Source: Crocinitomicaceae bacterium (lineage in GTDB: Bacteria > Bacteroidota > Bacteroidia > Flavobacteriales_D > Parvicellaceae). From it: a stretch of DNA of 39,990 nt. The stretch's first letter is position 1, and each line of letters starts with the position of its first letter. Positions 1-39,990 of this stretch are shown one piece after another. The stretch is from assembly GCA_002723085.1 (NCBI GenBank), contig PBNK01000046.1, positions 1-39,990 on the forward strand. The letters run 5' to 3'. The position numbers and the translations under genes are program-made. The notes beneath the pieces were generated by a model, which did no database searches, was not told the origin of the DNA, and saw only the letters and a list, made by a program, of their open reading frames with translations.

Positions 1-764
1 TCTACGGTTGGCTTTGGAGTTATGTAATGACTATTTGCATAAACTTTTATTAAATTTAATTCTCTAACTTGATCTCCAGTTAATGGATCAAATTCTTCAA
101 TTTTCTCTAATTTATCTCCAAATAAAGTTAATCGCCATGCCCTATCCTCCAAATGGGATGGAAAAATTTCCAAGTATTCTCCCCTTGCTCTAAAAGTTCC
201 TCTATAAAAATTTTGATCATTTCTTTTGTACTGAAGTGCTACTAATGATTTTATTATTTGCTCTCTGTTATATTCATAATTTTTTTTTAAAGTTAAGGTC
301 ATTTTACTATATGCCTCAACTGAACCTAAGCCATATATACACGATACACTGGCAACAATTAAAACATCATCTCTTTCCAAAAGAGACCTAGTAGCAGAAT
401 GTCTCATTCTATCAATTTGTTCATTTATGGATGCTTCTTTTTCAATATAAGTATCGGATCTAGGAACGTAAGCTTCAGGAGTATAATAATCATAATATGA
501 AACAAAATATTCAACAGCATTATTAGGAAAAAAACTTTTCATCTCTCCATAAAGTTGTGCAGCCAAAGTTTTATTAGGTGCCAAAATAAGAGCAGGCCTA
601 TTTGTAGCTTCAATTATTTTTGCCATTGTAAATGTTTTTCCAGAACCTGTTACACCTAACAAAGTTTGAGCATTAACTCCTTCTTCAAGACCTTTAACAA
701 GCTCATTAATAGCTTCTGGTTGATCCCCAGTTGGACTAAAATCAGATTGTAATTTAAATTTCAC
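1..764 (-). CDS. uvrB: UvrABC excision nuclease subunit B (N-terminal part; cut by window edge)
   Basis: UvrB is the DNA-damage-verifying helicase of nucleotide excision repair: it is loaded by UvrA and recruits UvrC. About 254 N-terminal residues are present; the rest lies beyond position 1. The translation opens [19 protein letters not shown], has the Walker A motif GVTGSGKT at residues 37-44, and shows the damage-probing beta-hairpin [12 protein letters not shown] near residues 90-101. The start is GTG at 764: an in-frame TAA lies four codons upstream and no ATG is available. The gene lies 9 bp downstream of aroE and is the last visible member of a minus-strand operon. Function is certain from conserved motifs; only the C-terminal half cannot be judged. 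Confidence 0.97.
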
Positions 765-773
765 AATACTAAT

Positions 774-1538
774 TTACTTAAATGAATGCTCAGAATTCCA
801 AATGTCCCATGCTTTTAATGCTTGATGAATTAACATATTTTTACCATTTAGACATCTTGCACCTTGTTGTATTCCCTTTTTAAGAAATTTTGTTTCTTCA
901 GGATTATATATTAAATCAACAAGTAAATGATTTTTAGAAATAGATTGATATGGGATTGATAACAGTTCATTATCATTAGGATACATACCAATAGGTGTTG
1001 TATTTATAATTAATTCATGATATTTAATCATATTTTCATTCACCTGATCCCAACTATATGTTGAAAAATTATTTTTATTACTTCTTGAAACATAATTTAT
1101 ATCAATACCATAGTTTTTTAAAACATAAGAAACAGCTTTGGAGGCTCCACCTGTTCCAAAAATAAGAGCTTTATTGTGATTAGATTTTAAATAAGGTTTA
1201 ATAAGTTGCTTAAATCCATATACATCTGTATTGTAACCTTTTAAAAACATTAAGTTTCCTTTTTTATATATGGGTAAAATAGTATTGACAGCTTTTATTT
1301 CATTTGAAATTGGATCTAATTCATTTAAAAATTTAATCACCTTTTGTTTATAAGGTATAGTTACATTAAGCCCATTTATTATGAAATCCTTTTTAAATAA
1401 ATTTGGAAATTCTTTAATTGTGTTTATTTCAAAATTTTTATATGAAGCATCAATGTTTTCATTTAAAAACTTTTCATTAAAAAACTTTTTAGAAAATGAA
1501 TGCGACAAGGTTTGTCCAATAAGACCAAAATTTTTCAA
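774..1538 (-). CDS. aroE: Shikimate dehydrogenase (NADP+)
   Basis: Reduces 3-dehydroshikimate to shikimate in the chorismate pathway to aromatic amino acids. The 254-residue protein is close to the usual 260-280. Visible motifs: N-terminal substrate-binding GLIGQTLSHSFS, VTIPYK with the catalytic lysine at about residue 64, GYNTD with the catalytic aspartate at about 105, the Rossmann glycine motif GTGGASKAV at 128-136, and NTTPIGMYP. The start codon overlaps the stop of the upstream DUF368 gene by 4 bp (ATGA), indicating translational coupling. Its operon partners (uvrB, DUF368, rhodanese, phosphosulfolactate synthase) are not other shikimate-pathway genes. A quinate-using paralogue is possible but less likely. 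Confidence 0.95.
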   Translation of the reverse strand: MKNFGLIGQTLSHSFSKKFFNEKFLNENIDASYKNFEINTIKEFPNLFKKDFIINGLNVTIPYKQKVIKFLNELDPISNEIKAVNTILPIYKKGNLMFLKGYNTDVYGFKQLIKPYLKSNHNKALIFGTGGASKAVSYVLKNYGIDINYVSRSNKNNFSTYSWDQVNENMIKYHELIINTTPIGMYPNDNELLSIPYQSISKNHLLVDLIYNPEETKFLKKGIQQGARCLNGKNMLIHQALKAWDIWNSEHSFK

Positions 1539-2461
1539 CTTTTATTTGATTTTAAAGAAATAGATGTTCCTATTTTTTCAATTCCCCAAACAGTAATAAA
1601 ACCAAATGCAATAAAACATATAGCATATATATTATCAATGTTTGAAAAATCAGGGAGAAGCCATTCATAAGAAATTACTTTTCCATTTATTGTTTCCGCT
1701 GAAACCTTCCATGGCCAAATAACAAATAAAGAACCTATTACAAAACCAGTTAATAAAGAAATTGTAGCATCGTAAAATCTTTTTAAAACAAAAGCAATAC
1801 CATGTGAAAGAATCAAAAAACCTAAAACAGCTCCAAGAAATACTGGAATCAATACATTTAAATTATTTAACGGGTCTGAAACAGATGTTAACATAATCAA
1901 TTTATAGTTTCCCATTAAAATTAAAACGTATGAACCTGACAATCCTGGTAAAATCATACTTGCAACTGCAACTATTCCACATATAATCAAATACCATAAA
2001 TCAGTATTTTCTGATGAAGGTTTTAAAAAAGCAATGCCAACAGCAATAGCTACACCAATTATGAGCGATAAAATAGAAGCAATATTCCAAGTTTTAACCA
2101 TTTTTCCAACGAAGAAAATAGAAGCTAAAATTAATCCAAAGAAAAAAGACCAAACTAATAACTCATTTTGATGAAATAAATATTCCAAAAGCTTAGCTAA
2201 ACTTACAATGCTGATAGCAACTCCAAAAAAAACAGCAATTAAAAAATTAAGATTAATGTGTTTTGAAAATTCTTTAAATTTTCCTGAGAACACTAACTTA
2301 ATTGCTTTTAAATTAAATGATTTTAAGGATAAAATAAGCTCTTCATATATTCCAGTAACTAAAGCAATTGTTCCACCTGAAACTCCAGGAATAACATTTG
2401 CTGCACCCATACCTACACCTTTGATAAAAAGCATGAAGTATTCTTTAAGAAAATTAATCAT
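1535..2461 (-). CDS. popT: DUF368 membrane protein, PopT-type undecaprenyl-phosphate translocase
   Basis: A 308-residue polytopic inner-membrane protein with about eight hydrophobic segments. The N-terminal signature GVGMGAANVIPGVSGGTIAL is the hallmark of DUF368 (PF04018), and a second related motif, MILPGLSGSYVLILMGNY, occurs mid-protein as an internal repeat. DUF368 members (PopT) have been reported to recycle undecaprenyl phosphate across the cytoplasmic membrane for peptidoglycan and surface polymer synthesis. Assigning that role here is an inference from family membership. The gene lies 5 bp after the rhodanese gene and overlaps aroE by 4 bp. The symbol is given by family homology, not experiment. 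Confidence 0.85.
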   Translation of the reverse strand: MINFLKEYFMLFIKGVGMGAANVIPGVSGGTIALVTGIYEELILSLKSFNLKAIKLVFSGKFKEFSKHINLNFLIAVFFGVAISIVSLAKLLEYLFHQNELLVWSFFFGLILASIFFVGKMVKTWNIASILSLIIGVAIAVGIAFLKPSSENTDLWYLIICGIVAVASMILPGLSGSYVLILMGNYKLIMLTSVSDPLNNLNVLIPVFLGAVLGFLILSHGIAFVLKRFYDATISLLTGFVIGSLFVIWPWKVSAETINGKVISYEWLLPDFSNIDNIYAICFIAFGFITVWGIEKIGTSISLKSNKS

Positions 2462-2466
2462 ATAAA

Positions 2467-2775
2467 TCAGATGTATTTAGCCCATTCTTTAAAGCCTCCA
2501 TCTAATGAATAATAATTTTCTTTATAAAGATTATTCATTACAAAAAACTTTAAAATATTCATAGATCGGTTTCCTGAACTGCAATGGAAAACAACTTTGC
2601 CTGTTTTATTTAATTCATCAATACGAGAAACTAAATCACCCATTGGTATATGCAGGCCATTAGATTTTCCTTCATTTTCAATTTCATATTCCTCCCTAAT
2701 ATCAACAATTTGAATTTTTTCTCCATTTTGGATTAATTCACTTAATTTATCAGAGTAAATAACATTAACTTCCAT
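2467..2775 (-). CDS. Single-domain rhodanese-like protein
   Basis: A 102-residue cytoplasmic rhodanese fold, the size of a single-domain member. The active-site loop HCSSGNRS holds the persulfide-forming cysteine, and the upstream VDIREEYEIENEG and HIPMGDL elements are typical of the family. Such proteins carry sulfane sulfur between donors and acceptors. Here it lies 9 bp after phosphosulfolactate synthase in the same operon, so a role in sulfur handling for that pathway is possible, but no specific acceptor can be named. No signal peptide is seen. Confidence 0.9.
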   Translation of the reverse strand: MEVNVIYSDKLSELIQNGEKIQIVDIREEYEIENEGKSNGLHIPMGDLVSRIDELNKTGKVVFHCSSGNRSMNILKFFVMNNLYKENYYSLDGGFKEWAKYI

Positions 2776-2784
2776 TATGAAATT

Positions 2785-3591
2785 TTATTTTTTAGTATCT
2801 TCTAAAGTTGGTTTTCTTTCGTTAATGATACTATCTGGTAAATAGTTAAAGAAAGTATCACCTCTTAAGCCAAGTCTTAATGTTTCTAGTGGAAGCACTT
2901 CATTAGGAGCTATATTTCCAAGATTGACATTTTCACCAAATAAATTGATAAACCATACCTGTTGTTTCTTAGCTGGTGCCTCCCACAAAATTTGTTCAGG
3001 TTTTACTTTGGATATAATTTTATTAATTAATATTGAATGTGGCGTTCCATTTGGTCTAAATATACCTACTGAACCACTTTCTCTTCCCTCAGCAATAACT
3101 TTCCATGAACCAGCATCTAATTCATTAGTCATCATTTTAACCCATTTTGAGGGACTTATTAAAATTCCTTCTTCTTTTGAACCAACTTCACTCAGAACAG
3201 TAAAATTCTTTGAAAGTTTATGAATTATCTTACACTTTTCATCATGAGGAACAACAATAGAACCGTCAGAAACTTCAAGAAGATCTAAACCAAAGGAATC
3301 AACCATTTTTTGAAATTGAGAAATTTGATTTCTAACAAAAAATATTTCAAAAAGGGTTCCTCCAAAATAAGGTCTAATTCCAGCATCTTGATATATTTTA
3401 ATTTTCTCCTTTATATTTTTTGATACAACAGCTGTTCCAAATCCAAATTTCACAACATCTGTATATTCTCCAGATGTTTCAACAAAATCTTCAGCTTCTC
3501 TAATACTTAATCCTTTATCCATCATCATGGTACAACCACTTTCTCTTGGCTTTTGTGGTCTTGACGGAATGTGTTTTAAATTAAAATTCAT
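2785..3591 (-). CDS. comA: Phosphosulfolactate synthase (ComA family)
   Basis: The 268-residue TIM-barrel protein matches the ComA/phosphosulfolactate synthase family (PF02679), which adds sulfite to phosphoenolpyruvate to make (2R)-phosphosulfolactate. Family-like segments are RPQKPRESGCTMMMDKGLS, DVVKFGFGTA, GIRPYFGGTLFE, LLEVSDGSI, LSEVGSKE, IAEGRESGSVGIF, and ILWEAPAKKQQVWFI. The ATG shares one base with the stop of the upstream TPR gene (TAATG). In methanogens the reaction opens coenzyme M synthesis; Bacteroidota do not make coenzyme M, so the product here may feed sulfolactate or cysteate/sulfonolipid metabolism (inference). No other com gene is visible. Confidence 0.88.
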   Translation of the reverse strand: MNFNLKHIPSRPQKPRESGCTMMMDKGLSIREAEDFVETSGEYTDVVKFGFGTAVVSKNIKEKIKIYQDAGIRPYFGGTLFEIFFVRNQISQFQKMVDSFGLDLLEVSDGSIVVPHDEKCKIIHKLSKNFTVLSEVGSKEEGILISPSKWVKMMTNELDAGSWKVIAEGRESGSVGIFRPNGTPHSILINKIISKVKPEQILWEAPAKKQQVWFINLFGENVNLGNIAPNEVLPLETLRLGLRGDTFFNYLPDSIINERKPTLEDTKK

Positions 3592-5006
3592 TAAGATTTA
3601 TTATTGTTATATAATTCAATAACAATGCTTATTTCTGGAATGTTTTTAGCTTCAGGATAAATTTCAAAAAGCTTTTCGCAAGAAATCTTTGCATTGTTTT
3701 GCAAACTTACCAAATTACTCTTTGCCTCTACCAAATTTCCTTCAGCAATTTGCATAGCAACTAATCTTAGATGTAAATCTTGTTGATCTTTATTTTTATT
3801 TATAGCTCTTTGAACCTCATCAATAGCTTTGTTTTTGGTATCATTATCAAATAAAAAATTTGAATAATCAATCCATGCGTCAATATTCTTTGGATCCAAT
3901 TCAACAACTTTTTTATACGCTATTTCTGCTTCTTCTTTCAAACCTATCTTAGTTAAAAGTTCTGCATAGATATACCAATATTCTGCATTATCAGGCTCTA
4001 ATCTAAGAGCCTTATTTATGAATTTTTTTGCTTCTAAGGGTTCATTTATTAAATCTCTTACTACTCCAATACCAATCCATGCATCAGATTGAGAATCATC
4101 TATTTCAAGACTTTTTTCATAAAACATTATAGCCTTTTTAAATTCTCCTAGTTTTTCATAACATTCACCAATACTACAATACGCAAAAGAATGAGGGTGA
4201 TCAAATTGAAAAGACTCATTAAATGTATCAATAGCATTTTGATATTCTTTTAATTGAATATAACTGCTTGCTTTACCATAATGTGCTGCGGTAAATTTTT
4301 CATTTATTACTAAACACATGTCAAAAGCAAACATTGCATCTTTCCACATTTCTTTTACATTATAAGCAGTTCCTAAATTAAACCAAGAAAGATAAGAGTA
4401 AGGATTTTCATCAATAAGTCCATTAAAATATTGAATTGACTCATCCAACTGATTAGACTCATGAAACGCTACACCAATCTCTAAAAGAGTAGTTTCATTA
4501 TTTGGATCTCTGTATAAAATCTCCTTCATTACTAAAACAGCCTTTTGATGTAATCCCATTTGCAAATATTCATAAGCAATTTCAGAAAGAATATCTTTAG
4601 AATTATCATCATGAATTGACAATGAAAATGCTTTATCAATATAATCTTCAGCCACTAATGGAAAATCTAAAACTGATGACAACTTACCAAGTGCTATAAT
4701 AACATCAATATTATTAGGAAAAAAATGTTCAATTTCTTTAAGAATATTAAAAGATTCATTAAACTTTTGATTAGAATTTAACAAATCAACTTTCAATAAT
4801 GTAAGAGCTAAATCATTAGGATATTGTGATAACCCAATTTTAATAGCCTTTATTGCTTTTTGTTTAAAATCAACACTTAGATAATAGTCTGCAATAGCTT
4901 CAAAATCATCAACATCAAAAAATGTAAATGATTTTTTATCAATCATTTCTTCAAATAGAGCTACTTTATTTAATATTTCTTGGTTGTCATCTTTGTTTTC
5001 AAGCAT
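3591..5006 (-). CDS. Tetratricopeptide-repeat (TPR) protein
   Basis: A 471-residue, mostly helical protein made of about ten to twelve TPR units from residue 40 to the C-terminus. Repeat signatures are visible, for example AYEYLQMGLHQKAVLVMKEI, SWFNLGTAYNVKEMWKDAMF and AEYWYIYAELLTKIGLKEEA. No signal peptide or membrane segment is seen, so it is probably a cytoplasmic scaffold. It is the first gene of the operon that runs down to uvrB, and its stop overlaps the phosphosulfolactate synthase start. Its partner cannot be deduced from sequence. Confidence 0.88.
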   Translation of the reverse strand: MLENKDDNQEILNKVALFEEMIDKKSFTFFDVDDFEAIADYYLSVDFKQKAIKAIKIGLSQYPNDLALTLLKVDLLNSNQKFNESFNILKEIEHFFPNNIDVIIALGKLSSVLDFPLVAEDYIDKAFSLSIHDDNSKDILSEIAYEYLQMGLHQKAVLVMKEILYRDPNNETTLLEIGVAFHESNQLDESIQYFNGLIDENPYSYLSWFNLGTAYNVKEMWKDAMFAFDMCLVINEKFTAAHYGKASSYIQLKEYQNAIDTFNESFQFDHPHSFAYCSIGECYEKLGEFKKAIMFYEKSLEIDDSQSDAWIGIGVVRDLINEPLEAKKFINKALRLEPDNAEYWYIYAELLTKIGLKEEAEIAYKKVVELDPKNIDAWIDYSNFLFDNDTKNKAIDEVQRAINKNKDQQDLHLRLVAMQIAEGNLVEAKSNLVSLQNNAKISCEKLFEIYPEAKNIPEISIVIELYNNNKS

Positions 5007-5029
5007 AGTGTCTGGATAAGTATCTATAA

Positions 5030-5037
5030 CAAATTTA
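5030..5037 (-). promoter_or_regulatory. Candidate -7 box for the TPR-comA-uvrB operon
   Basis: On the minus strand this reads TAAATTTG, a full match to the Bacteroidota -7 consensus TAnnTTTG, 24 bp upstream of the TPR start. A clear -33 TTTG was not found at the usual spacing, so confidence is limited. Confidence 0.4.
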
Positions 5038-5190
5038 TTGATATATAGACGCCATAAACATAAGTGATAAAGAGCTTTTCCACAATTAAATTAACATTTA
5101 AAAAACGTAAAGGCCACTTGTGAATAAAAAATCCAAATATTCTTAATTAATCAGAGATGATTCTACTATATTCGACAAAAAAATTCAACA

Positions 5191-6576
5191 ATGACTTTAA
5201 TAAAATCTATTTCTGGAATTAGGGGCACTATTGGCGGGAAACCAAATGAAAATTTAACTCCAATTGATATAGTTGAATCTACTGCAGCCTTTGGCTCTTG
5301 GGTTTCAAATAATTTTAAAAATGAAAAAATTAAAATTGTTATCGGAAGAGACGCTAGAATTTCTGGAAAAATGGTAGAAAACCTATGCATTGGAACTTTA
5401 CAATCACTAGGTATTGACGTGATTAATTTAGGTTTATCTACAACACCTACTGTAGAAATAGCTGTACCAATGGAAAAAGCTCATGGAGGAATAATTTTAA
5501 CAGCAAGCCACAACCCTAAAGAATGGAATGCCTTAAAACTTTTAAATAACAAAGGAGAATTTATAAGTGCAGAAGATGGTCAACTTTTATTAGAAATTAT
5601 TAAAAAAAATGATTTCAATTTCTGCGAAGTTGACATGATTGGCAAGGTGATTGAAGATCAAACTTATTTCAACAAACACATTGAAAAGATACTTGAAATC
5701 AATAAGGTAGATATTAACTCAATTAAAAAAGCTAAAATTAAAGTTGTTTTAGATGCTGTAAATAGTACTGGAGGAATGGTCCTGCCAAAACTTCTTAAAG
5801 CATTAGGATGTTCAGACATTATTGAACTATTCTGTAAGCCTAACGGAGAATTTCCTCACAACCCCGAACCCCTACCTGAACATCTAACCGAGCTAAGTAA
5901 AACTGTTGTTGAATCTGGGGCTGATTTAGGAATTGTGGTAGACCCTGATGTTGATAGACTTGCTTTTGTATGTGAAGATGGTAGTATGTTTGGAGAAGAA
6001 TATACATTAGTTGCTGTTGCAGATCATGTATTAAAAAATCAAAAAGGGAACACAGTCTCTAACTTATCATCAACAAGAGCTTTAAGAGATGTTACAGAAT
6101 CTCATAATTGTGAATACAACGCATCTGCAGTAGGAGAAGTAAATGTTGTTAAATTAATGAAGAAAACAAATGCTATAATTGGAGGAGAAGGCAATGGTGG
6201 GGTTATCTTTCCTGAATTACATTATGGAAGAGACGCACTTATTGGCATTGCTTTATTCCTCTCACACTACGCTAAAGAAGGCAAAAGCATGACAGAATTA
6301 AAAAAATCATATCCTAATTACACTATAAGTAAAAATAAAATCCAACTAACTCCAGAAATAAATATTGACAACTTACTAGGTGAAATTTCAAAAAAATATC
6401 AAAATAAACCCCAAAATAAAATTGATGGACTTAAAATAGAATTAAATGATGAGTGGGTTCATTTAAGAAAGTCAAATACAGAGCCAATCATTAGAATTTA
6501 CTCAGAAAGCAGTTCAGAATCAAAAGCACATCAATTAGGAAATCGATTCATTAAAGAAATAAATGACCTCATATAA
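5191..6576 (+). CDS. glmM: Phosphoglucosamine mutase-type phosphohexomutase
   Basis: A 461-residue alpha-D-phosphohexomutase. The phosphoserine loop TASHNP is at residues 104-109 (catalytic Ser106), the metal-binding loop DPDVDR at 251-256, the sugar-binding GGEGNGG loop in domain 3, and the phosphate-binding LRKSNTEPIIRIY in domain 4. Bacteroidota homologues of this type are usually annotated as phosphoglucosamine mutase (glucosamine-6-P to glucosamine-1-P for UDP-GlcNAc). Phosphomannomutase/phosphoglucomutase specificity cannot be excluded by sequence alone. It is transcribed divergently from the TPR operon; a weak -7-like TATATTCG lies at 5167-5174. Confidence 0.85.
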   Translation: MTLIKSISGIRGTIGGKPNENLTPIDIVESTAAFGSWVSNNFKNEKIKIVIGRDARISGKMVENLCIGTLQSLGIDVINLGLSTTPTVEIAVPMEKAHGGIILTASHNPKEWNALKLLNNKGEFISAEDGQLLLEIIKKNDFNFCEVDMIGKVIEDQTYFNKHIEKILEINKVDINSIKKAKIKVVLDAVNSTGGMVLPKLLKALGCSDIIELFCKPNGEFPHNPEPLPEHLTELSKTVVESGADLGIVVDPDVDRLAFVCEDGSMFGEEYTLVAVADHVLKNQKGNTVSNLSSTRALRDVTESHNCEYNASAVGEVNVVKLMKKTNAIIGGEGNGGVIFPELHYGRDALIGIALFLSHYAKEGKSMTELKKSYPNYTISKNKIQLTPEINIDNLLGEISKKYQNKPQNKIDGLKIELNDEWVHLRKSNTEPIIRIYSESSSESKAHQLGNRFIKEINDLI

Positions 6577-6582
6577 ATAACT

Positions 6583-6590
6583 TATATTTG
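6583..6590 (+). promoter_or_regulatory. Candidate -7 box upstream of the cysteine desulfurase gene
   Basis: TATATTTG, followed by CA, matches the Bacteroidota -7 consensus TAnnTTTG exactly and ends 11 bp before the ATG, predicting a very short leader. A good -33 element is not evident. Confidence 0.5.
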
Positions 6591-6601
6591 CAAACATTGT
6601 T

Positions 6602-7735
6602 ATGAAAGTTTATTTAGACAACGCAGCTACCACACCAATTGCTAAAGAAGTGATTTCAGAAATATCTCCATATTTATCTGATTTTTTTGGAAACCCTTCA
6701 AGCACACATGCATTTGGAAGAAAAACAAAAAATGCAATTGAAATTACAAGAAAAAAAATTGCCGACTTAATCAACGCTGATAATAGTGAAATTATATTTA
6801 CATCTGGTGGTACTGAAGCCGATAATATGGCAATTAGGTCATCTGTACATGACTTAGGTGTTAAAAGAATTATAACAACTAAACTAGAACATCATGCAGT
6901 TGGGCATACCGCTGAAGAACTAAAAGAAAAACATCAAGTTGAACTAGTTTATTTAAACACTGATGAAAATGGTCACATCAACCTTCTTCAATTAGAATCT
7001 CTTCTAGAGAAAAAAATTAAAACCTTAGTGTCTTTAATGCATGCAAACAATGAAATTGGAACACTTTTACCAATTGATCAAGTAGCTGAAATGTGCCAAA
7101 AACCTCATGTTCTTTTTCATTCTGATACTGTTCAAACAATGGGGCATTATAAATTTGACACAAAAAAAACAAAAATAGATTTTCTTACTTGTGCAGCTCA
7201 TAAGCTTCATGGTCCAAAAGGATGTGGGTTTTTATTTCAAAATAAAAATCTAAACACTTCTCCTCTTATTACTGGAGGTTCTCAAGAAAGAAACAGCAGA
7301 GGTGGTACTGAAAATCTATATGGAATAATAGGCTTAGGTAAAGCAATGGATTTAGCTTATAAACATCTTTCTGACCACCAAGATCATATACAAAATTTAA
7401 AAAGCTATATGATTAAATCATTAATTGAAATTGATCCAAAAATCACTTTCAACGGAGATATTACCCCCTCAAAAAGCTTATACACTGTACTCAATGTTTG
7501 TTTTCCGATGAATACTTGCAACTCAATGCTTCTTTTCAGCTTAGACATTCATGGAATAGCAGCTTCAGGAGGAAGCGCCTGTTCTTCTGGATCAAATAAA
7601 GGGTCTCATGTTTTAGCAGAACTTCCAAAAAGAGAAAACTGTCAATCAGTAAGATTTTCTTTTAGCAGGTATACAACAAAAGAAGAAATTGATTTCACTC
7701 TATCAAAAATAAGATCAATCATTAAGAATGATTAA
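6602..7735 (+). CDS. Cysteine desulfurase (NifS/IscS-type)
   Basis: A PLP-dependent class V aminotransferase of 377 residues that takes sulfur from cysteine for Fe-S clusters and tRNA thiolation. It opens YLDNAATTP. The PLP lysine is Lys201 in AAHKLHGPKG, and TSGGTEADN and GGSQERNSRGGTEN are the family's cofactor and substrate loops. The catalytic cysteine loop ASGGSACSSG places the active cysteine at 327, as in group I NifS/IscS. No iscU or iscR adjoins it, so whether it is the main Fe-S enzyme is unknown. The downstream MBL-fold gene overlaps its end. Confidence 0.92.
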   Translation: MKVYLDNAATTPIAKEVISEISPYLSDFFGNPSSTHAFGRKTKNAIEITRKKIADLINADNSEIIFTSGGTEADNMAIRSSVHDLGVKRIITTKLEHHAVGHTAEELKEKHQVELVYLNTDENGHINLLQLESLLEKKIKTLVSLMHANNEIGTLLPIDQVAEMCQKPHVLFHSDTVQTMGHYKFDTKKTKIDFLTCAAHKLHGPKGCGFLFQNKNLNTSPLITGGSQERNSRGGTENLYGIIGLGKAMDLAYKHLSDHQDHIQNLKSYMIKSLIEIDPKITFNGDITPSKSLYTVLNVCFPMNTCNSMLLFSLDIHGIAASGGSACSSGSNKGSHVLAELPKRENCQSVRFSFSRYTTKEEIDFTLSKIRSIIKND

Positions 7736-7742
7736 TCATAAA

Positions 7743-8513
7743 ATGAAAGTAACCTTTAATGGAACAGGAACATCACAAGGGGTTCCTGTAATAGGTTGCC
7801 AATGTGAAGTTTGTATTTCTAAAGACAATAAAGACAACAGACTAAGGTCTTCAATCACAATACAATACAAAGACACATCTGTAGTTATAGATGCTGGACC
7901 TGATTTTAGACAACAGATGCTAAGAGCTAAAATTGACAAATTAGACGCTATAGTTTTTACCCATGAACATAAAGACCATGTAGCAGGGTTAGACGATGTA
8001 AGAGCTTATAACTTTATTACAAAAAAACCAATAAATATATACTGTACAAACAATGTTTTTAAAGCACTAAAAAGAGAATATCATTACATATTTGATCCAG
8101 CTTTTCAATACCCAGGAATTCCTAAAATCATTAGAAACAAAATTGATTCTAATAAAGATTTTACAGTTAAAAATATAAAAATTACACCTATTAATGTTCT
8201 TCATTATAAACTTCCTGTATTAGGTTTTAGAGTAGATGATTTTTGTTACATAACAGACGCAAGTTTTATAATCGAAAAAGAAAAAAGTAAATTAAAAAAC
8301 CTAAAAGTTTTGGTTCTAAATGCACTAAGAAAAGAAAAACACATTTCACATTTCAACTTAGAAGAAGCATTAGCATTAATAGAAGAGCTAAAACCAAAGA
8401 AAGCTTATTTAACTCACATATCTCATTTAATGGGAAAACATAGTGAAGTTAGCAAAACACTGCCTGAAAATGTTGAAATTGCATATGACAACCTTAGCAT
8501 AAAAATTGAATAA
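7743..8513 (+). CDS. MBL-fold metallo-hydrolase (PhnP-like)
   Basis: A metallo-beta-lactamase-fold phosphodiesterase-like enzyme of about 256 residues. The zinc-binding motif is THEHKDH, followed by GLDDVR, and further ligand regions are TDASFI and the C-terminal LTHISH. The N-terminal [20 protein letters not shown] with its cysteine pair resembles the PhnP / cyclic-phosphate hydrolase branch. The open frame extends to an ATG at 7728, inside the desulfurase gene. The start at 7743 is preferred because it places the conserved [13 protein letters not shown] at the N-terminus. No phn operon is nearby, so the substrate is unknown. Confidence 0.85.
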
Positions 8514-8515
8514 TT

Positions 8516-9190
8516 ATGAGAATTGATATTATTTCGGCTGTCCCAGCTTTATTAGATAGTCCATTTAATGACTCCATTCTTAAAAGGGCTCAAAACAAAG
8601 GCATTGTTGAAGTAAATATTCACAACCTTAGAGATTACAGTTCTAATAACCAAAAAAGCATTGATGACTATGCTTTTGGCGGAGGTGCAGGAATGGTTCT
8701 ATCTATAGAACCTATATATAAATGCATAACTTCACTAAAAGAAAAAAATAATTACTCTGAAATCATTTTTATGACTCCTGATGGTGAAAAACTAAGTCAA
8801 AAAATAAGCAACCAATTATCATTAAGCTCAAATTTAATTGTGCTATGTGGCCACTATAAGGGAATTGACGAAAGAGTTCGAGAACACCTAATAACTAAAG
8901 AAATTTCAATTGGTGATTATGTATTGTCTGGAGGCGAACTTGCAGCAGCAGTTTTATGCGACAGTATAATTAGGTTAATTCCCGGTGTTTTAAATGATGA
9001 AACATCTGCTCTTTCAGATTCATTTCAAGATAATTTACTTGCGCCCCCTGTATATACGAGACCAGCAAAATATAAAGACTGGGAAGTTCCAAAAATTCTG
9101 ACATCAGGAAATCTTAAAGAAATTGAAAATTGGAGACACGAAAAATCAATTGAAAAAACAAAAACATTAAGACCTGATTTACTTAAATAA
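8516..9190 (+). CDS. trmD: tRNA (guanine37-N1)-methyltransferase
   Basis: TrmD methylates G37 next to the anticodon using S-adenosylmethionine and prevents +1 frameshifting. The 224-residue protein has the trefoil-knot SPOUT features: [38 protein letters not shown] and the C-terminal [13 protein letters not shown] and [10 protein letters not shown]. It starts 2 bp after the MBL-fold gene and is followed by rplS, the classical trmD-rplS order. Length and motifs are complete. Confidence 0.97.
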
Positions 9191-9220
9191 CCAATTGACT
9201 AAAAATAATTTTCACTTGAA

Positions 9221-9252
9221 TTGAAAAGTTTGTAAATTTCTTTGTAATATTG
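9221..9252 (+). promoter_or_regulatory. Candidate promoter for rplS
   Basis: A TTGA element at 9221-9224 is followed after 20 bp by TAATATTG at 9245-9252 (one mismatch to TAnnTTTG) and CA, the arrangement of a Bacteroidota housekeeping promoter. It lies in the 82 bp gap after trmD, 20 bp before the rplS start, so rplS probably has its own promoter. Confidence 0.45.
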
Positions 9253-9272
9253 CACCCCATAAATCAGGAATC

Positions 9273-9638
9273 ATGGATAAATTAAAAGAACTAGCTAACG
9301 AAATCAATGAATCAAAGCAATGGCCTAATTTCAGTGCTGGAGATACTTTAACTGTTACTTACAAAATTAAGGAAGGTGAAAAAGAAAGACTTCAATCTTT
9401 TCAAGGTACTGTGATTCAAAAAAAAGGATCTGGTGTAACTGAAACATTTACAATTAGAAAAATGTCAGGCGGTACTGGTGTAGAAAGAATATTCCCAATT
9501 TATTCACCAATGCTTGAAAATATTGTAGTCAATAAAGAGGGTTCTGTTAGAAGAGCTAGATTATTTTACCTTAGAGAAAGAACTGGTAAATCTGCTAGAA
9601 TTAAGGAGAAAAAACATTTTTCGAAAAAGAAAGCTTAA
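9273..9638 (+). CDS. rplS: 50S ribosomal protein L19
   Basis: A 121-residue L19 with characteristic [54 protein letters not shown] and [20 protein letters not shown] segments. L19 sits at the 30S-50S interface. Its stop codon overlaps the stop of the convergent alpha/beta-hydrolase gene on the other strand, leaving no room for an intrinsic terminator. Confidence 0.98.
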
Positions 9639-10573
9639 AAAGATTCTAAATCTTTTAAAAATTTAAAAGCTCCATCTCTCATTTGATCAATACCCGGTTT
9701 CTCCATAGGGATATGACCGCAATTCTCTAAAAAGATTACTTCTTTTTTACATGACAATTTTTCATAAAAAGGTTTAGACATTGCCCAAGGAATAATAAAA
9801 TCATTTTCTGGTTGTAAAAAAAGCAGTGGACACGATTTAAACTTTTCAGGTTCAACATTTGGATTAGCTTCAAAAAGTGTTCTGAAAAATTTTAAATACA
9901 CCCAACTTCCAGATCCAACTTTGTCCTTTTTTAATTCTTTAACAAATTCTTTATTGTTAGCCATAGCCCACATTTTAGTGGTTAATTTTATAGGAATTTT
10001 TATTTTATCAGTTAAAAAACTTAACCCATTTAATAAATAATGAGAAAAAAAACCAAAACACTTATTTTTTGCTAATCCCATCTGCACAGATTTTTCCCTA
10101 GTATCAGCTAAACTAGTAACAATTAAACCCGAAACATTACTATTTAATGAGGCAACTTGATAAGCCAACATCCCTCCTAAACTAACCCCACATAAAACAA
10201 TTGGAGAATCTGATTTTTCAGCTTCTTCATTCACTAAATCATCTACCAAATTAATCCAAGTATAATATGAATTTGGAGAATCAACTTCTGTTAATCCAAA
10301 ACCTGGTAAATCAGGAGCAACACATTCAAAACCTAAATTAGAAAAACAAACAGCAACTGGAGAAAGGAGCCTACCATTTCCACCACCCCCATGCAATAAT
10401 ATCAACTTAATTTTCTGTTTGTTTTTTTTTGGTTTAAAATGATCGATATGAATATTAAAACTTCTCCATTTCCAATAATATTCCTCCGGATAATTGTTAT
10501 CACTAATTCTCCAATCCTTAGGGAAATAAGGTTGAAAATTTTTCCAAGAATCTATTTCTTTATATGTCCTCAA
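9635..10573 (-). CDS. Alpha/beta hydrolase
   Basis: A 312-residue alpha/beta-hydrolase-fold protein. It shows the oxyanion loop LLHGGGGNG at 59-67, the nucleophile elbow GVSLGG with Ser131, a QPEND acid region near 258, and GH at 286-287 supplying the catalytic histidine. The substrate cannot be told. The start appears to be TTG at 10573: an in-frame TAG precedes it directly and there is no ATG before the HGGGG motif. It follows argS by 24 bp and is probably the last gene of the arginase-argS unit. Confidence 0.8.
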
Positions 10574-10597
10574 CTAGTTTAAATAAAAACCTGAATA

Positions 10598-12379
10598 TCA
10601 CATCCTTTCAGGAACTTTAATGCCTAATATAAACATTCCTTTTTTAATTATCCTTGATGTTAAATCTGAAACTTTTAATCGGAATTCAACTATATTTTCA
10701 TCTTCCTCTTTTAGAATTGGACAAGATTGATAAAAAGAATTGTAAGCCTTAACCAAGCTAAATAAATAATTGGCTAAGATTGCAGGAGATAGTTCTTGTG
10801 ATGATTGCCGTATTATTTCAGGAAAAATAGAAATACTTTTTATAAGTTCTAACTCTTGAGATTTAAATTCAACATCTTTAACAATAAAATCTTTTGTCGA
10901 TTTTTTCTTATTCAATAAACTTTTTATTCTAGCATAGCCGTATTGGATAAAAGGTCCCGTATGACCATTTAAATCAATAGATTCTTTTGGATCAAACATC
11001 ATTTTTCTCTTAGGATCTACTTTAAGTAAATAATATTTTAAACCTGACAATCCTATTTTAGTACATAATGATTCAATCTCATCTTCACTCAACCCCTCCA
11101 AATGCCCCCTTTCATTTGTTAAAAGTTTTGCTTCATTGATAACAGCATCCATTAAATCATCTGCATCAACCACAGTTCCTTCTCGAGATTTCATTTTACC
11201 TTCAGGTAACTCAACCATACCATATGATAAATGATAACATTCATCTGACCAAGAATAATCTAATTTAGAAAGCAGTTTAAAAAGAACTTTAAAATGATGG
11301 TTTTGTTCATTACCAACTGTGTATACAATTCCGGAAAGTCCAGGATAATCTTCATAACGCTGAACTGCAGTTCCAATATCTTGAGTCATATAAACAGAAG
11401 TTCCATCAGAACGAAGTAATAATTTATCATCCATTTTATCTTTACTTAAATCACACCATATAGATTTATCTTCTTTTTGATAAAAGGTTCCTGAATCAAG
11501 TCCTGACTCTACAACTAACTTACCCAAACTATAAGTATCAGACTCATAATATAATTTATCAAATTCAACACCCATTTTATTGTAAGTCTTTTCAAATCCA
11601 GAGTATACCCAATTGTTCATCTTAGACCACAGGGCTCTGACCTCTACATCTCCTTTTTCCCATTTCAACAACATATCTTGGGCTGATTTAAAAATTGGAG
11701 CTTCTAATTTTGCTTTTTCAACATCTAATCCCTCATTAACCAAAACTTGAATTTCTTCCTTATAAGCCTTGTCAAATTCAACATAATATTTACCAACTAA
11801 ATGATCGCCTTTTAATTGATTAGATTCAGGAGATTCATCATTAGCAAATTTTAACCAGGCCACCATTGATTTACATATGTGAATTCCTCTATCATTTATG
11901 ATTTGAGTTTTAACTACTTTATGACCATTGGCTTTTAAAATATTAGCTACACTATCCCCTAAAAAAATATTTCTTAAATGACCTAAATGAAGAGGTTTAT
12001 TTGTGTTAGGGGATGAATACTCAACCATATACAACCTTCCACTTTCCTTTTTAGCAATACCAAAACTTTCATCAATACACCAATTATTAATCAACTCACC
12101 CCAATAGCTATGAGATAATTGAATATTTAAAAACCCTTTAACCACATTAAATGAAGAAAAATTAGAAGAATTATTAACTAAATAATCACCAATTAAATCC
12201 GCAGTTTCTTCAGGTTTTTTTTTTGAAAATTTTAATAATGGGAAAACTACTAATGTAAAATCTCCAACAAAAACTTTTTTTGTTTGCTCTATAACAAGTG
12301 GTTTAGCAATAGCCTCATCACCAAATAATGAATAGACAGCATTAGAAATTGTTTCTGAAATTTGATTTAAAAAATACAT
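10598..12379 (-). CDS. argS: Arginyl-tRNA synthetase
   Basis: A class I aminoacyl-tRNA synthetase of 593 residues charging tRNA-Arg. The HIGH-type motif is HLGH at 131-134 within SSPNTNKPLHLGHLRN, and the KMSK-type loop is KMKSREGTVVDADDLMD. The C-terminal anticodon-binding domain (DALR type) ends KVPERM. The ATG at 12379 shares one base with the stop of the upstream arginase gene, indicating translational coupling between a gene that consumes arginine and one that charges it to tRNA. Confidence 0.97.
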   Translation of the reverse strand: MYFLNQISETISNAVYSLFGDEAIAKPLVIEQTKKVFVGDFTLVVFPLLKFSKKKPEETADLIGDYLVNNSSNFSSFNVVKGFLNIQLSHSYWGELINNWCIDESFGIAKKESGRLYMVEYSSPNTNKPLHLGHLRNIFLGDSVANILKANGHKVVKTQIINDRGIHICKSMVAWLKFANDESPESNQLKGDHLVGKYYVEFDKAYKEEIQVLVNEGLDVEKAKLEAPIFKSAQDMLLKWEKGDVEVRALWSKMNNWVYSGFEKTYNKMGVEFDKLYYESDTYSLGKLVVESGLDSGTFYQKEDKSIWCDLSKDKMDDKLLLRSDGTSVYMTQDIGTAVQRYEDYPGLSGIVYTVGNEQNHHFKVLFKLLSKLDYSWSDECYHLSYGMVELPEGKMKSREGTVVDADDLMDAVINEAKLLTNERGHLEGLSEDEIESLCTKIGLSGLKYYLLKVDPKRKMMFDPKESIDLNGHTGPFIQYGYARIKSLLNKKKSTKDFIVKDVEFKSQELELIKSISIFPEIIRQSSQELSPAILANYLFSLVKAYNSFYQSCPILKEEDENIVEFRLKVSDLTSRIIKKGMFILGIKVPERM

Positions 12380-13335
12380 TAACCTCTTTTTTCAACAATT
12401 GAAGTTGCTTGATCTAAAATCCTTAGAGCTGTTTCAGCCATTTTATTTTGTTTATTGTCTAGACAGGGGTTAATTTCAACAACCTCTAGACAACAAGTTC
12501 TTTTATCAATCAGTAAATGATTAATAACCCCACTAGCTTCTTGTTCTGTAAACCCATTACAAACAGGAGTTCCTGTCCCATAAGATACTAAATCACAATC
12601 AAGGCTATCTACATCAAAAGAAATATAAATTAAATCACAAGAAGAAAGGTATTTTAAAACATTATTAGCAACCACATCAGAGCCAGTTCTTCTGACTTCT
12701 TCAACGGAAATTTTTTTAATATTGTTTTCAATAATAAAATAATCTTCAGGATCTTCAGATGATCTAAGTCCAATTAAAACAATATCATCTGTATTAACTT
12801 TAGGTGAAATATTTTCAAGGTTTTTATATTTTTCCCATTTTTGTTGAGTAAGGTGGTCTAATTCATGAGCTCTATGTTTATCATTATCAGAACCAACTGA
12901 AGCAGCTAAAGACATTCCATGAACATTACCGGATGGTGTAGTGAAAGGTGAATGCAAATCAGCGTGTGCATCAATCCAAATCACACCAATTCTTTTATCT
13001 GGATATGTAGATTTTATACCAGCAAGAGTTCCAGCAGCATTAGAATGATCTGCAGCAATAACCAGCGGAAAATTATGCTTACTAAGTGACTTACTAACCT
13101 TAGATGAAACATTTTCACATACTTTGATAACAGAATCTATTCTTAAAGCTTTAGAAAACTTTACTGGTTCATCAAGAACATCATTTTCATTGGGAATTAC
13201 AACACTAGAAAACTTTTTAAATAAATCTGACTTTAAATTTCTTGCAGCAACTTTCAGTGCTTCAATACTTAAAGAGGAACCCCTTGTGCCAGCACCAACT
13301 TCAGAAGAATTTTCAATAATCTGAATTTTACTCAT
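12379..13335 (-). CDS. Arginase family protein
   Basis: A 318-residue ureohydrolase, probably arginase (arginine to ornithine plus urea). The manganese-binding motifs are present: DHS at 96-98, DAHADLHSP from 122, and SFDVDSLD, followed by GTGTPVCNGFTEQEA and EINPCLD. The first motif reads AADHS rather than the common GGDHS, a small departure. HGMSLA follows the second motif as in true arginases. Agmatinase or formiminoglutamase activity cannot be fully excluded. It heads a minus-strand unit with argS and an alpha/beta hydrolase. Confidence 0.85.
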   Translation of the reverse strand: MSKIQIIENSSEVGAGTRGSSLSIEALKVAARNLKSDLFKKFSSVVIPNENDVLDEPVKFSKALRIDSVIKVCENVSSKVSKSLSKHNFPLVIAADHSNAAGTLAGIKSTYPDKRIGVIWIDAHADLHSPFTTPSGNVHGMSLAASVGSDNDKHRAHELDHLTQQKWEKYKNLENISPKVNTDDIVLIGLRSSEDPEDYFIIENNIKKISVEEVRRTGSDVVANNVLKYLSSCDLIYISFDVDSLDCDLVSYGTGTPVCNGFTEQEASGVINHLLIDKRTCCLEVVEINPCLDNKQNKMAETALRILDQATSIVEKRG

Positions 13336-13396
13336 TTATTTTAAAAGTTAATTAATTTTAATTTTTAATGTTTTAATGAATTCGAAAATAAAAAAC

Positions 13397-13427
13397 TATC
13401 CACATGAATTTATCAAAATAGTGGATA
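13397..13427. repeat. Inverted repeat TATCCAC / GTGGATA
   Basis: TATCCAC (13397-13403) and its exact complement GTGGATA (13421-13427) flank 17 bp between arginase and msrA. Each arm resembles a DnaA box (TTATCCACA). It could be a regulator site for the arginase unit or a weak msrA-end hairpin; there is no U-run to support a terminator. Confidence 0.4.
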
Positions 13428-13444
13428 AAATTGAAAAATAAGCT

Positions 13445-14086
13445 TTAATCGGCTAATTTATCATTAAAAACCTTTCTAAACTTATCAATTTTAGGTTGTA
13501 TTACAAATTGACAATAAGGTTGATTCTTATTTAAATTATAGTAATTCACATGATATTTTTCAGCAGAATAAAAAACATCTAACCTCTTTATTTCAGTAAC
13601 AATAGGGTTTTTCCAAAGCCCAGAAGAATTTAGCTTTTCTTTATAGGTCTCTGCTAATTTTAATTGTTCATCATTATTACAATAAATACCAGATCTATAC
13701 TGTGTTCCAATGTCATTCCCTTGTCTGTTTAAAGTAGTAGGGTCATGTGTTTTCCAAAAGACTTCTAACAATTCTACATATGAAATAAGTGAAGAATCAT
13801 AAATAATTCTTGCCACTTCATTATGACCAGTCATGCCAGAACAAACCTGCTCATAGGTAGGGTTTTTTATTTTACCATCACAGTAACCAGGTTTAACAGA
13901 AACAACTCCTTTTAATTGTTGAAAAACAGCCTCAACACACCAAAAACATCCTGCCCCAAATACTATAGTATCTTTTTTCATATTTATAAAATCATTTTTT
14001 TTCTCAACATCTGCTAAAGCTGCATTACAAGACATCAATGTATTTAACATCAAAAGCGTTAAAATTAATCTATAATTTACAGTCAT
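13445..14086 (-). CDS. msrA: Exported peptide methionine sulfoxide reductase A (lipoprotein)
   Basis: MsrA reduces methionine-S-sulfoxide in proteins. The catalytic GCFWC motif is at residues 46-50 with Cys47 as nucleophile. Typical HNEVARIIYDSS, FWKTHDPTTLNRQGNDIGTQYRS and YHVNYYNLNKNQPYC segments follow. The open frame extends to 14170, but the start at 14086 is chosen because it gives a lipoprotein signal peptide ending LMSC (lipid Cys20) and frees the promoter of the divergent phosphoesterase gene. The enzyme is therefore predicted to act in the periplasm or at the outer membrane; MsrB is not fused. Confidence 0.92.
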   Translation of the reverse strand: MTVNYRLILTLLMLNTLMSCNAALADVEKKNDFINMKKDTIVFGAGCFWCVEAVFQQLKGVVSVKPGYCDGKIKNPTYEQVCSGMTGHNEVARIIYDSSLISYVELLEVFWKTHDPTTLNRQGNDIGTQYRSGIYCNNDEQLKLAETYKEKLNSSGLWKNPIVTEIKRLDVFYSAEKYHVNYYNLNKNQPYCQFVIQPKIDKFRKVFNDKLAD

Positions 14087-14091
14087 GTAAT

Positions 14092-14122
14092 TTTGTTGTA
14101 AATCTAAATTAACGAATCTTTG
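14092..14122 (+). promoter_or_regulatory. Candidate promoter for the YfcE-type phosphoesterase
   Basis: TTTG (14092-14095), a 19 bp spacer and AATCTTTG (14115-14122, one mismatch to TAnnTTTG) fit a Bacteroidota promoter, 19 bp before the ATG at 14142. Confidence 0.4.
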
Positions 14123-14141
14123 AATAAACGTTTCTTTTTGT

Positions 14142-14633
14142 ATGATTAAAATTGGTTTAATTTCTGACACCCATGGACATTGGGATGATGCTTATGTAAA
14201 ATATTTTTCTGATTGTAATGAGATTTGGCATGCTGGAGATATTGGTGATATTTCTATAATGGATAAGTTAAACAAAATCTGCCCTACAAAAGGAGTTTAT
14301 GGAAACATTGACAATCATATCATAAGAACAGAGTATCCTGAAAATCTATTTTTTGAAATTGAAGGAATGAGTTTTTGGATAACTCACATTGGAGGTAAAC
14401 CATTTAAATACAACAAAAAAACATACATTACATTAAAAAATAAAAAGCCAAATGTTTTTATATGTGGACATAGTCATATATGTAAAGTTATTATGGATAA
14501 AAACATTGGAACACTATATATTAACCCTGGAGCAGCTGGAAAAGTAGGTTTCCATAAAGTAAGAACAATAATTAGATTTGTTATTTCAAATGGATTAATA
14601 AAAAATTTAGAAGTTATTGAACTTAAAAAATAA
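14142..14633 (+). CDS. YfcE/MJ0936-type metallophosphoesterase
   Basis: A 163-residue calcineurin-like phosphodiesterase of the short YfcE branch. The metal-binding motifs are in order: GLISDTHGH (DxH), WHAGDIGD (GD), VYGNID (GN), THIGG and GHSH, with the closing NPGAAG typical of this branch. Family members hydrolyse artificial phosphodiesters with divalent metals; the natural substrate is unknown. It is transcribed divergently from msrA and ends 1 bp from the end of the convergent DUF4293 gene. Confidence 0.9.
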   Translation: MIKIGLISDTHGHWDDAYVKYFSDCNEIWHAGDIGDISIMDKLNKICPTKGVYGNIDNHIIRTEYPENLFFEIEGMSFWITHIGGKPFKYNKKTYITLKNKKPNVFICGHSHICKVIMDKNIGTLYINPGAAGKVGFHKVRTIIRFVISNGLIKNLEVIELKK

Positions 14634-14634
14634 A

Positions 14635-15093
14635 CTATCTTAATCTATCTAAAGACTTAATTAATTTCTCATCATTTTTAATGCCCCTATTAGCAAGGAA
14701 AACAAAAGGAATTGCACTTACTAATAAATATAACCCAACATTATATATCGGTTCATTAAGTTCATTAATAGTTAAAGAACTAACAGATAAAAACATATAA
14801 ATCAATGTAATTAAAAGAACAAAATAATTTGCCTTACCTAAAGATAACTGAGCTTTTCTATTTTTAAATTTAAATAGCATTAAAATACCTAATGATATGG
14901 ACAAAAAATATCCTATAAAATAAGGGTAATTCCCCAATTCTTTTGGCAATAGTTGGTTTTCTAAATTCCACCCAAAAGCCCCAAATTCTAATGTTTGGCC
15001 ATTAAAATCTAACTCAGCAAAAGGGAAAAATGAAGAAATAAAAACAACCGCTACCGAAAGAATAATATAAATTGATTGAACTCTTTGTATCAT
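14635..15093 (-). CDS. DUF4293 family membrane protein
   Basis: A 152-residue protein opening MIQRVQSIYIILSVAVVF, the signature of DUF4293 (PF14126), a Bacteroidota family of unknown function. Four hydrophobic segments are visible, at about residues 5-23, 58-75, 90-107 and 118-135. It lies divergent to rho. A TATATTTG box on the minus strand at 15117-15124 lies 23 bp upstream. Confidence 0.85.
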   Translation of the reverse strand: MIQRVQSIYIILSVAVVFISSFFPFAELDFNGQTLEFGAFGWNLENQLLPKELGNYPYFIGYFLSISLGILMLFKFKNRKAQLSLGKANYFVLLITLIYMFLSVSSLTINELNEPIYNVGLYLLVSAIPFVFLANRGIKNDEKLIKSLDRLR

Positions 15094-15116
15094 AATATAT
15101 TTGAAATTTTATTCTA

Positions 15117-15124
15117 CAAATATA
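15117..15124 (-). promoter_or_regulatory. Candidate -7 box for the DUF4293 gene
   Basis: TATATTTG on the minus strand, an exact TAnnTTTG match, 23 bp before the DUF4293 start; no convincing -33 element. Confidence 0.4.
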
Positions 15125-15176
15125 AAATTAGATATTAGATAGTAGAAAAAGAATGAAAACAAAAATTTGAAATATG

Positions 15177-15206
15177 TTTGAATATAAATAAGTTATCTTA
15201 TATTTG
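15177..15206 (+). promoter_or_regulatory. Rho gene promoter with long leader
   Basis: TTTG (15177-15180), an 18 bp spacer and TATATTTG (15199-15206) match both Bacteroidota promoter elements exactly. This is the best promoter in the window. It predicts a start near 15213 and an untranslated leader of about 97 bases that is A-rich and contains two AAGCTAAA(T/A)CAA-like repeats, possibly linked to rho autoregulation (inference). Confidence 0.65.
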
Positions 15207-15309
15207 AACAATCTAGAGAAACACAAACAACTCTGATCACATATCCAATCAAATAAATCTCAAAAAAGCTAAATCAAGCTAAAACAATAATCACATATTT
15301 TTATAATTA

Positions 15310-16860
15310 ATGTACGATATTGAAAATCTTAATAAGAAAAAGGTTACAGAATTAAGAGAAATTGCTGAAACCTTAAAAATTGAAAAAACAGATAAACTAA
15401 AAAAACAAGAACTGGTTTATAAAATTCTTGACGAACAAGCCTTAAAACCGTCTGAAACAAAGACAAATGCTCCAAAAACAGAAAAAAGAGTAAGTTCTCC
15501 AAATAACGGCAACAATAAACGTTCTAATAATTATAGAAATAACGATTCAAAAAAAGCAGATAATTCTAAAGAAAAATCAAATTCTTCAGATGAAAAGAAT
15601 CAAGAAGAAGTTAAAAAAGAAAACACAAAAGAATCATCTTCAAACAGACCTCATAACTCTAATAAGGATCATCAACATTCTAAAAGAAGACCTCATCATC
15701 AACATGAAAGAAATCACAACAAAGAAGATTATGACTATAATTTTGATGGTATTGTAATTAGTGAAGGAGTACTAGAATTAATGCAAGATGGTTATGGATT
15801 TTTAAGATCTGCTGATTATCATTATTTATCTTCTCCAGATGATGTATACGTTTCTCAATCACAAGTTAAATTTTTTGGCTTAAGAACTGGAGATACTATT
15901 AAAGGAGTTGTTAGACCACCTAAATATGGTGAACGCTATTTCCCTCTTGTTAAAATTGAAAAAATTAATGGGAGAGATCCTGAATTCATCAGAGACAGAG
16001 TTCCTTTTGAGCATTTAACCCCCCTTTTCCCAAGTGAAAAGTTTAAACTTACTGGGCATCATCAAGAATCTGTTTCAACTCGAGTTATGGATTTATTTTC
16101 ACCAATTGGTAAAGGTCAACGTGGGATGATTGTAGCACAACCTAAAACAGGTAAAACAATGTTACTTAAAGACGTTGCAAATGCTATTGCTGCAAACCAC
16201 CCAGAAACCTACCTTATTGTATTACTAATTGATGAAAGACCCGAAGAGGTGACAGACATGCAAAGAAGCGTTAAAGCAGAAGTTATTGCATCTACTTTTG
16301 ACGAACCTGCTGAAAGACATGTTAAAGTTGCTAATATAGTTTTACAAAAAGCAAAAAGGTTAGTAGAATGTGGACATGATGTATGTATTCTTCTTGACTC
16401 AATTACAAGATTAGCTAGAGCATACAATACAGTAATGCCAGCTTCAGGAAAAGTGTTAACTGGAGGTGTTGATGCTAATGCTCTTCACAAACCTAAAAGG
16501 TTTTTTGGAGCAGCTAGAAAAATAGAGAATGGCGGATCATTAACTATTCTTGCTACTGCCTTAACAGAAACAGGTTCTAAAATGGACGAAGTAATCTTTG
16601 AAGAATTCAAAGGTACTGGAAATATGGAGCTTCAATTAGACAGAAAGATTTCCAATAGAAGAATATTTCCTGCAATTGACATTCTAACTTCAGGCACAAG
16701 AAGAGAAGACTTACTTCTTGATAAAGAAACTCTACAAAGAGTATGGATATTAAGAAAACATTTAGCTGACATGAATCCAATTGAAGCCATGGAATTTATG
16801 AAAGATAGACTCAGATCTAGCAAATCAAACGAAGAGTTTCTTGTTTCAATGAACGGATAA
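15310..16860 (+). CDS. rho: Transcription termination factor Rho
   Basis: The hexameric RNA helicase that ends transcription. The 516-residue protein is about 100 residues longer than the E. coli form because of a low-complexity Asn/Ser/Lys/His-rich insert at about 46-142, between the N-terminal helical domain (1-45) and the cold-shock-like RNA-binding domain (about 150-215). The Walker A motif QPKTGKT is near 277-283, with [29 protein letters not shown] and the Q-loop region [20 protein letters not shown] downstream. Such inserts are common in Bacteroidota Rho. The next gene follows after 11 bp. Confidence 0.98.
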
Positions 16861-16871
16861 TTCTCTAACAA

Positions 16872-17423
16872 ATGAGCAAATCCGTCAAAATTGGGCTTGC
16901 AGCTGTTTTTATCTCTATTTTTTTTGAGATTTCTACATTCTATTATGGCATACATGAAAATATAAATGCAAGTGAAATTTCATTTATGTTTCATTCATTA
17001 ATATTAATAATATCCATCTCAACAACCATTATTTCTATTAGTAAAAATGAACTAATAACTCAATTTAAAGCAGGCATTAAAACCACCTCTATTTTTGCTA
17101 TTTTTATGAGTATTTTTTTCTTTTCCTATAACAAATGGATTAATCCTGATTATATGGAAAACAGGAGAAAATACCTTATTGAATTAACTAAAGCAGATCT
17201 AACTAAAGAAAACATAAAGCGAGAAATGGATGCGAATCCTAAGTATTATGAATCAGAGTCTTCCGAAGATTTAATAGATAATCAACAAGAAAGCATTAAC
17301 ACTACAAGAGAACCAAAAGTTATTTTTGCATTAAGCTTATTTTCATTAATGTTTTTAGGAATGTTTTTTTCTTTGCTAATTTCACTAGCAAATAGGTTTA
17401 TACAAAAAAGATTTACCCAATAA
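16872..17423 (+). CDS. DUF4199-like membrane protein
   Basis: A 183-residue protein with four hydrophobic segments, at about 5-22, 40-58, 70-90 and 150-173, and a charged loop between the last two. The segment FKAGIKTTSIFAIFMSIFFF followed by NKWINPDY resembles DUF4199 (PF13858), a Bacteroidota family of unknown function. The assignment is by pattern only. It is 11 bp after rho and probably co-transcribed, and its last 11 bp overlap the convergent mpl gene. Confidence 0.6.
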   Translation: MSKSVKIGLAAVFISIFFEISTFYYGIHENINASEISFMFHSLILIISISTTIISISKNELITQFKAGIKTTSIFAIFMSIFFFSYNKWINPDYMENRRKYLIELTKADLTKENIKREMDANPKYYESESSEDLIDNQQESINTTREPKVIFALSLFSLMFLGMFFSLLISLANRFIQKRFTQ

Positions 17424-18774
17424 TTTTTACTCCTAAATCATTAAAATCAACTCCATCAAAATTACCACTGCTCATCATAAGTAAATTTTTATTTTCCCAT
17501 TTTTTATTTACTATAATTTTCAATAATTCTTCTGAAGATGTTAAAACAGTAACATTCTTTGTACCAAAAGAATTAAAAACATCTTCTTCTGATATATCAT
17601 CTAACTTTTTATGTTTAATTGTATCCCTATTAAAATAAATATAAGCCTCATCAGCATCAACCATAGTTTGATTATATTCTTTTAAAAACTCTTTATTTAA
17701 ACTACTGAAAGTATGTAATTCCATACAAGCTATTAAGGTTCTATTTTTAAACTGCTTTTTCAAAGCTTTAGTTGTTGCCCTAAGCTTTGATGGTGAATGC
17801 GCAAAATCTTTATAAAAAGAACATGTTTCGCCTTTTCTAACCAGTTCTAACCTTTTTGAAGCTCCCTTAAAAGTCTTAATAGCTTTGTAAAAAGACGAAT
17901 CATCAATTCCAACAGCTTTACAAACCAATTGAGCTGCCTTTAAGTTTTGTAAATTGTGTTCACCAAAAACTTCTATTGGTATTTCATTGCCCATTTCATC
18001 AATCAATACAGTAACTCCATTATCAATCAAATGTGAATGAGTAGTATAAGACTTTTTAAAACAACTATTCTGCACCGAACTTACCATATTAACTAATCGA
18101 GCGTCATTGCTACAATAAAAAAGGGAGCCATCATTTGAAATGCCCTCGGCAAATATTTTAAATTGTTCTATATAATTATCAAAAGTGGGGAAAACATTAA
18201 TGTGGTCCCAAGCTATTCCGCTTATAACAGCGATGTCAGGATGATACAAATGAAATTTAGGTCTTCGGTCAATTGGCGATGATAAATATTCATCTCCTTC
18301 TAAAACAGCAATTGTTGGTTTATCAGAAAGCTTGACCATACACTCAAAACCATCTAATTGAGCTCCAACCATATAATTATGATCTACATCATTTAATTTA
18401 AGAACGTGCAAAATCATACTTGTAATAGATGTTTTCCCATGACTTCCTCCAACAACAATTCTGGTTTGCCGTTTAGTTTGCTCATAAATAAATTCTGGAT
18501 AAGAATAAATTGGAATATCTAATTCTTGAGCAGCAATTAATTCAGGATTGTTTTCTCTAGCATGCATGCCTAAAATAACAGCATCTATTTCATTATTTAT
18601 TAAACGGCTATCCCAACCAATTTTTGACGGCAATAAACCGTATTTTTTTAATCTTCCTTTTGATGGTTCAAAAATTTCATCATCAGAACCTGTAACTACA
18701 TCTCCCTTTAAATGTAAAGCAATAGCTAAATTATGCATTGCGCTTCCACCAATTGCTATAAAATGATAATTCAT
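17413..18774 (-). CDS. mpl: UDP-N-acetylmuramate:tripeptide ligase-type Mur ligase
   Basis: A MurC-related ATP-dependent ligase of about 453 residues. The N-terminal Rossmann motif IAIGGSAMHNLAIAL replaces the GIGGxGM of MurC, as in Mpl, which joins recycled L-Ala-gamma-D-Glu-meso-DAP to UDP-MurNAc. The ATP loop GGSHGKTSIT is at about 109-118, LEGDEYLSSPIDRRPKF is the typical metal-site segment, and the third domain shows YKDFAHSPSKL. The start at 18774 (MNYHFIAIGG) is preferred over in-frame ATGs at 18792 and 18804 because the Rossmann strand should begin at the N-terminus. Confidence 0.88.
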   Translation of the reverse strand: MNYHFIAIGGSAMHNLAIALHLKGDVVTGSDDEIFEPSKGRLKKYGLLPSKIGWDSRLINNEIDAVILGMHARENNPELIAAQELDIPIYSYPEFIYEQTKRQTRIVVGGSHGKTSITSMILHVLKLNDVDHNYMVGAQLDGFECMVKLSDKPTIAVLEGDEYLSSPIDRRPKFHLYHPDIAVISGIAWDHINVFPTFDNYIEQFKIFAEGISNDGSLFYCSNDARLVNMVSSVQNSCFKKSYTTHSHLIDNGVTVLIDEMGNEIPIEVFGEHNLQNLKAAQLVCKAVGIDDSSFYKAIKTFKGASKRLELVRKGETCSFYKDFAHSPSKLRATTKALKKQFKNRTLIACMELHTFSSLNKEFLKEYNQTMVDADEAYIYFNRDTIKHKKLDDISEEDVFNSFGTKNVTVLTSSEELLKIIVNKKWENKNLLMMSSGNFDGVDFNDLGVKIIG

Positions 18775-18890
18775 AACGTTAAAATAAGACATATGAATAG
18801 TCACATTTATTGAATCAAAATTAGTTTTTCACACTAAAACATTAAAATGAATTATATTTAGTTTGTTTTAGAATATTTACTGAATTATAA

Positions 18891-20174
18891 ATGTCAAATC
18901 CCCCCATAACTCCTTTAGCTGAAAGACTAAGACCTAATTCGCTTTCATCCTACATTGGACAAGAACACTTAGTTGGCAAAGACGGCCCAATTAAAAAAGC
19001 AATTAAAAATAAACTTATACCATCCATGATTCTTTGGGGACCACCAGGTGTTGGAAAAACCACACTTGCAGAAATCATTTCAAATGAACTTGATCGCCCA
19101 TTTTATACTCTATCAGCAATAAACTCGGGCGTAAAAGACATTCGTTTAATCATTGATAAAGTCAAAAATAATGGGATGTTTAGTCAAGAAAATGCAGTAT
19201 TATTTATTGACGAAATTCACAGATTCAGCAAATCTCAACAAGATTCCCTTTTAGCAGCTGTTGAAAAAGGAATTATAACCTTAATTGGAGCAACTACTGA
19301 AAACCCATCTTTTGAAGTGATTTCAGCCTTAAGGTCAAGGTGTCAAACTTTTGTATTAAAAAATCATAATAAAAACGAACTTGAACAATTTCTTGAGCAG
19401 GGCATAAATGAAAAAGAAATTAAAAAGAAAAATCCCGTTTTAAAAGAAAAAGAAGCCTTAATTAGAATATCTGGAGGAGATGCAAGAAAACTTTTAAATG
19501 CTCTTGAATTTGTTGTTAACAATGTTGAAGAAGATAATTTAATTATTACCAATGAATTGGTTAAAAATACTATTCAGCAAAACATATCTAAATATGACAA
19601 AAAAGGGGAAATGCATTATGATATCATTTCTGCTTTTATTAAATCAATTAGAGGCAGTGATCCAAATGGAGCTGTTTACTGGCTTGCTAGAATGATTCAC
19701 GGAGGTGAAGACCCTAAATTTATTGCCAGAAGGATGATTATTTCAGCTTCAGAAGATATTGGCCTAGCCAATCCTACTGCTTTAATTATGGCAAACAATT
19801 GCTTTGATGCTGTTCAAAAAATTGGATGGCCAGAAGGTAGAATAATTTTATCTCAGTGCGCTGTGTACTTGGCTGCCTCACCTAAAAGCAACTCTACATA
19901 CCTAGCAATTAACAATGCAATAACGGAAATTGAAAAATCAGGTGACTTGCCTGTTCCGCTTCATTTAAGAAATGCTCCTACTAAATTAATGAAAGAATTA
20001 AATTATGGTAAAGATTATAAGTACAGTCATGACCATAAAGAAAACAACCATGAGCAAGAATTTCTTCCTAAAAAACTTACAAATCAAAAATTTTATGAAA
20101 CTAGTATAAACAAAAGAGAAATAGAATTGAAAAAATATTTAAATAATATATGGAAAGGAAAATATAATTATTAA
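18891..20174 (+). CDS. rarA: Replication-associated recombination AAA+ ATPase RarA/MgsA
   Basis: A clamp-loader-like AAA+ ATPase acting at stalled replication forks. The 427-residue protein opens PLAERLRPNSLSSYIGQEHL and has Walker A GPPGVGKT at 50-57, Walker B LFIDEIHRF from 104, sensor 1 IGATTENPSFEV and sensor 2 SGGDARKLLNALE. The C-terminal tetramerisation region is complete (SEDIGLANP, NAPTKLMKELNYG, YSHDH). Three envelope protein genes follow on the same strand, the first after 28 bp. Confidence 0.97.
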   Translation: MSNPPITPLAERLRPNSLSSYIGQEHLVGKDGPIKKAIKNKLIPSMILWGPPGVGKTTLAEIISNELDRPFYTLSAINSGVKDIRLIIDKVKNNGMFSQENAVLFIDEIHRFSKSQQDSLLAAVEKGIITLIGATTENPSFEVISALRSRCQTFVLKNHNKNELEQFLEQGINEKEIKKKNPVLKEKEALIRISGGDARKLLNALEFVVNNVEEDNLIITNELVKNTIQQNISKYDKKGEMHYDIISAFIKSIRGSDPNGAVYWLARMIHGGEDPKFIARRMIISASEDIGLANPTALIMANNCFDAVQKIGWPEGRIILSQCAVYLAASPKSNSTYLAINNAITEIEKSGDLPVPLHLRNAPTKLMKELNYGKDYKYSHDHKENNHEQEFLPKKLTNQKFYETSINKREIELKKYLNNIWKGKYNY

Positions 20175-20202
20175 TTGAATTTGTAATGTTTATCTTTAAA
20201 AA

Positions 20203-21768
20203 ATGAAAAGGATTTATTTTCTAATTCTAATAGTTGTAGTTTTTTTTAAATGCAAAAAAAATGACACTAACACATCTTGGAATGCCACATATAATTTACC
20301 TATAAGTTATGGAAATATAGATGTTTTAGACTTTTTAGACTCCAATAAACTATCTTTTAATTCCGATTCAAGCCATCTTATTTTTAAAGACACTAAAACA
20401 GTTTTTGAACTAAATCAAGAAGATTTTTTAGATGCAATAGAATTCTCTTTTGAAGACACTATGGATATCCCAAGTGTAATTTATGGAATTCCCTTTTCTC
20501 CAGGTTTTAGTATTCCATATACTTTTGTAGAAAACAAACAGTTTTCATTTTCTGATATGGAACTCAAAACCATATCTTTTAATACACTTCAAATTGAATA
20601 TTTAATCAGAAGCAATATTTCAGGAGCAGTAGATTTTGAGTTTTCCTTTCCTAATATATATGACATAAATAACAACACAATCACTCAAACAGTATTAATC
20701 CCTTATGATTCGTCTGGAAATTCTTCTGTAACGGGATATATTGACCTTGAAAACACATTACTTGATTTAAGTGGAAATAATGGGAATTCATACAATGAAA
20801 TAACTACAGAATTCAAACTTGGAGCTTCAAGCACCAATACTTCAGACTTAATTTTAACCAGTGAAAGTGAAGTTATAATTGACATAAAACTTAAAAACTT
20901 ATCTATTAAAAAAGCAATTGGTTACTTAGGAAAAATAAACCTTGATTCCCAAGATGAAATTGAACTTTCAATAATGGATGAAATTAATGCTAAAAACATA
21001 AATATTGGACCACCCTCTTTATCCTTAAACATAATAAATGGAGTTGGTGTTGATGCCCAATTAAAAATTAAAGAAATTACTTTTTCAAAAAATAATGACC
21101 AAGTCAGTATTGTTCATCCAATGATAAACAATACTATAAACATAAATAGAGCGTTAGATTTGGGTTGGGATTTTCAATCGAGCAACTACAGCATAGATAT
21201 AGATTCTAACAATTCTAATATTCAATCTGTTATCTCATTATTACCCAACAAAGTAATTAACGAATATGAAATAATAACAAATCCTCTTGGAAATATTTCT
21301 GGACATAATGATTTTTACAATTCAAACAACCCCTTGAAAGTAAATTTAGATGTTGAGTTCCCATTATTAATTAACATTGATTCTTTAGTGTTTTTAAGAG
21401 ATATCCCACTTGAATTACCTGAAAATTTCAACTTAAAGAATGGAGAAATTTTTATAGAGTTTCAAAACAGTTTTCCATTTGAAGTATGCGCAGAGATAAA
21501 CATTTTAAACGGAAATACTATTGGTTTAAACCCAACATGTGTAAATAGCGGAGTAACCAATTCAAATGGAGAGGTTACAAGTGCAACAAACAATTTTCAT
21601 ACAATAAATCTAAATGAAAGTGATATATCAGATCTTTCAATTAGCAAGCATATTCAACTTAAATTAAAATTAAGTACCCCAACAACCAACATGGACTATT
21701 CTATTTTAGAATCTAATAAATTGTTTTTTAAAATTGGCGGATACTTTGAAACAGAAATTAATCTTTAA
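20203..21768 (+). CDS. Large surface lipoprotein of unknown function
   Basis: A 521-residue predicted lipoprotein: the first 17 residues, MKRIYFLILIVVVFFKC, form a short signal with the lipid cysteine at 17, followed by KKND. The rest is rich in Asn, Ser, Ile and Asp and reads as beta-strand repeats without a recognised domain. It has only a few cysteines. It lies 28 bp after rarA and 1 bp before the outer-membrane-like gene, so it may partner that protein or the secreted protein after it. Function is unknown. Confidence 0.7.
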   Translation: MKRIYFLILIVVVFFKCKKNDTNTSWNATYNLPISYGNIDVLDFLDSNKLSFNSDSSHLIFKDTKTVFELNQEDFLDAIEFSFEDTMDIPSVIYGIPFSPGFSIPYTFVENKQFSFSDMELKTISFNTLQIEYLIRSNISGAVDFEFSFPNIYDINNNTITQTVLIPYDSSGNSSVTGYIDLENTLLDLSGNNGNSYNEITTEFKLGASSTNTSDLILTSESEVIIDIKLKNLSIKKAIGYLGKINLDSQDEIELSIMDEINAKNINIGPPSLSLNIINGVGVDAQLKIKEITFSKNNDQVSIVHPMINNTININRALDLGWDFQSSNYSIDIDSNNSNIQSVISLLPNKVINEYEIITNPLGNISGHNDFYNSNNPLKVNLDVEFPLLINIDSLVFLRDIPLELPENFNLKNGEIFIEFQNSFPFEVCAEINILNGNTIGLNPTCVNSGVTNSNGEVTSATNNFHTINLNESDISDLSISKHIQLKLKLSTPTTNMDYSILESNKLFFKIGGYFETEINL

Positions 21769-21769
21769 A

Positions 21770-22960
21770 ATGAGAAGCTTCCTTACATTATTTTTTAGTT
21801 TATCAATCTGTTATTCCATTGGACAAAACCTATTTAATAACCAATCACCATTTCCGTCTGATACTTCTAATAAAAACAAGGTTTATCATTTTTCAAACAT
21901 TCACTTTGGCTCAACACATTTTAAACTTGCTTTGCCTTTAAAATTTTATACTGGGGGGTTCATAACAAATGACAATAAAGGAAAAGCAACACCATTTGAT
22001 AGAACAAATATTTCTGGAGGAATAATAGATTTAAATGTTGGAGGGATCATTTTTAATAAAAATAAACTAATAGATGGATGGTATGTTAATGTAAATTGGC
22101 TACAATCAACCGCTTTAAAATATCCTCAAGGTTTATTTAATGCTATAATGTATGGCAATTCAAATATTGAAAACACCATAAACCTTTCTAACCTATCAGG
22201 CCACCTTAGAAATCATCATAAACTAAGCTTTGGGTTTTTTAAATCAAATTGGACCTATGGATTAACAGTAGGGAGTATTAACAAAGAAATAACAGGGAAT
22301 TTTAACACAAATAGTTCAATTTTATTTTTACCACCTTATGAATGGAATATTCAATTAAATGGCAATATAAATTCAACAAATATTTCAACTAATTCTTTTT
22401 CATCTAATGGAATAAGCATAGGTGGCGATATTATTTACAAAAGTACATTTAATGAAAAATGGAATTTTAGCATTGGGTTGAACAATTTTGGACTTATTTC
22501 ATTTAACAAAAATAACCCTATATATTCCATAGATACTGCATTAAATTTTACTGGATTTCAATGGGAAGAGTTGAGAAACATTGATTCCAGCATTGCTAAT
22601 TATACATCAAGTTTTGACACAACATATGCAAAAAATTATACTGTAATTACGCCATTTACTATTGCAGCAAATTCACAATTTAAACTCAAAAGTATATTTA
22701 TATACTCTAATCTAAAATACATTCACATGAGTCAAGGCAATTATAGCCTCAGTATTGGAGGGTATAAAAAAATAAATAACAATATTCTAATTGGAAGTGG
22801 GATCAACTACCACTCTATTAGTACATTTCAATGGGAATTTTTCACATATTATCAAAAAGAAAAAGCAAATATTGGAATTAAACTTAACAACCTAATTGGC
22901 ATTATTCCAAACATTGGAAAATCATTTGGATTACAAACCTATATTTCTTGGAGATTATGA
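21770..22960 (+). CDS. Outer-membrane beta-barrel-like protein
   Basis: A protein of about 396 residues with a signal peptide (MRSFLTLFFSLSICYSIGQ), followed by alternating hydrophobic/polar strands rich in aromatic residues and ending in ISWRL. This pattern suggests an outer-membrane barrel similar to the DUF5723-type proteins of Bacteroidota, a tentative match. The open frame reaches back to 21734, inside the lipoprotein gene; the ATG at 21770 is chosen because it begins the signal peptide and lies 1 bp after the upstream stop. Its stop overlaps the next start (ATGA). Confidence 0.65.
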   Translation: MRSFLTLFFSLSICYSIGQNLFNNQSPFPSDTSNKNKVYHFSNIHFGSTHFKLALPLKFYTGGFITNDNKGKATPFDRTNISGGIIDLNVGGIIFNKNKLIDGWYVNVNWLQSTALKYPQGLFNAIMYGNSNIENTINLSNLSGHLRNHHKLSFGFFKSNWTYGLTVGSINKEITGNFNTNSSILFLPPYEWNIQLNGNINSTNISTNSFSSNGISIGGDIIYKSTFNEKWNFSIGLNNFGLISFNKNNPIYSIDTALNFTGFQWEELRNIDSSIANYTSSFDTTYAKNYTVITPFTIAANSQFKLKSIFIYSNLKYIHMSQGNYSLSIGGYKKINNNILIGSGINYHSISTFQWEFFTYYQKEKANIGIKLNNLIGIIPNIGKSFGLQTYISWRL

Positions 22961-24396
22961 TAAAGTACATCCTAAACATATCTTTTTTATTGCTAACAAA
23001 TCATCTTTTATCTCAAAATGTTTTTTTTAGATCTTATGGTGGGAATGGCAACGACTTTGGTGAAGAAGTAATTGAAACTAATGATTCAAATTTTGTTGCT
23101 GTTGGTGGGACAGAAAGTTTTGGAAATGGTCTTATGGACTTATATCTTTTTAAAACAGATTCGATTGGAGATGTATTATGGACTAAAACATTTGGAGGAC
23201 CAAATATTGATTATGGAACTGATGTTACACAAACTAATGATAGCGGATTTATTGCTTGTGGATACTCAAACAGCATTGGATTAGATTATAATATATTTAT
23301 TGTTAAAGTAAATAACCAAGGCATTCATCAATGGACAAAAAATATTGGTGGGAATAATTGGGATTTTGCTTATGGAATAACCCAATCTTTTTTAAACCCA
23401 TCTCAATATTACATTGTTGGGAAAACTTACAGTTATGGTCAGGGAAATGGAGATGCGTTTATTCTAAAAATAAATAGCCAAGGAGACACACTTTGGATGA
23501 AAACTTATGGCGGTCAAGAAACCGATTATTTTAATGAGGTTGTTGAAGACAATACAGGAAACGTTTATTGCATTGGAGCATCTAAAAGCAATAGCAATAC
23601 AGAAAACCTTTGGATAACCAAATTAGATACTGCAGGTGCTATTCAATGGAATTACTATCATAATGATTCCATAAATACTATAGGCAATTCTATAACAGTC
23701 CTTGGAAATAACAATGAAAAAATAAATTTTTGTGGAGAAATGTATCAAAACGATACGTTAAGCTCAAATAAAACCTTTCTCATTGGTGGCATTAGTAATA
23801 ACGGCACATATAATTTCACAGCAGGTTATCCAAATAATTTTTCACAATACGATAATGCATGTGTTAAAGTTCTTCAGAAACCAAATACAAATAGATATTT
23901 TGTTGTGTCAAATTATTTTCAAAATGATGCAAATAAAATTTTTTATGCAGAATTAGCTGATCAATGGCAACAACCAAATACGAGTAGAGTTAAGGGAAAC
24001 GGAAATGATTTTGTACATGGAGGTGACTTTTTAAGTGATGGAACAGGGTTCATCATTTCTGGGACAACTGAAGAAACAAATAACGGTCAAACTGATTTCT
24101 TTTTATCCAAAACTTTTGATGGGCAATGGAGCACTACCTTTTCTAATACTTCGATATTAGACATTCATGATCATCAGCAACATGAATTTGAAATTTTTCC
24201 AAACCCTTCAATAAAAGAGATTAAATTAAATAACATAAATACAAATACTCCATTTATTATAAAAGACATAAACAACAATATAGTTTATTCAGGTACCTAC
24301 AATATGAACCCAATAAACATTGAAAGTCTAAGAAGTGGCATTTATTTTATATCTATCAAAAAAGAGAAAAGAAGTAAGAAGTTTATAAAACTTTAA
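22957..24396 (+). CDS. T9SS type A secreted protein with propeller-like repeats
   Basis: A secreted protein of about 479 residues. A signal peptide (MIKYILNISFLLLTNHLLSQ) is followed by repeats of the form GGNGNDFGEEVIET...GFIACGYSNS...DTLWMKTYGGQ, spaced about 50 residues apart, which resemble blades of a beta-propeller. The last roughly 70 residues (FEIFPNPS ... GIYFISIKKEKRSKKFIKL) form a T9SS type A C-terminal sorting domain. The start at 22957 is preferred over 22948 because it forms a 4 bp ATGA overlap with the upstream gene. The protein is probably exported to the surface or medium by the PorE-containing T9SS. Confidence 0.82.
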   Translation: MIKYILNISFLLLTNHLLSQNVFFRSYGGNGNDFGEEVIETNDSNFVAVGGTESFGNGLMDLYLFKTDSIGDVLWTKTFGGPNIDYGTDVTQTNDSGFIACGYSNSIGLDYNIFIVKVNNQGIHQWTKNIGGNNWDFAYGITQSFLNPSQYYIVGKTYSYGQGNGDAFILKINSQGDTLWMKTYGGQETDYFNEVVEDNTGNVYCIGASKSNSNTENLWITKLDTAGAIQWNYYHNDSINTIGNSITVLGNNNEKINFCGEMYQNDTLSSNKTFLIGGISNNGTYNFTAGYPNNFSQYDNACVKVLQKPNTNRYFVVSNYFQNDANKIFYAELADQWQQPNTSRVKGNGNDFVHGGDFLSDGTGFIISGTTEETNNGQTDFFLSKTFDGQWSTTFSNTSILDIHDHQQHEFEIFPNPSIKEIKLNNINTNTPFIIKDINNNIVYSGTYNMNPINIESLRSGIYFISIKKEKRSKKFIKL

Positions 24397-25105
24397 GTTT
24401 AGCCAAAAAATAATATTCTTTATTGGTGGAATACATTTCTTGAAAACTTACTAAATCTAAAGGCTCTTTATTATCAATAAATCCCTTAAGAGTAAATAAT
24501 CTATAGTTTTGCTTTTCAAAAAACTCAAAAACATCTAGCGGACCAGTATTGTAATAATCTGAAGCACCTAGACCGTGTTCAAAAACAATTACAGGATGGA
24601 ATTTTCTTATGGTATTTACTGCACCTTTAAGAACACCTAATTCACCACCTTCTACATCAATTTTAATTAGGTCAACTCTATCGTGATCTTTAACTTGGTT
24701 ATCTAAAGTGTCTAATTGAATTTCAATAGTATTAATTTTTTCACTTTTGGGATATGACCTTTGCTTTATTCCACTAAACGCAGGATTAGAAACTACATGT
24801 TGAAAAGAAGATATTTTTGACTCATCACTTAGCCCAAAATTTCTAACTTCACAACTATTTCCAAATTTATAATTCAACTTTTCATACATACTAGGAATGG
24901 GTTCAAATGCAAAATGTTTACCATTAGGAGCAAGCTTAATGGCATTAACAAGTACCTCACCTTTATGACAACCCACATCAATAAACGTTGAATTATTTTC
25001 CAAAACAATTTTCATTATTTGTTTTGTCTGCTTATCATATTTTTGGTTAAGTGTAATAGGAAAAATAACTTTCTTCACTATAGACTTAACAGATTCACTT
25101 ACCAT
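24383..25105 (-). CDS. FkbM-family SAM-dependent methyltransferase
   Basis: A 240-residue class I methyltransferase of the FkbM family (PF05050). FIDVGCHKGEVLVNAI is the SAM-binding motif I, HFAFEPIPSMYEKL is motif II, and VDLIKIDVEGGELGVLKGA with VIVFEHG are the family's distinctive later motifs. FkbM enzymes usually O-methylate sugars or other small molecules. The PorE-like gene lies upstream on the same strand, separated by 34 bp. Its end overlaps that of the convergent T9SS gene by 14 bp. The substrate is unknown. Confidence 0.88.
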   Translation of the reverse strand: MVSESVKSIVKKVIFPITLNQKYDKQTKQIMKIVLENNSTFIDVGCHKGEVLVNAIKLAPNGKHFAFEPIPSMYEKLNYKFGNSCEVRNFGLSDESKISSFQHVVSNPAFSGIKQRSYPKSEKINTIEIQLDTLDNQVKDHDRVDLIKIDVEGGELGVLKGAVNTIRKFHPVIVFEHGLGASDYYNTGPLDVFEFFEKQNYRLFTLKGFIDNKEPLDLVSFQEMYSTNKEYYFLAKLKVL

Positions 25106-25139
25106 TAAACTAAATTGAATAGGCGTTAAATTTAATAAT

Positions 25140-27131
25140 TTATTTTATTGTGAGTTCAGTCCTTCTATTTTTCGCCTTGTTTGTTTCACTTGAATTTTCA
25201 ACAATTGGACGCTTTTCTCCGTAACCTACATAACTTAATCTATCTTTTGAAATACCTCTATTTATTAACCAATCTACTACTGCATTTGCTCTGTTGGTAG
25301 ATAAAATTAAGTTATCGTCCTCATCTCCATCGCTGTCCGTGTGACCAGAAATTTCTGCTTTAATTTTGGGGTTAATTGACAACAATTTCAAAATCTTTTC
25401 AAGTTCAACAACTGAAGACTTTTTAATGTCCCACTTATTAACATCAAAAAATATATTTTCTAAAATAAAAGTCCCTGGCTTAATTTTTCTCATTGGAATA
25501 TTAAGTTGGTAACCTTCATCTGTTTCTTCTAAATCTGAAAATGAAAAATTCTTAGAAACAAATGAATATCCTTCTTTTTCCGCATGAAAAGCCATTTCAA
25601 TATTAGTTGGCAATGCAATTAAAAACTGACCAGAAATTGGATTAGCTATAATTTCAGATACTATTTTTCCATTTTTTAAATTAGTCAACTGAAAAGAAGC
25701 TTCTAAAGGGTTCATGTCTTCTTCATCATAAACAAATCCTTTAACAAAAGTTGTAGGAATAGGCTTGTAATCATCTTCTATTTCAAAACTATACAAATCT
25801 AAACTTCCAAAACCCTCTGGTCGATTTGAAGAAAAATAAGCCAAATCTCCTTTTGATGATATCAAAACAGAATTTTCATCCATATAGGTATTTACTGGAT
25901 AACCCATATTAATTGGTTTTGTCCAGATGCCATTTGAATCTTTTCTTGACATAAAAATATCTAATCCTCCCATGCCTTGATGACCGTTACTAGAAAAATA
26001 CAAAGTTTGTCCATCAGGGTGAATTTGAACAGATTCTTCTCTGTAAGGTGTGTTAATCACAGAAGATAATCTGATTGGTTTTGTCCAGCCATTACTTGTG
26101 ATTTGGGAAGAATAAATATCCTGATTATCAGGACTTCGTCTTTGTCTATCAAAAGTCAACCCTCTTACAAAATATAATGTTTTTCCATCAGAAGAAAAAG
26201 AAGGTTGAGTTTCCCAATGTTTAGTATTGATTGGAGGGCCTAAATTTACAGGTTGAGACCATTCATCTCCATTTTTTTGACTGTAAAATAAATCACAACT
26301 CCCTTTTCCAGTTCTTCCAAAACCATATTCATAGTCGCCCTTTGCCCCTGTTTCACAACCAACAAAAATCACATATTTACCATCGGAACTAAATGTTGGA
26401 GCCCCCTCATTATACATGGTATTGACCTTAGAACTAATCATATAACTTGGGTTCCAAGAATTTTCAGTTTTTTTAGTTTCCGTAAAAATATCTTCTTGTT
26501 TATTTCCCATGGGAGCTAAATTATCCTTAACCATTCTTGTAAAAAGAAGTGTTGAATCATCAGCAGTTATTGATGGGAAATATTCAGGCATATCTGTATT
26601 GATTTCAGGACCTAAATTAATGGGTTCAAAATCTACTGGATTTTCAATTGCATTTAAAGCAAATAAACAATTATCAACCATTCTATTGGCATTAACAGAA
26701 AGTTTAGAATTAGCCAAAGGAGAATTTAAATAATGTTTGGCATTTCGAAGACAATCTTCATATCTACCAGTAGCTATTTGCATACCTGCAAGAAAATAAA
26801 ATTCTTCAATAGGTACTCTTTTTGCTACAGCTATCATTTTTTCTCTGTAAAAAATTGCTTTTTCAATCTCACCATTTTCAATACACATGTTAGAGGCTAA
26901 ACTGTATGCTTCAACAAAAGTGGAATCTTTTTTAAGTGCTTTTTGAATCATAGCTTCAACACAAGGTACGTCAGGCATTCCAGTAAAAGCATCAATATCA
27001 TTAAAACAATCTAAAGCAGCTTCATATGCCTTAATTGCCTTTTTACTTTTAGTCGAATAAAATGCTTTTTGAGCAGTACTACAGCTTGAAATAAACATTA
27101 AAAAAATTGAAATATTTAAAAATCTCATCAT
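25140..27131 (-). CDS. porE: PorE-like T9SS lipoprotein (TPR, beta-propeller, CRD, OmpA domain)
   Basis: A 663-residue outer-membrane lipoprotein with lipobox ISSC and lipid cysteine at about 17. In order it has a TPR-like region (about 30-150), PD40/WD40-like blades (about 175-440: repeated SSDGKTLYFVRG, HPDGQTLYFSSNGH and KGDLAYFSSNRPEG segments), a carboxypeptidase-regulatory-like domain (about 455-545), and a C-terminal OmpA peptidoglycan-binding domain (about 550-663) with ISGHTDSDG and NRANAVVDWL. This is the domain order of PorE, which anchors the T9SS complex to peptidoglycan. Related OmpA/PD40 proteins in this phylum make the exact ortholog uncertain. An in-frame ATG also exists one codon in. 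Confidence 0.8.
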   Translation of the reverse strand: MMRFLNISIFLMFISSCSTAQKAFYSTKSKKAIKAYEAALDCFNDIDAFTGMPDVPCVEAMIQKALKKDSTFVEAYSLASNMCIENGEIEKAIFYREKMIAVAKRVPIEEFYFLAGMQIATGRYEDCLRNAKHYLNSPLANSKLSVNANRMVDNCLFALNAIENPVDFEPINLGPEINTDMPEYFPSITADDSTLLFTRMVKDNLAPMGNKQEDIFTETKKTENSWNPSYMISSKVNTMYNEGAPTFSSDGKYVIFVGCETGAKGDYEYGFGRTGKGSCDLFYSQKNGDEWSQPVNLGPPINTKHWETQPSFSSDGKTLYFVRGLTFDRQRRSPDNQDIYSSQITSNGWTKPIRLSSVINTPYREESVQIHPDGQTLYFSSNGHQGMGGLDIFMSRKDSNGIWTKPINMGYPVNTYMDENSVLISSKGDLAYFSSNRPEGFGSLDLYSFEIEDDYKPIPTTFVKGFVYDEEDMNPLEASFQLTNLKNGKIVSEIIANPISGQFLIALPTNIEMAFHAEKEGYSFVSKNFSFSDLEETDEGYQLNIPMRKIKPGTFILENIFFDVNKWDIKKSSVVELEKILKLLSINPKIKAEISGHTDSDGDEDDNLILSTNRANAVVDWLINRGISKDRLSYVGYGEKRPIVENSSETNKAKNRRTELTIK

Positions 27132-27140
27132 TTATGTAAG

Positions 27141-27746
27141 TTAAGGTATATTTATATACTTATGTGTTTGAAGGGATAGTTTCCATTTAGGGTTTTCATG
27201 AATATAGTCCAACACTAATGGTAAAATTTCACTCGACTTTGACCATTCTGGTTGAAGGTATAAATGGGCATCTGGGTTGGTCAATTTAGACGCATGTTTT
27301 TCTGCCCATCTAAAATCACTTTTATGAAAAACCACGACTTTTAATTCATTTGTACTAGGGTATATTTCTGAAACAGGTTTCTTAAACTTTTTTGGACTAA
27401 AACACACCCAATCTACGCCATAATAAACAGGGTTTGTTCCGGCAGTTTCAATAGCCACATAAATATTATTTTTTTTCAACTCATCCACCAAAACTGAAAT
27501 ATCATGCATTGTAGGTTCACCTCCAGTTATAACTACAAAATCCGTTTTATGTTTTTTAACACTACCTACAATTTCATCAATTGCAACCATTGGATGAGAA
27601 ACAGCTTCCCAACTTTCTTTAACATCACACCAAACACATCCTACATCACACCCTCCTAAACGAATAAAAACGGCACATCGACCAGAATAGAAGCCTTCAC
27701 CTTGAATGGTGACAAATTGTTCCATTAAAGGCAATTTATTCATCAT
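27141..27746 (-). CDS. queE: 7-carboxy-7-deazaguanine synthase
   Basis: A radical-SAM enzyme of 201 residues that ring-contracts 6-carboxytetrahydropterin to 7-carboxy-7-deazaguanine on the path to queuosine. The cluster motif C-x3-C-x2-C is Cys33, Cys37 and Cys40 in GGCDVGCVWCD, followed by VITGGEPTMHD (SAM-binding GGEP). The open frame begins at 27884, but those residues are a lysine-rich readthrough of the MORN gene in another frame. The ATGs at 27746 and 27743 both overlap the end of that gene. No queC, queD or queF is visible in the window. Confidence 0.9.
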   Translation of the reverse strand: MMNKLPLMEQFVTIQGEGFYSGRCAVFIRLGGCDVGCVWCDVKESWEAVSHPMVAIDEIVGSVKKHKTDFVVITGGEPTMHDISVLVDELKKNNIYVAIETAGTNPVYYGVDWVCFSPKKFKKPVSEIYPSTNELKVVVFHKSDFRWAEKHASKLTNPDAHLYLQPEWSKSSEILPLVLDYIHENPKWKLSLQTHKYINIP

Positions 27747-28836
27747 TTGAATTTTGTTGTTTTTTAGCCGCTGCTTTTTCAGCTTTTGCTTTTGCTTTTT
27801 TTTCGGCTTTTGCTTTTGCCTTTTTCTCTCTTTTTTGTTTTCTCTTAATTTTTCTTTTCCCTCTCTTAGTTTCTGCAGCTTCAAGTTCAGATTTATCGGC
27901 TAATAATTTTTCAAACTCTTTAACGTGTTCATTATTTTTTGGAACACCAAACCTATCGTATTCTAAAACATACCACTCCCTTCCCATGCTGTATAAAACT
28001 TTAGCCTGTTTGTTGCCATTATCAGCAAAATATTCCCAAACGTTGTCCTTAAGACCATCTTTCCAAGAACCAAAGTGACTTATTTGGCCATTCGGATAAA
28101 AGAATTCCCATTTTCCTTTCTCTTGGCCATTGTTCCATATTTTTTTAAAGGACAACTTTCCGTTTTCATGATAAAATAAATCTTCCCCATGAAGTTTTCC
28201 ATTTTTATAATACTTACTTATTTTGGGAACACTGTCTTCATAAAAAGTTTTGAATTCTCCATCAATTTCTCCATGATTGTACTCAATTATTTTTTTTGGA
28301 TTTCCACTTTTATAAAAATATTTTATAGTGCCGTCAAAAACATCTTTATTATAGTTTAATACTTTCTCAGGCTTTCCATCTTCCAAAAAATACATCCATT
28401 CCCCAGTTTTAACGCCCATGTCATATGTATTTCCCCACTTAACTTGACCATTTTCATACCAATATCCCCAAGTACCGTCTTGCACACCTTCTACCCAAAT
28501 GGATTGAGTTTTAACTTGGCCATTTTCATAATAAGAAAAGGTCTCTCCATTTTCTCTTCCAAGAATAAAACTTGCCCTTCGTTCTAATTTTTGGTTATCA
28601 AAATAAGAAACACACGTTCCAGTATAAGGTTTTCTTGTTTTTTTATGGTAAACCAAATTGTTGCCTTCATCTAATTGCAAGTCTTTATTGCAATTTGAAA
28701 CTCTTTTTTTGGTTGTATAATTTTGCCCACCTTTTACTTTGGCTCCTCCACGAACTGTAAACTGCGGATCATCACCACCTTGTCCAAAATTGAAATTAAA
28801 TGCTATAAAAAAGCAAATTGATAATAGTAGTTTCAT
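27736..28836 (-). CDS. Exported MORN-repeat protein
   Basis: A protein of about 366 residues: signal peptide (MKLLLSICFFIAFNFNFGQ), then about nine MORN_2-type repeats (pattern YYENGQVK...GxxdGxWxYWYENGQ) over about residues 90-290, and a highly charged Lys/Ala/Glu tail with two KAKAKAEK runs. MORN repeats act as scaffold or contact modules; a specific function cannot be named. The open frame extends to 28974, but the ATG at 28836 starts the signal peptide and avoids overlap with the divergent mnmE. The last 8-11 bp overlap queE. Confidence 0.8.
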   Translation of the reverse strand: MKLLLSICFFIAFNFNFGQGGDDPQFTVRGGAKVKGGQNYTTKKRVSNCNKDLQLDEGNNLVYHKKTRKPYTGTCVSYFDNQKLERRASFILGRENGETFSYYENGQVKTQSIWVEGVQDGTWGYWYENGQVKWGNTYDMGVKTGEWMYFLEDGKPEKVLNYNKDVFDGTIKYFYKSGNPKKIIEYNHGEIDGEFKTFYEDSVPKISKYYKNGKLHGEDLFYHENGKLSFKKIWNNGQEKGKWEFFYPNGQISHFGSWKDGLKDNVWEYFADNGNKQAKVLYSMGREWYVLEYDRFGVPKNNEHVKEFEKLLADKSELEAAETKRGKRKIKRKQKREKKAKAKAEKKAKAKAEKAAAKKQQNSNDE

Positions 28837-28901
28837 AATATTGCCAATAAAATTAGTAGATTCTATTGAAATCCGAAGTATTGTAACAGTATCTTTAACA
28901 A

Positions 28902-30260
28902 ATGAGCACAGCATACAACATATCTGACAACATTTGTGCCATATCTTCTCCCTCTGGGACAGGAGGAATTGCATTGCTAAGAATTTCTGGAAATGAATCC
29001 ATTGATTTAGTTAATAAAATTTTCTCAAAAAACATTTCTAATGCAAAAGGCTATTCCCTTCATTTTGGTACTATTGTAGATAATAATGAAACTATTGATG
29101 AAGTATTAGTAAGCATTTTCAGAGGATTAAATTCATTTACTGGAGAAGATACTGTAGAAATTTCATGCCATGGATCACAGTTTATTCAAAACAAAATTCT
29201 TCAGCTTTTGATTCACAATGGATGCAGAATGGCACAACCAGGTGAATTTTCTCAAAGGGCTTTTTATAATGGAAAAATGGACTTAAGCCAAACCGAAGCC
29301 ATTGCTGATTTAATTCATGCACAAAGTGAATCATCGCACAAAATGGCTATGAATCAAATGAAAGGCGGTTTTACCAAAGAGCTTAATCAACTAAGAGCAT
29401 CGCTTATAGAATTTGCTTCATTAGTTGAACTTGAATTGGATTTTTCGGAAGAAGATGTAGAATTTGCCGACCGAACTCAATTAAAATCGCTTATCGATAA
29501 ACTAAGCATTCACCTCAACGATTTGATTGAAAGTTTTAAATATGGCAATGCCATTAAAAACGGAGTGCAAACGGCTTTAATTGGCATGCCTAATGCAGGA
29601 AAATCTACCTTATTAAATGGGCTATTGAATGAAAACCGAGCCATAGTTTCAGACATTCCTGGGACAACAAGAGACACGATTGAAGAAACGTTAACCATTG
29701 ATGGAATTTTATATCGTTTTGTAGATACAGCTGGAATACGAAACGCTAGTGATTCTATTGAAAAAATGGGGGTTGAAAAAACCTATGAAAAAATAAAAAG
29801 CTCTTCTATTGTCATCTACTTATACGATTTGTCTAACAACAATCAAGAGGATGCTAAAAAACAACTAAAAGAACTTAACAACTTAGGCATTCCTGTTATA
29901 AAAATTGCCAACAAAGCAGATCAGTCAACCAACTCCCCTATTAATAGCAGTGACCTTGTTATTTCTGCTCTAAATAATGAGGACATACTTAAATTAAAAG
30001 AAACAATAAGCTCTGTATTTAGTGAAATTAAGCCAGATTATGAGGGAACCATAGTTTCTAACGCCAGACATTTCGAAGCGTTGTCAAATGCATTGAGTGA
30101 CATTAAAAAATGTGAAGAAGGATTAAAAAATCAAATTTCTGGAGATTTGCTTGCCATGGACATTCGACAAGCTTTGTATCATTTAGGAACCATTACTGGT
30201 GAAATCACCAACGATGAGCTGTTAGGCAATATTTTTGCTAATTTTTGCATTGGTAAATAG
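28902..30260 (+). CDS. mnmE: tRNA modification GTPase MnmE
   Basis: With MnmG it forms the cmnm5 group on wobble U34 of tRNAs. The 452-residue protein starts ISDNICAISSPSGTGGIALLRISG (folate-binding domain), has EISCHGS and ELDFSEEDVEF, the GTPase P-loop GMPNAGKS from about 228, DIPGTTRDT, the DTAG motif (FVDTAGIRN) and NKAD, and ends in the required LLGNIFANFCIGK with the catalytic cysteine. It is complete and of normal length. It is divergent from the MORN-repeat gene. Confidence 0.98.
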   Translation: MSTAYNISDNICAISSPSGTGGIALLRISGNESIDLVNKIFSKNISNAKGYSLHFGTIVDNNETIDEVLVSIFRGLNSFTGEDTVEISCHGSQFIQNKILQLLIHNGCRMAQPGEFSQRAFYNGKMDLSQTEAIADLIHAQSESSHKMAMNQMKGGFTKELNQLRASLIEFASLVELELDFSEEDVEFADRTQLKSLIDKLSIHLNDLIESFKYGNAIKNGVQTALIGMPNAGKSTLLNGLLNENRAIVSDIPGTTRDTIEETLTIDGILYRFVDTAGIRNASDSIEKMGVEKTYEKIKSSSIVIYLYDLSNNNQEDAKKQLKELNNLGIPVIKIANKADQSTNSPINSSDLVISALNNEDILKLKETISSVFSEIKPDYEGTIVSNARHFEALSNALSDIKKCEEGLKNQISGDLLAMDIRQALYHLGTITGEITNDELLGNIFANFCIGK

Positions 30261-30295
30261 GAATTCAACCTTTAATAAATCAAAAAAAATTATTA

Positions 30296-31138
30296 TCAAC
30301 ATCCTTGATAAAATTCGATACCAAAATATTTTAATATTTCAAAACTAACATTTGGTGAGAAAGGAATAAAATGTTGACGCTTACCCTTCTCAACACAAAT
30401 AATACCTTTTTTATATTTCTTAACTTTTTTGCTTATGTCTTCAACTCCAATAATTTTATTCTGGTTGTTTACAATGGGAACCTCAAAATATTTATGGTCG
30501 ATATAAATCACATCAATTCCTGAACCAACTAATTCGTTCATGACATTAATTGATATATCTTCAGAAGAAATAGAAATGTCATCAAAAAACAAAGCAACTT
30601 TATAATTTTCAACATTTACAGGCATAACACTCAAGCCTCCTGAGAACACCCAACCTATTTTATCATTAGATGTTTTTATTTTATATAATGGAGCATGTAT
30701 AAATTTTCCTCTAAGTTTAGCACTGAAGCTTTTTTCAGTTTTAATCCCCATATAAAATATTTTTTCTCCCTCATCAAGAGATGTAATCACTTCATTTTCT
30801 TCATTCATATTAGAATCTTTTCTAACTCTTAAATTATCTACCCAAGCATAGTATTCGTTTATCTCTTTTTTTTCTATTAAATTAGAACTAGTAATCTCAT
30901 CATTAATACTTTTATTGTAAATAGAGTATGCAAAAGTTATTATAAAAAAACAAACTCCAATAAAAATAGGAATCCCATATGAAGCCCAAAAATTCTTTTG
31001 ATCTTTCAAAAGATTTTCATTACTAATATTTTTTATTTTTTGTACAGATTTTAATTCTGTTTCTTGTTGATTTTCTGGGTTTTTTAGATCATTATATTCA
31101 GGAAAAATAGAATATAGATCATTAATATTATTGAACAA
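30296..31138 (-). CDS. Membrane-anchored SH3-like protein (downstream part of a TAG-split gene)
   Basis: A 280-residue open frame beginning at TTG (31138); there is no ATG until far inside. It has a cytoplasmic N-terminal stretch, one membrane segment (about 54-73, PIFIGVCFFIITFAYSIY), an SH3-like domain at about 95-170 (WVDNLRVRKDS, SLDEGEKIFYMG, KIGWVFSGGL), and a C-terminal region with no match. The frame is the same as the short winged-helix ORF upstream: only the TAG at 31157-31159 and six further sense codons separate them. The whole (30296-31312) reads as one gene interrupted by one amber codon. See the findings. Confidence 0.7.
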   Translation of the reverse strand: MFNNINDLYSIFPEYNDLKNPENQQETELKSVQKIKNISNENLLKDQKNFWASYGIPIFIGVCFFIITFAYSIYNKSINDEITSSNLIEKKEINEYYAWVDNLRVRKDSNMNEENEVITSLDEGEKIFYMGIKTEKSFSAKLRGKFIHAPLYKIKTSNDKIGWVFSGGLSVMPVNVENYKVALFFDDISISSEDISINVMNELVGSGIDVIYIDHKYFEVPIVNNQNKIIGVEDISKKVKKYKKGIICVEKGKRQHFIPFSPNVSFEILKYFGIEFYQGC

Positions 31139-31156
31139 AATTTCTCTTTTTTTTCC

Positions 31157-31312
31157 CTAAACATATGGGCCCAATACACCTTTTTTTTCAAGTTCATTAA
31201 TTAACTCTAAAATCTTTGGGTATTCTAAATCTAGTTCAGAGAATAAAAAAGGCACACTGGCATTTTTATTTTCAACAATTATTTTTGAAGCTTTAAATAA
31301 TAATTTACTCAT
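31157..31312 (-). CDS. FtsK-gamma-like winged-helix ORF (upstream part of a TAG-split gene)
   Basis: A 51-codon ORF with ATG start at 31312 and TAG stop at 31157-31159. Its product, opening MSKLLFKASKIIVENKNASV and ending INELEKKGVLGPYV, has the pattern of the FtsK gamma winged helix (family pattern roughly A..iV...gS...l...l.igYnRa..liD.LE..GivGP). The DNA-contacting YNRA of FtsK is replaced by YPKI, so KOPS recognition is doubtful. Codons after the TAG (GKKREIL) continue the family match to the GSKxREVL end of FtsK gamma, and the frame then runs into the SH3-like membrane protein. Either one disrupted gene or a coupled pair. Confidence 0.65.
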   Translation of the reverse strand: MSKLLFKASKIIVENKNASVPFLFSELDLEYPKILELINELEKKGVLGPYV

Positions 31313-31379
31313 TTTCTTTTATTGTAGTTTAATTTAAAAATATTTAAGAAAAGTAGTTTTTTCATTTAATTTACTAGAG

Positions 31380-32168
31380 TTATAAAAGAAGAAGAACTAA
31401 AAAAAGTAAAATTAATAAAATGAAAAAAGTAAAAACTAAAATATAAATAGAAGCTATACCAATGTGATAAAGAATATTGGCCAATCTTTTTCCTTTATAA
31501 TTTGAATTATTATTTATTTCCTTTCTAGCAATGTAACTAAAAAAAGTGTAAAGTATTATACTCAAAGGACCAACCAAAGTAACAAAAACACTACCACCAT
31601 CAAACAATGCAAACCAAGAGATAATTAATGCCAAAGAAAAAAACAAAAATGCAGCCTTAAGAGACCAGTGGAATTTTGGTTCAGGCTCATCCTCCTCTAG
31701 GTAATTGAACTTTTTATTTAAAATTAAATAAAGTTTATTTAATAAACTTTTTTCCCTAAATAGTGAGAAAACTTTTCCGGAACTTGGTTTATTTATTAAA
31801 GTTGAATCTACATTAACAATGTTTGATTTTATGTGATTATTAACTATTGATTTGGCTTTTTTATGAAAATAAATCTCTTTTAAATTACTAACATTTGCTT
31901 CTAAATCTGCTATTTGAACCCTCTTTTCATTAAAATCATTTTTGGATAAACTAGAATTAGCACTTAATGAATTTGAAGTTTTTTCCTTATTCTCTTTAAG
32001 GAAAATTTCATTTTTTAAAAGCCATTTATTGGAATTCTTGACATAAAACCCACTGGTGTATTTACGTTGTTGAACCCTACTATTAGAAACAACATCATTC
32101 GATGTGCTACATGAATTTATGAAAAATAAGAGGATCGGAAAAAAAAATATAAAAAGGATTTTTTTCAT
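31380..32168 (-). CDS. Lipoprotein with C-terminal membrane segments
   Basis: A 262-residue protein: signal peptide with lipobox INSC (lipid Cys20), then SRVQQRKYTSGFYV, which resembles the QKRKYxxGFxV segment after the lipid cysteine in several Bacteroidota proteins. A charged middle region follows, and three hydrophobic segments lie in the last 100 residues (about 168-188, 193-213 and 235-262). A lipid anchor plus C-terminal membrane spans is an uncommon combination and suggests inner-membrane location. It lies 67 bp upstream of the winged-helix ORF on the same strand. Function unknown. Confidence 0.7.
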   Translation of the reverse strand: MKKILFIFFFPILLFFINSCSTSNDVVSNSRVQQRKYTSGFYVKNSNKWLLKNEIFLKENKEKTSNSLSANSSLSKNDFNEKRVQIADLEANVSNLKEIYFHKKAKSIVNNHIKSNIVNVDSTLINKPSSGKVFSLFREKSLLNKLYLILNKKFNYLEEDEPEPKFHWSLKAAFLFFSLALIISWFALFDGGSVFVTLVGPLSIILYTFFSYIARKEINNNSNYKGKRLANILYHIGIASIYILVFTFFILLILLFLVLLLL

Positions 32169-32222
32169 TGATGGGTGTTACTAGCTAATTTAAATCGATT
32201 TATTTTATTAATTTTAAAAATC

Positions 32223-32633
32223 ATGTTTTTTTTGAAAAAAATAGCATTAATTACTTCAATAATTACCTTATTATTGAGTTGTAACAAAGACCCTTTTGAT
32301 AAAAGATTACAAAAACAATGGGTAGCTACACATGTCGATAACAGCACAGGTGATGAAATTGAATCAACTATTTTTTTTGCACATGAAGGAACGGTAACTT
32401 ACTATAGAAATCTTAAAAGTTGGTCAGGTGAATGGAGAACTGATAATGGAGTATTAAACGTAAATTTTGAAAATTCAACCATTAACGGGTCATATGATTA
32501 TAAAATAAAAAGCAACAGAGCAAACCCTGTCGGAAACGGGCTTCCTTTTGACGTGTTAACTTTAGATCCTATTACTATTGACGATTCATTGGATATAAAT
32601 AAATTTAAAGGCGAATTCAATTCACTCTATTAA
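32223..32633 (+). CDS. Small lipocalin-like lipoprotein
   Basis: A lipoprotein of about 136 residues; the ATG at 32223 begins the signal (MFFLKKIALITSIITLLLSC, lipid Cys20), so the longer frame from 32175 is not used. The mature part has KQWVATHVDNSTG, WSGEWRTDNGVLNVNF and similar strands that fit a small beta-barrel of the lipocalin-like kind; this is a pattern guess. It is divergent from the membrane lipoprotein and convergent with the FemAB-like gene, with overlapping stop codons. Confidence 0.65.
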   Translation: MFFLKKIALITSIITLLLSCNKDPFDKRLQKQWVATHVDNSTGDEIESTIFFAHEGTVTYYRNLKSWSGEWRTDNGVLNVNFENSTINGSYDYKIKSNRANPVGNGLPFDVLTLDPITIDDSLDINKFKGEFNSLY

Positions 32634-33751
32634 TTTAATAACTCTTTTTTGAATGGCTTTCTTTGCACCCATTTGGCAGGGGCAATTCTTTTGAATATTG
32701 GAGAAAAAATAAAACTTAAATATTTATTGCTTACATACACTGCACTTTTAGAAGATATAGGTTCAGCTCCAATGGTACTTTTAAACTCTGAAGCTGTTCT
32801 TCCATACACTATTTTAGATGCTTTATTGGCAATTCCATGCTCTATGGTATCGTATAAGATTCTATTGTAAATGCTAAACTTCTCATTCAGCTTATAATCC
32901 AATCCAATGAAATATGAATACAGCATTGAATTTACCATAAACTCAGATGAAAAAGCCACCATTTTTTTATTTAAATAATAGCCGTAAATGTAAATTTCAA
33001 TGCTACTTTGGTTTATAAAATCTAAATAAATATCAGTGTTAAAAGGCGGCCCTGAAAAAGTAGATTTTACATAAACATTATTATAAAGCGAAGCCATTTT
33101 AGATAGCTCTTTTTTAAGATTTTCTTTTGTAATTGATTTAATTACTATGTCTTTGCTGTCTTTATATACTTTCCTAATTCTCTTTTTGTATTTTGACTGA
33201 ACAGCTTTTGAATAATGGTTAAAAGAATTCCATTTGTCATCAATGGGCAAAACCATATCCGGATCAATATTAAATGTTTTAAAATTTTTAGATAGAGTTG
33301 TTGTTTTAGGTTTTATGTTATTTAAAAAGTGATCAGGCAATAAAAAGAAATTTATTCCATATGATTTTTTTATTTGATCAATTAAAGAAATAAGGTGTGT
33401 CTCACTTATCTTATCTATTGCAAAACTATTTGAAGAAACGTTTGATAAGTGTGTGTTACCAAAACAAAAAAACTTAATCTTCATCCTTTTTAAAAGCCAC
33501 CTTTTAAGGCTAAGGGTTTTATCAAGTTCAAAATAATTGGCCGCTTTTTTACCATCAATGGTAATTAAGTGTCCATAAACTATTCCTTTTTTAGTTTGAA
33601 TATAAAAAGGCAACACTTCATTTTTATTTAATTTTTCAAAACACTTTAAAAAAGAAGTTTTTAAAAAAGGGTTCTCATTTGGAACAAATTCATTCCAAGT
33701 ATTTTGATTGAATTCAGAAACGGAATGATATATATCATATTGATCATTCAT
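32630..33751 (-). CDS. FemAB/GNAT-fold acyltransferase-like protein
   Basis: A 373-residue cytoplasmic protein with two GNAT-like halves. The N-terminal NPFLKTSFLKCFEKL and the segment YSKAVQSKYKKRIRKVYKDS are typical of FemAB-like / peptidogalycan-type transferases (PF04339-like), which add aminoacyl or acyl groups to cell-envelope precursors. VYGRTASEFKSTIGAEP is the usual late motif. The donor and acceptor are unknown. It lies 62 bp downstream of the Kunitz gene on the same strand and may belong to that cluster. Confidence 0.75.
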   Translation of the reverse strand: MNDQYDIYHSVSEFNQNTWNEFVPNENPFLKTSFLKCFEKLNKNEVLPFYIQTKKGIVYGHLITIDGKKAANYFELDKTLSLKRWLLKRMKIKFFCFGNTHLSNVSSNSFAIDKISETHLISLIDQIKKSYGINFFLLPDHFLNNIKPKTTTLSKNFKTFNIDPDMVLPIDDKWNSFNHYSKAVQSKYKKRIRKVYKDSKDIVIKSITKENLKKELSKMASLYNNVYVKSTFSGPPFNTDIYLDFINQSSIEIYIYGYYLNKKMVAFSSEFMVNSMLYSYFIGLDYKLNEKFSIYNRILYDTIEHGIANKASKIVYGRTASEFKSTIGAEPISSKSAVYVSNKYLSFIFSPIFKRIAPAKWVQRKPFKKELLN

Positions 33752-33813
33752 GTTTTATAAACTATAAGTAATTCTATTTTAAATTAATATGAATGAGTTA
33801 TAAAATGATTTTT

Positions 33814-34074
33814 TTATTTTACTTTTTTGCATTTACATTCTTTACATTCTTCCATTGTTTGAAAAGGCACTACACCTTCGCATCCTCCCCAAGTAAACTG
33901 TTCACATTTTCCTGTTTTGTTATTAAAATAATATTTTGGAATAGCAGCTTTACAAAATCCCGTTTCTGGTTTTAAATTGCATTTATCCTGGCATTCACTA
34001 GACTTCCTAACTGCACAACTATAAGTCAATAATATTATTATAAAGCAAACTGATAGGGTAGTTAATTTTTTCAT
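33814..34074 (-). CDS. Kunitz/BPTI-domain lipoprotein (predicted protease inhibitor)
   Basis: An 86-residue predicted lipoprotein (signal to TYSC, lipid Cys20) whose mature part is one Kunitz domain. Cysteines at 32, 41, 57, 65 and 77 keep the classical spacing C-x8-C-x15-C-x7-C-x11-C; BPTI has x12 in the last interval. The segments YYFNNKTGKCEQFTWGGC and FQTMEEC match BPTI. The sixth cysteine is displaced (Cys80 or Cys82), and an extra Cys28 precedes the domain. The P1 residue after the second domain cysteine is Lys42, predicting inhibition of trypsin-like proteases. It starts immediately after the stop of the 146-residue gene. Confidence 0.85.
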   Translation of the reverse strand: MKKLTTLSVCFIIILLTYSCAVRKSSECQDKCNLKPETGFCKAAIPKYYFNNKTGKCEQFTWGGCEGVVPFQTMEECKECKCKKVK

Positions 34075-34506
34075 TTATACATTTTCTCCTAAAAATAGGA
34101 TTAATTTCTTCTTGTTTATAAATGGTGAAACAGAAAGTTTTTTATTGCAATACCACATAAACTGAAAATTACTTTTGCTAAAATGAACGGTAAGTGTTCC
34201 ATTCTCATATTTTTTAATGACATCAAATTGTGGTTTTTGTGATAACCCATTAATTATATCATCATACAATTCTTTAAATTCTTTTTTTGTGGTAAAAAAT
34301 GAAACTATTTTATTATCATTTAAAACATCTTTAAATTGAATTGTAAATTCAGTTTGGTTTAATAAATAACAAGATGCATAAGTTTTTTTTCCTTTTTTAA
34401 ACTGTCCTATAAATACTGAATCTACATGCTGACATTTTGCATTATTAAAAATTAATATACCTATAATAAGAATACTATATCTTAACGACTTTAGTTGTAA
34501 AAACAT
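34075..34506 (-). CDS. Exported hypothetical protein in the SGNH-Kunitz cluster
   Basis: A protein of about 143 residues with a signal peptide (MFLQLKSLRYSILIIGILIF ... NAKCQ). The mature part is a short alpha/beta protein with no recognised domain (IGQFKKGKKTYASCYLLNQ, KEFKELYDDIINGL, LTVHFSKSNFQFMWYC). Possible ATG starts are 34515, 34509 and 34506, all overlapping the end of the SGNH gene by about 30-40 bp. Its stop directly abuts the Kunitz ATG. Function unknown. Confidence 0.6.
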   Translation of the reverse strand: MFLQLKSLRYSILIIGILIFNNAKCQHVDSVFIGQFKKGKKTYASCYLLNQTEFTIQFKDVLNDNKIVSFFTTKKEFKELYDDIINGLSQKPQFDVIKKYENGTLTVHFSKSNFQFMWYCNKKLSVSPFINKKKLILFLGENV

Positions 34507-35725
34507 CATTTCCAAAATAAGTTTTTAGGTAATATAGTCCACTTTTGAAATTAGAAACATCAATCGAATTCTTATGAGAAATTTTAATTAATTGACCAGA
34601 AAAATCATAAAATTCAATCCTAAAACTTTTATGTGAATCAGGAATATTTATTGTTATTAAATTTGAGAAAGGATTTGGGAAAATGTAAATTCCTTTAGAT
34701 TGCTGTTCGTCTAACTTATTTGAAAATGAGATATTATAAGAATAAGAAACAGTATCTGTTAAACATCCATCATTAGTGTAGATAACCAATTGTATTTGAA
34801 AACTTCCAGCAGAATTATAAGAATGATTTGGATCATTATCCAATGAAGAATTCCCATCTCCAAAAAACCAAACCAAACTATCGTAATTTGAAGATAAATT
34901 GGTAAAAGAAACAGGATTTGAAGTAGTATCAGCAGAAAAATCGGCATTAAAAACATTCCAAGTTGATAAGCTATCTAAAACAGTATTAGAAGCCACTTCT
35001 TGAATCAAATGACCTGTAACTAAATCTATCTGACTAGGAATAAAAGTGGAGCCAATTGGACTTTTTTTAAATATAGTAGCATAAAACGTACACGCTGCTA
35101 AATAACTTCCATAAATACTTGGATGACTTTCATCTGGGTTATACAAATCAGTAATGGAATCTATTTCCATAAAATTTTTCCAAGCTATTCCAACAGGAGA
35201 TACAGTTGCATTGTTTGTAATTCCCATTTCTAAATAGCTCTCTCTTAATCTTTGTTGCATTCCCAAATAGGTGCAAACAGGAGGGTAAGCAGCGCAATTA
35301 TTAGCATCCCCATTTTTCCTTCCCCAGGTCATGTAAAAAACAGGTTCAGAACAACTGCTATTTAACTCAATAGAATTAACCAATTGAGTTGCATATGGAA
35401 ATACATTTGTTGCTACATATGAAGGGGATAAAGATGGTTTTTGACTTTGATCTTGCAATACCACATAATCCCAAGGCTGTTGATTAATCTTAGCAAGAGT
35501 TGTTGCGTTATTTACGTGTCCATAAAAAGAAGCGCCACCAGGTGTGCTACTTTCAGTATTTACTGTATCTCCAAATGATAATGCAATATCAGACAATAAT
35601 TGTGGTAAATTATTGTAATAAGTGTAACTATTCCCAATAAATAAAACATCAATAGATTGAGCTTTTGTTGATAAAAGGAAATATAAATAAAGTAATATAA
35701 TAGCTAGGAACCGCAACCAATACAA
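34475..35725 (-). CDS. T9SS-secreted SGNH/GDSL-like hydrolase with PKD domain
   Basis: A 416-residue secreted enzyme: signal peptide (about 1-23), then an SGNH-hydrolase-like domain with block I IGNSYTYYNN (Ser33), GG at about 63-64 and the block V DESH with Asp198 and His201. A PKD domain follows (about 258-325, WFFGDGNSS), and the last 70 residues are a T9SS type A sorting domain (FPNPFSN ... TKVVKI). No ATG is available; TTG at 35725, directly after an in-frame TGA, or TTG at 35716 must start it, both inside the upstream 56-residue gene. SGNH enzymes are often esterases; the substrate is unknown. Confidence 0.78.
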   Translation of the reverse strand: MYWLRFLAIILLYLYFLLSTKAQSIDVLFIGNSYTYYNNLPQLLSDIALSFGDTVNTESSTPGGASFYGHVNNATTLAKINQQPWDYVVLQDQSQKPSLSPSYVATNVFPYATQLVNSIELNSSCSEPVFYMTWGRKNGDANNCAAYPPVCTYLGMQQRLRESYLEMGITNNATVSPVGIAWKNFMEIDSITDLYNPDESHPSIYGSYLAACTFYATIFKKSPIGSTFIPSQIDLVTGHLIQEVASNTVLDSLSTWNVFNADFSADTTSNPVSFTNLSSNYDSLVWFFGDGNSSLDNDPNHSYNSAGSFQIQLVIYTNDGCLTDTVSYSYNISFSNKLDEQQSKGIYIFPNPFSNLITINIPDSHKSFRIEFYDFSGQLIKISHKNSIDVSNFKSGLYYLKTYFGNDVFTTKVVKI

Positions 35726-35874
35726 TCAAAATGTGAATCTTCTGGCTTAACGCCATTTACTTTCATTTCAATATTATGAATTTGATCTCTAATTTCCATA
35801 TCAGACATCATATTTCCAGTTAATTTATTCTTTAAAATTTCAATTTTTTCGAGAAGTTGTTCTTTTGATTCCAT
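35704..35874 (-). CDS. Small CxxC-terminal protein (56 residues)
   Basis: A small ORF with ATG at 35874 and TAG stop: an acidic, coiled-coil-like N-terminal part (MESKEQLLEKIEILKNKL) and a C-terminal DSHFDCIGCGS with a CxxC pair two residues from the end. No signal peptide. The TTG start of the SGNH gene lies inside its last codons (22 bp overlap), suggesting coupling. Possibly a metal-binding or redox peptide; no family can be named. Confidence 0.6.
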   Translation of the reverse strand: MESKEQLLEKIEILKNKLTGNMMSDMEIRDQIHNIEMKVNGVKPEDSHFDCIGCGS

Positions 35875-35941
35875 AATATTTTGATTTGTATAAATTTAGG
35901 ATTTACAATTGAATTAATTAATGCAAAAACAACTGATTTTA

Positions 35942-35955
35942 GTGGATTTATCCAC
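35942..35955. repeat. Palindrome GTGGATTTATCCAC containing a DnaA-like box
   Basis: GTGGAT-TT-ATCCAC is a perfect inverted repeat, and TTATCCACA at 35948-35956 equals the DnaA-box consensus. It lies between the divergent 56-residue gene and the MpaB-family gene. Candidate operator or isolated DnaA box. Confidence 0.4.
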
Positions 35956-36034
35956 AGCAAAAAATTAAAGATTGTTAATATCAATTTTGTGAGCTATTTT
36001 GAAATTAGTCTTATTTTAATATTTTAGAGAGATT

Positions 36035-36862
36035 ATGCTTAGAAACTACATTAGAAGAAAAAACATTACAAAAGAAATTGAAACTCTTGACCCAGTTAAA
36101 GACCATGAAAGAATAGTTTATTTATTGGCATGTCATTGCTTTCCTTATGATGTTGAAAGATCGTTAGAATTTGGGTTCTTTAGAACATTTGCTGTACCAA
36201 GCATTTCCAATTTATTGGCTAGTACTGGTGAATTCAGAAAAAGAACACAAAAAAGATATGATGATACTGAATTAATCATGTACGAAATAATTGAAAACGG
36301 TCATTCAAGCGAAAGAGCTTCAAAAGCTTTCAAACGAATGAATGGAATGCATGGAGCCTTTAACATAGCTAATGATGATTTTTTATATGTATTAAGCACT
36401 TTTATATTTATACCCATTTTTTGGTTAGAAAAATTTGCTTGGAGAAAACCAACAAGAAAAGAAAAGAGAGCTATTTTTTACTTTTTCAAAGAAGTTGGAA
36501 AAAAAATGAACATCAAAAACATTCCTGAAGACTACAGAGAGTTTAAAGCTTTTCATATTAAATACGAAAAACAGAACTTTAAATTTGCTGAAAGCAACCA
36601 GGAAATAGCTAAATACACAAGAGATTTGCTGATTAGTTTTTTTATGCCAAAACAATTAGGATTTTTAGGTAGACCCATAGCAAACTGTTTAATGGATGAC
36701 GCCTTGTTAAAAGCAATGGGGTTTAAAAAGCCCAACCCTATTCTTAGAGCTTTTGTAATGATTATTTTAGAAATAAGAATGTGGTTTATGAGTCTTCTTG
36801 GAGATAAAAAGAAACCTGTTTATGGCACTACAAAAACGACCTACCTATCCAAATGGATATAA
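36035..36862 (+). CDS. MpaB-family (DUF2236) oxygenase, probable C-terminal frameshift
   Basis: A 275-residue protein of the MpaB/rubber-oxygenase catalytic-domain family (PF09995, DUF2236), a haem-type oxygenase family. The core motif RMNGMHGAFNIANDDFLYVLSTFI is typical. The open frame ends KTTYLSKWI at 36862. One base shorter in the A5 run at 36832-36836 would instead give KRPTYPNGYKIEEIGTFPNK and continue to a stop at 36912-36914 (23 more residues), and the YPNGYKIEEIG ending fits family members. So either a recent frameshift, a sequencing error, or slippage shortens the protein. Confidence 0.75.
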   Translation: MLRNYIRRKNITKEIETLDPVKDHERIVYLLACHCFPYDVERSLEFGFFRTFAVPSISNLLASTGEFRKRTQKRYDDTELIMYEIIENGHSSERASKAFKRMNGMHGAFNIANDDFLYVLSTFIFIPIFWLEKFAWRKPTRKEKRAIFYFFKEVGKKMNIKNIPEDYREFKAFHIKYEKQNFKFAESNQEIAKYTRDLLISFFMPKQLGFLGRPIANCLMDDALLKAMGFKKPNPILRAFVMIILEIRMWFMSLLGDKKKPVYGTTKTTYLSKWI

Positions 36863-36979
36863 AATTGAAGAAATTGGAACATTTCCAAACAAAGTACTTG
36901 CACCTGTTGCTTAATCACCTCTTTTTTAAGTCTAAAAGCTATTTGTTTTCATTTAATATGGTGCGTTTGTTTGTTTTTA

Positions 36980-36987
36980 TAAATTTG
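36980..36987 (+). promoter_or_regulatory. Candidate -7 box for the 910-residue T9SS protein
   Basis: TAAATTTG followed by C is an exact TAnnTTTG match, 20 bp before the ATG at 37008; no -33 TTTG at proper spacing. Confidence 0.4.
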
Positions 36988-37007
36988 CTGGCAATCAAAC
37001 CAAATAA

Positions 37008-39740
37008 ATGATATTTCGAAATTTTTTAATTAATCTTACTCTAACTACATTTATTTTTATTTCATGTATTTCGAAAAACTATTCTTGCGACAATAGCTCA
37101 ATAACTTTAGTTGGAAAAGCTTTAAATGCAGATGGAAGCACTTCATATGTTTTAGATCTTTTTGTTGAATTAGGCACATTTGATAACTCCTATTATGGAT
37201 TTACGTTAACATTCAACTCCTCTTCTGGTACTCCACAAGTTATTTTAGGAGGACCTCAACCTACAACTGCAACCATAACCAGCGCAAATTTAGGAGCTGG
37301 AAGTTTATCAGGGTCATTAACAGCACTAACTAATTCCAACATAAATTCAATAGCTAATGATAATTGTTGGACTAAATATGAAAATCAAACGAATGTTGTG
37401 AGTTATGAAAGCAATCAACTTTTCGGTGCCACTAGTAATGATTTTACTACAAGTGTTAAAATCAAGGTTATGGGCTGTGTCGATGAAATCATTTTTGATG
37501 CTCATCCAAGAATGTCATCTGGAATTTCTTGCAACTCCCCGCTATGTCTATATACATTAAACCTTAATAACACCCCCTTTATTCAAGTATCTTCTGATAC
37601 AACAATTTGTAACAACAACAGTGTCGAACTATATGCTGATACTGCATTTGGAGGTATTTTGACAGAGCAATTTACTATGAGCTTTGATGCTCCATTTACA
37701 CATACAACAACAAATACAACCCTTCCTGGAACCTACTATGCTATCATTTCAGGAACTTTTTTTGGATCAACTAATGAAACTAGAGATGCATGTTATGGAA
37801 ATGGTTGGTTTAATGGTTTTGTTTGGTCACCAGGGATTGTTTGGAAATGGAATGGACTTAATCCATCAACTCAAGCTCAAATACCAAATTATTTCAATTC
37901 TAACCATGAATATCAGTTGTTTTTTAGTGGAGGAGCCCCTCAAACATTTAGTTTTACAGATAATGGTTCTTATTTAGACAATGGAGGTTCTTTGGATTTT
38001 AAAATCTATTATTTAGGCAATTTCACTTGGAATAATGGAATAACAACTACAACAAATCTGGTTAGCCCTACATCTACTACAACATTTACAGCAACAGTTG
38101 ACCAAGGAGGCTGTATAAACTCCGATGATGTTATTGTAACGGTTAGCCCAACAAACAATACCATAGATACTCAAATTGCTTGCGGAAGTTTTACCTGGTC
38201 TGATGGAAATACCTATACATCTAGCAACAATACAGCATCCCAGTTACTTACCAACAACAATGGATGTGACTCTACTGTAACTTTAAACCTCACAATAAAT
38301 CCAACATCTTCCAGTACAGATAATCAAACAGCCTGCGACACCTTTACTTGGCAAGACGGGATCACTTATACAGCCAACAACAATACTGCTACACATATTT
38401 TAACTAATGCATTAGGATGTGACTCTATTGTTACACTTAACTTAACCATTACCAACAGTACAACTGGTGTTGATACACAAACAAGTTGTGATTCATTTAC
38501 TTGGATTGATGGAATTACTTACACTTCAAACAACTCAACAGCCACACACGTCTTGGTAAACTCTGTTGGTTGCGATTCAATTGTCACTTTAAACCTTGAA
38601 ATAATTAACAGTTCTTCATATATAGATTCGATTGTTGCTTGCGACTCAATAAATTGGTTGGACGGAATCACGTATACCACTAACAATTCTTCTGCAACAT
38701 ATGTAACTACTAATTTTTCAGGGTGTGACTCTACTATTTTTTTAGATTTAACGATAAACAACAGTTCATCATACACTGATTCATACACTTCATGCGATTC
38801 CTTTACATGGTCTAATGGTGTAACTTACACATCATCAAATTCTTCAGCAAGTCAAATTTTAATTAATAATGCTGGATGCGACTCAATTGTGACTTTAAAT
38901 TTAATTATAACTAATTCCAACTCTATAGTTGACTCATTAAGCGCTTGTGATAGCTTAACATGGATTGATGGATTTACTTATTCAAGTAACAACAACAATG
39001 CTACATTTAATCTAATCAATAATGCTGGATGCGACTCAATTGTTACATTAGATTTAACTATAAATAACTCTAGTTATATTAATTTATATGACACAATCTG
39101 CACAAATGACCTTCCATTCTCTTGGGAAGGCCAAACATTTACTCAACAAGGTAATCAGACAGTAAATTACAACACAACTTTTAATTGTGATTCTATATTA
39201 AACCTATATTTAATTGTGAATGACACTCCTAACGTTTATACAAACATTAACGACACGGTTATATGTATTGATAGCAACATAGTATTATTTGGAATTGGAG
39301 CTTCAACTTACATATGGGACAATAACCTTGTTATAGATAGCATTCCTTTTATTCCAATTGAAAATTCTTATTATCATGTTACAGGAACAGATACAAACAA
39401 CTGTTCTTCCATTAGTTCTGTTTATATAGAGTTAATACAGTGCTATAACATACCCTTCTCAATTGAAATTCCTAATTCGTTCTCACCAAATTTTGATGGT
39501 AACAACGATGAATTTCTTATTAACGGAACATCTTTTGAAATAATATCTATAAAAATATTTAATAGATGGGGACAAATATTATTTAATGCCTCAAACAACT
39601 TACCATGGGACGGTAGACTAAGTTCTGGAGAGCAATCTCCAGAGGGAACTTATTATTACACTATTGAATACAAAGCTTTTCAACCAACAGGAGGTTTTGT
39701 GAAAGAAGAAAAAACTGGAATCATCAGTTTGTTTAGATAA
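37008..39740 (+). CDS. T9SS type B secreted repeat protein
   Basis: A 910-residue secreted or surface protein. After a signal peptide (about 1-27) comes an adhesin-like beta-rich region. Residues 382-687 are six 51-residue repeats (ACDSFTWxDGITYT...GCDSIVTLNLTI) and 688-740 a diverged seventh. The C-terminal 90 residues (IPNSFSPNFDGNNDEF ... FNRWGQILFN ... PEGTYYYTIEY) form the gliding-motility-associated type B sorting domain. Each repeat carries a cysteine pair 28 residues apart, likely a disulfide. Cargo of the T9SS; the repeats suggest a cell-surface filament or adhesin (inference). Confidence 0.85.
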   Translation: MIFRNFLINLTLTTFIFISCISKNYSCDNSSITLVGKALNADGSTSYVLDLFVELGTFDNSYYGFTLTFNSSSGTPQVILGGPQPTTATITSANLGAGSLSGSLTALTNSNINSIANDNCWTKYENQTNVVSYESNQLFGATSNDFTTSVKIKVMGCVDEIIFDAHPRMSSGISCNSPLCLYTLNLNNTPFIQVSSDTTICNNNSVELYADTAFGGILTEQFTMSFDAPFTHTTTNTTLPGTYYAIISGTFFGSTNETRDACYGNGWFNGFVWSPGIVWKWNGLNPSTQAQIPNYFNSNHEYQLFFSGGAPQTFSFTDNGSYLDNGGSLDFKIYYLGNFTWNNGITTTTNLVSPTSTTTFTATVDQGGCINSDDVIVTVSPTNNTIDTQIACGSFTWSDGNTYTSSNNTASQLLTNNNGCDSTVTLNLTINPTSSSTDNQTACDTFTWQDGITYTANNNTATHILTNALGCDSIVTLNLTITNSTTGVDTQTSCDSFTWIDGITYTSNNSTATHVLVNSVGCDSIVTLNLEIINSSSYIDSIVACDSINWLDGITYTTNNSSATYVTTNFSGCDSTIFLDLTINNSSSYTDSYTSCDSFTWSNGVTYTSSNSSASQILINNAGCDSIVTLNLIITNSNSIVDSLSACDSLTWIDGFTYSSNNNNATFNLINNAGCDSIVTLDLTINNSSYINLYDTICTNDLPFSWEGQTFTQQGNQTVNYNTTFNCDSILNLYLIVNDTPNVYTNINDTVICIDSNIVLFGIGASTYIWDNNLVIDSIPFIPIENSYYHVTGTDTNNCSSISSVYIELIQCYNIPFSIEIPNSFSPNFDGNNDEFLINGTSFEIISIKIFNRWGQILFNASNNLPWDGRLSSGEQSPEGTYYYTIEYKAFQPTGGFVKEEKTGIISLFR
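38151..39068 (+). repeat. Six tandem 153-bp coding repeats
   Basis: Six in-frame 51-codon units (residues 382-687) of the T9SS type B protein, with phase conserved by two cysteines per unit (for example Cys443 and Cys471). Protein-level conservation is higher than DNA-level conservation, so selection rather than recent duplication shaped most of the array. Confidence 0.8.
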
Positions 39741-39766
39741 TTTTATTTTCCCTACATTTAGACAAC

Positions 39767-39790
39767 TTTAACGAAAGAAAACCGTTAAAG
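39767..39790. repeat. Inverted repeat CTTTAACG / CGTTAAAG
   Basis: A perfect 8-bp inverted repeat with an 8-base loop, 26 bp after the T9SS stop and 21 bp before the next ATG. There is no U-run, so it is not a typical terminator; an operator or a leader hairpin for the next gene is possible. Confidence 0.4.
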
Positions 39791-39811
39791 AAAAAAATTA
39801 ATTTATAAAAT

Positions 39812-39990
39812 ATGAATAAGGTTTTAATTACAGTTTGTTTATGTTTCTTAGGATCACTATCGTTTTCTCAAGAAAATATAAAATTAGTTTATTCTTCATG
39901 CACTGAAAAAAGCTTGGAAGAATTAGAAAAACTAACCTTAAATAATAAATTGAAATACAAAACTGCTCTCATTGAGTATAATAATTTAAA
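39812..39990 (+). CDS. Secreted protein, N-terminal part (cut by window edge)
   Basis: ATG at 39812 starts a signal peptide (MNKVLITVCLCFLGSLSFSQ) followed by ENIKLVYSSCTEKSLEELEK; 59 codons are visible. The gene runs off the window. Nothing more can be said about its function. Confidence 0.6.
   Translation, partial: MNKVLITVCLCFLGSLSFSQENIKLVYSSCTEKSLEELEKLTLNNKLKYKTALIEYNNL

Follow-up and report, generated by a model that had tools for sequence, protein, structure and literature searches.

Textbooks treat Kunitz inhibitors as animal proteins, and the locus studied here raises the question of whether a short reading frame in a bacterial genome truly encodes one, how far it departs from its animal counterparts and which proteases it could act on. 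The window, by which we mean the whole stretch of 39,990 nucleotides analysed, from a Crocinitomicaceae bacterium, contains the gene with the following features:

33814..34074, minus strand: gene of the predicted Kunitz lipoprotein, 86 aa (open reading frame; PF00014; place conserved in a same-genus genome)
33838..33981, minus strand: Kunitz domain core, residues 32-79 (PF00014 profile 2-50; AlphaFold2; Foldseek and VIA matches to TFPI, APPI and BPTI)
33949..33951, minus strand: Lys42, P1 of the reactive-site loop (first residue after C41, which equals BPTI C14)
33991..33993, minus strand: Cys28, additional cysteine upstream, placed at BPTI position 1 by the structural alignment (model 28..82 against 1aap 1..56)
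33829..33837, minus strand: Cys80-Lys81-Cys82 tail in place of BPTI Cys55 (sequence and structural register)
34018..34074, minus strand: putative signal peptide, residues 1-19 (K-K, then a hydrophobic stretch; low pLDDT; read by eye)
34015..34017, minus strand: Cys20, predicted lipidated cysteine (lipobox-like L-T-Y-S-C; L-I-S-G-C in the orthologue L017)

A Kunitz domain in a bacterial protein

The reading frame starts with ATG and holds one Pfam domain, Kunitz_BPTI (PF00014), matched over residues 32-79 with an E value of 7.6e-12. The profile search had been proposed as a check by the sequence-only reading of this DNA, and its score of 45.7 bits stands against a curated cut-off of 21 bits. 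This was the single PF00014 match in the whole 2.43-Mb genome, none of 14 control genomes had a match above the cut-off, and NCBIfam offered no family matching the protein. Counted from the sequence, the cysteines run C32-x8-C41-x15-C57-x7-C65-x11-C77, and the intervals of these first five (8, 15, 7 and 11, against 8, 15, 7 and 12 in BPTI) place the loss of one residue in the BPTI 38-51 interval. The GGC, YYFNN and FxxxEEC motifs are all present, so that counting bore out the earlier description of BPTI spacing minus one residue with these motifs retained. The cysteines of disulfides 14-38 and 30-51 are all in register (C41, C65, C57 and C77) and invariant in A1.

The predicted structure, which was the second check proposed, also gave a confident Kunitz fold. 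AlphaFold2, run on an alignment with 66 bacterial sequences, all of which also match PF00014, assigned a pLDDT of 96-97 over residues 31-79 and left the signal region disordered (42-45). VIA-align superposed the model on 1aap, the Kunitz domain of APP, with Z 8.4 and 1.6 Å over 55 residues, and Foldseek returned sixty PDB chains at E <= 0.001; among the matches listed, all are Kunitz domains, and the top structural matches are animal ones. With both profile match and fold obtained, the frame encodes a genuine Kunitz/BPTI protein, as had been claimed. It shares with BPTI, TFPI, APPI, SmCI and boophilin (PF00014; MEROPS I2) the fold, five of six cysteines in register, the loop with P1 Lys and P1' Ala, and the GGC motif, at a domain identity of up to about 45%. 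Unlike these animal domains, it is one residue shorter between Cys38 and Cys51, where the Asn43 region is lost (G-V-V-P-F), it has cysteines at 54 and 56 replacing Cys55 and an extra one at about position 1, and it carries a predicted lipid anchor in a bacterial host.

An established bacterial lineage

Of 395 genomes sampled throughout the phylum, 6 carry a PF00014 gene; the figure is 16 among 100 close relatives and 64 among 399 genomes of the order (16%; 22 of 70 genera), where the genes fall into two bacterial clades. Named relatives that carry them include Hymenobacter gummosus, three Alcanivorax/Alloalcanivorax and three Myxococcales-type genomes (the latter two groups being loci L002-L007). 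The sequence-only reading had presented the family as mainly animal; the window protein is no isolated case among bacteria, given the presence of such genes in 16% of the order's sampled genomes and in the Alcanivorax and Myxococcales relatives. In a core-domain tree built on 48 alignable columns, with seven domains from a PDB search as the animal set, clade A (37 rows, GGC-x-G-x-V-P-F, support 99/96) comprises the window protein and those of Alcanivorax, clade B (32 rows, YSGC...GFET, two residues shorter than BPTI in that region) is supported at 100/99, and the Myxococcales domains fall apart from both. The Alcanivorax/Alloalcanivorax proteins share the VPF deletion, the lipobox and the clade with the window protein and have P1 Arg, but keep a single canonical end cysteine. 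The Myxococcales proteins differ from it further, with animal-like NNF spacing and a multi-domain make-up that includes Kazal-like modules. A deletion and a cysteine pattern of its own mark this widespread, probably lipid-anchored clade as an established bacterial Kunitz lineage.

Another arrangement occurs in the genera of family f3 (L030-L046 and L048-L052), where an N-terminal Kunitz domain is part of proteins of about 230-270 aa of the signal-peptidase-I type, with a conserved C-terminal part and a P1 that is always Glu or Phe; in L032, the one tested, Kunitz was the sole Pfam match.

An eight-cysteine framework

Beyond Cys20 the mature protein has eight cysteines and thus departs from the classical six-cysteine framework of the Acinetobacter baumannii F6W77 type. 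Its end reads C77-x2-C80-x-C82, against C51-x3-C55 in BPTI. When residues 28..82 of the model were laid on 1aap 1..56, every model residue was aligned and one target residue skipped, which put C28 at position 1, C80 at 54, Lys81 at 55 and C82 at 56; C32 corresponds to BPTI Cys5. A displaced sixth cysteine plus an extra upstream one had been proposed: the upstream C28 holds, and in place of a single displaced cysteine there are two, C80 and C82. Because Lys81 occupies position 55 between them, the usual 5-55 disulfide cannot form as such. Two relatives (L009 and L010) have a single tail cysteine, at the "54" place, which suggests a C32-C80 bond and hence C28-C82; the four end cysteines would then pair in this way, and the fourth disulfide would link the C-terminus of the Kunitz domain to the segment that bears the putative lipid anchor.

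The altered cysteine set is, as anticipated, a real trait, and it is conserved within a subfamily. Across 69 bacterial sequences, with the Myxococcales left out, the upstream cysteine scored by eye and the lipobox cysteine omitted, 38 have the upstream and both tail cysteines and 29 have neither extra; the second tail cysteine occurs alone in two (L001 and L069) and the upstream one alone in none. The full pattern (upstream Cys plus a C-x2-C-x-C end) is found in both clades and mostly tracks lipid anchoring: members with apparent signal peptidase I export carry six cysteines, and Alcanivorax, L009 and L010 are lipoproteins without the pattern. For a linked gain of the extra cysteines the sign test was not significant, with few independent pairs (2 on supported branches).

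Kunitz domains of bacteria are not new to the literature. The one experimental report that the search turned up, a 2024 paper, describes a five-Kunitz protein (KABP1-5) of A. baumannii F6W77 with P1-dependent inhibition of coagulation factors and elastase, calls bacterial Kunitz peptides few and raises their transfer from hosts (PMC11511053). According to the same paper, bacterial Kunitz domains with Arg at P1 inhibit trypsin-like enzymes in vitro; in this the basic-P1 domains of KABP1-5 offer a bacterial parallel to the window protein, from which they are set apart, by description, as five canonical six-cysteine domains in a soluble secreted protein (PMC11511053) as against a single eight-cysteine lipoprotein. 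The lipid-anchored eight-cysteine branch of the Bacteroidota is apparently undescribed: neither a Bacteroidota Kunitz lipoprotein nor the eight-cysteine pattern was found in the literature searched, outside of which lie most subscription journals. It is a natural experiment on how a well-studied model fold tolerates a moved and an added disulfide.

Probable anchor and location

Read from the sequence, both the signal peptide and the lipobox are believable but not certain. The lipid anchor asserted by the sequence-only reading is probable, with the lipobox-like LTYSC here and LISGC in the orthologue. The residues that follow Cys20, A-V-R-K-S-S-E, have no acidic pair at +3 to +6 and do not fit the published Bacteroidota surface-export signals, which after Cys+1 are of the K-(D/E)2, Q-A-(D/E)2 and SDDDD / SDDFE types, a rule set established in other genera (PMC5080379); the protein may consequently face the periplasm. 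In a relative (L057:7881-9080), a Kunitz domain, an FBA region and a type IX sorting domain are joined in one bacterial protein, and the sorting domain indicates that some bacterial Kunitz domains at least would be destined for the outside. FBA, the F-box associated region, is usually eukaryotic.

The reactive-site loop

Canonical Kunitz inhibitors need Gly12, Cys14, Ala16 as P1', Gly36, Gly37 and Cys38, and all six are kept in the window protein. Lys42 directly follows C41, in agreement with the P1 lysine proposed earlier. This lysine is shared only with the same-genus orthologue L017, and a basic P1 was seen in 6 of 72 sequences; elsewhere the position is Arg, Met, Leu, Glu, Phe, Gln, Ala, Tyr, Asn or Asp. 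Since P1 varies so widely among relatives, the target is not conserved, and the same clade-wide variation makes the question of the target directly testable.

The clade B lipoproteins (L011, L012, L019-L029 and L063-L081) are mostly without Gly36 and the Gly12 context, and their P1 is mostly Gln, Met, Ala or Leu. Judged by these loops, they may be non-inhibitory or directed at other proteases.

A proposed envelope-anchored inhibitor and its candidate targets

On balance, we think that the protein probably inhibits Lys/Arg-specific S1 proteases from an anchored position in the envelope, as a lipoprotein with an extra C28-C82 disulfide that guards envelope and surface proteins. For lipidation, inhibition, target and benefit we infer the following course. 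After Sec export the protein would be cleaved and lipidated at Cys20, so that its N-terminus would hold the small lipoprotein in the outer membrane, with the loop TGF-C-K-A-A-I of its single Kunitz domain (P1 Lys42, P1' Ala43) directed away from the membrane. The loop would enter the catalytic site of an S1 protease of the trypsin fold with a preference for Lys or Arg, and block it by mimicking a substrate that binds tightly and is cut slowly. Of the Kunitz disulfides, the inner two would be C41-C65 and C57-C77, the third (BPTI 5-55) would be rebuilt as C32-C80, and C28-C82, by joining the C-terminus to the anchor segment, would stiffen the tethered domain and make it resistant to digestion. 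The benefit would be that envelope and surface proteins are spared from Lys/Arg-specific secreted proteases, the closest candidate targets being the lysyl-endopeptidase-like S1 enzymes of the organism itself and of most relatives, and similar enzymes of predators. The existence of the widespread clade suggests that bacteria use tethered inhibitors to protect the cell surface against secreted proteases.

The genome offers candidates of this kind:

G000:C6:56880-57614, G000:C22:36053-36439 and G000:C45:13243-13920: lysyl-endopeptidase-like proteases, three in one genome

Two of them, both large and secreted, contain a domain of the Achromobacter protease I / lysyl endopeptidase type (E 3.7e-41 and 8.8e-40) in which the catalytic residues and Asp225 of the S1 pocket are aligned; the copy at C45 is the third. 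Asp225 is the specificity residue of lysyl endopeptidase. Two of the genome's Lys-C-like proteases also bear SprB or PKD/Ig_7 repeats, a feature of secreted proteins. Secreted lysyl-endopeptidase homologues are a plausible candidate target. They occur in 86 of 100 relatives and are near-universal in the order with or without Kunitz genes, and for this reason they make a target available and do not show a link; Kunitz genes were not enriched together with them (15/16 against 71/84, Fisher p = 0.46), and we rejected co-occurrence as proof of self-protection. The idea of a co-secreted enzyme, raised earlier, is not shown by the locus: within the window no protease gene adjoins the Kunitz gene, and the Lys-C-like ones are encoded elsewhere in the genome. 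Foreign enzymes also stay candidate targets because the Lys-specific protease BspK of the predator Bdellovibrio is inhibited by BPTI (aprotinin; PMC5288813).

Defence solely against foreign S1 proteases, from predators, competitors, protists or a host, would leave the organism's own enzymes uninvolved and explain patchiness by niche. The patchy distribution of Kunitz genes (64/399 genomes) beside near-universal Lys-C-like proteases would fit this, as would a P1 that differs between lineages, as expected for changing enemies, and the BPTI-sensitive Bdellovibrio protease (PMC5288813). However, no defence or predation genes were seen beside the Kunitz gene, and we regard foreign enzymes as the only targets as somewhat unlikely. 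Rather doubtful, too, is self-protection or regulation, by which the inhibitor would be tuned to the organism's own three Lys-C-like proteases and spare its own envelope. P1 Lys fits their predicted Lys specificity, the SprB or PKD/Ig_7 repeats on two of them are typical of secreted proteins, and in one relative (L055) the Kunitz gene is convergent with a secreted subtilase gene; against these points, the enrichment test was negative, Kunitz and protease genes are unlinked, and relatives with the same proteases have P1 Glu, Phe or Gln, or no Kunitz gene.

The fold might instead be used without inhibition, as a rigid binding module in adhesion, reception or complex assembly, like some animal Kunitz domains. 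The variable P1, the loss of Gly36 and the Gly12 context in clade B and, in five relatives, the location of the Kunitz gene next to that of an LVIVD beta-propeller lipoprotein would all suit such a use, but in the window protein every loop residue required for inhibition is intact and the Kunitz domain makes up almost the whole mature protein, which renders it improbable here.

Other inhibitor and lipoprotein genes accompany the Kunitz genes:

L057:9094-9333, L066:5149-5394 and L097 (G000:C42:31810): small Kazal-type inhibitor lipoproteins
L058:6487-7731, L059, L064, L067 and L069:3102-4358: LVIVD-repeat lipoproteins beside Kunitz genes

Kazal (PF00050) domains were found in 57 of 100 relatives, against 16 of 100 for Kunitz. 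Like the Kunitz proteins, the Bacteroidota Kazal lipoproteins are small and lipid-anchored, carry a serine-protease-inhibitor domain and occur in the same genomes, although their fold is unrelated and they are more widespread. They are encoded in the organism's own genome (L097); two genomes of the family (L057/L015 and L016) have such a gene right next to the Kunitz gene, and in L066 one lies about 2 kb from it; their presence in the same genome and beside Kunitz genes suggests an antiprotease theme. Returning to the envelope-anchored inhibitor that we favour, a wider proposal can be made rather tentatively: Kunitz and Kazal lipoproteins could together form a Bacteroidota envelope antiprotease system, with a Kunitz subfamily stapled to its anchor by the fourth disulfide and a P1 retuned by lineage to local secreted S1 proteases, here Lys against Lys-C-type enzymes.

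In the five relatives with the LVIVD beta-propeller lipoprotein, whose Kunitz genes represent both clades, its gene is directly upstream of the Kunitz gene, and it is a possible functional partner; in the organism's own genome the search for such a neighbour gave a weak match only.

Gene order and origin

Two genes precede the Kunitz gene on the same strand:

34075..34515, minus strand: gene next upstream of the Kunitz gene, for an exported 146-aa protein whose function is unknown (order conserved in L054)
34475..35725, minus strand: DUF4886 (SGNH-hydrolase-like) protein with PKD and type IX secretion sorting domains (PF16227, PKD_4, Por_Secre_tail, TIGR04183)

The stop codon of the 146-aa protein gene, which has an alternative in-frame ATG start at 34509 and whose product gave no convincing match in Pfam or NCBIfam, abuts the Kunitz ATG, and the three genes likely form a unit with the DUF4886 gene first; scanning for promoters and terminators added no information on it. 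In the same-genus genome (L054) the order is DUF4886 protein, 146-aa protein, Kunitz and a FemAB-like gene, together with further flanking genes. Comparison of the mature region with the same-genus orthologue gave dN 0.086 and dS 0.458, a ratio of about 0.19 on a small sample, and the gene is under purifying selection. As a single-copy gene that occupies the same place in another species of the genus and is under such selection, it is not contamination, which is also ruled out by the shared gene order and by a GC content of 30%, like that of the whole window.

On 48 columns the tree gave no clear root against the animal domains, and it speaks neither for nor against transfer from a eukaryote. 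Recent acquisition from an animal, or contamination of the assembly, in place of an established bacterial family would draw on that short alignment and on the mainly animal range of the family, but is very improbable given the gene order and GC just described, the bacterial signal and lipobox, the strong support (99/96) for a bacterial clade marked by a one-residue deletion of its own and the type IX secretion and other bacterial genes that the contig bears around the locus. Viral carriage was discarded, as the single IMG/VR match was a chance KYYFNN in a DNA methylase. Among the relatives, one Kunitz lipoprotein gene (L013, G146:C12) looks frameshifted, with its N-terminal and C-terminal halves in different frames.
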